DNA from: Deltaproteobacteria bacterium
GTDB taxonomy: Bacteria; Myxococcota; Myxococcia; Myxococcales; 40CM-4-68-19
Length of the DNA: 47,125 nt
Assembly: GCA_025358085.1 (NCBI GenBank)
Contig: JANYKT010000012.1
Location: forward strand, 1-47,125
Reading direction: 5' to 3'
Under the pieces are notes generated by a model. The model did no database searches. It was not told the DNA's origin and was given only the letters and a program-made list of their open reading frames with translations. The position numbers and the translations under genes were made by a program. Below are positions 1 through 47,125 of this stretch, piece by piece; the first letter of the stretch is position 1; each line of letters starts with the position of its first letter.

Positions 1-797
1 TGGCGCAGGAGGATCCTACCTTCAACGTGCGGACGGATATCGACTCGGGCCAGACGATCATTGCGGGAATGGGTGAGCTGCACCTTGAGATCATCGTCGA
101 CCGCATGATGCGTGAGTACAAGGTTGAGGCGAACGTCGGCAAGCCTCAGGTCAATTATCGCGAGACGATCCGTTCGAATGCGGATGCCGAGGGCAAGTAC
201 ATCCGCCAGACGGGCGGGCGCGGCCAGTACGGGCATGTCTGGCTGCGCGTGAGGCCGGGCGCGGCGGGCACGGGGTTCGTCTTCATCGACAAGACCGTCG
301 GCGGCTCTATTCCACGGGAGTTCATCGCGCCAGTGGGGAAGGGCGTGGCCGAGGCGCTCGAGGGCGGCGTGCTGGCGGGCTACCCCATGGTGGACGTGGA
401 GGTCGAACTCTTCGACGGCAGCTTCCACGACGTGGACTCGAACGAGATGGCGTTCAAGATTGCCGGGTCGATCGGGTTCAAGGAGGCCGCCAACAAGGCG
501 GGCCCCATCCTGCTCGAGCCCATCATGGCCACGGAGGTGATCGTGCCGGAGAGCTTCATGGGCACGGTCATCGGCGATCTCAGCTCGCGGCGCGGTAAAA
601 TTCTCGGCATGGAGCCCCGCGCCGGAGCCCAGGTGGTCACCGCGCAAGTGCCGCTCGCAGAAATGTTCGGCTACTCGACCAGCCTGCGTTCTTCGAGTGA
701 GGGGCGCGCAATTTATACGATGCAATTTCATCACTACGCACCTGTGCCAGGGCACATCTGTGAACAGCTGATTGCAAAGAGTAAGGGTTTGGCGTAA
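1..797 (+). CDS. fusA: Elongation factor G, C-terminal part (partial at window start)
   Basis: EF-G is the GTPase that drives tRNA-mRNA translocation on the ribosome. The reading frame is open from base 3 and gives 264 residues, which cover the end of domain III, domain IV and domain V; the G domain lies outside the window. Seen directly: the domain IV stretch [12 protein letters not shown], the [10 protein letters not shown] block, and the domain V ending [16 protein letters not shown]. Full-length EF-G is about 690 residues, so roughly 60 percent is missing. It is followed after 74 bases by tuf, as in the str operon (rpsL-rpsG-fusA-tuf). No oddity is visible in the part present. Confidence 0.97.
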
Positions 798-871
798 AAG
801 GCCCGCCCCTTCAGAAGACCTGAAACAGAACAACACCATTTCACCAGCAGAACCGTGAGGAGCAGAAGGCC

Positions 872-2077
<1,206 letters not shown>

Positions 2078-2085
2078 AGAACTCG

Positions 2086-2128
2086 CCGCTGCGCGAGGCG
2101 GAAACCTCGCGCAGCGGCATATTTTTTT
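2086..2128 (+). terminator. Intrinsic terminator or attenuator between tuf and rpsJ
   Basis: A perfect 13-bp stem (arms 2086-2098 and 2105-2117, CCGCTGCGCGAGG and its complement) closes a 6-base loop. Three bases later comes a run of seven T (2122-2128). This is a textbook Rho-independent terminator. Only 22 bases separate it from the rpsJ start, which leaves no room for a promoter, so the ribosomal-protein operon must be served by read-through or by a promoter inside tuf. Confidence 0.88.
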
Positions 2129-2150
2129 CGGTCTTTGAGAAGAGGTTTTG

Positions 2151-2459
2151 ATGGCGACCCAGAAGATCCGGATCCGGCTGAAGGCGTACGATTACAAGCT
2201 GCTCGATCAGTCGGCCGGCGAGATCGTCGAGACGGCGAAGCGCACTGGCGCCAAGGTGGTGGGACCCATCCCGCTGCCGACGCGCATCAACAAGTTCACC
2301 GTGCTCCGCTCGCCGCACGTCGACAAGAAATCGCGCGAGCAGTTCGAGATTCGGACGCACAAGCGTCTCCTCGACATCCTCGAGCCCACCCAGCAGACGT
2401 TGGACGCCCTGATGAAGCTCGATTTGAGCGCCGGCGTCGACGTGGAAATCAAGAGCTAA
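2151..2459 (+). CDS. rpsJ: 30S ribosomal protein S10
   Basis: S10 is a 30S head protein that also pairs with NusB in transcription antitermination. The product has 102 residues, the family length, and begins [21 protein letters not shown], matching the family start; a TTG three bases upstream is less likely to be used. A purine-rich GAAGAGG lies upstream. It is the first gene of the S10 cluster, just after the tuf terminator. Two bases after its stop the next gene is rplD, not rplC as expected, so L3 is missing at this junction. Confidence 0.97.
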
Positions 2460-2461
2460 TC

Positions 2462-3091
2462 ATGGCCACCCTCGACGTCATCAACCTCGAGAAGCAAAAG
2501 GTCGGCACCATCGACCTTGCCGACGCCATCGTGAACGCGGACCTCAGCAACTCCGAGGCGCTCTTTTACGAGGTCGTGAAGGCGCAGCTCGCCTCCCGGC
2601 GCGCCGGAACCCAGGCGGTCAAGAATCGCTCGCTGGTCTCCGGCGGCGGCAAGAAGCCGTACAAGCAGAAGGGCACAGGCCGTGCTCGCCAGGGCTCCAT
2701 CCGCGCTTCGCAGTGGGTCGGCGGAGGCAAGGCGATGGGCCCCAAGCAGCGCGACCACGAGTACCACGTACCGAAGAAGGTCCGGCGGGCGGCCATCCGC
2801 GCCGCGATCAGCAAGCGCCTGGCGGACAAAGCGCTGGTGATCGTCGATGCCTGGGCTCCGGGCAAGGCCTCCACCAAAGAGGCTGTCAATACCTTCGCGA
2901 AGCTCGGCATCGAGAACGCGCTGGTCCTGGGCATCAAGGGCGTGAACGAGACACTGTTCCGCTCGGTCCGCAACGCGAAAAACTACAAGTTCCTGCCCGT
3001 CGAGGGCGCGAACGTCTATGACATCCTCAAGCACCACGTGCTCGTCCTGACCAGGGACTCCGCGAAGGCGCTGGAAGGAGCGCTCTCGTGA
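2462..3091 (+). CDS. rplD: 50S ribosomal protein L4
   Basis: L4 lines the peptide exit tunnel and in many bacteria also represses its own operon. The 209-residue product has the family's conserved loop block [19 protein letters not shown] and the C-terminal [16 protein letters not shown]. The ATG lies two bases after the rpsJ stop with no clear Shine-Dalgarno sequence, so translation is probably coupled to rpsJ. Its stop overlaps the GTG start of rplW. The gene that normally precedes it, rplC, is absent. Confidence 0.97.
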
Positions 3092-3375
3092 ACCGCTACG
3101 ACATCATCAAGCGCCCGCTCGACACTGAAAAGCTGGACCGGATCCGTGACCGCGAGAACAAGTTCGCCTTCGAAATCGACCTCAAGGCCAACAAGACCGA
3201 GGTCAAGCAGGCGATCGAGCAGCTCTTCAAGGTCAAGGTGGTCGACGTGAAGACCGCCATCGTGCGCGGGAAGTTCCGCCGCATCGGCAAGTCGGAAGGC
3301 CAGAAGAGCAACTGGAAGAAGGCCATCGTGACGCTCAAAGAGGGCGACGCGATCTCCCTGTTCGAGGGCAAGTAA
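3088..3375 (+). CDS. rplW: 50S ribosomal protein L23
   Basis: L23 sits at the exit of the ribosomal tunnel and is the docking site for trigger factor and SRP. The 95-residue product has the family's start ([12 protein letters not shown]) and the block [21 protein letters not shown]. Translation starts at GTG, which overlaps the rplD stop by four bases (GTGA), so the two are probably coupled. It ends directly before the ATG of rplB with no spacer. Length is normal for the family. Confidence 0.96.
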
Positions 3376-4212
3376 ATGGGACTCAAATTCTACAAGCCGA
3401 CAAGCCCGGCACGACGGTCGACCACGTCCCCGGACTTCGCTGAAATCACGCGCTCAACCCCGGAAAAGAAACTCACCAAGCCTCTCAAGGGCACGGGCGG
3501 GCGAAACGTCCACGGGCGCATCACCACGCGGCATCGCGGCGGCGGTCACAAGCAGCGCATCCGCATCATCGACTGGAAGCGCGGCAAGGAAGGCGTTTCG
3601 GCCAAGGTCGCATCTATTGAGTACGACCCCAACCGGTCGGCCCGCCTGGCGCTGCTCCACTATACCGACGGCGAGAAGGCTTACATTCTCTGGCCGGTCG
3701 GCGTGAACGTCGGCGACGTGCTGCAGTCTGGCGAGGCCGTCGACATCCGCCCGGGCAACTGCTTGCCGCTGCACGCCATCTCGCTCGGCACCGTGATCCA
3801 CAACGTCGAGATGAAGAAGGGCCACGGCGCGCAGATGATCCGCTCGGCCGGCTCCTTCGGGCAGTTGATGGCGAAGGAAGGCAAGTACGCGCAGATCCGC
3901 ATGCCCTCGACCGAGGTCCGCAAGATCCTGCTCGAGTGCCGAGCGACTGTTGGACAGCTCGGCAACACCGAGCACGAAATCGTTCGCATCGGCAAGGCCG
4001 GTCGCAACCGCTGGAAGGGCTGGCGCCCCACGACCCGCGGTCTCGCCATGAACCCGGTCGACCACCCGCACGGTGGCGGCGAAGGCAAGTCCGGCCAAGG
4101 CAACCCGCACCCGGTTTCTCCCTGGGGCATGCCGACCAAGGGCTACAAGACGCGCAAGAACAAGACTACGACCAAATTCATCATCAAGCGCCGCGACAAG
4201 GGCGTGAGGTAG
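3376..4212 (+). CDS. rplB: 50S ribosomal protein L2
   Basis: L2 binds 23S rRNA near the peptidyl-transferase centre and helps join the subunits. The product has 278 residues, the family length. It shows the N-terminal YKPTSPARR block, the [19 protein letters not shown] segment, and the C-terminal [14 protein letters not shown] motif that includes the conserved functional histidine. The gene begins right after the rplW stop and is followed after three bases by rpsS. Confidence 0.98.
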
Positions 4213-4215
4213 CCG

Positions 4216-4539
4216 ATGGCACGTTCAATCAAGAAGGGGCCGTTCATCGACAAGCACCTCGTCAAGAAGGTCGACGAGATGAACCGCTCGAGCCAGAAGA
4301 AGGTCGTCAAGACCTGGTCGCGCCGCTCGACCATCGTGCCCGACCTGGTCGGCCACACATTTGCGGTCCACAACGGCCGCAAGTTCATTCCGGTGTTCGT
4401 CACCGAGAACATGGTCGGCCACAAGCTCGGCGAGTTCTCGCCGACGCGCACCTTCCACGGGCACACCGGTGACAAGAAGGCGACCAAGCCAGGCGCCGCT
4501 CCTGCTGCTGCCGCCGCCGCGCCGCCGGCTGGAAAGTAG
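4216..4539 (+). CDS. rpsS: 30S ribosomal protein S19 with Ala/Pro-rich tail
   Basis: S19 forms a pair with S13 in the 30S head near the A-site tRNA. The core of about 90 residues is typical ([18 protein letters not shown], then [25 protein letters not shown]). After it comes an extra tail of about 18 residues made mostly of Ala, Pro, Gly and Lys. Such tails recur on several ribosomal proteins in this cluster. It follows rplB closely and precedes rplV, with an AGGAAGGA sequence just after its stop serving the next gene. Confidence 0.97.
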
Positions 4540-4552
4540 GAAGGACACGACT

Positions 4553-4972
4553 ATGGACGCCATCGCCAAGCTCAAGTACCTCCGCATCACGCCGCGCAAA
4601 GTGCGCATCGTGGCCGACCTGATCCGCGGCAAGAAGGTCGATCAGGCTCTCGCGCAGCTCGCCTACGTCGAGAAGCGCGCGGCCGAACCGCTCGCCAAGC
4701 TGCTGCGCAGCGCGGTGGCCAACGCCGATCAGGCCGCGAAGGGCCAGCTCGACGCCGACGCGTTGTTCGTCAAGTCGTTGATGGTTGACCAGGGGCCGTC
4801 GCTGCGGCGCTTCATGCCGCGCGCGATGGGCCGGGCCTTCAAGGTTCTGAAGAAGACCAGCCACATCGTCCTGACGGTGAGCGACGACGCGATGCCGAAG
4901 AAGAAGGTCGCCGCGAAGCCCCGTAAGCAGTCGAAGAAGAAGGCAACCCCCACCGCCACCGCGAAGGCTTAG
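4553..4972 (+). CDS. rplV: 50S ribosomal protein L22 with basic C-terminal tail
   Basis: L22 lines the exit tunnel and its beta-hairpin loop is a macrolide-resistance site. The 139-residue product starts [26 protein letters not shown], typical of the family, and has the conserved [12 protein letters not shown] hairpin region. Family length is about 110, so roughly 28 residues at the C-terminus are extra; they are rich in Lys, Ala and Thr. The start was chosen at the ATG preceded by AGGAAGGA; upstream in-frame codons overlap rpsS. Confidence 0.96.
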
Positions 4973-4980
4973 GAGAAGAC

Positions 4981-5697
4981 ATGGGTCAGAAAGTAAATCC
5001 GATTGGCTTCCGCCTGGGCGTCATCCGCACCTGGGACTCCAAGTGGTATGAGGAAAAGAATTACGCCAAGTGGCTCCACGAGGACATTCGCCTTCGCGAA
5101 TATGTGAAGAAGAAGCTCGGGTCGGCCGGCATCAGCAAGGTCGAAATCGAGCGCGCCGCGAACAAGGTGAAGGTCAACGTGCACACCGCGCGTCCCGGCA
5201 TCGTCATCGGCAAGCGCGGCGCAGGCATCGAGAGCATCAAGAAGGAGCTCCAGGCTTTCACCGCCAACGAGGTCTTCCTCAACATCGTTGAAGTGCGCAA
5301 GGCCGAGGTCGACGCGCAGTTGGTGGCCGAGAACATCACCACCCAGCTCGAGCGTCGCATCGCTTTCCGCCGTGCGATGAAGAAGGCGATCCAGACGGCG
5401 CAGAAGTTCGGCGCCAAAGGCATTCGCGTCGCTTGCTCGGGCCGCCTGGGCGGCGCCGAAATGGCCCGCTACGAGTGGTACCGCGAAGGTCGCGTGCCGC
5501 TCCACACGCTGCGCGCCGACATTGACTACGGTTTCGCCGAGGCCAAGACCACCTACGGCAAGATCGGCTGCAAAGTCTGGATTTTCCGCGGTGAGATCCT
5601 TCCCGAGACGACCCAGGCTGGCAGCGACAAGGGCCGCCAGGTTCCCCGCCCCTCCGCACCGCGCGCGACCACCGCGTCGACGGTGCCCGTTCAGTAG
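4981..5697 (+). CDS. rpsC: 30S ribosomal protein S3
   Basis: S3 forms part of the mRNA entry channel on the 30S head. The 238-residue product has the N-terminal [14 protein letters not shown], the KH-domain GxxIGxxG motif ([12 protein letters not shown]), and the C-terminal domain with [10 protein letters not shown] and [24 protein letters not shown] short Pro/Ala/Thr/Ser-rich tail ends the protein. AGGAGAAG just upstream of the ATG is the ribosome binding site. Length is at the normal upper range. Confidence 0.98.
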
Positions 5698-5729
5698 TTT
5701 CGATCACTTTTCGATAACGAGATCACGCC

Positions 5730-6152
5730 ATGATGCAGCCATCGCGCACCAAGTTCCGCAAGCAGCAGAAAGGCCGCCACAAGGGCAAGGCCTACCGCGG
5801 CGGCGACCTCGCCTTCGGAGACTACGGTCTCAAGGTGATGGAAGGCGGCCGCCTCACCGCGCGCCAGATCGAGGCGGGTCGCATTGCCATGACCCGCTTC
5901 ATCAAGCGCGGCGGCAAGGTCTGGATCCGGGTGTTTCCGGATAAGCCGGTGACCAAGAAGCCGGCCGAAACCCGCATGGGTCACGGCAAAGGCAACGTCG
6001 AGGAGTACGTCGCGGTGGTGAAGCTCGGCCGCATCCTCTACGAGATGGAAGGCGTGACCGAGCAGGTCGCGAAGGAAGCGTTTACGCTCGCGGCGCACAA
6101 GCTGCCGCTGACCACGAAGATCGTCCGTCGCTCCGCCGAGCTGGGCGCGTAG
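5730..6152 (+). CDS. rplP: 50S ribosomal protein L16
   Basis: L16 organises the A-site region of the large subunit. The 140-residue product begins [16 protein letters not shown], which fits the family's MLxPxRxKxRK start and so supports this ATG over the one three bases later. The conserved GKG and [20 protein letters not shown] blocks are present. The usual Trp of the last block is Tyr. Spacing to rpsC is 32 bases and rpmC follows after 16 bases behind an AGGGAGGA sequence. Confidence 0.97.
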
Positions 6153-6168
6153 GGAGGACTGAAAAATC

Positions 6169-6441
6169 ATGAAAGCTACCGAGCTGAAAGATCTGGCCCT
6201 CGAGGAGCTGACCCGCCGCGCGGGTGAGATTCGCGAGAACCTGTTCAACCTGAAAATCCGTCGTCGCGCCGGCACGCTCGACTCGACCGCGGACGTGACC
6301 AAGAACAAGCGCGACCTCGCGCGCATCCTGACCGTGCTGACCCAGAAGAATGGCAACTCGAAGGCGCAGCGTCACACCGCGCCCCCGGGAGCCGCATCGG
6401 TCAAGGCACCTGTTCCGGCCCCGGCCGGCGTGAAGGAATAA
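6169..6441 (+). CDS. rpmC: 50S ribosomal protein L29 with Ala/Pro tail
   Basis: L29 is a small helical protein next to L23 at the tunnel exit. The first 60 or so residues are typical ([32 protein letters not shown], then [14 protein letters not shown]). Family length is 60-70, so about 28 residues at the C-terminus are extra, rich in Ala, Pro and Val. This is one of several low-complexity tails in this cluster. A GGGAGGA ribosome binding site precedes the ATG. rpsQ starts three bases after its stop. Confidence 0.95.
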
Positions 6442-6444
6442 GCA

Positions 6445-6741
6445 ATGTCCGAGATTACCGAAAACGCGCAGCAGCCCTCGGCAGAGCGCGGCCGCCCCAA
6501 GACCCGCACCGGAATCGTCCTCTCCAACAAGATGACGAAGACGGTGGTGGTTCAGGTCGAGCGCCGCATGAAGCACGGCCAATACGGCAAGTACTTGACC
6601 GAGAAAAAGAAGTACAAGGCGCACGACGAGAAACAGGAATGCAACCCGGGAGACAAGGTCCGGATCGCCGAGACGCGCCCGATGTCGAAGGAGAAGCGCT
6701 GGCGTGTTGCCGAGATCATCGAGAAGGCGACGGAGATTTAG
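6445..6741 (+). CDS. rpsQ: 30S ribosomal protein S17
   Basis: S17 is a primary 16S rRNA binder of the OB-fold type. The 98-residue product has the core blocks [29 protein letters not shown] and [22 protein letters not shown]. About 18 residues at the N-terminus before the core are extra compared with the shortest family members and are polar. The ATG follows the rpmC stop at three bases. rplN follows at two bases. Confidence 0.96.
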
Positions 6742-6743
6742 CC

Positions 6744-7112
6744 ATGATTCAGACAACCACTGTGCTTGACGTCGCCGACAACAGCGGCGCCAAAAAGATT
6801 TCCTGCATCAAGGTGCTCGGCGGCAGCAAGCGCCGCTATGCCACCATCGGCGACGTCATCGTCGTCTCCGTCAAGGAGGCGCTGGTGAACGCCAAAGTGA
6901 AGAAGGGCGAGGTCGGCCGTGCCGTCATCGTCCGCACCCGCAAGGAGATCAAGCGGCCCGACGGCAGCTACATCAAGTTCGACTCCAACAGCGCGGTCAT
7001 GGTGACCAAGGAGAACGAGCCCATCGGCACGCGCATCTTCGGACCGGTCGCCCGCGAGCTCCGCGCCCGCAAGTTCATGAAGATCATTTCGCTCGCGCCC
7101 GAGGTCCTCTAG
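6744..7112 (+). CDS. rplN: 50S ribosomal protein L14
   Basis: L14 is at the subunit interface (bridge B8) and binds the silencing factor RsfS. The 122-residue product is the family length and starts [33 protein letters not shown], with the typical ending [12 protein letters not shown]. The ATG was chosen two bases after the rpsQ stop; longer readings only run back into rpsQ. rplX follows after two bases. Confidence 0.98.
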
Positions 7113-7114
7113 TC

Positions 7115-7450
7115 ATGGCGCGCACAGCGATCCGCATCAAGAAGGGCGACACGGTCTTCGTCCGCTCCGGCAAGGAGAAGGGCAAGACAGGCAAGGTGCT
7201 CGAAGTGCAGCACGAGCGCCAGCGCGCCATCGTCGAGAAGCTGATGGTTTTCAAGCGCCACATCAAGCGCGGCAAGAATCCCGCGGCGCCTGATGGTGGC
7301 ATCGACGAGCGCGAAGGCAGCATCCATATTTCCAACCTCGCGCTCATTGACCCCGAATCGAAGAAGCCGACCCGCATCGGTACCAAGGTGCTGGAGAGCG
7401 GCAAGCGCGTCCGCGTCGCCAAGAAGAGCGGCACGCAGCTCGATCAGTAA
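7115..7450 (+). CDS. rplX: 50S ribosomal protein L24
   Basis: L24 starts 50S assembly and later sits near the tunnel exit. The 111-residue product has the KOW motif region ([24 protein letters not shown]) and the family block [26 protein letters not shown]. The length is normal. Two bases separate it from rplN, and rplE begins 14 bases downstream. Confidence 0.97.
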
Positions 7451-7464
7451 AGGCGGAATCAAAC

Positions 7465-8193
7465 ATGGCCGACGACAAGAAGAAGAACGACGAAGAGAAG
7501 CCGAAGAAGCACGCCGGCGGTGAGGGTCCCGTCACCGATCCCAAGGCGGCAGGCTCGGGTGAGAAGAAGCCCAAAAAGGGCTCGCGTAAGGAGAAGGCTC
7601 CTGCGACCATCGCCGCCGCGCCAGGCAAGGCCAGGGCGAAGGGCGACAAGCCCCCGCGCGCGTCCGAGTCCTACAAGACCACGGTGGCGCCAGCCTTGAT
7701 GAAGGAGTTTGGGTACAAGAACCCCATGCAGGTGCCCAAGATCGAAAAGATCGTCGTCAATATGGGTCTCGGCGAGGCTATCAACAACAACAAGCTCATC
7801 GAGCAGGGCGAAGAGCAGATGATGGCGATCACCGGTCAGAAGGGTGTCGTCACCCGCTCGCGCAAGAGCATCGCGAATTTCAAGCTCCGCGAGAACCAGG
7901 CCATCGGTGTCATGGTCACGCTGCGGAAGGCTCGTATGTACGAGTTCTTCGACCGCCTGGTGAGCGTGGCGTTGCCTCGTGTCCGCGACTTCAAGGGCGT
8001 CTCGTCGAAGTCGTTCGACGGCAAGGGCAACTTCACCCTTGGCATCCGCGAGCAGATCATCTTTCCCGAGATCAACTACGACAAGATCGAGAAGATCAAG
8101 GGCATGAACATCACGATCGTGACCACCGCGCAGAACGACGAAGAAGGTCGCGCGCTTCTCAAGCACATGGGCATGCCGTTCCGCACGGCTTAA
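7465..8193 (+). CDS. rplE: 50S ribosomal protein L5 with long basic N-terminal extension
   Basis: L5 binds 5S rRNA and contacts the P-site tRNA. The core starts near residue 65 ([38 protein letters not shown]) and runs to the normal end. Family length is about 180, so about 60 residues are added at the N-terminus, rich in Lys, Glu, Gly and Ala and predicted to be disordered. The extension is in the same open frame from an ATG 14 bases after rplX. A start nearer the core is not obvious, since no Met occurs before residue 77. The longer form is therefore preferred. Confidence 0.95.
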
Positions 8194-8208
8194 CAAGGAT
8201 TATCGAAT

Positions 8209-8403
8209 ATGGCCAAGCTGTCCAAGATTGCTCAGGCAAAGCGGCTCGCACTCAAGCCGAAGTTCAAGGTGCGGGCTTATAACCGCTGCACCCTCTGCGG
8301 CCGCAACCGCGCCTTCCTGCGTAAGTTCGCAATGTGCCGCATCTGCTTCCGCAATCGTGCCCTGAAGGGCGAGATCACGGGAGTGATCAAGTCGTCCTGG
8401 TAA
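8209..8403 (+). CDS. rpsN: 30S ribosomal protein S14, zinc-binding type
   Basis: S14 is a 30S head protein. At 64 residues this is the short form with a zinc knuckle: Cys-Thr-Leu-Cys and Cys-Arg-Ile-Cys pairs are visible ([20 protein letters not shown]). The zinc form is the one replaced by a zinc-free paralogue under zinc starvation in some bacteria; no such paralogue is in the window. It lies 15 bases after rplE with an AAGGA site. rpsH follows after 72 bases. Confidence 0.97.
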
Positions 8404-8475
8404 AAAATTTTCGTCTTACTGATTCATCCAGCGAGCCGCAGCGCCCACGGGTACGAGTGGCCGGAGGTAGTGCAT

Positions 8476-8874
8476 ATGAGCATGACCGATCCAATTGCGG
8501 ATCTGCTGACCAGAATCCGCAACGCACAGCGCGCCGGGCTCGAGAAGATCGAGCTGCCGTCCTCGAAGCTGAAGATCAAGGTCTGTGAGGTCCTGCGCAA
8601 CGAAGGCTTCGTTCGCGAGGTGACTCACAAGGCCAACAGCCACCAGGGGACCCTCGAGGTCGGGCTCAAGTACGACAGCGACAAGCGGCCGGCCATCAGC
8701 GAGATCAAGCGCCAGTCGAAGCCAGGCTTGCGCCGCTATGTGGCTTACTCCGATATCCCCAAGGTCATGAATGGCCTGGGCATCGCGATCCTCTCCACGT
8801 CCAAGGGCGTGCTGGTGGACCGCGAGGCCCGCAAGCAGCATCTGGGTGGCGAGTTGCTCGCCACGGTTTGGTAG
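8476..8874 (+). CDS. rpsH: 30S ribosomal protein S8
   Basis: S8 is a primary 16S rRNA binder in the 30S platform and in some bacteria represses the spc operon. The 132-residue product has the family start MSMTDPIADLLTRIRNA and the C-terminal STSKGVLVDREARKQHLGGELLATVW. A GGAGG at 8463-8467 lies eight bases from the ATG at 8476, which decides this start over the GTG at 8470. The gene follows a 72-base spacer. Confidence 0.97.
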   Translation: MSMTDPIADLLTRIRNAQRAGLEKIELPSSKLKIKVCEVLRNEGFVREVTHKANSHQGTLEVGLKYDSDKRPAISEIKRQSKPGLRRYVAYSDIPKVMNGLGIAILSTSKGVLVDREARKQHLGGELLATVW

Positions 8875-8882
8875 GAGAGACC

Positions 8883-9425
8883 ATGTCCCGTATTGGAAGA
8901 ATGGTTATCAAGGTTCCGGACAAGGTGAAGGTGTCCGTGCAGCCTGGGCTCGTCAACGTCGAGGGGCCCAAAGGCAAGGTCGCCCAGAAGCTTGACCGTG
9001 AGATGAAGGTCGTCCACGAGAAGGGCGAGATCCGGGTCGAGCGTCCCAATGACTCGCGTCGATCGCGGCAGCTGCACGGGTTGACCCGCTCCCTGGTCGC
9101 CAACATGATCCAGGGCGTGACCACCGGCTTTGCGCGGTCGCTCGATATCTCAGGCGTCGGCTACAAGGCGGAGATCAAGGGCAAAGAGATCCACCTCCTG
9201 CTGGGCTATTCGCACGTTGTCATTTATCCGTTGCCCGAAGGCGTGACCGCGCAGTACGACGCCAAGGCCAACCGGCTGACGGTGGCGGGCGCGGACAAGC
9301 ACCAGATCGGTCTGGTTGCCTCCGAGATCCGCAAGCTGCGTCCTCCCGAGCCCTACAAGGGCAAGGGTGTGAAGTACGCAGAGGAAACTATCCGCCGCAA
9401 GCAGGGCAAAACGGGAGCCGCTTAA
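8883..9425 (+). CDS. rplF: 50S ribosomal protein L6
   Basis: L6 is near the base of the L7/L12 stalk by the factor-binding site. The 180-residue product starts MSRIGRMVIKVPDKV and has the two repeated halves with the signature RPPEPYKGKGVKYAEE near the end. A GGAGAGA site precedes the ATG at 8883; a longer reading from a GTG overlapping rpsH is less likely. rplR starts at the base after its stop. Confidence 0.97.
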   Translation: MSRIGRMVIKVPDKVKVSVQPGLVNVEGPKGKVAQKLDREMKVVHEKGEIRVERPNDSRRSRQLHGLTRSLVANMIQGVTTGFARSLDISGVGYKAEIKGKEIHLLLGYSHVVIYPLPEGVTAQYDAKANRLTVAGADKHQIGLVASEIRKLRPPEPYKGKGVKYAEETIRRKQGKTGAA

Positions 9426-9803
9426 ATGTCCGCGACAACGAATCAGAAGAAGAAGACGTTGCGGGCGAGGCGTGCGCACCACATCCGGCTTCGGGTCGAG
9501 GGAAGCCAGGAGCGCCCGCGCCTCTCGGTGTACCGCAGCCTGAATCACATCTATGCGCAGGTGATCGACGACATGAGCGGCAAGACGCTGCTCGCGGCGT
9601 CGACGCTCTCGCCCGAGCTGAAGGACTCCCCGGCGGCTGAGGCCAAGAAGAAAGACCAGGCCAAGGAAGTCGGCAAGCTGGTGGCGAAGAAGTGCAAAGA
9701 GGCGAAGATCGAAGCGGTCGTGTTCGACAGGAACGGGTTCAACTACCACGGCCGCATCGCTGCCGTTGCCGAGGGCGCCCGCGAGGGCGGCCTCAAGTTC
9801 TAG
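9426..9803 (+). CDS. rplR: 50S ribosomal protein L18
   Basis: L18 binds 5S rRNA together with L5 and L25. The 125-residue product has the RLRVEGSQERPRLSVYRSLNHIYAQVIDD core and the C-terminal VVFDRNGFNYHGRIAAVAEGAREGGL typical of the family. It abuts the rplF stop. A GGAGA sequence close after its end serves rpsE. Length is normal. Confidence 0.97.
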   Translation: MSATTNQKKKTLRARRAHHIRLRVEGSQERPRLSVYRSLNHIYAQVIDDMSGKTLLAASTLSPELKDSPAAEAKKKDQAKEVGKLVAKKCKEAKIEAVVFDRNGFNYHGRIAAVAEGAREGGLKF

Positions 9804-9812
9804 GAGATTTTA

Positions 9813-10337
9813 ATGGCGGCACCGATCGATCCGAATGATCTGCCAGAGCTGAACGACCGCGTCGTTCACATCAACCGCGTGGCCAAAGTGGTCAAGGGCG
9901 GCCGGCGTTTCTCTTTCTCCGCGCTCATCGTCGTGGGCGATGGCCAGGGCCACGTCGGCGCCGGTCTGGGGAAGGCGAATGAGGTTCCTGAAGCCATCCG
10001 CAAGGGTGGCGAGCAGGCGAAGAAAAACCTCTTCAAGGTTCCTCTCTCAGGCCACACCATCCCGCACGAGGTCCTTGGCCATTTCGGCGCGGGACGCGTG
10101 TTGCTGAAGCCGGCGGGCGAGGGCACCGGCGTCATTGCCGGCGGCTCGGTGCGCGCGGTGCTCGAGGCAGTGGGCATCCGCAACATCCTGACCAAGTCGC
10201 AGGGTTCGCGGAATCCGCACAACGTCGTCAAAGCGGCTTTGGACGGCCTGCGCCGGCTGCGCTCGCCCGAAGATGTCGCCAAGATGCGCGGCAAGGAACT
10301 CTCCGAGATCCGCGATCACGGCGAGGAGGTGCGCTAA
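9813..10337 (+). CDS. rpsE: 30S ribosomal protein S5
   Basis: S5 takes part in decoding accuracy and mRNA unwinding at the entry channel. The 174-residue product has the N-terminal domain block [30 protein letters not shown] and the C-terminal domain starting near [11 protein letters not shown]. The last base of its TAA is the first base of the rpmD ATG, so the two are coupled. Length matches the family. Confidence 0.98.
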
Positions 10338-10597
10338 TGGCCGCTGGAATCCAGGTGAAGCTGGTCCGCGGCATGAGCGGCCACGACGAATCGCACCGCG
10401 CGACGCTCCGAGGCCTCGGCCTCACGCGCGTCGGCAAAATTCGAATCGTGCAAGACAACAAGGAGACCCGTGGCATGATCAACAAGGTCTCGTACCTGCT
10501 TGAGGTCACGGAGACGAAGGAAGAGTTCAAGCCCTTCGGCCGCCGCCAGTCGATCAAGGCGGCTCGCGCCGCTTCCGCAGCGCGCAATAAGGTCTAG
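10337..10597 (+). CDS. rpmD: 50S ribosomal protein L30, slightly extended
   Basis: L30 is a small 50S protein. The 86-residue product has the core (VKLVRGMSGHDESHRATLRGLGLTRVGK, then GMINKVSYLLEV). The usual length is about 60, so about 22 residues at the C-terminus are extra and are rich in Ala, Arg and Lys. The ATG overlaps the rpsE stop by one base. An unusually long spacer for this cluster, 85 bases, follows. Confidence 0.95.
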   Translation: MAAGIQVKLVRGMSGHDESHRATLRGLGLTRVGKIRIVQDNKETRGMINKVSYLLEVTETKEEFKPFGRRQSIKAARAASAARNKV

Positions 10598-10682
10598 GAC
10601 ACTGCAGAAGTTTGCAGTCTGCAGTTCACAAGTGTAGGCCGTCAGGCCGAGCGAGCGGGACGAGCCCGCGTTGGAGAGTGTG
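10598..10682 (+). other. rpmD-rplO spacer with two small inverted repeats
   Basis: This 85-base gap is long for the cluster. It holds ACTGCA-6-TGCAGT near its start and GCGGG-5-CCCGC near its end, just before the rplO ribosome binding site. Neither is followed by a T run, so neither looks like a terminator. They could be RNA processing or regulatory hairpins, but nothing more can be said. Confidence 0.4.
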
Positions 10683-11210
10683 ATGAACGAACTGACCAGG
10701 TTGACTCCGCCCCCGGGCGGAGGAGTGAAAGAAAAAAAGCGCGTCGGCCGTGGACAGGCGAGCGGCACGGGCAAGACGGCCGGGCGTGGTGCCAAGGGCC
10801 AGAAGGCGCGCACCGGCAACATGAACTTTGGAGGATTCGAGGGCGGGCAGAGTCCCCTCCAGCGACGCGTGCCGAAGCGCGGCTTCACCAACCCGTTCCG
10901 CGTCGAGTACGCGCTGATCAACATCAGCGATCTCGAAAGCATGGACATGCAGGATGTCGACCTGGCCAAGCTGATGGAGGCGGGCGTCATCAAAGTCGCC
11001 AAGGCCGGGCTCAAGGTCCTGGGCGACGGCGAGCTGACCAAGGCGGTCAACGTCACTGCGCAGAGGTTCTCGGCCTCGGCGAAGGAGAAGATCGAGAAGG
11101 CAGGCGGCAAGGCCACTGAGATCCTGGTCACGCCCAAGCCCACGCCGCAGCAGCGCAAGACGGAAGAGAAGAAAGCCGCCAAAGCCGCTGCAAAGGCTGC
11201 CAAGTCTTAG
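10683..11210 (+). CDS. rplO: 50S ribosomal protein L15 with basic tail
   Basis: L15 binds late in 50S assembly. The 175-residue product has the glycine-rich N-terminal block KKRVGRGQASGTGKTAGRGAKGQ and FEGGQSPLQRRVPKRGF. Family length is about 145, so about 30 residues at the end are extra; they are Lys/Ala-rich and likely helical. A GGAG sequence six bases before the ATG at 10683 supports this start over upstream TTG and GTG codons. secY follows after 72 bases. Confidence 0.96.
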   Translation: MNELTRLTPPPGGGVKEKKRVGRGQASGTGKTAGRGAKGQKARTGNMNFGGFEGGQSPLQRRVPKRGFTNPFRVEYALINISDLESMDMQDVDLAKLMEAGVIKVAKAGLKVLGDGELTKAVNVTAQRFSASAKEKIEKAGGKATEILVTPKPTPQQRKTEEKKAAKAAAKAAKS

Positions 11211-11282
11211 TCGAGGCTGGCTCGACAGCCAGCCGCTGCTCGGTCGACGCTGCACGCTCCCAATCTCAAGAAAGAGGTTCAA

Positions 11283-12629
11283 GTGTCTTTTGCCAACGCC
11301 TTCAGCAACCTCTTCAAGATCCAGGAGCTGCGCAAGCGGCTCGCATATACGCTCGGACTGCTCGCCGTCTATCGCATCGGCGTGTTCGTCACCGCGCCGG
11401 GCGTCAACCGCGTGGTCATGAAGAAGGCCATCGAGGCGTCGGGCGGGTTCCTCAACCTGTTCAACCTCTTCACCGGCGGCGCGCTCGAGCAGCTGTCGAT
11501 CTTCGCACTCGGCATCATGCCGTATGTGAGCGCGAGCATCATCCTGCAGCTGCTCACCGTGGTGGTCCCGGCCCTCGGGAAGCTCTCGAAAGAGGGCGAG
11601 ATGGGCCGGCGCAAGATCACCCAGTACACGCGCTACGGCACCATCCTGCTTTCCATCGTGCAGGGCTTCGGCATCGCCCGCTACCTGGAGTCGGTCAAGT
11701 CCGGCCAGGAGAGCGTCGTCCCCGACGACATCAAGGGCTGGGGCTTCCGGGTCTTGACGGTCATCACGCTCACTGCAGGTACCGCTTTCATCATGTGGCT
11801 GGGCGAGCAGATCACCGAGCGCGGCATCGGCAACGGAATCTCCCTGATCATCTTCGCCGGCATCGTCGCCCGTATCCCGCAGGCGGTGGTGCAGACCTGG
11901 ACGACGTTCAGCGACAAGTCCGACAGCTCGGATGTAGACCTCCTGGTGCTCGGCGCCGTGATGCTCCTGACCATCGCCGTTATCGTCTATGTGGAGCGCG
12001 CCTACCGGAAGATCCCTGTTCACTACGCGAAGCGCGTCGTGGGCAAGCAGACTTTCAGCGGCCAGAGCACGCACCTCCCACTCAAGGTCAACACCGCGGG
12101 CGTCATTCCGCCCATCTTTGCCAGCTCGATCCTGCTCTTCCCTGCAACGCTTGCCGCCTGGATCCCGGCCTTCAAGCCCTTCGCCGACGCCATGACCCGC
12201 GGCGGCTGGATCTACAACGGGCTCTATGTGCTGGGCATCATCTTCTTCGCTTACTTTTATACCGCGGTGACCTTCAACCCGGTCGATGTCGCCGACAATC
12301 TCAAGAAGTACGGCGGCTATGTTCCCGGCATCCGGCCAGGCAAGAAGACCGCGGATTACATCGACGGCGTGCTCACCCGCATCACCTTCGGCGGTGCCGT
12401 GTACATCGCCGCCGTCTGCGTGCTGCCGAGCATCCTCATCACCAGGTACAACGTGCCCTTTCAGTTCGGCGGCACCGCGCTGCTCATCGTGGTCGGCGTC
12501 GCTCTCGACACCGTTCAGCAGATTGAGAGCCATCTGATCACGCGTCACTACGAAGGCTTTACCGGCCCTCGCGGCCCGCGCATCCGCGGCAATCGCAACT
12601 CGATGGGCGGCTCTCCCGTCGCAGCCTGA
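11283..12629 (+). CDS. secY: Preprotein translocase subunit SecY
   Basis: SecY is the channel of the SecYEG translocon in the inner membrane. The 448-residue product starts at GTG behind an AAAGAGG site and has about ten membrane segments. Family blocks are visible: [15 protein letters not shown], the [18 protein letters not shown] region, and the cytoplasmic loop [22 protein letters not shown] that contacts SecA and the ribosome. It sits in its usual place between rplO and adk. Length is normal. Confidence 0.98.
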
Positions 12630-12639
12630 GGGGGCCGCT

Positions 12640-13281
12640 GTGAACCTCATCTTCCTGGGTCCGCCTGGAGCAGGGAAAGGAACGCAGGCGCAGCGGTTGA
12701 TCACGCGCCTCCGTGTCCCGCAGCTTTCGACGGGCGACATCCTCCGTAAGGCGGTCGCCGACGGTACCCCCCTGGGTCAGCAGGCCCAGGCGCTGATGGA
12801 GGCCGGCAAGCTGGTTCCGGACGAGATCGTCAATGGCATCATTGACGAGGCGCTCGCATCGAAGGCGGCCGCTGGAGGCTTTTTGCTCGACGGCTTTCCC
12901 CGCACGGTGCCACAGGCCGAGGCGCTCGACGCGATGCTCGAGCGGAGGGGGAAGAAGATCGACCACGTGCTCTCCCTCCAGGTGCCAGACCTCGATTTGC
13001 AGCAACGGCTGTCAGGCCGCCAGACTTGTCCGAAGTGCCAGACTACCTATGGGCCTCAATCGCCGCCCAAGCAGAAGGGCATCTGCGATAGAGACGGCGG
13101 GCCGCTCCTCGTGCGAGCGGACGATCAGCCAGACCGCATCGGCCAGCGTCTGAAAGAATATTGGTCGAAGACCGCGCTGCTCACCGGTTACTATGGTTCC
13201 CGTGGCGTTGTGCGCGCCATTGATGGATTGGGTACCGTGGACCAGGTCGAGCAGCGGATCGTCGCTGCGCTGGCAGGCTAA
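12640..13281 (+). CDS. adk: Adenylate kinase, zinc-type LID
   Basis: Adenylate kinase interconverts ATP, AMP and ADP in the cytoplasm. The 213-residue product starts at GTG and shows the P-loop GPPGAGKGTQ (residues 7-16), the GFPRTVPQAEAL segment, and a long-form LID. The LID carries CPKC, then CDRD, giving the Cys-Cys-Cys-Asp zinc site seen in many Gram-positive and some Gram-negative enzymes. It follows secY after ten bases and precedes map by eight. Confidence 0.97.
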   Translation: MNLIFLGPPGAGKGTQAQRLITRLRVPQLSTGDILRKAVADGTPLGQQAQALMEAGKLVPDEIVNGIIDEALASKAAAGGFLLDGFPRTVPQAEALDAMLERRGKKIDHVLSLQVPDLDLQQRLSGRQTCPKCQTTYGPQSPPKQKGICDRDGGPLLVRADDQPDRIGQRLKEYWSKTALLTGYYGSRGVVRAIDGLGTVDQVEQRIVAALAG

Positions 13282-13289
13282 GGAGCTGG

Positions 13290-14060
13290 ATGGCGGGCGG
13301 GATCGAGATCAAGAACCGGGACGAGATCGAGCTGATGCGCGAGGCCTCGCTCATCCTCTTCGAAGTGCTCGACGAGATGGAAAAGGCGGTCGCACCGGGC
13401 ATCACGCTCGACGAGCTCGACGCCATCGCCGAAAGGGAAACCCTGAAGCGCGGCGCGACCTGCGCGTTCAAGGGGCTGTACGGATTTCCCAAGAATGTCT
13501 GCATTTCGGTGAACGAGCAGGTGGTCCACGGGATCCCGACGCGGCGCAAGCTGGTCGAGGGTGATCTGGTCAAGCTCGACTACGGCGTGGTCAAGCGCGG
13601 CTTCTACGGCGATTCGGCGCGGACCATCGCGGTGGGCGCCATCTCCGACTCCGCCCGGGACCTGGTCGAGCGCACGCGGCTCTCGCTGGAGGCGGGCATC
13701 CGGGCCATGGTGCCGGGCAACCGCATCAGCGACATCGGGGCTGCCATCGAGGCGGCCGTGGCGCCGCACGGCTACGGCATCGTCCGCGATTACGTGGGTC
13801 ACGGCATCGGCAAGAAGCTGCACGAGGACCCGCAGGTCCCCCACTACGGCCCCGCTCGCTGGAGCCGCGGTCAGCCGAACCCGCGCCTGCGCACCGGCAT
13901 GGTCCTGGCGATTGAGCCAATGATCAACGCCGGCACCCACGAGGTGGAGACACTTCCAGACGGCTGGACCGTAGTCACCAAGGACGGCTCGCTCTCCGCG
14001 CACTGGGAGCACACCATCGCTGTCACTGACGACGGACCCAGGGTCCTAACCCGCCCATGA
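13290..14060 (+). CDS. map: Type I methionine aminopeptidase
   Basis: This metalloenzyme removes the first Met from new proteins. The 256-residue product shows the metal ligands in order: Asp in VKLDYGVV, Asp in YGDSARTI, His in GHGIGKKLHEDPQVPHYG, Glu in LAIEPMIN and Glu in HWEHTIAV. The substrate-contacting His is in QVVHGIP. No extra N-terminal domain is present. Its stop overlaps the ATG of the next gene by four bases (ATGA), which couples them. Confidence 0.97.
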   Translation: MAGGIEIKNRDEIELMREASLILFEVLDEMEKAVAPGITLDELDAIAERETLKRGATCAFKGLYGFPKNVCISVNEQVVHGIPTRRKLVEGDLVKLDYGVVKRGFYGDSARTIAVGAISDSARDLVERTRLSLEAGIRAMVPGNRISDIGAAIEAAVAPHGYGIVRDYVGHGIGKKLHEDPQVPHYGPARWSRGQPNPRLRTGMVLAIEPMINAGTHEVETLPDGWTVVTKDGSLSAHWEHTIAVTDDGPRVLTRP

Positions 14061-14686
14061 ACGCAATTGCGCTCGCTGCCGGATTGCTCGCCGCTGGCCA
14101 CCTCTTTACTTTCGAGGGCAAGACCGACGTGCTGATGATGCTGCCGGCGCCAGCTGGCGCGTGCGGCATCGGCGCGATCGCCTACGGGACTGCCGATGGA
14201 AAATTTTCCAAGGTTTTCGAAGCCCCCGAAAAGCCCGCCTCATGCGAGTTCCGCCAGTCGGTGATGCCCGGTGGCTTGATCGGCTATTGGGACCACAGCG
14301 GCGGCCTGCCTGCCGCGCCCAAAAGCTTCGACGTCACCTACTCAGTGCAATCAAAAGTGAGCAACCCGGAAGCAAAGATCACGCTTTCCGCGGAGCCGCT
14401 GGTTGTCGGCGCCGACCGCAAACTGAAAGCCCGCGCGACCAAGGCCGGGCGCAGCGTCAAAGTCGAGCTGACCAATGAGGGGCCCGGCGCTCTCCTCGTT
14501 GGTGACGCCATTGCAAGTCGAAGCAAACCGACCGAAAGCTGCAGCGGGGCAGGTCCAACCGCTGCGCTACAGTCAGGCGAGTCCCTGTCCGATACGCGGC
14601 CGGGCCTCCTGTCGAAGTCGATGAAGGTATGGGCGGCAATTTTCACGGATCTGAACCACTGCGCCTGGGTCAGCGCCAGCCGATAA
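14057..14686 (+). CDS. Unknown exported protein in the infA position
   Basis: I do not recognise this 209-residue protein. It begins with a short hydrophobic stretch (MNAIALAAGLLAAGHLF), which reads as a weak signal peptide, and has about five Cys, which suggests export and disulphides. The rest is polar and beta-rich with no motif I can name. It overlaps the map stop by four bases, so it is translated with map. In many bacteria infA lies between map and rpmJ; this protein has no similarity to IF-1. Codon use looks like that of its neighbours. It could be a lineage-specific envelope protein. Confidence 0.7.
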   Translation: MNAIALAAGLLAAGHLFTFEGKTDVLMMLPAPAGACGIGAIAYGTADGKFSKVFEAPEKPASCEFRQSVMPGGLIGYWDHSGGLPAAPKSFDVTYSVQSKVSNPEAKITLSAEPLVVGADRKLKARATKAGRSVKVELTNEGPGALLVGDAIASRSKPTESCSGAGPTAALQSGESLSDTRPGLLSKSMKVWAAIFTDLNHCAWVSASR

Positions 14687-14694
14687 GGCCGGGC

Positions 14695-14723
14695 TTGACA
14701 AGAAACGGCGTCGCTGCTAAACA
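14695..14723 (+). promoter_or_regulatory. Putative sigma-70 promoter for the alpha operon
   Basis: A perfect TTGACA (14695-14700) is followed after 17 bases by TAAACA (14718-14723) with an upstream TGC, giving an extended -10. It lies 139 bases before rpmJ, in the only sizeable gap of this half of the cluster. It would drive rpmJ-rpsM-rpsK-rpsD-rpoA-rplQ. The -10 also falls in a small CGCTG-5-CAGCG inverted repeat. Confidence 0.55.
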
Positions 14724-14861
14724 GCGCCGCTCTTCGATTGCCGGGTTGGCCCCAGCCGCTGCAGCACAGGCGGAACTCACGGGGTTCGGCGGCGAAGGTA
14801 GTCAAACATCCAGGGAGTACCGTTCCAGCGCCGTGGCGGCGCAGGTGGAGGTTTTCAGCCA

Positions 14862-14978
14862 ATGAAGGTCCGAGCATCGGTCAAGAAAATTTGCGTGAAG
14901 TGCAAGGTGATCCGCCGCAAGGGAGTCGTCCGCGTGATTTGCGCCGCGAACCCCCGTCACAAGCAGCGGCAGGGCTAA
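14862..14978 (+). CDS. rpmJ: 50S ribosomal protein L36
   Basis: L36 is the smallest 50S protein and helps organise 23S rRNA. The 38-residue product reads [20 protein letters not shown] and ends NPRHKQRQG. The zinc ligands Cys-x2-Cys, a third Cys and a His are all present (C11, C14, C27, H33). It is the zinc form and lies in its usual place before rpsM. Confidence 0.97.
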
Positions 14979-14990
14979 GGAGCTTATCGA

Positions 14991-15371
14991 ATGGCGCGTA
15001 TTGCAGGCGTTGACCTTCCCCGCGAGAAGCAGATCCAGATCTCGCTCACGTACCTCTATGGAATCGGGAACACGACCGCGCGGAAGATCTGCGCGACCGC
15101 CAAACTCGATCCCACCAAACGGACCAAGGACCTGACCGACGAAGAGGTCCACCGCATCCGCGAGGCCATCGAGCAGGGCTACAAGGTCGAAGGCGACCTG
15201 CGCCGCGAGACCTCGCTGAACATCAAGCGCCTGATGGACCTCGGTTGCTATCGCGGCCTCCGTCACCGCAAGGGCCTGCCAGTCCGCGGCCAGCGCACTC
15301 ATACCAACGCCCGGACCCGCAAGGGCCCGAAGCGCGGCATCGTTCGCCGCGCGGCCCCTCCGGCGAAGTAA
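14991..15371 (+). CDS. rpsM: 30S ribosomal protein S13
   Basis: S13 lies at the top of the 30S head and contacts the P-site tRNA and L5. The 126-residue product starts [26 protein letters not shown] and has the helix-two-turn-helix region and the C-terminal [21 protein letters not shown] typical of the family. An AAGGAG site is 12 bases after the rpmJ stop. rpsK follows after 32 bases. Confidence 0.98.
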
Positions 15372-15403
15372 GAGCCTACCAGCTAAGCTAAAAGGATAAC
15401 GAA

Positions 15404-15883
15404 ATGGCCGAAGAGCAGAAGCCAGAGAAAGCGCCGGCAGCACCGGCCGCCCCCGCCGCAGGAGCACCAGCCGGCGTGGGCGCCGTCGCTCCCACTACCT
15501 CCGCCGATCGCAAGGCAAAGAAGAAGAGCAAGAAGAACATCCAGACCGGCATCGTCTATATCCAGTCGACGTTCAACAACACCATCATCACGATCACCGA
15601 CATCTCGGGGAACGTGCTGTCCTGGTCGTCGGCCGGAGCGCGCGGTTTCAAGGGCTCGCGCAAGTCGACGCCCTTTGCCGCGCAGGTCGCCGCCGGCGAC
15701 GCAGCCGCCAAGGCCATGGAGCACGGCCTCAAGAATGTGTCAGTGCTGGTGAAGGGCCCGGGCGCCGGACGCGAGTCCGCTCTCCGTGCTCTCTCCGCCG
15801 CTGGCCTCAAGGTGTCGCTCATCCGCGACATCACTCCCATTCCGCACAACGGCTGCCGTCCGCCGAAGCGCCGTCGCGTTTAA
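15404..15883 (+). CDS. rpsK: 30S ribosomal protein S11 with Ala/Pro N-terminal extension
   Basis: S11 is in the 30S platform near the E site. The core begins near residue 45 ([26 protein letters not shown]) and ends with the family signature [13 protein letters not shown]. Family length is about 129, so about 30 residues are added in front, rich in Ala, Pro and Gly, then Lys. An AAGGATA ribosome binding site precedes the ATG at the start of the extension, which supports it as part of the protein. Confidence 0.97.
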
Positions 15884-15897
15884 AGGAGCTATACAAA

Positions 15898-16524
15898 ATG
15901 GCTCGATATACCGGTTCTGCGTGCCGCATCTGCCGGCGCGAAAATTTGAAGATGTATCTCAAGGGCGACCGTTGCTACACGGAGAAGTGCGCCATCGAGC
16001 GCCGTCCGTATCCGCCGGGCCAGCACGGCCAGGGGCGCGCCAAGTTCTCTGAGTACGGCGTACAGCTGCGCGAGAAGCAGAAAGTCAAGCGCCTCTACGG
16101 CCTGCTCGAGAGCCAGTTCCGCGGCTACTACCATCGTGGCTCGGCGGCCAAGGGCAAGACCGGCGAGAACCTGCTCACGTACCTCGAGCAGCGCCTCGAC
16201 AACGTCGCCTTCCGCCTCGGCTTCGCCGACACCCGCGCCGAAGCCCGGCAGCTGGTGCGCCATGGTCACTTCCGCGTCAATGACCGCAAGGTCAATATCC
16301 CCTCCTTCCAGGTGAAGGCCGGCGATGTGGTGGCGGTCAAGGACAAGAGCCGCAAGATCGTTCGCATCAATGAAGCTCTTGAAGCCGTGGAACGCCGCGG
16401 CATCCCGGCCTGGCTCGACCTCGACAAGGGCGGCTACCGCGGCACCGTGAAAGCCGCGCCGACCCGCGACGACATCACCATGCCGATCCAGGAGCAGCTG
16501 ATCGTCGAGTTGTATTCGAAGTAG
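15898..16524 (+). CDS. rpsD: 30S ribosomal protein S4
   Basis: S4 starts 30S assembly and in some bacteria represses the alpha operon. The 208-residue product has an N-terminal zinc knuckle (CRIC near residues 9-12, then Cys 26 and Cys 31), the S4 RNA-binding domain ([37 protein letters not shown]) and the usual end. It lies 14 bases after rpsK with an AAGGAG site. A 104-base leader separates it from rpoA. Confidence 0.98.
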
Positions 16525-16531
16525 CCTCGAA

Positions 16532-16549
16532 CCAGGCCTTCGGGCCTGG
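16532..16549 (+). promoter_or_regulatory. UUCG-tetraloop hairpin between rpsD and rpoA
   Basis: A 7-bp perfect stem (CCAGGCC and GGCCTGG) closes a TTCG loop with a C-G closing pair, an extra-stable RNA tetraloop. It starts seven bases after the rpsD stop. A second, smaller inverted repeat (CCCGG-6-CCGGG) lies near 16,578-16,593. No T run follows, so it is not a classical terminator. It may mark RNA processing or differential expression of rpoA. Confidence 0.5.
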
Positions 16550-16628
16550 CATCCACAATCTGCGCTTGTCCCAATGGTGCCCGGAATTTCCCGGGAGTAG
16601 GGCGGCGCATTTCAAGGAGCATCAAGCA

Positions 16629-17654
16629 ATGGCAGACGGACTCATGACCCGGAACTGGCGCGACCTCATCAAGCCGCGCGGTCTCCACGTCGATCAGGAC
16701 ACGCTCACCGATACGTACGGCAAGTTCATCGCTGAACCGCTCGAGCGCGGATTCGGCATCACCCTCGGCAACGCGCTCCGCCGCGTCCTGCTGAGTTCGC
16801 TCCAGGGTGCGGCCATCACCAGCATCCGCGTCGAGGGCGTCGAGCACGAGTTCACCACCATCTCCGGCGTCGCCGAAGATGTCACCGACGTCATCCTGAA
16901 TTTGAAGGAAGTCCTTCTCCGCATGCACACGCAGGAGGAGAAGACCATTCGCCTCGAGGTCGAGGGGCCCAAGGAAGTGAAGGCCGGCGACATCATCGTT
17001 GACCACGAAGTGGAAGTCCTCAATCCGGGGCACCACCTCTTCACCATCTCCGAAGGCAGCCGCGTGCGCGTTGAGATGACCTGCCGCCGCGGCCGCAGCT
17101 ACGTCCCGTCCGAGCGCAACAAGCTGCCGGGCGCGGCCATCGGCGTGGTGCCAATCGACTCGCTCTTCAGCCCGATCAAGAAGGTCAACTACCAGGTCAC
17201 CAACGCCCGCGTCGGTCAGGTCACCGACTACGACCGCCTCAGCCTGGAAGTCTGGACCAACGGCGCGGTGTCGCCAGCCGACGCAGTCGCCTATGCGGCG
17301 AAGATCGTCAAGGAGCAGCTGGCCATCTTCATCAATTTCGACGAAACGGAAGAGCCGCTCCCGATCGAAGCGCCGCGCACAGAGGAGAAGCTCAACGAGA
17401 ATCTCTTCCGCTCGGTCGACGAGCTTGAGCTGTCGGTGCGCTCCGCCAATTGCCTCCAGAACGCCAACATCAAAACCATTGGCGACTTGGTGCAGAAGAG
17501 CGAAGCCGAGATGCTGAAGACGAAGAACTTCGGCCGCAAGTCGCTGAAAGAGATCAAGGAAATCCTGGCGGAGATGGGCCTCTCGCTGGGGATGAAGCTC
17601 GAGAACTGGCCGCCCAAGCCGCCCACGGCGATCGCGCCGGTGCTCAAGCAGTAA
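16629..17654 (+). CDS. rpoA: RNA polymerase alpha subunit
   Basis: Alpha nucleates RNA polymerase assembly and its C-terminal domain contacts promoter DNA and activators. The 341-residue product has the NTD blocks [30 protein letters not shown] and [11 protein letters not shown], and the CTD with [23 protein letters not shown] and [20 protein letters not shown]. The ATG at 16629 follows an AAGGAG site; earlier in-frame codons lie in the hairpin-bearing leader. Length is slightly above the E. coli 329. Confidence 0.98.
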
Positions 17655-17666
17655 TCGGAGAACGCC

Positions 17667-18233
17667 ATGTCCCGCCACGCCAATACCGGCCGCAAGCTCA
17701 GCCGCAATACCAGCCACCGCAAAGCGCTGCTGCAGAATCTGATCCGCGCGGTCATCCTCGAGGAGAGCATCCGCACCACCACGCCCAAGGCCAAAGAGGC
17801 GCGGCGCGTGGTCGAGCGGGTCATCACCAAGGCCCGCGAGAACACGCTCGCGGCGCGGCGGCAGGTTCACAAGACCGTCCGGGATCAGGCGGCGCTCTTC
17901 AAGCTGTTCGATACCATCGGGCCGCGCTTCAAGACCCGGCCGGGCGGCTACACGCGGCTCATCCACGTGCAGAACCGCGTCGGCGACAACGCGCCCATGT
18001 CCATCCTCGAGTTGGTGGAGAAGAGCGAGAAGGCAGCGCCCGAAGCCGATGAGCCCAAGGCGAAGGGCAAGGCGGAGAAGGCTGCCGCACAGGCATCGGG
18101 CGAGGGCGAGGCGCGGACCAAGGCCGAGCCCAAGGCGAAGAAGCCACGCAATAAGCCGGCGAAGTCAGCCGGAAGCGAGAAGGCCTCCGAGAGCGAGAAG
18201 GCCGCAACTCCGGCGACTGAAGACAAGAAGTAA
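17667..18233 (+). CDS. rplQ: 50S ribosomal protein L17 with long Lys/Ala/Glu tail
   Basis: L17 is near the tunnel exit. The core is normal ([25 protein letters not shown], then [31 protein letters not shown]). The family length is 115-140, whereas this product has 188 residues. About 60 residues at the end are extra and consist almost only of Lys, Ala, Glu, Pro, Ser and Gly. It is the last gene of the cluster and is followed by a terminator hairpin. Confidence 0.96.
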
Positions 18234-18297
18234 CTTCCCCTTCGGAAGCAGTTTACTTTTCAGAAGCCGAGTCCAGGCTCGCTCCAGATTCTGCACG

Positions 18298-18336
18298 AAG
18301 GCGGCGGCTCGAAAGAGCTTGCCGCCTTTGTTGCTT
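18298..18336 (+). terminator. Terminator closing the ribosomal cluster
   Basis: Arms AAGGCGGC (18298-18305) and GCCGCCTT (18321-18328) pair, and inside them GCTC-GAAA-GAGC forms a second stem with a GNRA loop. TTTGTTGCTT follows. The arm symmetry means it may also end the minus-strand operon whose last gene stops at 18397. Confidence 0.7.
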
Positions 18337-18396
18337 CGGGGTCAGCGCCTAAGCTCCCGCAGCGCTCGCGCAGCCTTAAGCGCCCGGACTGCGCGT

Positions 18397-18789
18397 TCAG
18401 GCGGAGAGACGCTCGCGGATGCGCGCGATGAGCTCGTGGTTCTCGAACGGCTTGCGAATGAATTCTTCGGCGCCGGCGGCAAGTGCCCGCTCGACCACGT
18501 CCTTGCCCGGCCGCGCGCTCACCACGAACACCGGCACATGGCGCGTGCGCGGATCCTTCTTCAGCGAGCGGCAGAGATCGAGACCGTCGCGATCGGGCAT
18601 GGCGATGTCGAGCAACACCAGCGAGGGCAACCCGTGTTCGAGCTTCTCCAGCGCCGCGGCCGCGCTGGTGGCGACAGTGGACTCGATGCCTTCGAGTTCC
18701 AGCAGGGTCGCGAGGAAGGTGACGATCTCGGGGTCGTCGTCGACCACCAGCACGCGCGCCCGCAGCGTGATCTCGGGAGGGGCGGTCAT
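18397..18789 (-). CDS. Stand-alone response regulator receiver protein
   Basis: A single receiver domain of 130 residues with no output domain. Seen: the acidic cluster VLVVDDDPEI, the phosphoacceptor Asp in LVLLDIAMPDRDG, the Ser/Thr position in VFVVSARPG and the Lys in FIRKPFENHELI. All residues needed for phosphorylation are present. The ATG overlaps the stop of the upstream membrane-protein gene by four bases, so it is the last gene of a five-gene minus-strand operon. Such single-domain regulators act by protein-protein contact, for example as phosphate shuttles. The partner kinase is not in the operon. Confidence 0.93.
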   Translation of the reverse strand: MTAPPEITLRARVLVVDDDPEIVTFLATLLELEGIESTVATSAAAALEKLEHGLPSLVLLDIAMPDRDGLDLCRSLKKDPRTRHVPVFVVSARPGKDVVERALAAGAEEFIRKPFENHELIARIRERLSA

Positions 18790-19256
18790 TTGGTCAGGTC
18801 CTCGTCGACCTGGCCGCGGTCGCACTCGATGTGCAGCTGTTGCGGGGGAGCAGTTTTAGGCGCGAAGGTGACCTTCCCGGAGGCCTCGAAAAGCGCGAAG
18901 CGGTTGATGGGGAGGAGCACATGTTCGCCGGGCTTGAGCGAATTTTTTTCGAAGCCGTAGATCCCGTTGAGCGTGAGCTTCACACGCTTCCATTCATGCA
19001 GCGAGTCGTTGCGCACGAAGATCTGGGTGAGTGCCGGCAGCGCCACCGCCTGCACCCGGACGTAGGCGTGGAGCGGGTCCGCGGTGTAGAGCTGGGAGAT
19101 GAGCGTGGCCACCAGCACGAGACCGTAGCTGCCGAAGGCGTAAGCCCGATAGCGCGCATGCTCGGGGCGCGCGCGAAAATCGCCGAAGGCAGTGCTGCTT
19201 CGCGAGTGCAACTCGCCGAAGACCCTGGCCGTCACGCTAACCAGCGCCTCGGACAT
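18786..19256 (-). CDS. Membrane protein of unknown function, one TM segment
   Basis: I do not recognise this family. From the ATG at 19256 the product has 156 residues. A polar N-terminal region is followed by one membrane helix (AFGSYGLVLVATLISQLYTA, about residues 41-60). A C-terminal, likely periplasmic domain follows, with beta-rich stretches (VKLTLNGIYGFEKNSLKPGE and the region up to HIECDRG). In-frame start codons up to 19376 could add as many as 40 residues with a Pro/Arg-rich segment. It overlaps the receiver gene by four bases and lies 20 bases after the TPR gene, so it belongs to the same operon. Confidence 0.75.
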   Translation of the reverse strand: MSEALVSVTARVFGELHSRSSTAFGDFRARPEHARYRAYAFGSYGLVLVATLISQLYTADPLHAYVRVQAVALPALTQIFVRNDSLHEWKRVKLTLNGIYGFEKNSLKPGEHVLLPINRFALFEASGKVTFAPKTAPPQQLHIECDRGQVDEDLTK

Positions 19257-19396
19257 CGCGCCGAGCCCCCGCGCCGCCGCGGCGCCCCACCCCTCGAAAG
19301 GGCGGCGCTTTTGAGAGGGCGGTGGCGTGACTTCGGTCACAACCCCCCATGGTAGCGGATGGGCTGCCCGATACAAGGGGGGCGGCCGGAAGTCGG

Positions 19397-20773
19397 TCAG
19401 CTAGCCTTCAACGCCGACAAGAGCTTGCTCGCGGCTGCGTTCTCGGGCTGCAAGGTCAGCACCTTGTCGAGCAGCTTCTCGACGCGGCCTCCCAACTCGG
19501 CGCGCGACGGATCCCCGGCGCGTGTACGCTCGTCGTAGAGCAGCAGGGCGAGCCGGAAGAGCACCTCGGCGTCCTCGGGCCTTCGCTCGGAGAGGCGCTC
19601 CAGGCGCGCGCGGGCCGGACCAGCCGCGCCGGCTGCGATTTCGGCGCGGGCCAGCAAGAGCTGCAGGCCGTCGTCGCCAGGCACGAGCGCCGCGGCGGCG
19701 GTCAGCGGCTCCCGGGCATCGCCGCCGTGCTCCAGCCGCAGGATCCCCAACCGGCGCAGGGTGTCGGGGTCCAGCGGATCGCGCTCGAGCGCAGCCGCGT
19801 ACTCCTGCGCTGCCAGCTCCGGTCGATCTTTCGCGGCATACAACTCAGCGAGGTAGGCATGCGCCTGGGGAAGATCGGGTGCCAGCTCGGCGGCGCGCTT
19901 GAGCTCGGTTGCGGCACGGCCACCCTCGTCGAGCCGCGCTTGCGCGAGACCCAGGAGCGCGTGGGCCGGAGCCAGGTCCGGCATCTTCTGCAGCAGCGAC
20001 TCGAGCGGCGGAACCGCCAGGCCCGGCGCGTCGCGCACCAGATATCCCAGCGCCAGCTCGAGCTCCGCGCGCGCCGGCTGCGGCAGGTCGCGGAACGGAT
20101 CGGTCAGCGCTCGCGCGGCCTTCACGGCAAGGGCGGCTTCGTCGGCGCTCGGCGACAGTGAAGCGAAATTGCGCAGCGCGTCCATCGCGCCTTTTCGGTC
20201 GCCCAGACGTCCGATGCAGGTGGCAAGCGGCGTCCGATAGCGCGCGACGCCGGGCGCGAGCTGCACCGCGCGCTGCAGCGGGCCGCGCGCGTCGACGAAC
20301 TTCTCGCCATCGAGCAGCGCCACGCCCAATCGGTACTGGATATCGGCCTCGTCCGGCTTGAGCTCCGAGGCAAGGCGCAGCGCCGCGACCGCAGCCGCCT
20401 CGTCTCCCGCGGCGAAGCGTGCGAGCCCCAGCGCATAGAAGGTCAACGCATCCCCCGGCCGCCGCACAGTCGCGTCTTGCGCCTCGCGGGTCACCAGAGG
20501 CAGCACGCCATTGCGCCGTGCGGCCTCGATGCGACCGCGAATGGCCGCGAGCTCGCGCGGGTCGCGGGAGAGAACTTCCTCGAACTCGCGCTGCGCTTCG
20601 GCGGCGCGCCCCGCCACGAGGTCCTGCTGCGCGGCCAGCAGGCGCGCGCCCGCGTCGTCGGGCCGCGAGCGCGCGGTGGCGCACGCGCCTGCCGCGAGCA
20701 GCACCAGCGCAGTCGACGTCCTGCTCCAGCAAAAATCCAGCAACGATCCCCCCCGCGGTCCAGGTCGCGTCAT
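19397..20773 (-). CDS. TPR-repeat lipoprotein
   Basis: A 458-residue protein made almost entirely of tetratricopeptide-like helix pairs. The N-terminus has a hydrophobic stretch ending LAAGAC, a lipobox, so it should be lipidated and anchored at the outer membrane or inner membrane. Repeats follow with typical spacing of about 34 residues, such as ALTFYALGLARFAAGDEAAAVAALRLASELKPDEADI. TPR proteins act as scaffolds. The start overlaps the acyltransferase stop by four bases. An exact partner cannot be named from sequence. Confidence 0.85.
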   Translation of the reverse strand: MTRPGPRGGSLLDFCWSRTSTALVLLAAGACATARSRPDDAGARLLAAQQDLVAGRAAEAQREFEEVLSRDPRELAAIRGRIEAARRNGVLPLVTREAQDATVRRPGDALTFYALGLARFAAGDEAAAVAALRLASELKPDEADIQYRLGVALLDGEKFVDARGPLQRAVQLAPGVARYRTPLATCIGRLGDRKGAMDALRNFASLSPSADEAALAVKAARALTDPFRDLPQPARAELELALGYLVRDAPGLAVPPLESLLQKMPDLAPAHALLGLAQARLDEGGRAATELKRAAELAPDLPQAHAYLAELYAAKDRPELAAQEYAAALERDPLDPDTLRRLGILRLEHGGDAREPLTAAAALVPGDDGLQLLLARAEIAAGAAGPARARLERLSERRPEDAEVLFRLALLLYDERTRAGDPSRAELGGRVEKLLDKVLTLQPENAAASKLLSALKAS

Positions 20774-21627
20774 TCCGGGCGCTCCCCGCTTTGCTTTCCT
20801 GGCGGCGCAATCATCGGCTCCACCGGGCTCGGCCCAGCGCCCGCCAGCAGGTGCTGCGCAAGGATTTCGACCCGCACCCGGCGCAACAGGTCATCGCGGT
20901 CGTCGATGGTGAGCCCGCGCGTCTCGATCTGCGGCCCCACCACGACGCGGATGGGATGGCCATAAAGCCGCAGCGAGTGCTTGCGCAGCGCGTGCTGCCC
21001 GCCGTCCGTGGCCACCGGCACAATGGGCGCCTGCGCTTCGATGGCCAGCAGGAACGGCCCCTTCTTGAACGGCAACACCGTTCCATCCAGCGACCGCGTG
21101 CCCTCGGGATAGACCGTCACCACCGCGCCGTCCCGCACCTGCGCGGCCGCCTTGGCGTAGCTCTGCAGCGCGCGGTCGTGGTGCTGCCGGTCGACTTCGA
21201 CGAAGCCGGCGATCCGCAGGTGCCACCCGAGGAAAGGAATCTTGAAAAGTTCCTTCTTGGCGGCAAAGACAAACGGCGTGCCGCGCAGAGATAAGAAGAG
21301 CGCCAGGATATCGAGGATGGAGCTGTGATTCGAGGCGTAGAGAAAGCCGCGCGTGGGCCGCTCGCCGGGGAGGAACGTGGTCTGCACCGGGCAGCGCGCG
21401 ATCCAGAGGATGGTGCCGGCCCAGAACACCGCGCAGAGCCCTTGCCACCTGCGTGCCGTCTGGCGCGTCATCAGCAGGCCGAGCGCACCGCCGGTCGCCG
21501 CGAGCACGGTCGCGATGCAGGCCCACGGCATCACCAACCAGAAGCGCCCCCAGGCAGCGACCACGGAGAGCGCGCCGTCGCTCGGGGCGGCGCTCGCAGA
21601 AGCGTCGGCGCCCGGCGGCGAGGTCAT
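20770..21627 (-). CDS. 1-acyl-sn-glycerol-3-phosphate acyltransferase (PlsC family)
   Basis: PlsC-type enzymes add the second acyl chain in phospholipid synthesis, at the inner membrane. The 285-residue product has an N-terminal membrane region (about 25-55), then motif I NHSSILD (NHxxxxD), the FAAKKELFKIPFLGW block (motif II), motif III PEGTRS and motif IV VPVAT. All catalytic motifs are complete. Lying between two TPR lipoprotein genes, it may serve an envelope function, but ordinary lipid synthesis is equally possible. It starts three bases after the upstream stop. Confidence 0.92.
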   Translation of the reverse strand: MTSPPGADASASAAPSDGALSVVAAWGRFWLVMPWACIATVLAATGGALGLLMTRQTARRWQGLCAVFWAGTILWIARCPVQTTFLPGERPTRGFLYASNHSSILDILALFLSLRGTPFVFAAKKELFKIPFLGWHLRIAGFVEVDRQHHDRALQSYAKAAAQVRDGAVVTVYPEGTRSLDGTVLPFKKGPFLLAIEAQAPIVPVATDGGQHALRKHSLRLYGHPIRVVVGPQIETRGLTIDDRDDLLRRVRVEILAQHLLAGAGPSPVEPMIAPPGKQSGERPE

Positions 21628-21630
21628 GCC

Positions 21631-22452
21631 CTACCAGCCTGCGGTGCTGCGAAAGCCAGGGTCGCTTGCCCAACGCGCGAAGGCAGGCTCCGTCTTGGCC
21701 AGCGCCAGCGCTCGCGCGGTCGCGGCTGTGACCTCCGCGTCGAGCGCCTCGCCCTTGAGTCCTTGTTCGCCCAGCCGGGCGCGGGCGTCAGCGGCGACGC
21801 GCTTGTTGGCCTCGGCCAGCGCCTCGGCGGCGAAGGCGCCCTCGCCGCGAGCCGCGAAGACGCGCGCGCGGCCATAGAAGCCCTCGGGCGACTCAGGCGC
21901 GCTTTTGATGAGGCGGTCGAAGGTGGCAGCTGCCTCGGGGACCTGGCCATCGTCCAGCAGCGCAAGACCGTACTGGTAAAGCGCGGGAAGGTTGTCGGAC
22001 TTGAGATGAACCGCCTGCGCATAGTCGGCGAGCGCGGCCTTCTTGTCGCCAGCCCGGGCCGCGAGGTTGCCGCGGGAGAGCAGGGCGAAGAGATTGGACG
22101 GGGCCCGGTCCAGCGCCGCGGTCAGCTCGGCACGGGCACCCGGAAGATCGCCCTGGTCGCTGAGCACGCGGGCCGCGCCGATGTGCGTGGTCGGCGACCC
22201 GGGATCCACCCGGGTGGCGTCCCGATAGGCGGCGAGCGCCTCGTCCTTGCGGCCCAGGTCGTAAAGGGTGTCGCCCAGCCGCTCGCGGGAGAGCGCGCTC
22301 CTGGGCGCGAGCGCGGCGGCCTTACGATATTCGATCGCCGCCTCCTCGCGTTTGCCGTTGTTGACCAGCACATTGCCGCGCGCGAGGTGGGGTGCTGCGG
22401 AGTCGCCGGTGCAGGCGCAGGCGAGGAGAGTCAAGGTCAGGAGCGGCTTCAT
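21631..22452 (-). CDS. TPR-repeat lipoprotein, first gene of operon
   Basis: A 273-residue TPR protein. The ATG at 22452 gives MKPLLTLTLLACACTG, a short lipoprotein signal with a lipobox (LLAC or LACAC). Seven or so TPR-like helix pairs follow, for example PHLARGNVLVNNGKREEAAIEYRKAAALAPRSA. The longer open frame upstream would overlap the divergent kinase gene leader and lacks a signal. It heads the operon TPR-plsC-TPR-membrane protein-receiver. Function is unknown; a scaffold role in the envelope is inferred from the family. Confidence 0.85.
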   Translation of the reverse strand: MKPLLTLTLLACACTGDSAAPHLARGNVLVNNGKREEAAIEYRKAAALAPRSALSRERLGDTLYDLGRKDEALAAYRDATRVDPGSPTTHIGAARVLSDQGDLPGARAELTAALDRAPSNLFALLSRGNLAARAGDKKAALADYAQAVHLKSDNLPALYQYGLALLDDGQVPEAAATFDRLIKSAPESPEGFYGRARVFAARGEGAFAAEALAEANKRVAADARARLGEQGLKGEALDAEVTAATARALALAKTEPAFARWASDPGFRSTAGW

Positions 22453-22499
22453 CAGGGCGCGCAGTGTAGTCCAACCCGGTCGTGGTAAGCAGGGCAAAG

Positions 22500-23120
22500 A
22501 TGACCACGCGGAAGCGCTTCATCGCCGTCGCTGGGAACATGGGCGCGGGCAAGAGCGAGCTCGTCCAGTTCCTCTGCCGCCGCTACGGCCTCAAGCCGTT
22601 CTACGAGCCCAATGAGACGAACCCCTACCTCGCGGACTTCTACGCGGACATGCCGCGCTGGGCGTTCCACTCGCAGATTTACTTTCTGACCCACAAGTTC
22701 CGGCTACACCGCGAGCTGATGCTGGAGCCCGGCGCCGTGGTGCAGGACCGCACCATCTATGAGGACGCGGAAATCTTCTGCGAGAACCTCCACCGCAGCG
22801 GCATGATCGTCGACCGGGACTACCTCATGTATCGCGATCTTTACGACAGCGTCAGCGCCGCGCTCTCGCCGCCCGATCTGATGATCTTCCTGAAGTGCCC
22901 GGTGCGCACCCTCAAGAAGCGCATCCTGCAGCGGGGCCGGAAGATGGAGATCGACGTGCCGACCGCCTATCTCAAGGGCTTGAACCAGCTCTATGAGGAA
23001 TGGCGCGCGCGCTATTCGATGTCTCCGGTCATCGAACTGGAGACCGACCGGCTCGATTACCTGACCGATCTGGTCGACCGACTGGACCTATTCAAGCAGA
23101 TCGAGAAATTCATCACCTGA
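22500..23120 (+). CDS. Deoxynucleoside kinase (dAdo/dGuo-type)
   Basis: This family phosphorylates deoxynucleosides in the salvage pathway. The 206-residue product has the P-loop GNMGAGKS (12-19), the substrate-binding YEPNE (Glu 37), a DRT motif in VVQDRTIYEDAEIF (family DRS/DRT) and a basic LID (RILQRGRKME). The length fits bacterial dNKs (about 210). An alternative GTG start six codons upstream is possible. It is divergent from the TPR operon, 47 bases away. The precise substrate (dA, dG or dC) cannot be decided from sequence alone. Confidence 0.92.
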   Translation: MTTRKRFIAVAGNMGAGKSELVQFLCRRYGLKPFYEPNETNPYLADFYADMPRWAFHSQIYFLTHKFRLHRELMLEPGAVVQDRTIYEDAEIFCENLHRSGMIVDRDYLMYRDLYDSVSAALSPPDLMIFLKCPVRTLKKRILQRGRKMEIDVPTAYLKGLNQLYEEWRARYSMSPVIELETDRLDYLTDLVDRLDLFKQIEKFIT

Positions 23121-23292
23121 ACCGAATGCCACTCGGTTAGCAGCGCCTTTTCTCTCTGCAAGGATCGCCGCCGCGACCCCCGCGCTTCTCCTGCGGCGTT
23201 CGTTGCCAGGTGAAAGGCCTCCTTGACTGAGTGGCTTTGCTGCTAAAACTGATCGTCATTGCACCTAAACTTCTACATTCAATGGAGATGCC

Positions 23293-24225
23293 ATGTCGCT
23301 TTATGAGATGTTCACTTCGAAGGGTCCGAGCGGCTTTGGCTATGGCGCAACCGCGGAGCAGGTGACACAGGGGCTCAAGCTCGACGGCAAGACCATCCTC
23401 GTGACCGGCTGCAATTCTGGCCTCGGGCTGGAGACCCTGCGGGTGCTGGCGCTGCGCGGCGCTCGAGTCGTCGCCCTCGCCCGCACCCTCGAGAAAGCCA
23501 CGGCCGCGTGCGCGCAGGCTGGGTCCGGTCCTGGGAAGGCGGTGCCGCTCGCCTGCGAGCTGTCCGATCCGCAGAGCGTCCGCGCCTGCGTCGCCGAGGT
23601 GAAGCGGCTCGGACTCAAGCTCGACGCCATCATCTGCAATGCAGGAATCATGGCCTTGCCAAAGCTTACCAAGTCCCATGGATATGAGTTGCAGTTCTTC
23701 ACCAATCATATTGGTCACTTCCTTTTGGTGACCGGCCTTCTCGCTCAGTTGACTGAAGACGGACGGGTCGTGGTGCTCAGCAGCGATGCGCATACCCGGG
23801 CCCCCAGGGGAGGTATTGAGTTCGACAACCTCTCGGGTGACAAGGGATATGGGGCCTGGCGCCAATATGGCCAGGCGAAGTTCGCGAACCTGCTCTTCGC
23901 CAAGGAGCTGGCGCGGCGCTTCGAGGGCACGCGCAAGACCGCCAATGCGGTGCACCCGGGAGTGATCAATACCAACCTGGCGCGCAACCTGAATCCAATG
24001 GTCGGATTCATACTCGCAAGCGTCGGCCCGCTGGCACTGAAGACCGTGGCGCAGGGCGCGGCGACACAGGTGTGGGCGGCAGTCAGTCCGGGCGCGGCCG
24101 GCCTCTCGGGCCAATACCTTTCGCACAGCAACGTGGCGAAGCCGCGCGCCGACGCCAATGACCCGGCGCTGGCAAAGCGGCTCTGGGAAGAGTCAGAGAA
24201 GATCGTCGCCGGACTCGGCAGCTGA
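23293..24225 (+). CDS. Short-chain dehydrogenase/reductase, retinol-dehydrogenase-like
   Basis: An NAD(P)-dependent oxidoreductase of 310 residues with a Rossmann fold. Seen: cofactor motif TGCNSGLG (38-45), CNAGIM, the catalytic Ser in VVVLSSDAH and YxxxK (Tyr 192, Lys 196). The pattern FDNL..G....YGQAKFANLLFA and HPGVINTNL resembles RDH11/12-type and WW-domain oxidoreductases. The start follows a TGGAGAT site. It is convergent with the receptor gene, with only 24 bases between the ends. The substrate is unknown. Confidence 0.92.
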   Translation: MSLYEMFTSKGPSGFGYGATAEQVTQGLKLDGKTILVTGCNSGLGLETLRVLALRGARVVALARTLEKATAACAQAGSGPGKAVPLACELSDPQSVRACVAEVKRLGLKLDAIICNAGIMALPKLTKSHGYELQFFTNHIGHFLLVTGLLAQLTEDGRVVVLSSDAHTRAPRGGIEFDNLSGDKGYGAWRQYGQAKFANLLFAKELARRFEGTRKTANAVHPGVINTNLARNLNPMVGFILASVGPLALKTVAQGAATQVWAAVSPGAAGLSGQYLSHSNVAKPRADANDPALAKRLWEESEKIVAGLGS

Positions 24226-24249
24226 ACTCGCTCCGGGTGCAGTCCGGAA

Positions 24250-27177
24250 TCAGAAGCTCGCGTTGGCCGTGATGCGGAAGGTGCGGCCGAGTTGCGGGAC
24301 GGCATGGTTCGGAAAAGGGATCTCGAGGCCTCCCGGCAAGAGCGGCTTCTCGTCGAGAACATTGTCGACAAACGCGCCGTAGCGAAGCTGCCACGGCGCA
24401 TAGACGCCAGTCAAGCCTGCATTCCAGTTGAGTGATTCCCCGAGCGTGACGTCGGGCAGCCGCGGGTCGTCGGAGGCGGCGAACCGGGCCGAGTTGTAGA
24501 CCAGCTCCGTTGCTATCGAGAGTCGCTCATAGGCCACCGGCGCCATCACCCGCAGGGCCCCGCTGTGCTGCGGCGCATTGGGTACGTCCGGATTGCCATT
24601 GTTATTGCGTATTTGATTGAATGAATACCAGAAGGCCACCAGCGCGTCGGGCCGCGGCTGCCAGCGCACCTCGCCCTCGGCCCCTGCGCTGAAGGTCAGG
24701 GCCGACTTGTTCTGGAAGCGGAAGCCGCTCTCGCCATCGGCGAGCTTCACCGCCTTGAGGCGGATGATATCGTCGATGCGGCTCCAATAGCCCGAGACCG
24801 TGGCGTTGAGATCATCAGTGAGCAGTTGAGTGTACTCGACCTCTCCGGTGCGCACGCTCTCGGGCGCGAGATGAACGACCCCGTCAAAGGTCACGCGTCC
24901 GCGCTCGTCCGGCGTCCCCTCGCCAGCGATCTGCCGGCCGCTGCGGAAATAGCGCTCGTTCAGTGTGGGCGCGCGATAGGCGGTGCCGAAGGCAAGCTTG
25001 AGCGTGCCCGCGAGGGACGGCCGCGCGATCAGGGCCACGCGCGGATGGACTTGCGGCGCCGGGAGCTGCTCCCTGGGCGATTCAACGGAGCCGCTCTTGA
25101 AGCCGTCGACGCGGACCGCGACATCGAGCTGCAGGCGTTCGCCCAGCCGCAGGTCGTCCCCGGCGTACACGCTGCCCACCAGCTGCGCATGCGATTCATC
25201 GATGCCGGGCGCGCCCGGCCGGGTGAACTGCAGCCGCGTGCGCCAGAGATCCTGCAGCTCTCCGCCGATGAAAACGCGGTTGCCGGCAAAGGCGGGCAGT
25301 CGCAGCCGCACTTCGCCTTCGGTCCAGTCGGCGAGCCGCGTGGCGCGCTCGAGATCGCCTTGCGACGGCAGGTCCTGGCGCGAGCGCGCGCCGTCCTCGG
25401 AGACGCGCGCGTCCAGCCCCAGCCCGGAGGCCAGCGTGTGGCTGAAGCTGCCTTCGAAGAAGAAGCGCTGGTCCTGCGCGTCCGCGCCGGGGACGCCAAA
25501 GCTGTCGAAAGGACCGGTGGCAATGCTCTTGTTGCGGCGATTGAAGACGGCGGACAACGCGAAGTCACCGGCGTGCGCGCGCAGGTCGGCGTGCTCGGCG
25601 TCCTCACCGTCGAGGTCGAGCGCGAACCGCGTCGCATTCCCGGTGCGCTCAGGCGCGGCGAAGATGCTCTCCCCGCCTTGCCGCAGAAAGGCGATGCGGC
25701 CGGTGACGCCGCTCGATGCGTTTCCGCCCGAGGCAATCAAATGCCCGGCGTTTTGGGTCAGGGAGCCGAGGAGCGTGCCCACTTCGATGCCGCGCGTGCG
25801 CAAGGAGGACCGGTGCACCACGTTCACGACAGCCAGGAAAGCGGCGCTGCCGTAGAGCACCGAGCCCGGTCCGCGCACGACCTCAATGCGCTCGACATCG
25901 TCAAGATCCACATCAAAGTCGTGGCCAATGAAGCCCTGTCCTGAAGAGAGATCATTCGTGACGTGGCCATCGGAGAGCACCAGCACCTTGTCGTTGTAGA
26001 CGCCGGGCGGCGAGAAGCCGCGGACGCCGAAGCTGTCGCGGGTGCGGTCCGAGGTGACATAGAGGCCGCGCACGGGCCGCAGCGCCTGGGTGAGCGTGGT
26101 GTATCCGAAAGCGAGGATCTCGCTGCGGTCAATCACGGTCACCGAAGCGGGCGCGTCCTCGATGCGCGTGAGCTGCCGTTCGGCGGCAACCACGGTGGGC
26201 CGCAGCCAGACGAGCCGCGCGTTCACGAACGAGCGCTCATTTTCGTGCACCTGGATGTTTTCGACGTGCGGCTCGCGACCCTCGGAGCTGATCTCGAGGG
26301 AGTGGCGGCCGATCGCGACATCCTTGATCACGGCGGGGGTAAAACCGGCCTCCTTGCCGTCGAGTCTCAAGAGCGCGCCTTCGACATTGGCACGCACCAC
26401 CAGCGTCCCGGCCCTGGGCGGTAGCGGCGACAGACGGTAGACCAGTGAGACGCTGCCGTCGGGCGGCACCTGGACGGGGAGCTGCTGCGCGACGTAACCG
26501 CTTGCCGAAAGATAGAGCAGGTGATCGCCGGGGAGCAGCTGCAACGGCGATCGCAGCGTTGGCCCCGCAGGCTTGTCGACGCTGACCTCGACCTCGCCGG
26601 GCTGCCCCGAAAGAGCGACCTTTCCATAGATGCGCTGCGGCTCGAGCTTGAGCAGCCGCGTCTGGCCGATCTGGAGTTGAGTCTGCGCGCGCAGAGAGCG
26701 GTAGCCCGGCAGCTCGACCATCGCCAGCACCGTGCCGGGCGGCAGCGCGAGCGTGGCCGGCGTCTGCCCACGCGCGCCCAGATCCTTGCGGTCGATATAA
26801 ATGGTCGCGCCCGGCGGATCGGATTCAATGCGGAGCAGCGCGAGCTGCGGCCGGAGACGCTCAATGGCTGTCTCCACCGCTCTTCGGTCTCCCTCGGGAA
26901 CGCCCTCGTCGAGGACTTCGAGGTACCAGCGGAAGGCTTCATTGGTGCGGTGAATCAACTCGAATGATCGAGCGATATTGAAGACGACATTGCGATTCTT
27001 TACCAATCGATAGGATCCGAGGAACTCGCTGAGCGCCTCTTCGACATTTCCTTTGCGAACGAGCGCAGCGCCGCGACGGAAGCGGAAATCGGCTTCGTCG
27101 GCAACCGAGTCCGCGCGGGCGGCGCGAACTCCGGACAACCCCAGCGACAGGATCAAGACGGCAAAGACTCGCGTCAC
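24250..27177 (-). CDS. TonB-dependent receptor with TPR and PEGA repeats in front
   Basis: An outer-membrane transporter of 975 residues with an unusual layout. Residues 1-22 are a signal peptide. About 25-110 form TPR-like helices (ADFRFRRGAALVRKGNVEEALSEF). Residues about 113-315 hold three PEGA-type beta repeats (LLRIESDPPGATIYIDRKDLG is the first, GTLVVRANVEGALLRLDGKEAG the third). Residues about 335-460 are the plug (DAPASVTVIDRSEI to VERIEVVRGPGSVLYGS), and the rest is the barrel, ending in Phe. The GTG start overlaps the stop of the histidine kinase by four bases, so the two are co-translated. The ligand is unknown. No TonB, ExbB or ExbD lies nearby. Confidence 0.92.
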   Translation of the reverse strand: MTRVFAVLILSLGLSGVRAARADSVADEADFRFRRGAALVRKGNVEEALSEFLGSYRLVKNRNVVFNIARSFELIHRTNEAFRWYLEVLDEGVPEGDRRAVETAIERLRPQLALLRIESDPPGATIYIDRKDLGARGQTPATLALPPGTVLAMVELPGYRSLRAQTQLQIGQTRLLKLEPQRIYGKVALSGQPGEVEVSVDKPAGPTLRSPLQLLPGDHLLYLSASGYVAQQLPVQVPPDGSVSLVYRLSPLPPRAGTLVVRANVEGALLRLDGKEAGFTPAVIKDVAIGRHSLEISSEGREPHVENIQVHENERSFVNARLVWLRPTVVAAERQLTRIEDAPASVTVIDRSEILAFGYTTLTQALRPVRGLYVTSDRTRDSFGVRGFSPPGVYNDKVLVLSDGHVTNDLSSGQGFIGHDFDVDLDDVERIEVVRGPGSVLYGSAAFLAVVNVVHRSSLRTRGIEVGTLLGSLTQNAGHLIASGGNASSGVTGRIAFLRQGGESIFAAPERTGNATRFALDLDGEDAEHADLRAHAGDFALSAVFNRRNKSIATGPFDSFGVPGADAQDQRFFFEGSFSHTLASGLGLDARVSEDGARSRQDLPSQGDLERATRLADWTEGEVRLRLPAFAGNRVFIGGELQDLWRTRLQFTRPGAPGIDESHAQLVGSVYAGDDLRLGERLQLDVAVRVDGFKSGSVESPREQLPAPQVHPRVALIARPSLAGTLKLAFGTAYRAPTLNERYFRSGRQIAGEGTPDERGRVTFDGVVHLAPESVRTGEVEYTQLLTDDLNATVSGYWSRIDDIIRLKAVKLADGESGFRFQNKSALTFSAGAEGEVRWQPRPDALVAFWYSFNQIRNNNGNPDVPNAPQHSGALRVMAPVAYERLSIATELVYNSARFAASDDPRLPDVTLGESLNWNAGLTGVYAPWQLRYGAFVDNVLDEKPLLPGGLEIPFPNHAVPQLGRTFRITANASF

Positions 27178-28079
27178 GCAGCAGGCAGTTTCAGGATGAA
27201 CGTGGCGCCGCCAGAGGCGGTCTCGTCGAGCAGAAGCGTGCCGCCGTGATCGATGGCGATGGTTCGGCTGGTGGAAAGGCCCAGACCATTGCCGCCCTTC
27301 CGGGTGGTGACGAAACGCTGGAAGATGCGCTCGCGATCCTTCTCCGGCACGCCCGGGCCGTCGTCGGCAATCAGCACCTCCGCGCTGCCCTGCGCATTCC
27401 GGGTGGTGACCACGATGCGGCCGCGCGCGAAATCGAGCGCATTGAGCAGGAGATTGAGGAGGAGCTGGCGCAAGGCGAATGGATCGCACACCACGCGCGG
27501 GGGCTCTCCCTGTTGCTGCTCGAGCAGCAACTCTTTCATCCGCGCCATCGGGCGGATCATGGTGAGTGCCTCGGCCACAATCTCATTCACATCCTGGGCG
27601 CGGCGCGGCACCTTCTCGCCGCTCGCATAGGAAAGGAAGCTGTGAAGTTGCGCGACGGTCCGGCGGGTCTCGTTTTCAAGCTCCCGCAGATAGCGCGAAA
27701 TCTTTGCGTCCACTGCCGCGCGCTCGGCCCCGGTTCGCGCCAACTCGGCGAAACCGAGCACCACGGTGAGCGCGTTCTTCATCTCATGCGCGAAGCCCGC
27801 GGTGAGGAGGCCCACCGTGCTGGTGCGCTGGGCGCGCTCGAGAGCCACCGAGATCTCGTGCAGCCTTCTTTGCAGCGACCAGGCGGAGGCGACGCCGAGC
27901 GCGGCCAGCAGGACCACGCCTGCATAGACGACGCCGCCGAGATTGATCCCTTTATAGAGACTGACGACCAGCGCCACCGTCGAGAGCAGGAAGATGACGG
28001 GACCCCAATAGAGCGCGAGCAGGACGATGCGCCGCGCGTGAAGCGCCGCGAGGATACCGGGAGCGTGGCGAGGTGGCAC
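27174..28079 (-). CDS. Membrane histidine kinase
   Basis: A sensor kinase of about 301 residues if started at the GTG at 28079, which has an AGGG eight bases upstream; starts at 28088 or at the ATG at 28139 are also open. Two membrane helices (about 17-41 and 47-68) with almost no periplasmic loop suggest sensing within the membrane. Then HisKA with the phospho-accepting His in GFAHEMKNAL (His 98), N box NLLLNALDFA, G1 DDGPGVP and G2 GNGLGLS. No response regulator is adjacent; instead its stop overlaps the receptor gene. Confidence 0.92.
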   Translation of the reverse strand: MPPRHAPGILAALHARRIVLLALYWGPVIFLLSTVALVVSLYKGINLGGVVYAGVVLLAALGVASAWSLQRRLHEISVALERAQRTSTVGLLTAGFAHEMKNALTVVLGFAELARTGAERAAVDAKISRYLRELENETRRTVAQLHSFLSYASGEKVPRRAQDVNEIVAEALTMIRPMARMKELLLEQQQGEPPRVVCDPFALRQLLLNLLLNALDFARGRIVVTTRNAQGSAEVLIADDGPGVPEKDRERIFQRFVTTRKGGNGLGLSTSRTIAIDHGGTLLLDETASGGATFILKLPAA

Positions 28080-28137
28080 GACGCTCACCCTAGCAGAAGA
28101 GTTTCCGCGCGGGCCGTTTAGGGCGATGCTGCGCGGC

Positions 28138-29418
28138 ATGAAGCGGGTCCTGTTGTGCGTCGGCGGTGGCATCTCGGCTTACAAGGCGTGCGAGGTGGCG
28201 CGCCTGCTGGTGAAACAGGGCGCGCAGGTGCGGTGCGCGCTGACGGCAGCCGCGCAGCGGTTCGTCGCGCCCTTGACTTTCCAGGCGCTCAGCGGGCGGC
28301 CAGTCGCGACCGATCTCTGGGACACCTCGCAGGATCTGGCGGCCGGGCACATCGCGCTCGCGGACTGGGCCGAACTGGTGGTGGTCGCGCCGGCGACGGC
28401 GGATCTGCTGGCCCGGCTGCGCGCGGGGCTCGCGGACGATGTGGTGACGGCGACGCTGATTGCCATCGAGCCGTCGCGCTGGCTGCTGGCGCCGGCGATG
28501 AACGAGAAAATGTGGGCGAGTCCTGCGGTGGCGGAGAATGTCCAGGTGCTGCGCTCGCGGGGCGCGCGCTTTCTCGGGCCGGCGGTCGGCGAGATGGCGG
28601 AGCGGTCGCACGCAGGGCCGGGCCGGATGGTCGAGGCCGCGGAGATCGCCGCCGCGGTCGCGACCTGGCCCGCACCGGCCGTTGCGGAGACCTCGCCGGC
28701 GGCGCAGTTTTCGACCTCGCCCGCGGCCCAACCCGCTCCTGCGCCGCACGACGCTGCGCCTGGGCCGCGTCCGCGCGATCTCGAGGACGTGCTTGTGCTG
28801 GTGACTGCCGGCCCGACGCGCGAAGCGCTCGACCCGGTGCGGTTTCTCTCAAATCCATCGACGGGGCGGATGGGCTTTGCCGTCGCCGCGGCCGCGCGCG
28901 ATCGCGGCGCGCGCGTGACGCTCATCGCCGGTCCCACCGAGCTCGCGCCGCCGGCCGGAATCCAGATCGTACGCATCGTCTCGGCGGAAGACCTCGCGCA
29001 GGCGGTGGACGCGCATGTCTCCGCGGCGCGCGTGCTCGTCATGACGGCAGCCGTCGCCGATCAGCGGCCCAAGGTCCGCGCGGCGCAGAAGGCGAAGAAG
29101 CAGGACGGCGAAGAGACGCTGACGCTGGTGCGCACGCAGGACATTCTCGCGTCCGTGAGCGCGCGCGCGGTGCGGCCCTTGCTGGTGGGCTTCGCCGCCG
29201 AGACCGAAAACGTCGAGGCGAATGCGCGCGAGAAGCTGATGCGCAAGCGGCTCGACTTTATTGTCGCAAATGACGTCTCGGCCGCGGGCGCGGGTTTTGC
29301 CTCCGAGACCAACCGCGTGCTGGTGCTGGACCCGGCGGGTGGCCGCGTCGAACTCTCGGGCAGCAAGCGCACCGTGGCCGACGGCCTCTGGGACCAGATC
29401 GCGCCCAAGCTCTCCTGA
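28138..29418 (+). CDS. coaBC: CoaBC (phosphopantothenoylcysteine synthase/decarboxylase) lacking the CoaC cysteine
   Basis: Bifunctional CoA-synthesis enzyme of 426 residues: CoaC (FMN-dependent decarboxylase, 1-175), a Pro/Ala-rich linker, then CoaB (about 195-426). CoaC has the His motif (GHIALADWAE, His 71) and APAMNEKMW. The following motif is normally ACGD-x-G-x-GR, whose Cys (E. coli Cys158) is needed to reduce the ene-thiol intermediate. Here it reads AERSHAGPGRM, with Glu 155 in place of Cys and an altered loop. CoaB has TAGPTREALDPVRFLSNPSTGRMG and TAAVAD. It is divergent from the kinase. ATG 28126 is a possible alternative start. Confidence 0.93.
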   Translation: MKRVLLCVGGGISAYKACEVARLLVKQGAQVRCALTAAAQRFVAPLTFQALSGRPVATDLWDTSQDLAAGHIALADWAELVVVAPATADLLARLRAGLADDVVTATLIAIEPSRWLLAPAMNEKMWASPAVAENVQVLRSRGARFLGPAVGEMAERSHAGPGRMVEAAEIAAAVATWPAPAVAETSPAAQFSTSPAAQPAPAPHDAAPGPRPRDLEDVLVLVTAGPTREALDPVRFLSNPSTGRMGFAVAAAARDRGARVTLIAGPTELAPPAGIQIVRIVSAEDLAQAVDAHVSAARVLVMTAAVADQRPKVRAAQKAKKQDGEETLTLVRTQDILASVSARAVRPLLVGFAAETENVEANAREKLMRKRLDFIVANDVSAAGAGFASETNRVLVLDPAGGRVELSGSKRTVADGLWDQIAPKLS

Positions 29419-29600
29419 AGGGAATCGACGGCAGCCGCCTGACGATCGTCCGGCTGGGTAAGTACACAAAAGTCGGTCCCTGCTGAACTACACTTTTACC
29501 ATGGAATATACTTCAGTTTAACCTGATCGAGGTGCTTGTGCCATCATCGTCTTAAGAAAAAGTAGGCTTTTCCAACATCGTTATCTCTGACCTTGAGTCG

Positions 29601-29915
29601 ATGGATCGCGAACAGATCGATCAACTTTCTTTCGGTGTCGTGGGCCTTTCCAGTGAAGGCTTGGTGGAGGTTTATAACGCAACCGAATCACGGCTTGCAG
29701 GACTCCCGGCAGACACCGTAATGGGGGCGCCTTTCTTCCTCAGCGTGGCCCAGTGCATGAACAATTTCATGGTGGCCCAACGCCTTAAGGATGAGGTGGA
29801 GCTCGACGCAACGTTGCCTTTTGTCCTGACGTTTCGCATGAGGCCCACGCCGGTCGCGCTTCGGTTGCTCAAGAGCAAAAATTCTGCACGCTTCTACGTG
29901 CTTATACAACGCTGA
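29601..29915 (+). CDS. PYP-like (photoactive yellow protein family) PAS protein
   Basis: A 104-residue single PAS domain that aligns with photoactive yellow protein through the chromophore region without gaps (constant offset of 17). Tyr 25, Glu 29 and Cys 52 fall on PYP Tyr42, Glu46 and Cys69, the residues that hold and covalently bind p-coumaric acid. The surrounding FF-x-x-VAQC and the later M-x-PT strand also fit. Thr50 and Arg52 of PYP are Ala and Leu here. So it could be a photoreceptor or a PYP-fold relative that binds another ligand. A PAS-PAS-GGDEF gene begins 33 bases downstream, suggesting it controls c-di-GMP synthesis. Confidence 0.8.
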   Translation: MDREQIDQLSFGVVGLSSEGLVEVYNATESRLAGLPADTVMGAPFFLSVAQCMNNFMVAQRLKDEVELDATLPFVLTFRMRPTPVALRLLKSKNSARFYVLIQR

Positions 29916-29947
29916 TTCTTCGTTTGTTGCCCTGAAGGACTTTGCAG

Positions 29948-31249
29948 ATGACGACGAAAGAAAAAATCGAAGTGGAGACAGGTGAGGAGGAGAATGCCCG
30001 GCTGCTGGATTTTCTGTATGCTTGTCCAGTCGGCCTGGTGGAAATGTCCTACGACGGCACGATCAGCATGATCAATCCGCTTGCGATGCAGTTGCTTCTC
30101 AGACTGCATCCGACACCCTCGATGAATATTTTACCACGATGGAGAGGTACGGGCCTGAGCTGCGAAATCTCGTCGAAAGCTATTCGCCAGCTCAGGGTAC
30201 GGTCTGTGAAAATCGGCGAATTCTGGTGCGCTCTGGTCAGGCGAAAGAGCCAAGCAGTGAGGTTTTCTCCTGCACCGTGATCAAACTCGGTGCCCAACGA
30301 TACATGGTTTCTTTGAGTGATATTTCGGGGCAGGTCCAGCAGGAATACAAGCTGAAGGAAGCCGAGTCCTGGTTTGCATCTCTCCTCGACAGTGCCAATG
30401 ACTTTGGAGTCGCTTCGCTCGATGCGTCGGGCCATATTGCATCAGTCAGCTCATCGATCTCAAAGCAAACCGGCTTCAAGGAAGAAGAGCTGATTGGTCA
30501 GAGCCTTGACTTTTTGCAGGTGGCAAAGTTACCCGAAGGAGCGCTCGGAGCTCCAGAGCAGCTTGCACTGGCTGCCCGGGAGGGCTGGCATCTCCACGAA
30601 GATTGGCAACGACAGAAGGATGGTTCGAAGGCTTGGTATCAGCGTCTCGTCGCGGTGAAGCATGAACCTCACTCACACCGCCGGAGTCCATGGATATACG
30701 ATGGTGCTTCGAGAGGGGCAGCAACGTTCGATTGACGTTTATCGTCTCAAGCAGATGCTGACGCGAGATCACCTGACCGGCACCTTCAACCGTATGCACT
30801 TCTTTGAGGTTGCAGTACGGGAGTGCGCTCGTAAAAAGCGCTACGCCAAGCCGCTCTCACTGGTGATGGTCGACATCGACCTATTCAAGCGGGTCAATGA
30901 TGCTCATGGGCATGCCGCAGGCGATCAGGTATTAAAGCAATTTGCGCAACGCTGTATGTCGTTGCTGCGGCCCAGCGACATGATGGCACGCATCGGTGGC
31001 GAAGAATTCGCTATTCTCCTGCCAGAGACGAACGTGGATGGTGCGAAACTGCTCGCGGAGCGCCTGCGAGCGACTATCGCGGAAGTGTACATGGACGCGG
31101 ACTCTAGAAGGCTGCACATCACAGGAAGCTTCGGCTGCGCTGAGCTGGGCGAAAACTGTAACCTGGAAACCATGATGGCGGACGCCGATGCAGCCCTCTA
31201 CGAAGCAAAACAAACAGGTCGCAACCGTGTGGTAGGGAAGCAGGCGTAA
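29948..31249 (+). pseudogene. PAS-PAS-GGDEF diguanylate cyclase, interrupted by two compensating frameshifts
   Basis: Read through, this is a diguanylate cyclase of about 433 residues: two PAS domains, then GGDEF. Frame 2 runs from ATG 29948 to about 30,095 (first PAS start, VGLVEMSYDGTISMINPLAMQLL). Frame 1 carries the rest of PAS 1 and PAS 2 (TLDEYFTTMERYGPELRNLV to WYQRLVAVKHE) to about 30,665. Frame 2 resumes (AGVHGYTMVLREGQQRSIDVY) into the GGDEF domain with TRDHLTGTFNR, an active-site GGEEF and an RxxD inhibitory site (RPSD) five residues before it. One base is apparently lost near 30,095 and one gained near 30,670. It may be a true pseudogene or carry two sequence errors. Confidence 0.8.
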
Positions 31250-31538
31250 AGCGGAGGGTGCCTGCCTTTCTCGGCGAAGTTCGGAACGCTGCAAGGTACT
31301 GCTTCACCCCCCACGGATCTCTTCAGTATTGGCCTTGGCGGAGACAGCTCCCCCCGCGCGATCGCTTTTCAGGGAGGCCGCCCCTCCTTCTGCCGCGCGG
31401 GGGCCATGTCCGCCCGGGCTGCAGTAATCTCAAGCGTTGAGCATTGTCGCGTGCAGGACGCAAGCGGTCGCTGGAAGTTGAACTCTCGACATCTCCCGCA
31501 TAGCGTTCCCGCCGCACGGGGCAATGGACGAGGACATC
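31250..31538. other. Gap with no gene seen
   Basis: This 289-base stretch between the cyclase and the depolymerase has no convincing reading frame on either strand. The short minus-strand frame at 31323-31577 has no recognisable features. It presumably holds the promoter of the depolymerase gene, but no good -35/-10 pair stands out. Confidence 0.5.
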
Positions 31539-33056
31539 ATGACTGGGATGCCTGCCTCTCGCTCTGCCCTCCTGCATGCTTTTCTAGCGGGCCTGGTCCT
31601 TGTCGCCATTCCAGCCCATGCGGCGAGTCCGCTCCCGGCTTACAACGTTGACCCCGGCACAGCGTCGGTCTCCGGGCTCTCCTCCGGCGGCTTCATGGCG
31701 GCGCAGCTGGGCGTCAGCTATGCGAATACTTTCAGGACCGGCTTCGGCGTCTTCGCCGGCGGGCCTTTCGATTGCGCCCGCAATCAAAACTATACGGCGT
31801 GCATGTACAACTCGACGCCAGCCATTTCCACGCCCGTGGCCAACATGAAGAGCTGGAGTGGAAATCAAATCGACTCCACTTCGCTGCTGGCCAACCGACG
31901 TATCTTTCTCTGCGTCGGCAGCAGCGACACTACCGTGGGTCCCAACGTCGAAAACCAGCTCAAGAGCCAGCTGGGGAACTTTGCTACCGCAGGCAACGTG
32001 AGCTACGTGGTCTCCTCCGGCGCGGCGCATACCTTTCCTACCGATTTCACCGCCAGCGGCGACAATTCCTGCTCCAGCGCCGCCTCCCCTTACATCAGCA
32101 ATTGCAGCTATGACGGCGCAGGGGCCGCTTTGAGCTGGATGTATGGCACCTTGAGCGCGCGTAATAACGGAACCCTCGGGGGCTCGGTGATCCCTTTCGA
32201 CCAGACGGCGTTCATTTCCCCAGGCCATGGACTCGATACTACCGGCTATCTTTACGTGCCGGCCGCTTGCGCCGTGGGCGGAAGCACCGTGTGCAAGGTG
32301 CATGTCGCGCTGCATGGATGCCTGCAAAGCTACAGCAACGTATCGATGCAATTCGTCAACAACACCGGCTACAACAAATGGGCTGACACCAACAACATCA
32401 TCGTCCTGTATCCGCAGACCATTGCCGACAACACCAGCCACGCGACCTGGGACAGCGGTTCGCTCGCGAATGCCAATGCCTGCTGGGACTGGATTGGCTG
32501 GTATGGCTCGAATGCCGATCAAAAGGGTGGCGTGCAGATGGCCGCCCTGGTGGCCATGGTCAACAGAATCACCAGCCGATACGGCGGAGGAGGGGGCGGC
32601 GGCGGGACCACCATCCCGGCCGTGCCGTCTGGCCTCGCGGTCACCGGCACCACAGGCAGCACGGTGTCGCTCGCGTGGAGCGCTGCTGCGGGAGCCACGA
32701 GCTACAATCTCTATCGCGGCGGCCTGAAGGTCGGCAGCAGCACTTCGACCAGCTTCACCGACTCCGGGCTCGCCGCGACAACGACTTACCGCTACGCAGT
32801 GACCGGCGTGAACGGCGTGGGCGAGAGCGCCAAATCAGCGACGGTCAGCGGAACCACCACCTCGGGCTATACGCCGTCTTGTACCAACGCGAGCAATTAC
32901 AGCCACGTCGTGGCAGGTCGTGCCCACGACGGTTCCGGATATGCGCTTGCCAATGGCTCCAACCAGAACATGGGCCTTGATAACGTTTTTTATACCAACG
33001 TGCTCGAGGAGACGGCCCCCGGCTATTACGTGATCAACAACGGCATCTGTCCCTGA
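31539..33056 (+). CDS. Secreted PHB-depolymerase-like esterase with FN3 domain
   Basis: A 505-residue exported hydrolase. Residues 1-28 are a signal peptide (ends AHA-AS). The catalytic domain follows directly, with the lipase box GLSSG (Ser 48), an Asp candidate in GSSDTTVGP and the oxyanion/His segment VHVALHGCLQSY. A Gly8 linker leads to a fibronectin type III domain (about 365-450), then a Cys-bounded C-terminal domain of about 50 residues (SHVVAGRAHDGSGYALANGS) like those that bind substrate in extracellular PHB depolymerases. Family members release 3-hydroxybutyrate from PHB granules. ATG 31524 is an alternative start; 31539 has GAGGA close upstream. Confidence 0.88.
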   Translation: MTGMPASRSALLHAFLAGLVLVAIPAHAASPLPAYNVDPGTASVSGLSSGGFMAAQLGVSYANTFRTGFGVFAGGPFDCARNQNYTACMYNSTPAISTPVANMKSWSGNQIDSTSLLANRRIFLCVGSSDTTVGPNVENQLKSQLGNFATAGNVSYVVSSGAAHTFPTDFTASGDNSCSSAASPYISNCSYDGAGAALSWMYGTLSARNNGTLGGSVIPFDQTAFISPGHGLDTTGYLYVPAACAVGGSTVCKVHVALHGCLQSYSNVSMQFVNNTGYNKWADTNNIIVLYPQTIADNTSHATWDSGSLANANACWDWIGWYGSNADQKGGVQMAALVAMVNRITSRYGGGGGGGGTTIPAVPSGLAVTGTTGSTVSLAWSAAAGATSYNLYRGGLKVGSSTSTSFTDSGLAATTTYRYAVTGVNGVGESAKSATVSGTTTSGYTPSCTNASNYSHVVAGRAHDGSGYALANGSNQNMGLDNVFYTNVLEETAPGYYVINNGICP

Positions 33057-33081
33057 CCGCAAGTTTACCAGCGCGAGAACC

Positions 33082-33715
33082 GTGCGGCTCCTGCAGCAAA
33101 ACATCCGCTCCGGCATCATCGTCCCTGGCTTCCTCTCCAGCGTGGCGGGGACGCTTGGGTCCTTCCTCTTGCTCGAGCGGCTGGGCAACCAGGCGAAGCA
33201 GCTCGCTGACCGGAGGAACGGCGCGGTTCACGAGATCGACAAGCTGGGCGGCCTCGCGAACGCCTACTTCATCGCCAATCAGCAAGGGGACCTGATCTAC
33301 GTTCTCGGGCTTCAGCAAACCTCGCGGAAGGACCTGATCAAACTGATCTACCAGGGCAACGTACTCGACCGCGCGGAGCCGGTGCGCAACTTGATCGGCG
33401 CGCTCGCCATTGACGGACTCACCGACTATCGGAAAACCTATGGCGAATATGAGCGGCTGAGCGATCGAGCCCGGGGATCGCAGGAGTACGAACCCTTCCT
33501 CGCGGTAAAGTCGTACGAGCGCGAGGTGGTGACGCTGGCACAGTCCCGGGTCTCCGGAGCTGCAGCTGTCGCTCGTGCCGCTGCAGCAGGAGATGACGCT
33601 GGTTGAGTCCAGGCTGCGCCGCCGGCAGGTGCTCCTCATTTTGTTCTCGGTAGTGGGCGCCTGCCTGCTCTTGATCGCCAACTTGTTCGAACAGAAAGTA
33701 AAGGTCGAGAAGTAA
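33082..33715 (+). pseudogene. Two-TM sensory protein with a frameshift
   Basis: Starts at GTG and shows a first membrane helix (SGIIVPGFLSSVAGTLGSFLLL), then a helical periplasmic domain of about 150 residues (FIANQQGDLIYVLGLQQTSRKDLIKLIYQGNVL) like CHASE3 or four-helix-bundle sensors. The frame breaks near 33,541-33,552 in a CCCGGG run. In the next frame it continues as PELQLSLVPLQQEMTLVESR and a second membrane helix (VLLILFSVVGACLLLIANLF), ending at 33715 with no output domain. The whole would be about 210 residues. An inserted base in the run, real or from sequencing, explains it. The following receiver-cyclase may be its partner. Confidence 0.7.
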
Positions 33716-33960
33716 CCGCGGCTCGCCACCTCGGTCGAAGGCCTGAGCCAACCCGGTGACGCCGCCGCAGGCTCTGTGGCACTTCATCGAGGCCGCGCGA
33801 GCACGGGCGCCGAAGCTCTAGTTCTTCGCAGGCAAGCCAAGGCTCGAATGCCTGTCAAGTAGAGCGGTGCGCGCGCTGTTTCTGCGCTAGAGTCACAATC
33901 GGTCTCGCCGCGAAGGAAGCGAGAAGCGATCCGTGCAAGGGAAGGGAGCGCCGAGTTCCA

Positions 33961-34865
33961 TGATCACCGCAACTGACATCCTTCACGGCAAGATCCTGAT
34001 CGTCGACGATCAGGAAGAGAACATCCTCCTGCTCGAGCAGATGCTGCGCAGCGCGGGCTATGTCTCCTTCACCTCCACCATGGAATCGGGCAAAGTCTGT
34101 GAGCTTCACCTCGTCAATCGTTACGATTTGATTCTGCTCGATCTGCAGATGCCCGGAATGGACGGATTCCAGGTGATGGAAAATCTCAAGCAGATTGAAA
34201 CGAGCGGCTATCTTCCCGTCCTGGTAATCACCGGCCAGCCCGCTCACAAGCTGCGCGCGCTGAAGGCCGGCGCGAGGGACTTCGTCAGCAAGCCGATCGA
34301 GCCCGCCGAGGTCTTGATCCGGGTCCACAACATGCTTGAAGTCCGCCTGCTCCATCTGGAAACGAAGACGCTCTACGACCGTGTCGTCGCGGAGCAGAAA
34401 GTGTCGGAGCGACTCTTGCTGGACCTGCTGCCCGATTCCATCGCGGAGCGATTGAAAGCGCGGCCCGCAGTTGCGGTTCAGGGCTTCACGGAACTCATCA
34501 CGCAGAGCTACGCGGAAGTGACCGTGCTGTTTGCAGACATCATCGAGTTCACCAGGTTCTCCGAGGGCAAGAGCGCCGAGGTCCTGCTGGGCGTGCTGAA
34601 TGAGATTGCCACCCGTTCTGACGGCCTCGACGGCGATCCCGCCCGCGATCGGAGCAAGACCATCGGCGACGCCTGGCTTGCCGCCGTGGGACTGCCGGAC
34701 GGCCTCGCCGATCAATCGATTCGTGCCTCGCATATGGCCCTTGATCTGGCGGAGGCGCTCGAACGCTTCAATGCCCGTAGCCGCTATCAATTGAAGGTTC
34801 GAATCGGCGCCAGTATCAGCGCCGAGGCAGGCCGCGGCAAGCGCGAAATCCTCCTCGACTTGTAA
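33961..34865 (+). CDS. Response regulator with shortened class III nucleotide cyclase domain
   Basis: A 301-residue protein. Residues 1-125 form a receiver (ILIVDDQEEN, phosphoacceptor Asp in LILLDLQMPGMDG, Lys in FVSKPIEP). A linker helix follows (residues 130-165, AEQKVSERLLLDLLPDSIAERL), then a class III adenylate/guanylate cyclase domain from about 185. Both metal-binding Asp (VLFADIIEF and KTIGDAW) and the Lys of KTIGD are visible. The protein ends at GKREILLDL, just before the expected WGDTVNxAxR block, so the transition-state Asn and Arg are missing. The GTG at 33933 is another possible start. It follows the two-TM sensor gene. Confidence 0.85.
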
Positions 34866-34874
34866 GACTCCGGC

Positions 34875-36530
34875 TCATGGGCTGGAGTTTTTTTCTCCAG
34901 CGCCGATCAATCCGTAGCTCTTGAGTCTCCGATACAAGGTCGCCGAGCCGATCTGGAGCTGCTTTGCGGTATGCGTCTGGTTGCCGCCATTCAATTCGAG
35001 CGCCGCGAGTATGTATTCTTTCTCGACTTCTTCGAGCGGCCGCACCTTGCCCGTGGTTACCGCGGGCCTGGGAAACGCTTGCCGGACCTCCTCGGCGAGA
35101 TCCTCCACCTCGACGCGACCTCCGCGCGCAAGCGCCACGGCTCGCTCCATCGAGTTTTGCAGCTCGCGCACGTTGCCGGGCCAGTCGTAGCGAAGCAGCA
35201 GTTCGGCCGCGCCCGGGGCCAGCCCCGACACGTCGCGCTTCATCCGCAGGGCCGCCTCCGCGAGCAGCACCCGGGCGAGGGGCAGCACATCGTCCCTGCG
35301 CTCGCGCAGGGGCGGCACGCGCAGCTCGATGACCTTCAAGCGATAATAAAGGTCCTGCCGGAAAGCGCCGCTGGCGACGCCGAGCGCCAGGTCGCGGTTG
35401 GTCGCGGTGACGATGCGCACGTCGACCGCCCGGCTTTTGTTCTCGCCGACGCGCCGGACTTCCCGCTCTTGAATCGCCCGCAAGAGCTTGACCTGCATGG
35501 CCGGTGAGACCTCACCGACCTCGTCGAGCAAAAGCGTTCCGCGGTTGGCCGCCTCGAACAGGCCGGGCCGGTCCTGGGTCGCACCGGTAAACGCCCCCCT
35601 GGCGTGTCCAAAGAGTTCGCTCTCCAGAAGCGTTTCAATGATGGCGCCGCAATTGACCGCGATGAAGGGTCCGGTCGCGCGCGCGGACTCTTCGTGGACG
35701 AGCCGCGCAATCCGCTCCTTGCCTGAACCGCTCTCGCCGGTGATGAGAACGGTCGAGTCGACCTTGGCCACCCGGCGCGCGAGATCGACGAGCTGCCGCA
35801 TGGTCGGGCTCCGCACCACGATTCCGAGCGGCTCCTCGACCTCGGGCGCCACACGGATGATCGCCGCGCGGCTCTCGCGGAGCTTGCGCTCGGCCGCCTT
35901 CAATGTCTCGGTGACCCGGTTGAGCGAGACGTCGAGGCACTCCTTGAGGCGGACCGGCGCGTAGAAGCGCAGCTCCTCTGCGCGTTCGTCCCCCCACTCC
36001 TCCCGCGTGCGTCCGTAGAGGTGGCAAGCCGCATCGCCCTTGCCCATGCAACGGTCCTCGAGGACGTAGACCTCTTTCCCGGCGCTCCGGCTGAGGTAGC
36101 CGCTGGTGAGGCCGCTGATCGTCCAGCACACCGGCACCTCGGACCGGCCAAAGTGCAGGAGGTGCTGCTCGGCTTCATAAGATGCGCCGAGGATCAAGCC
36201 CTCCCTGGACAAAGCTCCTCCGCTTCCCGGCTCAACGCTGAAAAGCCCTTCGAGGGTATGAATGCGAGTGCCCGCGCGGGTCCAGTCCTCCTTGGTGTCC
36301 CATTTGAATTCGGCTTGCATCGCCTCGGCCATGCGCCAGCCGTGGGCGAAGCCGAACTGGGTGAGTACCGTGCGGGCCGCGGTGAGGCCGAAGTTCTCGA
36401 CCAGGTACTTTCGCAACAGCCCCATCGCGACAGCGTCGAGGAGGAGCGCTCGCTGCCCGGCGAAGCGGATCACGCCCCCCTGCGGGTCCAGCTCAAGCAG
36501 TTCCTTGTGGTCCAGCCCGTCGGCGCGCAT
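34875..36530 (-). CDS. XylR/DmpR-type sigma-54-dependent activator with V4R domain
   Basis: A 551-residue enhancer-binding protein. Residues 1-115 resemble the XylR N-terminal sensor, and about 115-185 form a V4R domain with Cys 135, Glu 158, Cys 161 and Cys 169, the pattern that binds zinc and aromatic effectors in DmpR. The AAA+ domain (about 235-465) has Walker A GESGSGKE (265-272) and the sigma-54 contact loop GAFTGA (312-317). The Fis-type helix-turn-helix ends the protein ([25 protein letters not shown]). No aromatic-catabolism genes adjoin it; the divergent neighbour is an ice-binding lipoprotein behind a -24/-12 promoter match. Confidence 0.95.
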
Positions 36531-36570
36531 CAGCTCGCTCCCTCGAATTGACGTGAGGCTACTTCATATT

Positions 36571-36598
36571 GATGGCATCCACCATCGCCCGAGGATGG
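36571..36598. promoter_or_regulatory. Candidate upstream activator sites (inverted repeats)
   Basis: Three half-sites alternate in direction: GATGG (36571), CCATC (36582) and GATGG (36594), spaced by 6 and 7 bases. They sit in the divergent gap between the sigma-54 activator and the ice-binding gene, about 70-95 bases before the predicted start of transcription, where enhancer sites of such activators usually lie. Confidence 0.4.
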
Positions 36599-36638
36599 CT
36601 CAAAATGAAAACAGCACGGGATCACGGTGGATTTCGAC

Positions 36639-36655
36639 TTGGCCCGAGAAGTGCT
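36639..36655 (+). promoter_or_regulatory. Putative sigma-54 (-24/-12) promoter of the ice-binding gene
   Basis: TTGGCCCG-AGAA-GTGCT fits the TTGGCACG-N4-TTGCT consensus with two mismatches; the invariant GG and GC are separated by ten bases as required. Transcription would start near 36,665, about 60 bases before the ATG at 36726. A sigma-54 activator gene lies divergently next to it. Confidence 0.65.
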
Positions 36656-36725
36656 GTGTATGAGCCCGGGGCCGCCAACAACGGGCCATAACGAAGCTCG
36701 ATGGCGAAATGAAAGAGGGACGAAA

Positions 36726-37505
36726 ATGACACGATTCTCAATTGGTGCGTCGATGATGTTTGCCTTGGTCGGTCTGGTCGCCTGCGGAGGTGCTGAAGTC
36801 GGCACTGCGAACAAGGCCGGGACCGCAAGCACGGAATTGCTGGGCCTCGGCCCGGCGCCGGTGGCCTTGGGTAAGGCTGGAAACTTCGCCATTCTGAGCA
36901 AGACCGGGATCACGGACGTCTATGCCTCCGCTATCACCGGAAACGTTGGAACGAGCCCCATTACCGGCGCAGCGCTGTTGCTCTCCTGCGGCGAAGTGAC
37001 GGGAACCATCTTCACCGTCGATGCGGCCGGTCCGCTTCCTTGCGCCGTGACTGACGCCACCGGACTGACCGCGGCCGTGGGAGACATGCAGCTCGCATAC
37101 GACGACGCCGCCGGACGCGTATCGCCCAACTACACTGAGTTGGGCGCCGGTGAGATCGGCGGGCTGACGCTGACCCCCGGTCTTTACAAGTGGGGCACCA
37201 GCCTGTTGATTACCCATGATGTCACGCTCTCGGGCGGCCCGAACGACGTCTGGATCTTCCAGGTTGCAGGAACCCTGATTGAGGGCAACGCCGCGCGGAT
37301 CACCCTGGCCGGCGGCGCTCTCGCGAAGAATATCTTCTGGCAGGTTGCTGGCTCCGTGACCCTTGGAACGACCGCTCACTTCGAGGGCATCGTTCTGGGC
37401 AAGACGCTGGTGGCCGTGAATACGGGAGCCTCGGTGAACGGCCGGCTGTTGGCGCAGACCGCGGTGACCCTGCAGATGAATGCGATTACGCAGCCCGCAC
37501 GGTAA
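36726..37505 (+). CDS. Ice-binding-type (DUF3494) lipoprotein
   Basis: A 259-residue protein of the DUF3494 beta-solenoid family, whose studied members bind ice crystals or act as adhesins. The N-terminus is a lipoprotein signal (MMFALVGLVACGG, lipobox Cys about residue 19). The family blocks are clear: LGKAGNFAILSKTGITDV, AITGNVGTSPI, AYDDAAGR, ELGAGEIGGLTLTPGLYKW, VTLSGGPNDVWIFQVAGTL, NIFWQVAGSVTLGTTAHFEG and GRLLAQTAVTL. The ATG follows an AGAGGGA site. A -24/-12 promoter match precedes it and a strong hairpin follows. Whether it binds ice or serves adhesion cannot be told from sequence. Confidence 0.93.
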   Translation: MTRFSIGASMMFALVGLVACGGAEVGTANKAGTASTELLGLGPAPVALGKAGNFAILSKTGITDVYASAITGNVGTSPITGAALLLSCGEVTGTIFTVDAAGPLPCAVTDATGLTAAVGDMQLAYDDAAGRVSPNYTELGAGEIGGLTLTPGLYKWGTSLLITHDVTLSGGPNDVWIFQVAGTLIEGNAARITLAGGALAKNIFWQVAGSVTLGTTAHFEGIVLGKTLVAVNTGASVNGRLLAQTAVTLQMNAITQPAR

Positions 37506-37530
37506 TTCTCAGCAACTTGAACCACCAGTC

Positions 37531-37560
37531 GGGGACACCATCGAAAGCGATGGTGTCCCC
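37531..37560 (+). terminator. Hairpin terminator after the ice-binding gene
   Basis: A perfect 13-bp stem (GGGGACACCATCG and its complement, 37531-37543 and 37548-37560) closes an AAAG loop. A weak T-rich tail (GTTGTTTG) follows. It could act in both directions, ending the ice-binding gene on + and the deacetylase remnant on -. Confidence 0.6.
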
Positions 37561-37617
37561 GCAGTTGTTTGCGATGGTATCCCGCTGGCATTCCCCTCGC
37601 CATCGCGCGGCTTCGCT

Positions 37618-38540
37618 TCAGGTTGGCATTGGCGCCGTGGCAGCAGGAGCCGTCCCCTGGCTCGGCTTCAGCAGTCGCCGCGCGGCCCGCAGCAATTCGG
37701 CGAAGCCGGAAAGTTCGGCCTCAAACTCCAGGTCGGAGCTGCGCTCGCTGTCGAGGAATCGGCGCAGCGCATACGGGATGCGTCAACCGGTCGTTGAGTC
37801 CCACATCGCAAGTAGTGGCGGTCCGGATCCCTGCCGCTTCGAGACAAGGAAAGAACGCCTCCGACCAATAGCCGCTCGGGTAGCAGGAGTGCACGAGCGG
37901 CCCCGGCGCGGAGTTGGCCAGGGCTTTGCGATTCTGCTCGACTCCTTGCGCGCCGCCGCGCCCGGCAACCGGTGCCGGTGCGTGTGCAGCTGGATATCGA
38001 AATCCTCGGCGGCTTTGGCCACTTCCGCAGGCGACATCAATTGCAGGCTCTTCTGCCGGATGAGCTGGTCGAGGTCGACTTCCAGTCCGGAAGCGACTCA
38101 CGCAAGAGCGCACCTCTCTGTGTCTCATCTGATTGCTGCTCTCCAAAGTCAGTCAGCTCCCAGGGAGCGTCAGCCTTTTGCGCCGGAGGAGCGAGCGACG
38201 TCTCTCCCTCCAACTCGAAGCCAGGCACCGCCAGATCCAGAAGCGAAGCGCTGCTGCGCCGAAAGCAATATTGCAGCGCCAATCGGAAGACGGGGACATC
38301 TCGTTCTTAATAGCAGGTGGTCAATACAAGGTCGCTTTCAAGCCTGCTTGAGGAGCGGCAGGCAATCCGGCGCGTCAATGTCGTTGCCCGGATGAAAAGT
38401 TCCTGCGAGAAGCTCGCCTCGTCGGATGACTCGGTCCCATGACAGGCGAGGATACGGAGCCGATTGCGAGTGAGGAGACGCTACAGCCGGAACAAGCCGG
38501 CGGCCTTGCAAAAACGATACAGGCTTGATTTCAAGGTCAC
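37618..38540 (-). pseudogene. Decayed polysaccharide deacetylase (NodB-type)
   Basis: Pieces of one gene are spread over several minus-strand frames. The GTG at 38540 overlaps the ATP-grasp stop by four bases and gives TLKSSLYRFCKAAGLFRL, a TAG, then LLTRNRLRILACHG (family RIL-x-YHG start) and another stop near 38,305. A second part carries ALQYCFRRSSASLLDLAVPG (38,050-38,290). The next frame has MSPAEVAKAAEDFDIQLHTHRHR, then HSCYPSGYWSEAFFPCLEAAGI in another frame, and FLDSERSSDLEFEAELSGFAELLRAARRL in the last, ending at 37618. The NodB TFDDG motif is missing. Two stops, three or more frame changes and the lost motif mark a true pseudogene. Confidence 0.82.
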
Positions 38541-39763
38541 TGAAGCTCCTTGAGCGACGGCTTTGTGACCGCCGCAGTCACGGGTGCGCGGCGGTGGAGC
38601 AGAGGTCGCGCGAAATCGCCGATGGACCGCCAGAACAACATCCGATCGCCGGGAAAGAGCAGGTCTTTCTTGATGGCTGGATTCAATGCCAGCCAGCAGA
38701 GCTGCAGCAGAGAGCCAAGCTTGTCGCCCATTGAAAGATGCGTCGACTTCAATTTCGACCAGACGTGTTGGACCTCCAGCGGGAGGTGAACGCAGGTCGC
38801 CTGTTCATAGGCCGCTTGCGGTGAAGCCGGCTGGCCGCGCCAGGCGTCGAGCAACAGTCTCGGGAAATCAACCCCGGCATAAAGTGCCAGATGGAGCGAA
38901 CCCCAGAACCGGGCGTTCATTTCGACGAACCAGAACTGGCCGGTGTCCGGGTCCCAACGGTATTCCATCATTGCGACTCCTCGCCACCCCGTAGCTGCGA
39001 GCTTTTCCCGCGCGTCGCGAAGGATCGCCTCGTGCCGGAAGCTCTTCCGAAGCGAGGAGACACCGCCGGTGAAAGGGACCTCGTGCAACCGGAGGTGCAT
39101 GAACTCCGCAAGCAAGCCTTTGTCCGTCACCAGGAAAGAGGCGCCGACGCCGCGGCCAGGAACGTGGCCCTGCACGATGGCGTGCCGGAAGCGCCGGGTC
39201 AGCGACCGCAGCAACTCAATCGCTTCTGCAGAAGTCTCCGCGCGCACCGTCCTACCGCGCGACTCGTCCAGCGAATGGCATCCGTCGGTCTTGACGTACA
39301 ACGGGAGCCCCAGGGCCTCCAGCCGGGCTGCGGACGGCAGCACTGGAAGGTCCACCAGCAAGGTGGGCGGCAGGTGCGGCGCGCCCCGCGACATAAGGTG
39401 TTGGAGCAAGTCATACTTGCTCAGCGCCAGCCGCGTCAGCGCCTCGTCGCCCGCTTCGAAAGGCACCAGGGCACGAAGGTCCTGATCCTGAGGTGTGAGC
39501 GAAAGGAGAAAGCTCTCCGAGGGAACGATTGCGCGGATTTGATTGGCGCGTACGTAGTCCCGCACCCAGGCGACGTAGAAAGGACCACAAGGCGGCGCGA
39601 CCACGCCCCGCGTCGCGTAACGAGAGCGAAGACCCAACGCGGACGATTGGCTTGAGATCGCGTGAACGGCAAACCCCGCGCGGCCGAGCGAGCGGATCAC
39701 GCCGATAGCACCCATCCTGTCGGCTTGGGGCACCAGCACGTTGAAGTCATTGGCTGGCCGCAA
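38537..39763 (-). CDS. ATP-grasp carboxylate ligase-like protein
   Basis: About 408 residues if started at the TTG at 39763 behind a GGGGG sequence; the frame is open further up to 40090 but that part runs under the divergent gene. The N-terminal domain (VLVPQADRMGAIGVIRSLGRAGFAVHAIS) precedes an ATP-grasp fold with the substrate Lys in LPLYVKTDG and the metal-binding block FWFVEMNARFWGS (E-x-N-x-R). The family joins a carboxylate to an amine or similar nucleophile using ATP. The partner gene downstream is the ruined polysaccharide deacetylase, so a cell-surface sugar modification is likely, but the substrate is unknown. Confidence 0.82.
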   Translation of the reverse strand: MRPANDFNVLVPQADRMGAIGVIRSLGRAGFAVHAISSQSSALGLRSRYATRGVVAPPCGPFYVAWVRDYVRANQIRAIVPSESFLLSLTPQDQDLRALVPFEAGDEALTRLALSKYDLLQHLMSRGAPHLPPTLLVDLPVLPSAARLEALGLPLYVKTDGCHSLDESRGRTVRAETSAEAIELLRSLTRRFRHAIVQGHVPGRGVGASFLVTDKGLLAEFMHLRLHEVPFTGGVSSLRKSFRHEAILRDAREKLAATGWRGVAMMEYRWDPDTGQFWFVEMNARFWGSLHLALYAGVDFPRLLLDAWRGQPASPQAAYEQATCVHLPLEVQHVWSKLKSTHLSMGDKLGSLLQLCWLALNPAIKKDLLFPGDRMLFWRSIGDFARPLLHRRAPVTAAVTKPSLKELQ

Positions 39764-39907
39764 AGTGCCCCCGCGCGCAAAATTATTTTGCCCTATAAAG
39801 TATTGAATGAGTGATTGAAGGGCAAGTGTCTCAAGCAGGGGCGTGGCGAAATCATTTCCTCTTGCCCGGTCTGCAATGGGCCCACAACCTGTCCCGGGGG
39901 GATTTGC

Positions 39908-41674
39908 ATGCGCAGCTTGTTTCTCTTTCATGTCGGTTCGAATGGCGGCTACGCGATCGGTCCGCTGGAGCAACTCTTCCTCAGGACCGGACTCGACCTT
40001 TCCTCCGGGGACCCGGGTGCCGTTCATTTTGCCTATCGCGACTTCTCGAAGGGAAGGCCTGCGATCGCGCTGGAAAATGTAGTCGTTCACGACTTCACCG
40101 ATCGCCGCCCGGCCAACCTCGAGCGCCTCGCCGGCTACGTGCGCGCGAACCGCATCGAGCTGGTGGTAGCCTTTGATTTCGAGCCCATCGATCCGCTGGT
40201 CGTTGCATTGAAGAAGGCCGGCGCGCGCACCTTCATTGCCTATTGGGGCGCGCCCGTGTCCGGAGCCTCCCCTCGTTGGAAAGCGCTGCTCATGGCGGCG
40301 CAGTTCGCGCTCTCCCGGTCCACTGTCGATTCAATGATTTTCGAATCGAAAGCGATGGCCGACACCGCCACGCGCGACCGCGGTCTGCCGCGCTCGCGCA
40401 TCGACCTGGTGCCGTTGGGCGTCCGCACCGACCTCTTCCGGCCGCAGGTCTCCACCTACGCGCATGACACGTTCGGGTTCCCGAAAGACCGGCGCATCTT
40501 CGTCTATTCCGGACATATGGAGCACCGCAAAGGCGTACGCGTGATCATTGGAGCGGCGCTCGAACTGTTGCGCCAAAGGAACGATGTCGCTTTCCTGATC
40601 TGCGGCAATCGCGCTGGCGAGGCCGACGCCTTCGAGGCCACCATTCGTGCAGCGGGGCAAAGCGCGCATCTCCGGCTGGGCGGCTATCGAGCGGACCTGC
40701 CGCGGATCTTTCCCGGCTGCTTCGCCGGGGTCATCGCGTCGACGGGCTGGGATTCCTTTACCTATTCTTCCGTGGAGATGGCGGCCTGCGGGCTCCCGGT
40801 CATCGCCTCCCGGCTGCAAGGCCTCGCAGAAGCCGTGCTCGACGGCAAGACAGGGCTTCTGTTCGAGCCCGGTGATTCGCGAGCGCTGGCCGCTGCCATG
40901 GAGCGACTGCTGGATGAACCGGGTCTGGCGCGGGCCCTGGGCCAGGCTGCCAGGGAGCGTGTCGAGCGCGAGCTGGACGTCGAGACGCAATTCAAGGCCT
41001 TCCAATCCGTGATTGAGCGCCGGATGAACTCAAATGCTTCTTTTGCTGGACAATGGCTGATGACGCCAGAGCGGTTGCAGGCGCGGTTCGGCCGCCGCAA
41101 GGGATTCCTCCGCCATTGCCTCGCGCGTCTGATGGATTCAACCGGCGCTTATCGCAAAGAGCGGGATATCGACTGGTCCCGGGTGCGCCGGCTGGTCTTT
41201 GTCTGCCAGGGCAACATCTGCCGGAGCGCCTATGCGGAGGCGCGCGCGCGCAGTCTCGGATTGCGAGCTGCATCGTTTGGGCTTCTGGCCGGTGAAGGGG
41301 CCGAGGCCAATGCCACCGCAGTCGAAAAGGCTGCCCGGCGCGGAATCGATCTTGGCGCGCATCGCGCCCGGCGGCCTTCCCCGAGCCTCATGGCCGACGG
41401 TGACCTGCTCATTGGAATGGAATCGAAACACCTTGAAAGCCTCGCGCGGCTCACGAAAGCGAAGTCAACGCTGCTCGGGCTCTGGTCCACGCCAGCGCGA
41501 CCGCACCTCGAGGACCCCTACGGGCTCTCAGGTGCTTACTTCGAAACCTGTTTCGATGTGATTGATTCCGCGGTCGCAAACCTCTCGACCCTGGCTCGGG
41601 CCGCGCGCGATGAAACCGGGTCCGCGGGGCAAGGCAGCGAGCATGACGGCCGCTCCGCGAGGTGCGCAACCTGA
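39908..41674 (+). CDS. Glycosyltransferase (GT4) fused to low-molecular-weight tyrosine phosphatase
   Basis: A 588-residue two-domain protein. Residues 1-380 are a GT-B fold glycosyltransferase of the GT4 type (VPLGVRTDLFRP, FVYSGHMEHRKGV, and SSVEMAACGLPVIASRLQGLAE with the sugar-nucleotide Glu). A linker leads to a LMW-PTP domain from about 428: CQGNICRS (Cys 433, Arg 439) is the complete C-x5-R-S phosphate loop, and the general acid Asp 536 is in EDPYG. LMW-PTPs of this type (Wzb, Etp) dephosphorylate tyrosine kinases of capsule export. The ATG at 39908 follows GGGGGGA; upstream in-frame residues have no fold. No stop or frame change separates the domains. Confidence 0.92.
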   Translation: MRSLFLFHVGSNGGYAIGPLEQLFLRTGLDLSSGDPGAVHFAYRDFSKGRPAIALENVVVHDFTDRRPANLERLAGYVRANRIELVVAFDFEPIDPLVVALKKAGARTFIAYWGAPVSGASPRWKALLMAAQFALSRSTVDSMIFESKAMADTATRDRGLPRSRIDLVPLGVRTDLFRPQVSTYAHDTFGFPKDRRIFVYSGHMEHRKGVRVIIGAALELLRQRNDVAFLICGNRAGEADAFEATIRAAGQSAHLRLGGYRADLPRIFPGCFAGVIASTGWDSFTYSSVEMAACGLPVIASRLQGLAEAVLDGKTGLLFEPGDSRALAAAMERLLDEPGLARALGQAARERVERELDVETQFKAFQSVIERRMNSNASFAGQWLMTPERLQARFGRRKGFLRHCLARLMDSTGAYRKERDIDWSRVRRLVFVCQGNICRSAYAEARARSLGLRAASFGLLAGEGAEANATAVEKAARRGIDLGAHRARRPSPSLMADGDLLIGMESKHLESLARLTKAKSTLLGLWSTPARPHLEDPYGLSGAYFETCFDVIDSAVANLSTLARAARDETGSAGQGSEHDGRSARCAT

Positions 41675-41686
41675 GCTGCTCGGGGA

Positions 41687-41704
41687 CCCCGCCGAGCGGC
41701 GGGG
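41687..41704. terminator. Hairpin between convergent genes
   Basis: CCCCGCC-GAGC-GGCGGGG is a perfect 7-bp GC stem with a 4-base loop in the 49-base gap between the ends of the glycosyltransferase and the lipoprotein genes. No T run follows on either strand, so termination is only a guess from position. Confidence 0.4.
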
Positions 41705-41723
41705 GCCGAGGTTGTTCTCGCGA

Positions 41724-42359
41724 TCAATGCACCGAGTTGAAGACGAGGTCGACCTGCGCGTCCACCGTACCCGAGCCCGAGACTTTACCGTTGATGCTGT
41801 TGAGCGCGCTCTGGGTGATCTCGCCATGTCCCGAGATTGACGTCTTCGTCTTGCAGTCGCTCTTGCAGGTCGCAGTGGCGTTCGCGACACAATTCACGTC
41901 GCTCGAGTTCTTGCACTGCACCTGGGCGCTGGCCGTGCAGTAATCCGTACAATTGGTGTCGCTCGTCGGCAGGCTGGCCTGGACGGTGAACGTCGCGACG
42001 CTCGAGGTCTTCACGTTGCTCACCACGCCGCAGACGGGATTGGTAATGCTGCCGCTGCTCTGGGCGCTCCCGTAGTCGCTGACGTAGTCGCCGCCGTCCG
42101 AGACGGACCCCGAGGTCATGACCGTCTCGCTGTAGTCGCCGCTGGTCAACGTGCAGAGCGCTCCGGCCGCTTTGTCGAAAGTTCCCGCACCGGTGAGCGT
42201 GACCGTGACTTTCAGGTCGTCGGGCTTCGGCTGCGGAGCCACCTGCTTGCCGCCTTCGCTGGCTGGCTTGGCATAGGTGGCCTTGCCGTGGGTATTTGTC
42301 TGGACGGTGGTGCTTCCGCAGGCTGCGATGGTGAAGCAGCAGAGAAGGGCGATGCGCAT
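41724..42359 (-). CDS. Cysteine-rich lipoprotein, unknown
   Basis: A 211-residue protein whose family I do not know. The ATG at 42359 follows GGAG and gives MRIALLCCFTIAACGS, a lipoprotein signal with lipobox AAC. A Lys/Pro-rich spacer leads to a Ser/Thr-rich domain with two Cys (near LCTLTSGDY and NPVCGVV) and then a Cys-dense segment (NCTDYCTASAQVQCKNS and the following ATCKSDCKTK). The Cys spacing suggests several disulphides. It is convergent with the glycosyltransferase-phosphatase gene and divergent from the glycosylase gene. Confidence 0.8.
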   Translation of the reverse strand: MRIALLCCFTIAACGSTTVQTNTHGKATYAKPASEGGKQVAPQPKPDDLKVTVTLTGAGTFDKAAGALCTLTSGDYSETVMTSGSVSDGGDYVSDYGSAQSSGSITNPVCGVVSNVKTSSVATFTVQASLPTSDTNCTDYCTASAQVQCKNSSDVNCVANATATCKSDCKTKTSISGHGEITQSALNSINGKVSGSGTVDAQVDLVFNSVH

Positions 42360-42462
42360 GGAAGCTCCTGCCTGATTGAGGTTTACAGCATCCCAGGGAC
42401 AGCCGCGGCGGCGCTGTGGCCACCGGCTGCACGGGAGGAAGCAGTGTTGTATACCGGCGCGC

Positions 42463-43242
42463 GTGAATGACACCGAAGAGCTTGCGCACGCGGTCGCCGA
42501 GGCGCGCGCCTATGTCATGTGGGCTACAGATGCCGGTCTCTGTATCCTGAAGTCCGATTCAAGTGCCGACAACGAGGAGTTGATGCGCGCACCAGGGAAT
42601 CAGCCGGCGAGCAAGGCCGAAGGCCACACGGTGCTCGTGCAGGAGAGCGCTTTACACAAAGACGCCGCTGCCCCGGGAAAGCCAGGCCTTCCGACGCTCG
42701 CTTCCGTGCGCGCCGAAATGGGCGAGTGCACCCGCTGCAAGCTCCACAAGTGCCGCAATCAAATCGTCTTCGGCGTCGGCAGCGCGCAGGCGCGTCTGGT
42801 CTTCGTCGGCGAGGCGCCGGGCGAGGACGAGGATCTATCGGGCGAACCGTTCGTGGGGAAAGCCGGGCAGCTGCTGACTAAAATGATTGAGGCAATGGGC
42901 CTCTCGCGCGACACCGTCTATATCTGCAATACGGTCAAGTGCCGCCCGCCGAACAACCGCAATCCCGAGCCCGACGAGCTCGAATCATGCGAACCGTTCC
43001 TCAAGGGGCAGCTCAAAGCCTTGCAAGCAGAGGTCATCGTCACACTCGGCAGGTTCGCGGCCCAGGCGCTGCTGCGCGATCAGACGCCCATCTCGCGACT
43101 GCGCGGCATCTGGCGCGAGTACGAAGGCGTAGCGCTGATGCCGACCTTCCACCCCGCTTATCTATTGAGGAGCCCCGGCGAGAAGGCCAAAGTCTGGGGC
43201 GACCTGCAGGAAGTGATGAAGAAGCTGGGGCTGCGCAAGTGA
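42463..43242 (+). CDS. Uracil-DNA glycosylase, family 4 (Fe-S type)
   Basis: Removes uracil from DNA at the start of base-excision repair. The 259-residue product has the cluster Cys pair ([10 protein letters not shown]), motif [45 protein letters not shown] with the other cluster Cys, and the FHPAYLL motif. Four Cys for a [4Fe-4S] cluster are present. About 80 residues in front of the core are extra and polar. The start was set at the GTG at 42463 because the upstream part has a poor composition. Its stop overlaps the next gene's GTG. Confidence 0.93.
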
Positions 43243-44567
43243 TCGCGGCGCTGATCTGCGCAGCCGCCGCCGGCTCGCCCTGGATCCTTTATGCCGAGCT
43301 GACCGGCTCAGTGGACCCCGGCTCGGGCGCGCATCTGGTCGAGGCCATTCACGAGGCGGAGGATCGCGGTGCTGAGGCGTTGGTGGTCCGCATCGACACG
43401 CCCGGCGGTCTTCTGGCCAGCACGCGCGAGGTGGTGCAGGCCGAGTTGTCGGCGCACGTGCCGATCGTTTTCTGGGTCGGCCCGCCCGGGGCGCGCGCGG
43501 GCTCGGCCGGCGTCTTCATCACCATGGCGGCGCACGTAGCGGCGATGGCGAAAGCCTCCAACATCGGTGCGGCGCACCCGGTCTCGCTCTTCGGAGGCGG
43601 CTCTGAGCCCACGCCGCCGGCGGGGAAAAAGAACGAGCCGGACACGATGCAAAAAAAGATGGAGAACGACACCGCAGCCTTTATCCGCGGTATCGCCGAG
43701 CGCCGGTTTCGCAATGTGGACTGGGCCGAGAAGGCGGTGCGGGACAGTGAGAGTGTGACCGCGACTAAAGCCGTCGAGCTGAAAGTGGTGGACCTGCTCG
43801 CCGAGGATCTGCCGGACCTGCTACACAAAATCGACGGCATGAAGGTTGAGCTGGGTTCTGGCGATGCGCGCGTGCTGCACACCGCGAGCGCGGAGATAAG
43901 GCCTATGACCTGGTCCGTCAAGCACCGCGTCCTGCACGCGCTCGCCGATCCCGAGATCACCTTTCTGATTGGCATGCTCGGCGTGATTGGCATCCTTCTG
44001 GAGCTCTTTCATCCGGGCACGCTTTTGCCGGGCCTGGTCGGCGTGGTCTGCCTGGTCATCGCCGCGATGGGCCTGCAAATGCTGGCGGTCAACTTCGGTG
44101 CGCTGGTCCTGATCGCGCTCGGTGTCGCCTTCTTCGTCGCCGAATTTTATGCCGGCGGCCACGGCGGCTTCATCGCGGCCGGCGCGGTCTGCCTGGTGCT
44201 GGGCTCGCTCTTCCTGATTGGTCACGTCGACGCGCGCTTCTATGCCGACCCGGACTTCGGGCTCGGCTGGCGGCTCGCGCTGCCGGTGGGTGCAGCCACC
44301 GCCCTCATCGCGGGAACGCTCGCGTGGAAGCTGTCGAGCAGCTCGCGCTCAAAGCTGCGCACCGGCGCGCCTGGACTGGTCGGAGAAGTAGGCGAGGTGC
44401 GCGACGCGCTGCAGGGCGGGCAGCCGGGCAGCGTGCTGGTGCACGGCGAGCTGTGGAGGGCATCGAGCCAGGAAGAGCTTGAAAGCGGCGCGCGCGCGCG
44501 CGTCGTCGCAGTCAGTGGATTGCAATTGCAGGTATCGCGGGCCTCGCAAGATGCCAGCACTTCGTAG
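43239..44567 (+). CDS. NfeD-type membrane serine protease
   Basis: A 442-residue membrane protein of the long NfeD class (NfeD1b). It starts at GTG overlapping the glycosylase stop by four bases and has a short signal. A ClpP-like protease domain follows ([15 protein letters not shown]; the Ser candidate is in [15 protein letters not shown]; a Lys lies in [17 protein letters not shown]). Then four or so membrane helices (about 225-370) and a C-terminal OB-fold ([16 protein letters not shown] to LQVSRAS). Relatives cleave the C-terminus of stomatin partners. A stomatin/slipin gene follows at 13 bases, the usual pairing. Confidence 0.93.
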
Positions 44568-44580
44568 CAAGGAGCATGAA

Positions 44581-45393
44581 ATGCCATTCTGGTTGATCTT
44601 CGTCGTACCAATCGCATTCTGGATTCTCACCGGACTCAAGGTCATTCAGGAATACGAGGCAGGCGTCATCTTCCGCCTGGGCCGCTATGCCGAGACCAAG
44701 CGCGCGGGACTCAACTGGATCGTGCCTGGTATCGACCGCATGGTGAAGATCGACCTGCGCACGGTGACGCGCGATGTGCCGCCGCAGGACGTGATTACGC
44801 GAGACAACGTCTCGCTGAAAGTCTCGGCCGTTATCTACTTTCGCGTGATTGACGCCGAGAAGGCGGTCATCCAGGTGGAGAACTATCTCTATGCAACTTC
44901 GCAGCTGGCGCAGACCACGCTGCGCTCCACGCTGGGCAAGCTCGAGCTCGATGACCTGCTCGCGCAGCGGGAGAAGATCAATAAAGAATTGCAGCTCGTG
45001 CTCGACCTGCACACCGAGCCATGGGGCATCAAGGTCTCCGCCGTCGAGGTGAAGCAGCTCGACCTGCCGCCCGAGATGCAGCGCGCGATGGCCCGGCAGG
45101 CGGAAGCGGAGCGGGAGCGGCGCGCCAAGGTGATTGCGGCCGAGGGTGAGTACCAGGCGGCCGAGAAGCTCGGCATGGCGGCCGACGTGATTGACGCGCA
45201 CCCGGCGGCATTGCAGCTGCGCTTTCTGCAGACGCTGGTGGAGGTCAGCGCGGAGAAGGCTTCAACCATCGTCTTCCCTGTTCCAATTGATATGCTCTCA
45301 TCGTTCCTCAAGAGAGCTGCCGAGCCGCCTGGAGCGCTGCCACGGCCGCCTGTAGCGCTGCCACGGCCGCCTGGAGCGCCGGGTGTCACTTGA
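44581..45393 (+). CDS. Slipin/stomatin (SPFH domain) membrane protein
   Basis: A 270-residue SPFH protein. One N-terminal membrane hairpin ([18 protein letters not shown]) precedes the SPFH core ([35 protein letters not shown], then [29 protein letters not shown]). The C-terminus ends in a Pro/Arg-rich tail that comes from a short 21-base repeat. SPFH proteins form membrane microdomains and pair with NfeD proteases, here the upstream gene. The ATG at 44581 follows GGAG. Its last 11 bases overlap the next gene. Confidence 0.93.
45324..45381 (+). repeat. 21-base tandem repeat in the slipin tail
   Basis: The unit GCCGCCTGGAGCGCTGCCACG occurs at 45324-45344, again with one change at 45345-45365, then in part up to 45381. 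It codes the Pro-rich LPRPPxA repeats at the end of the slipin and runs up to the start of kdd. Confidence 0.8.
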
Positions 45394-46405
45394 ATTGGAC
45401 CCCTATGGCTTGCGGCGCGTAGTCAAGCCGCGCGGGGTGCTGCCGCAGCAAGCCGAAGTGATCGATCCGCGGCTGCCGCTTGGCGTAGACGAGCTCGCCA
45501 TCGATGTCGAGCGGCTCAACATCGATGCCGCCTCGTTCCGCCAACTCGCCCTCGAAGCGGGCTCCGGGGATGGCAGCGACGCTCGAATCTCCGCGCGCGT
45601 GCTGGCCATCGTCGCGGCCCGCGGCAAGATGCAGAATCCCGTCACCGGCTCGGGCGGTATGTTGATCGGCCGCGTCGCCGAGGTGGGCGCGCAGCACCCG
45701 GCCGCGGCGGAGCTGAAGCGCGGCGACCGCATTGCCACGCTGGTTTCATTGACGCTGACGCCGCTCGTGCTCGAGGAGATCACCGCGGTTCACGCGCACG
45801 CCGAGCGGCTGGACGTGCGCGGCCGGGCCATTCTCTTCGCCACCGGACTCTGGGCGCCGATGCCCGACGACCTGCCCGAGGCAATGGCGCTCGCGGTGCT
45901 GGACGTCTGCGGCGCGCCGGCGTGGGTTGCCCGGCTGGCGAAATCTGGACAGCGCGTGCTGGTGCTGGGCGCGGGCAAGAGCGGTTCGCTCGCGTGCGCG
46001 CAGGCGAAGCTGAATGGCGCGAACGTCACCGCGCTGGACTATCGACCCGAGGGCCCGGCGCGACTGGTGGCCGACGGGCTCGCCGATGTGGCCATGACGG
46101 TCGATGCGACCCGTCCGCTGGAAGTCTATGCACAGACACGAGGCAGCTTCGACCTGGTGGTCAACTGCGCCAGCGTTCCGGGCACCGAGATGGGCAGCAT
46201 CCTCTCGGCGCGCGAGGGCGGCGAAGTGCTCTTCTTCTCGATGGCCACCTCCTTCACCGTGGCCGCGCTCGGCGCGGAGGGAGTCGGCAAGGACGTGCGC
46301 TTGACCATGGGCAACGGCTACGCGCGGGGACACGCGCGGCTGGCGCTCGACCTTTTGCGAACGACGCCCGCGTTGCGGCGCATCTTCGCGGCGCGAGTCG
46401 GATGA
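45383..46405 (+). CDS. kdd: L-erythro-3,5-diaminohexanoate dehydrogenase
   Basis: Kdd oxidatively deaminates L-erythro-3,5-diaminohexanoate in lysine fermentation. The 340-residue product aligns along its length with the known enzyme: YG-x-HRV-x-P-x-GVLPQ at the start, [45 protein letters not shown], a nucleotide-binding [38 protein letters not shown] and GNGYARGHA. It starts at GTG inside the slipin tail, overlapping it by 11 bases, and its stop overlaps the mobA-like ATG by four. None of the other lysine-fermentation genes is in the window. Confidence 0.93.
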
Positions 46406-46962
46406 TCATTAATGAAGCATGCGCAATCGTCCTCGCGGGCGGCAAGTCTGTTCGCTTTGGCAGCGACAAGGCATTCGCGCCATTCCACGGTGAGCCGCTA
46501 CTTGCGCATGTATTGCGGGGACTGCGAGCACTCGGGTTCGCGCAAACCATCATCGTTGCGAAAGAGCCCGAACGATATGCCTCCTTCGGCACCGAACTCG
46601 CGCGCGACCAATCAGTGCTGCAGACGCCGCTCGCCGGTCTCGAGGCGGGGCTTCGCGCCTCTCGTTGTGACCTGGTCTTTGCCTGCGCCGCCGATATGCC
46701 GTTCGCGGCCGACGGCCCGCTGATCTTCGCGCTGCTCAACGCCGCCGTGGAGGGTGTCGCGTTCCCTCGCTGTCATGGACAGCTGCAGCCCCTCTGCGGC
46801 GCCTATTCCTTGTGGCCGGCGCTGCGGCGGATCACGCGGCTCCTGCAATCCGGGGCGATGGGCCCGCGCTCGCTGCCGGCGACGATCATTGAATGGGACG
46901 ACGAGCGGCCTTTCCTCGACGCCGACACGCCGGAGGCATTGAGAGCGCTGGAATCAAGGTGA
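46402..46962 (+). CDS. MobA-like molybdenum cofactor guanylyltransferase
   Basis: A 186-residue nucleotidyltransferase with the MobA signature LAGGKSVRFGSDKA at the start, the TPLAGLEAGLR block and a metal-binding Asp in CAADMPFA. MobA adds GMP to molybdopterin for Mo enzymes of the bis-MGD class. Related transferases such as MocA have the same fold, so substrate is uncertain. Four-base overlap with kdd makes it the last gene of the five-gene run. Whether the Mo cofactor has any tie to lysine use is not known. Confidence 0.85.
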   Translation: MIINEACAIVLAGGKSVRFGSDKAFAPFHGEPLLAHVLRGLRALGFAQTIIVAKEPERYASFGTELARDQSVLQTPLAGLEAGLRASRCDLVFACAADMPFAADGPLIFALLNAAVEGVAFPRCHGQLQPLCGAYSLWPALRRITRLLQSGAMGPRSLPATIIEWDDERPFLDADTPEALRALESR

Positions 46963-46973
46963 CGACGCTTCAG

Positions 46974-46992
46974 GCCCTAAAGTGACTAGGGC
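46974..46992 (+). terminator. Possible hairpin after the mobA-like gene
   Basis: GCCCT-9-AGGGC lies 12 bases after the stop at 46962. The stem is short, the loop large and no T run follows, so a terminator is only weakly supported. The rest, to 47125, shows no gene I can support. Confidence 0.25.
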
Positions 46993-47125
46993 GTGTCCGC
47001 AAACTCGGCCACTCCGCAGGTGCGGTGGTCCGAGATTCCCGAAGAGCGTCGATCGCTTGGCGCAGGGGGATCGACGGCGAGATCGTCTCGTGATCTACCC
47101 TTGTGATGCGCCGACACGAGTTGAC

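Follow-up and report, generated by a model that had tools for sequence, protein, structure and literature searches.

A laterally acquired and apparently decayed photoactive yellow protein operon in a Myxococcota genome, and a candidate partner PAS domain accompanying photoactive yellow proteins of clade C

The stretch of DNA analysed (hereafter the window; 47,125 nucleotides, contig JANYKT010000012.1) belongs to a Myxococcota genome and contains, at the edge of an insertion, a gene for a photoactive yellow protein (PYP), followed by the disrupted gene of a diguanylate cyclase, the first domain of which is termed partner PAS domain (pPAS) below. An intact version of this pair occurs in L082, the lichen-metagenome-derived genome of a member of the Acidobacteriaceae. 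The features are arranged as follows (supporting evidence in brackets):

29420 to 42375, no strand assigned: insertion of ~13 kb (absent from five family relatives; low GC)
29518 to 31255, plus strand: region similar at the DNA level (70%) to the pyp operon of L082, ending after the cyclase gene (alignment)
29601 to 29915, plus strand: PYP of clade C type, 104 aa (TIGR02373, PDB matches, alignment with 100 PYPs, dN/dS)
29948 to 31249, plus strand: disrupted pPAS-PAS-GGDEF diguanylate cyclase gene (reading frames; alignment with the intact L082 gene)
29999 to 30345, plus strand: pPAS, split by indel 1 (profile A3 matches at 29999-30127 and 30103-30345; fold of the L082 homologue)
30129 to 30133, plus strand: indel 1, deletion of a single base compared with L082, at a run of T, shifting the frame from 2 to 1 (alignment)
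30355 to 30642, plus strand: second PAS domain, sensory box (TIGR00229, E 2.1e-9)
30671 to 30672, plus strand: indel 2, deletion of five bases compared with L082, located between these two positions and shifting the frame from 1 to 2 (alignment)
30764 to 31228, plus strand: GGDEF domain, active site GGEEF, inhibitory site RPSD (PF00990, E 6.6e-43)

As judged from its sequence, the open reading frame at 29601-29915 is a photoactive yellow protein of the Burkholderiales-type clade C. All three chromophore residues of PYP (Tyr42, Glu46, Cys69) align with Y25, E29 and C52 of the window protein, both with solved PYPs and in an alignment with 100 PYPs, which bears out the preliminary description of the locus, where Tyr, Glu and Cys had been placed at these positions and Cys69 equated with Cys52. 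The TIGR02373 model (photo_yellow) matches with 60.4 bits (E 1.8e-16), i.e., under its strict cut-off of 143 bits; this model is reported to reach only 20% of PYP homologues (PMC9664959). By sequence, the best match among solved structures is Ppr of Rhodospirillum centenum (1mzu, E 5.8e-12). Clade C, which has been little studied, is marked by the retention of Met100 and the loss of Phe92, Phe96 and Trp119 (PMC9664959), and the window PYP shows exactly this combination, with Met100 present and Leu92, Leu96 and Tyr119 at the other sites (position 92 being read from the same alignment with 100 PYPs). In a tree, it is nested among PYPs of the Burkholderiales type. It also possesses Gln68, which was rejected as a unique trait, being present in 8 of the 100 aligned PYPs. 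Concerning positions 50 and 52, Thr50 and Arg52 are indeed absent, as had been observed before, but the tuned or altered photochemistry suggested on this ground is rejected, since Ala50 and Leu52 belong to the published family consensus (Ser47, Leu49, Ala50, Leu52; PMC12826048), with which S47, L49, A50 and L52 of the window PYP agree exactly. Directly 5' of the ATG, in-frame codons at 29577-29600 resemble L082 at the amino-acid level, with no usual start codon there.

Between the stop codon of the PYP gene and the next ATG lie 32 bases, and a pPAS-bearing GGDEF sequence follows directly 3' of the PYP. The adjacency of a PAS-PAS-GGDEF gene, previously given as 33 bases downstream, thus holds, but its status as a single intact gene does not: two out-of-frame indels interrupt the cyclase in the assembly, and its reading frame switches from 2 to 1 and back to 2. 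The net length change relative to L082 amounts to six bases, the frame is restored after indel 2, and no further stop occurs. The first PAS domain of the cyclase escapes Pfam but is detected by a profile of relatives and by AlphaFold. The GGEEF motif, located in the open reading frame 30662-31249, gives the GGDEF domain, at the sequence level, the GG(D/E)EF signature of an active diguanylate cyclase; together with RPSD as the RxxD site, it agrees with the earlier statement that both sites are intact, and the GGDEF part (195 aa) might be translated independently. The baseline for frameshifts was taken from the contig of the window itself, on which around 15 syntenic host genes match family relatives in one frame; a rate based on randomly chosen contigs of another genome of the family was dropped, as too few orthologues matched there in a single frame and shadow frames were misleading.

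The operon of L082 comprises a PYP (81% identical to that of the window), a 443-aa PAS-PAS-GGDEF protein, a ligase-like AMP-binding family protein and a GGDEF-EAL protein. In the DNA alignment with L082, the ligase and GGDEF-EAL genes are absent from the window beyond 31255. Between the two genomes, dN/dS is about 0.09 for the PYP and likewise about 0.09 for the middle of the cyclase gene, which argues for a recent breakage; both genes were thus subject to selection during most of the period after the divergence from L082. Taken together, the two indels, these ratios and the single frames of the host genes favour a recent decay.

Concerning the surroundings of the pair, coaBC directly precedes a gene of the uracil-DNA-glycosylase family (at 42376 in the window) in five family relatives, so that the region from 29.4 to 42.4 kb is recognized as an insertion. 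The GC content reaches its minimum of 0.516 at 29.5-30.5 kb, with 0.65-0.73 to the left and 0.60-0.65 to the right. The PYPs of the window and of L082 group together in the tree (support 100/92), distant from the three other PYP-type genes of the genome (on contigs C84, C114 and C207). Vertical inheritance within Myxococcota is rejected by this tree and by the empty site in the relatives, and to judge from these sequence comparisons the PYP-cyclase cassette is laterally acquired. Elsewhere in the insertion, sensor-like and REC-cyclase genes (33082-34865) look truncated or frame-shifted, the cyclase match of the latter (33933-34865) spanning profile positions 3-106 of 183, and an ice-binding-like protein is encoded at 36627-37505 (PF11999, E 1.8e-63), the closest pyp operon being that of a lichen genome. 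A TonB-receptor/PEGA gene region at 23137-27170, the flanks of which are adjacent in the family relatives, constitutes a second insertion.

A supply of p-coumarate in the window genome is possible on the basis of its gene content. Besides the histidine ammonia-lyase HutH, a second aromatic ammonia-lyase exists, for which the best NCBIfam model is tyrosine ammonia-lyase (BagA/FevW-like; 439 bits, under that model's cut-off), and near it on contig C17 lies a gene for an acyl-adenylating enzyme that is 32% identical to the ligase of L082. The candidate lyase and ligase genes that had been suggested as a check are therefore found, albeit with the lyase under its cut-off and both situated in another cluster: on C17 (L007, L162), genes for ammonia-lyase, acyl-adenylating enzyme, glycosyltransferase and acyltransferase stand together, resembling a cluster of the aryl-polyene type. 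A close copy of the operon ligase was sought in the genome and rejected, the best match being this 32% one. As to the other PYP-type genes, that on C114 (L002 40-1851) lies around 20 bp after a gene for a GAF and class III adenylate/guanylate cyclase protein, a possible light/cAMP pair, which was rejected as a conserved neighbourhood because the PYPs of related genomes showed no such neighbour; on C207 (L003 1138-2522), a PYP-type PAS domain is apparently part of a histidine kinase, with the PAS and HATPase parts in two overlapping frames.

The pPAS domain also occurs in other genomes. Neither Pfam nor NCBIfam contains a model that reliably recognises it, and no description of it as a shared domain was found in PMC9664959 or PMC12826048, subscription literature lying largely outside this search. 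AlphaFold predicts a PAS-like fold for the pPAS of the L082 homologue (mean pLDDT 94), and Foldseek leads from the predicted fold to PAS domains, PYP among these. Of 80 related PYP loci, 77 have a pPAS 3' of the PYP (of the other three, two are located at contig ends), and 50 loci possess two pPAS proteins; the neighbours of PYP relatives in other genomes, proposed earlier for comparison, are thus related. According to home-made profiles, the outputs attached to pPAS are GGDEF (58 proteins), GGDEF-EAL (53 proteins, four of which carry an additional GGDEF) and kinase (8 proteins). In 40 of the genomes from which these loci come, 73 of 76 pPAS domains have a PYP no more than 5 kb away. Among 195 Burkholderiaceae genomes (the family of Massilia timonae, the family name being the author's reading), pPAS is found in 38, PYP in 37 and both in 37 (Fisher p 4e-39), such that only one genome has pPAS without PYP, and six of the seven unlinked pPAS domains belong to PYP-bearing genomes. 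Within 200 bp, pPAS accompanies 40/40 clade C PYPs of this set, but 0/13 other PYPs, the two groups being divided at a profile A1 score of 125 bits. In a set of 195 Myxococcota genomes, pPAS is confined to the window genome and two others, both of which encode a PYP closely related to that of the window; in these two, histidine kinases take the place of the GGDEF proteins behind the PYP, and the N-termini of these kinases resemble the first PAS of the window cyclase.

It seems reasonably probable that pPAS is a dedicated receiver for clade C PYP, one sensor thus serving several output enzymes via the same docking PAS domain; a direct contact between PYP and pPAS is proposed. The association could alternatively reflect shared operon descent only, with proteins that do not touch each other. 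Operons move as blocks, and the profile was seeded from PYP neighbours, with several of the Burkholderiaceae genomes counted contributing sequences, so that shared descent explains a part of the co-occurrence; as the whole explanation it is nevertheless considered somewhat unlikely, since the same pPAS is joined to three different outputs and several genomes with an unlinked pPAS protein still bear a PYP. The signalling partners of PYP are still called unknown (PMC9664959, PMC12826048), and a domain whose occurrence follows that of one PYP clade almost 1:1, with three output types and in several phyla, is a concrete candidate.

The window is best interpreted as a decayed copy of a laterally acquired clade C PYP operon, in the intact form of which PYP would act in a light-dependent manner on pPAS outputs (probability around 0.65). 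In an intact operon, PYP would be loaded with p-coumarate, by the operon ligase where present; blue light would change its shape, and PYP would then act on the N-terminal pPAS of the proteins encoded just 3', namely a GGDEF c-di-GMP synthase, usually a GGDEF-EAL protein and, in some lineages, a histidine kinase, whereby light may set the c-di-GMP level or the kinase output. In the window, the ligase and GGDEF-EAL genes would have been lost and the synthase broken by two frame-disrupting deletions, with PYP intact; because of these losses, the window PYP has probably lost its own output, and the cassette probably its function. A working light/c-di-GMP system, as put forward in the preliminary description, is therefore supported for the intact relatives and doubtful in the window genome.

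It is unlikely that the cyclase is intact in the organism, with both indels as assembly errors and the chromophore supplied through ammonia-lyase and ligase genes located elsewhere in the genome. Such errors would agree with the strong purifying selection across both genes, with the six-base total change that restores the frame in the absence of extra stops, and with the candidate tyrosine ammonia-lyase and acyl-adenylating enzyme on C17; two indels in 1.3 kb, however, contrast with none in around 15 host genes of the same contig, the dedicated ligase and the GGDEF-EAL gene are missing, and the REC-cyclase (33933-34865) of the same insertion also looks truncated. Quite improbable is a PYP retained to act on another kinase or cyclase beside a mere remnant: its frame is intact and constrained, and of the three further PYP-type genes one neighbours a GAF-cyclase gene and another is apparently part of a histidine kinase, but the profile search revealed no second pPAS in the genome, clade C PYPs are nearly always accompanied by one, and the constraint measured against L082 reflects mostly the time before the decay. 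A decayed operon copy thus remains the preferred reading, and the window illustrates a clade C cassette entering a new phylum and apparently decaying there.

PYPs beside GGDEF or EAL genes have been published for clade C (PMC9664959), and 29 pyp operons including GGDEF or EAL neighbours are on record (PMC12826048), so that the window pair constitutes one more, apparently decayed, example. It shares with the published clade C PYPs (PMC9664959, PMC12826048) the clade and the GGDEF gene directly 3', whereas it differs in its Myxococcota genome, its disrupted cyclase and the absence of ligase and EAL genes. Idiomarina loihiensis, as far as it is portrayed where cited in PMC9664959, equally possesses a single-domain PYP beside a GGDEF protein, for which light control of biofilm was proposed, but that PYP belongs to clade A. 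Ppd of Thermochromatium tepidum, following its citation in PMC12826048, also links PYP to c-di-GMP enzymes, yet as a fusion of PYP, phytochrome and GGDEF/EAL, whereas the window has separate genes and no phytochrome. The PYP domain of Rhodospirillum centenum Ppr, despite being the closest solved structure by sequence, is part of a phytochrome-histidine kinase protein and belongs to clade A.
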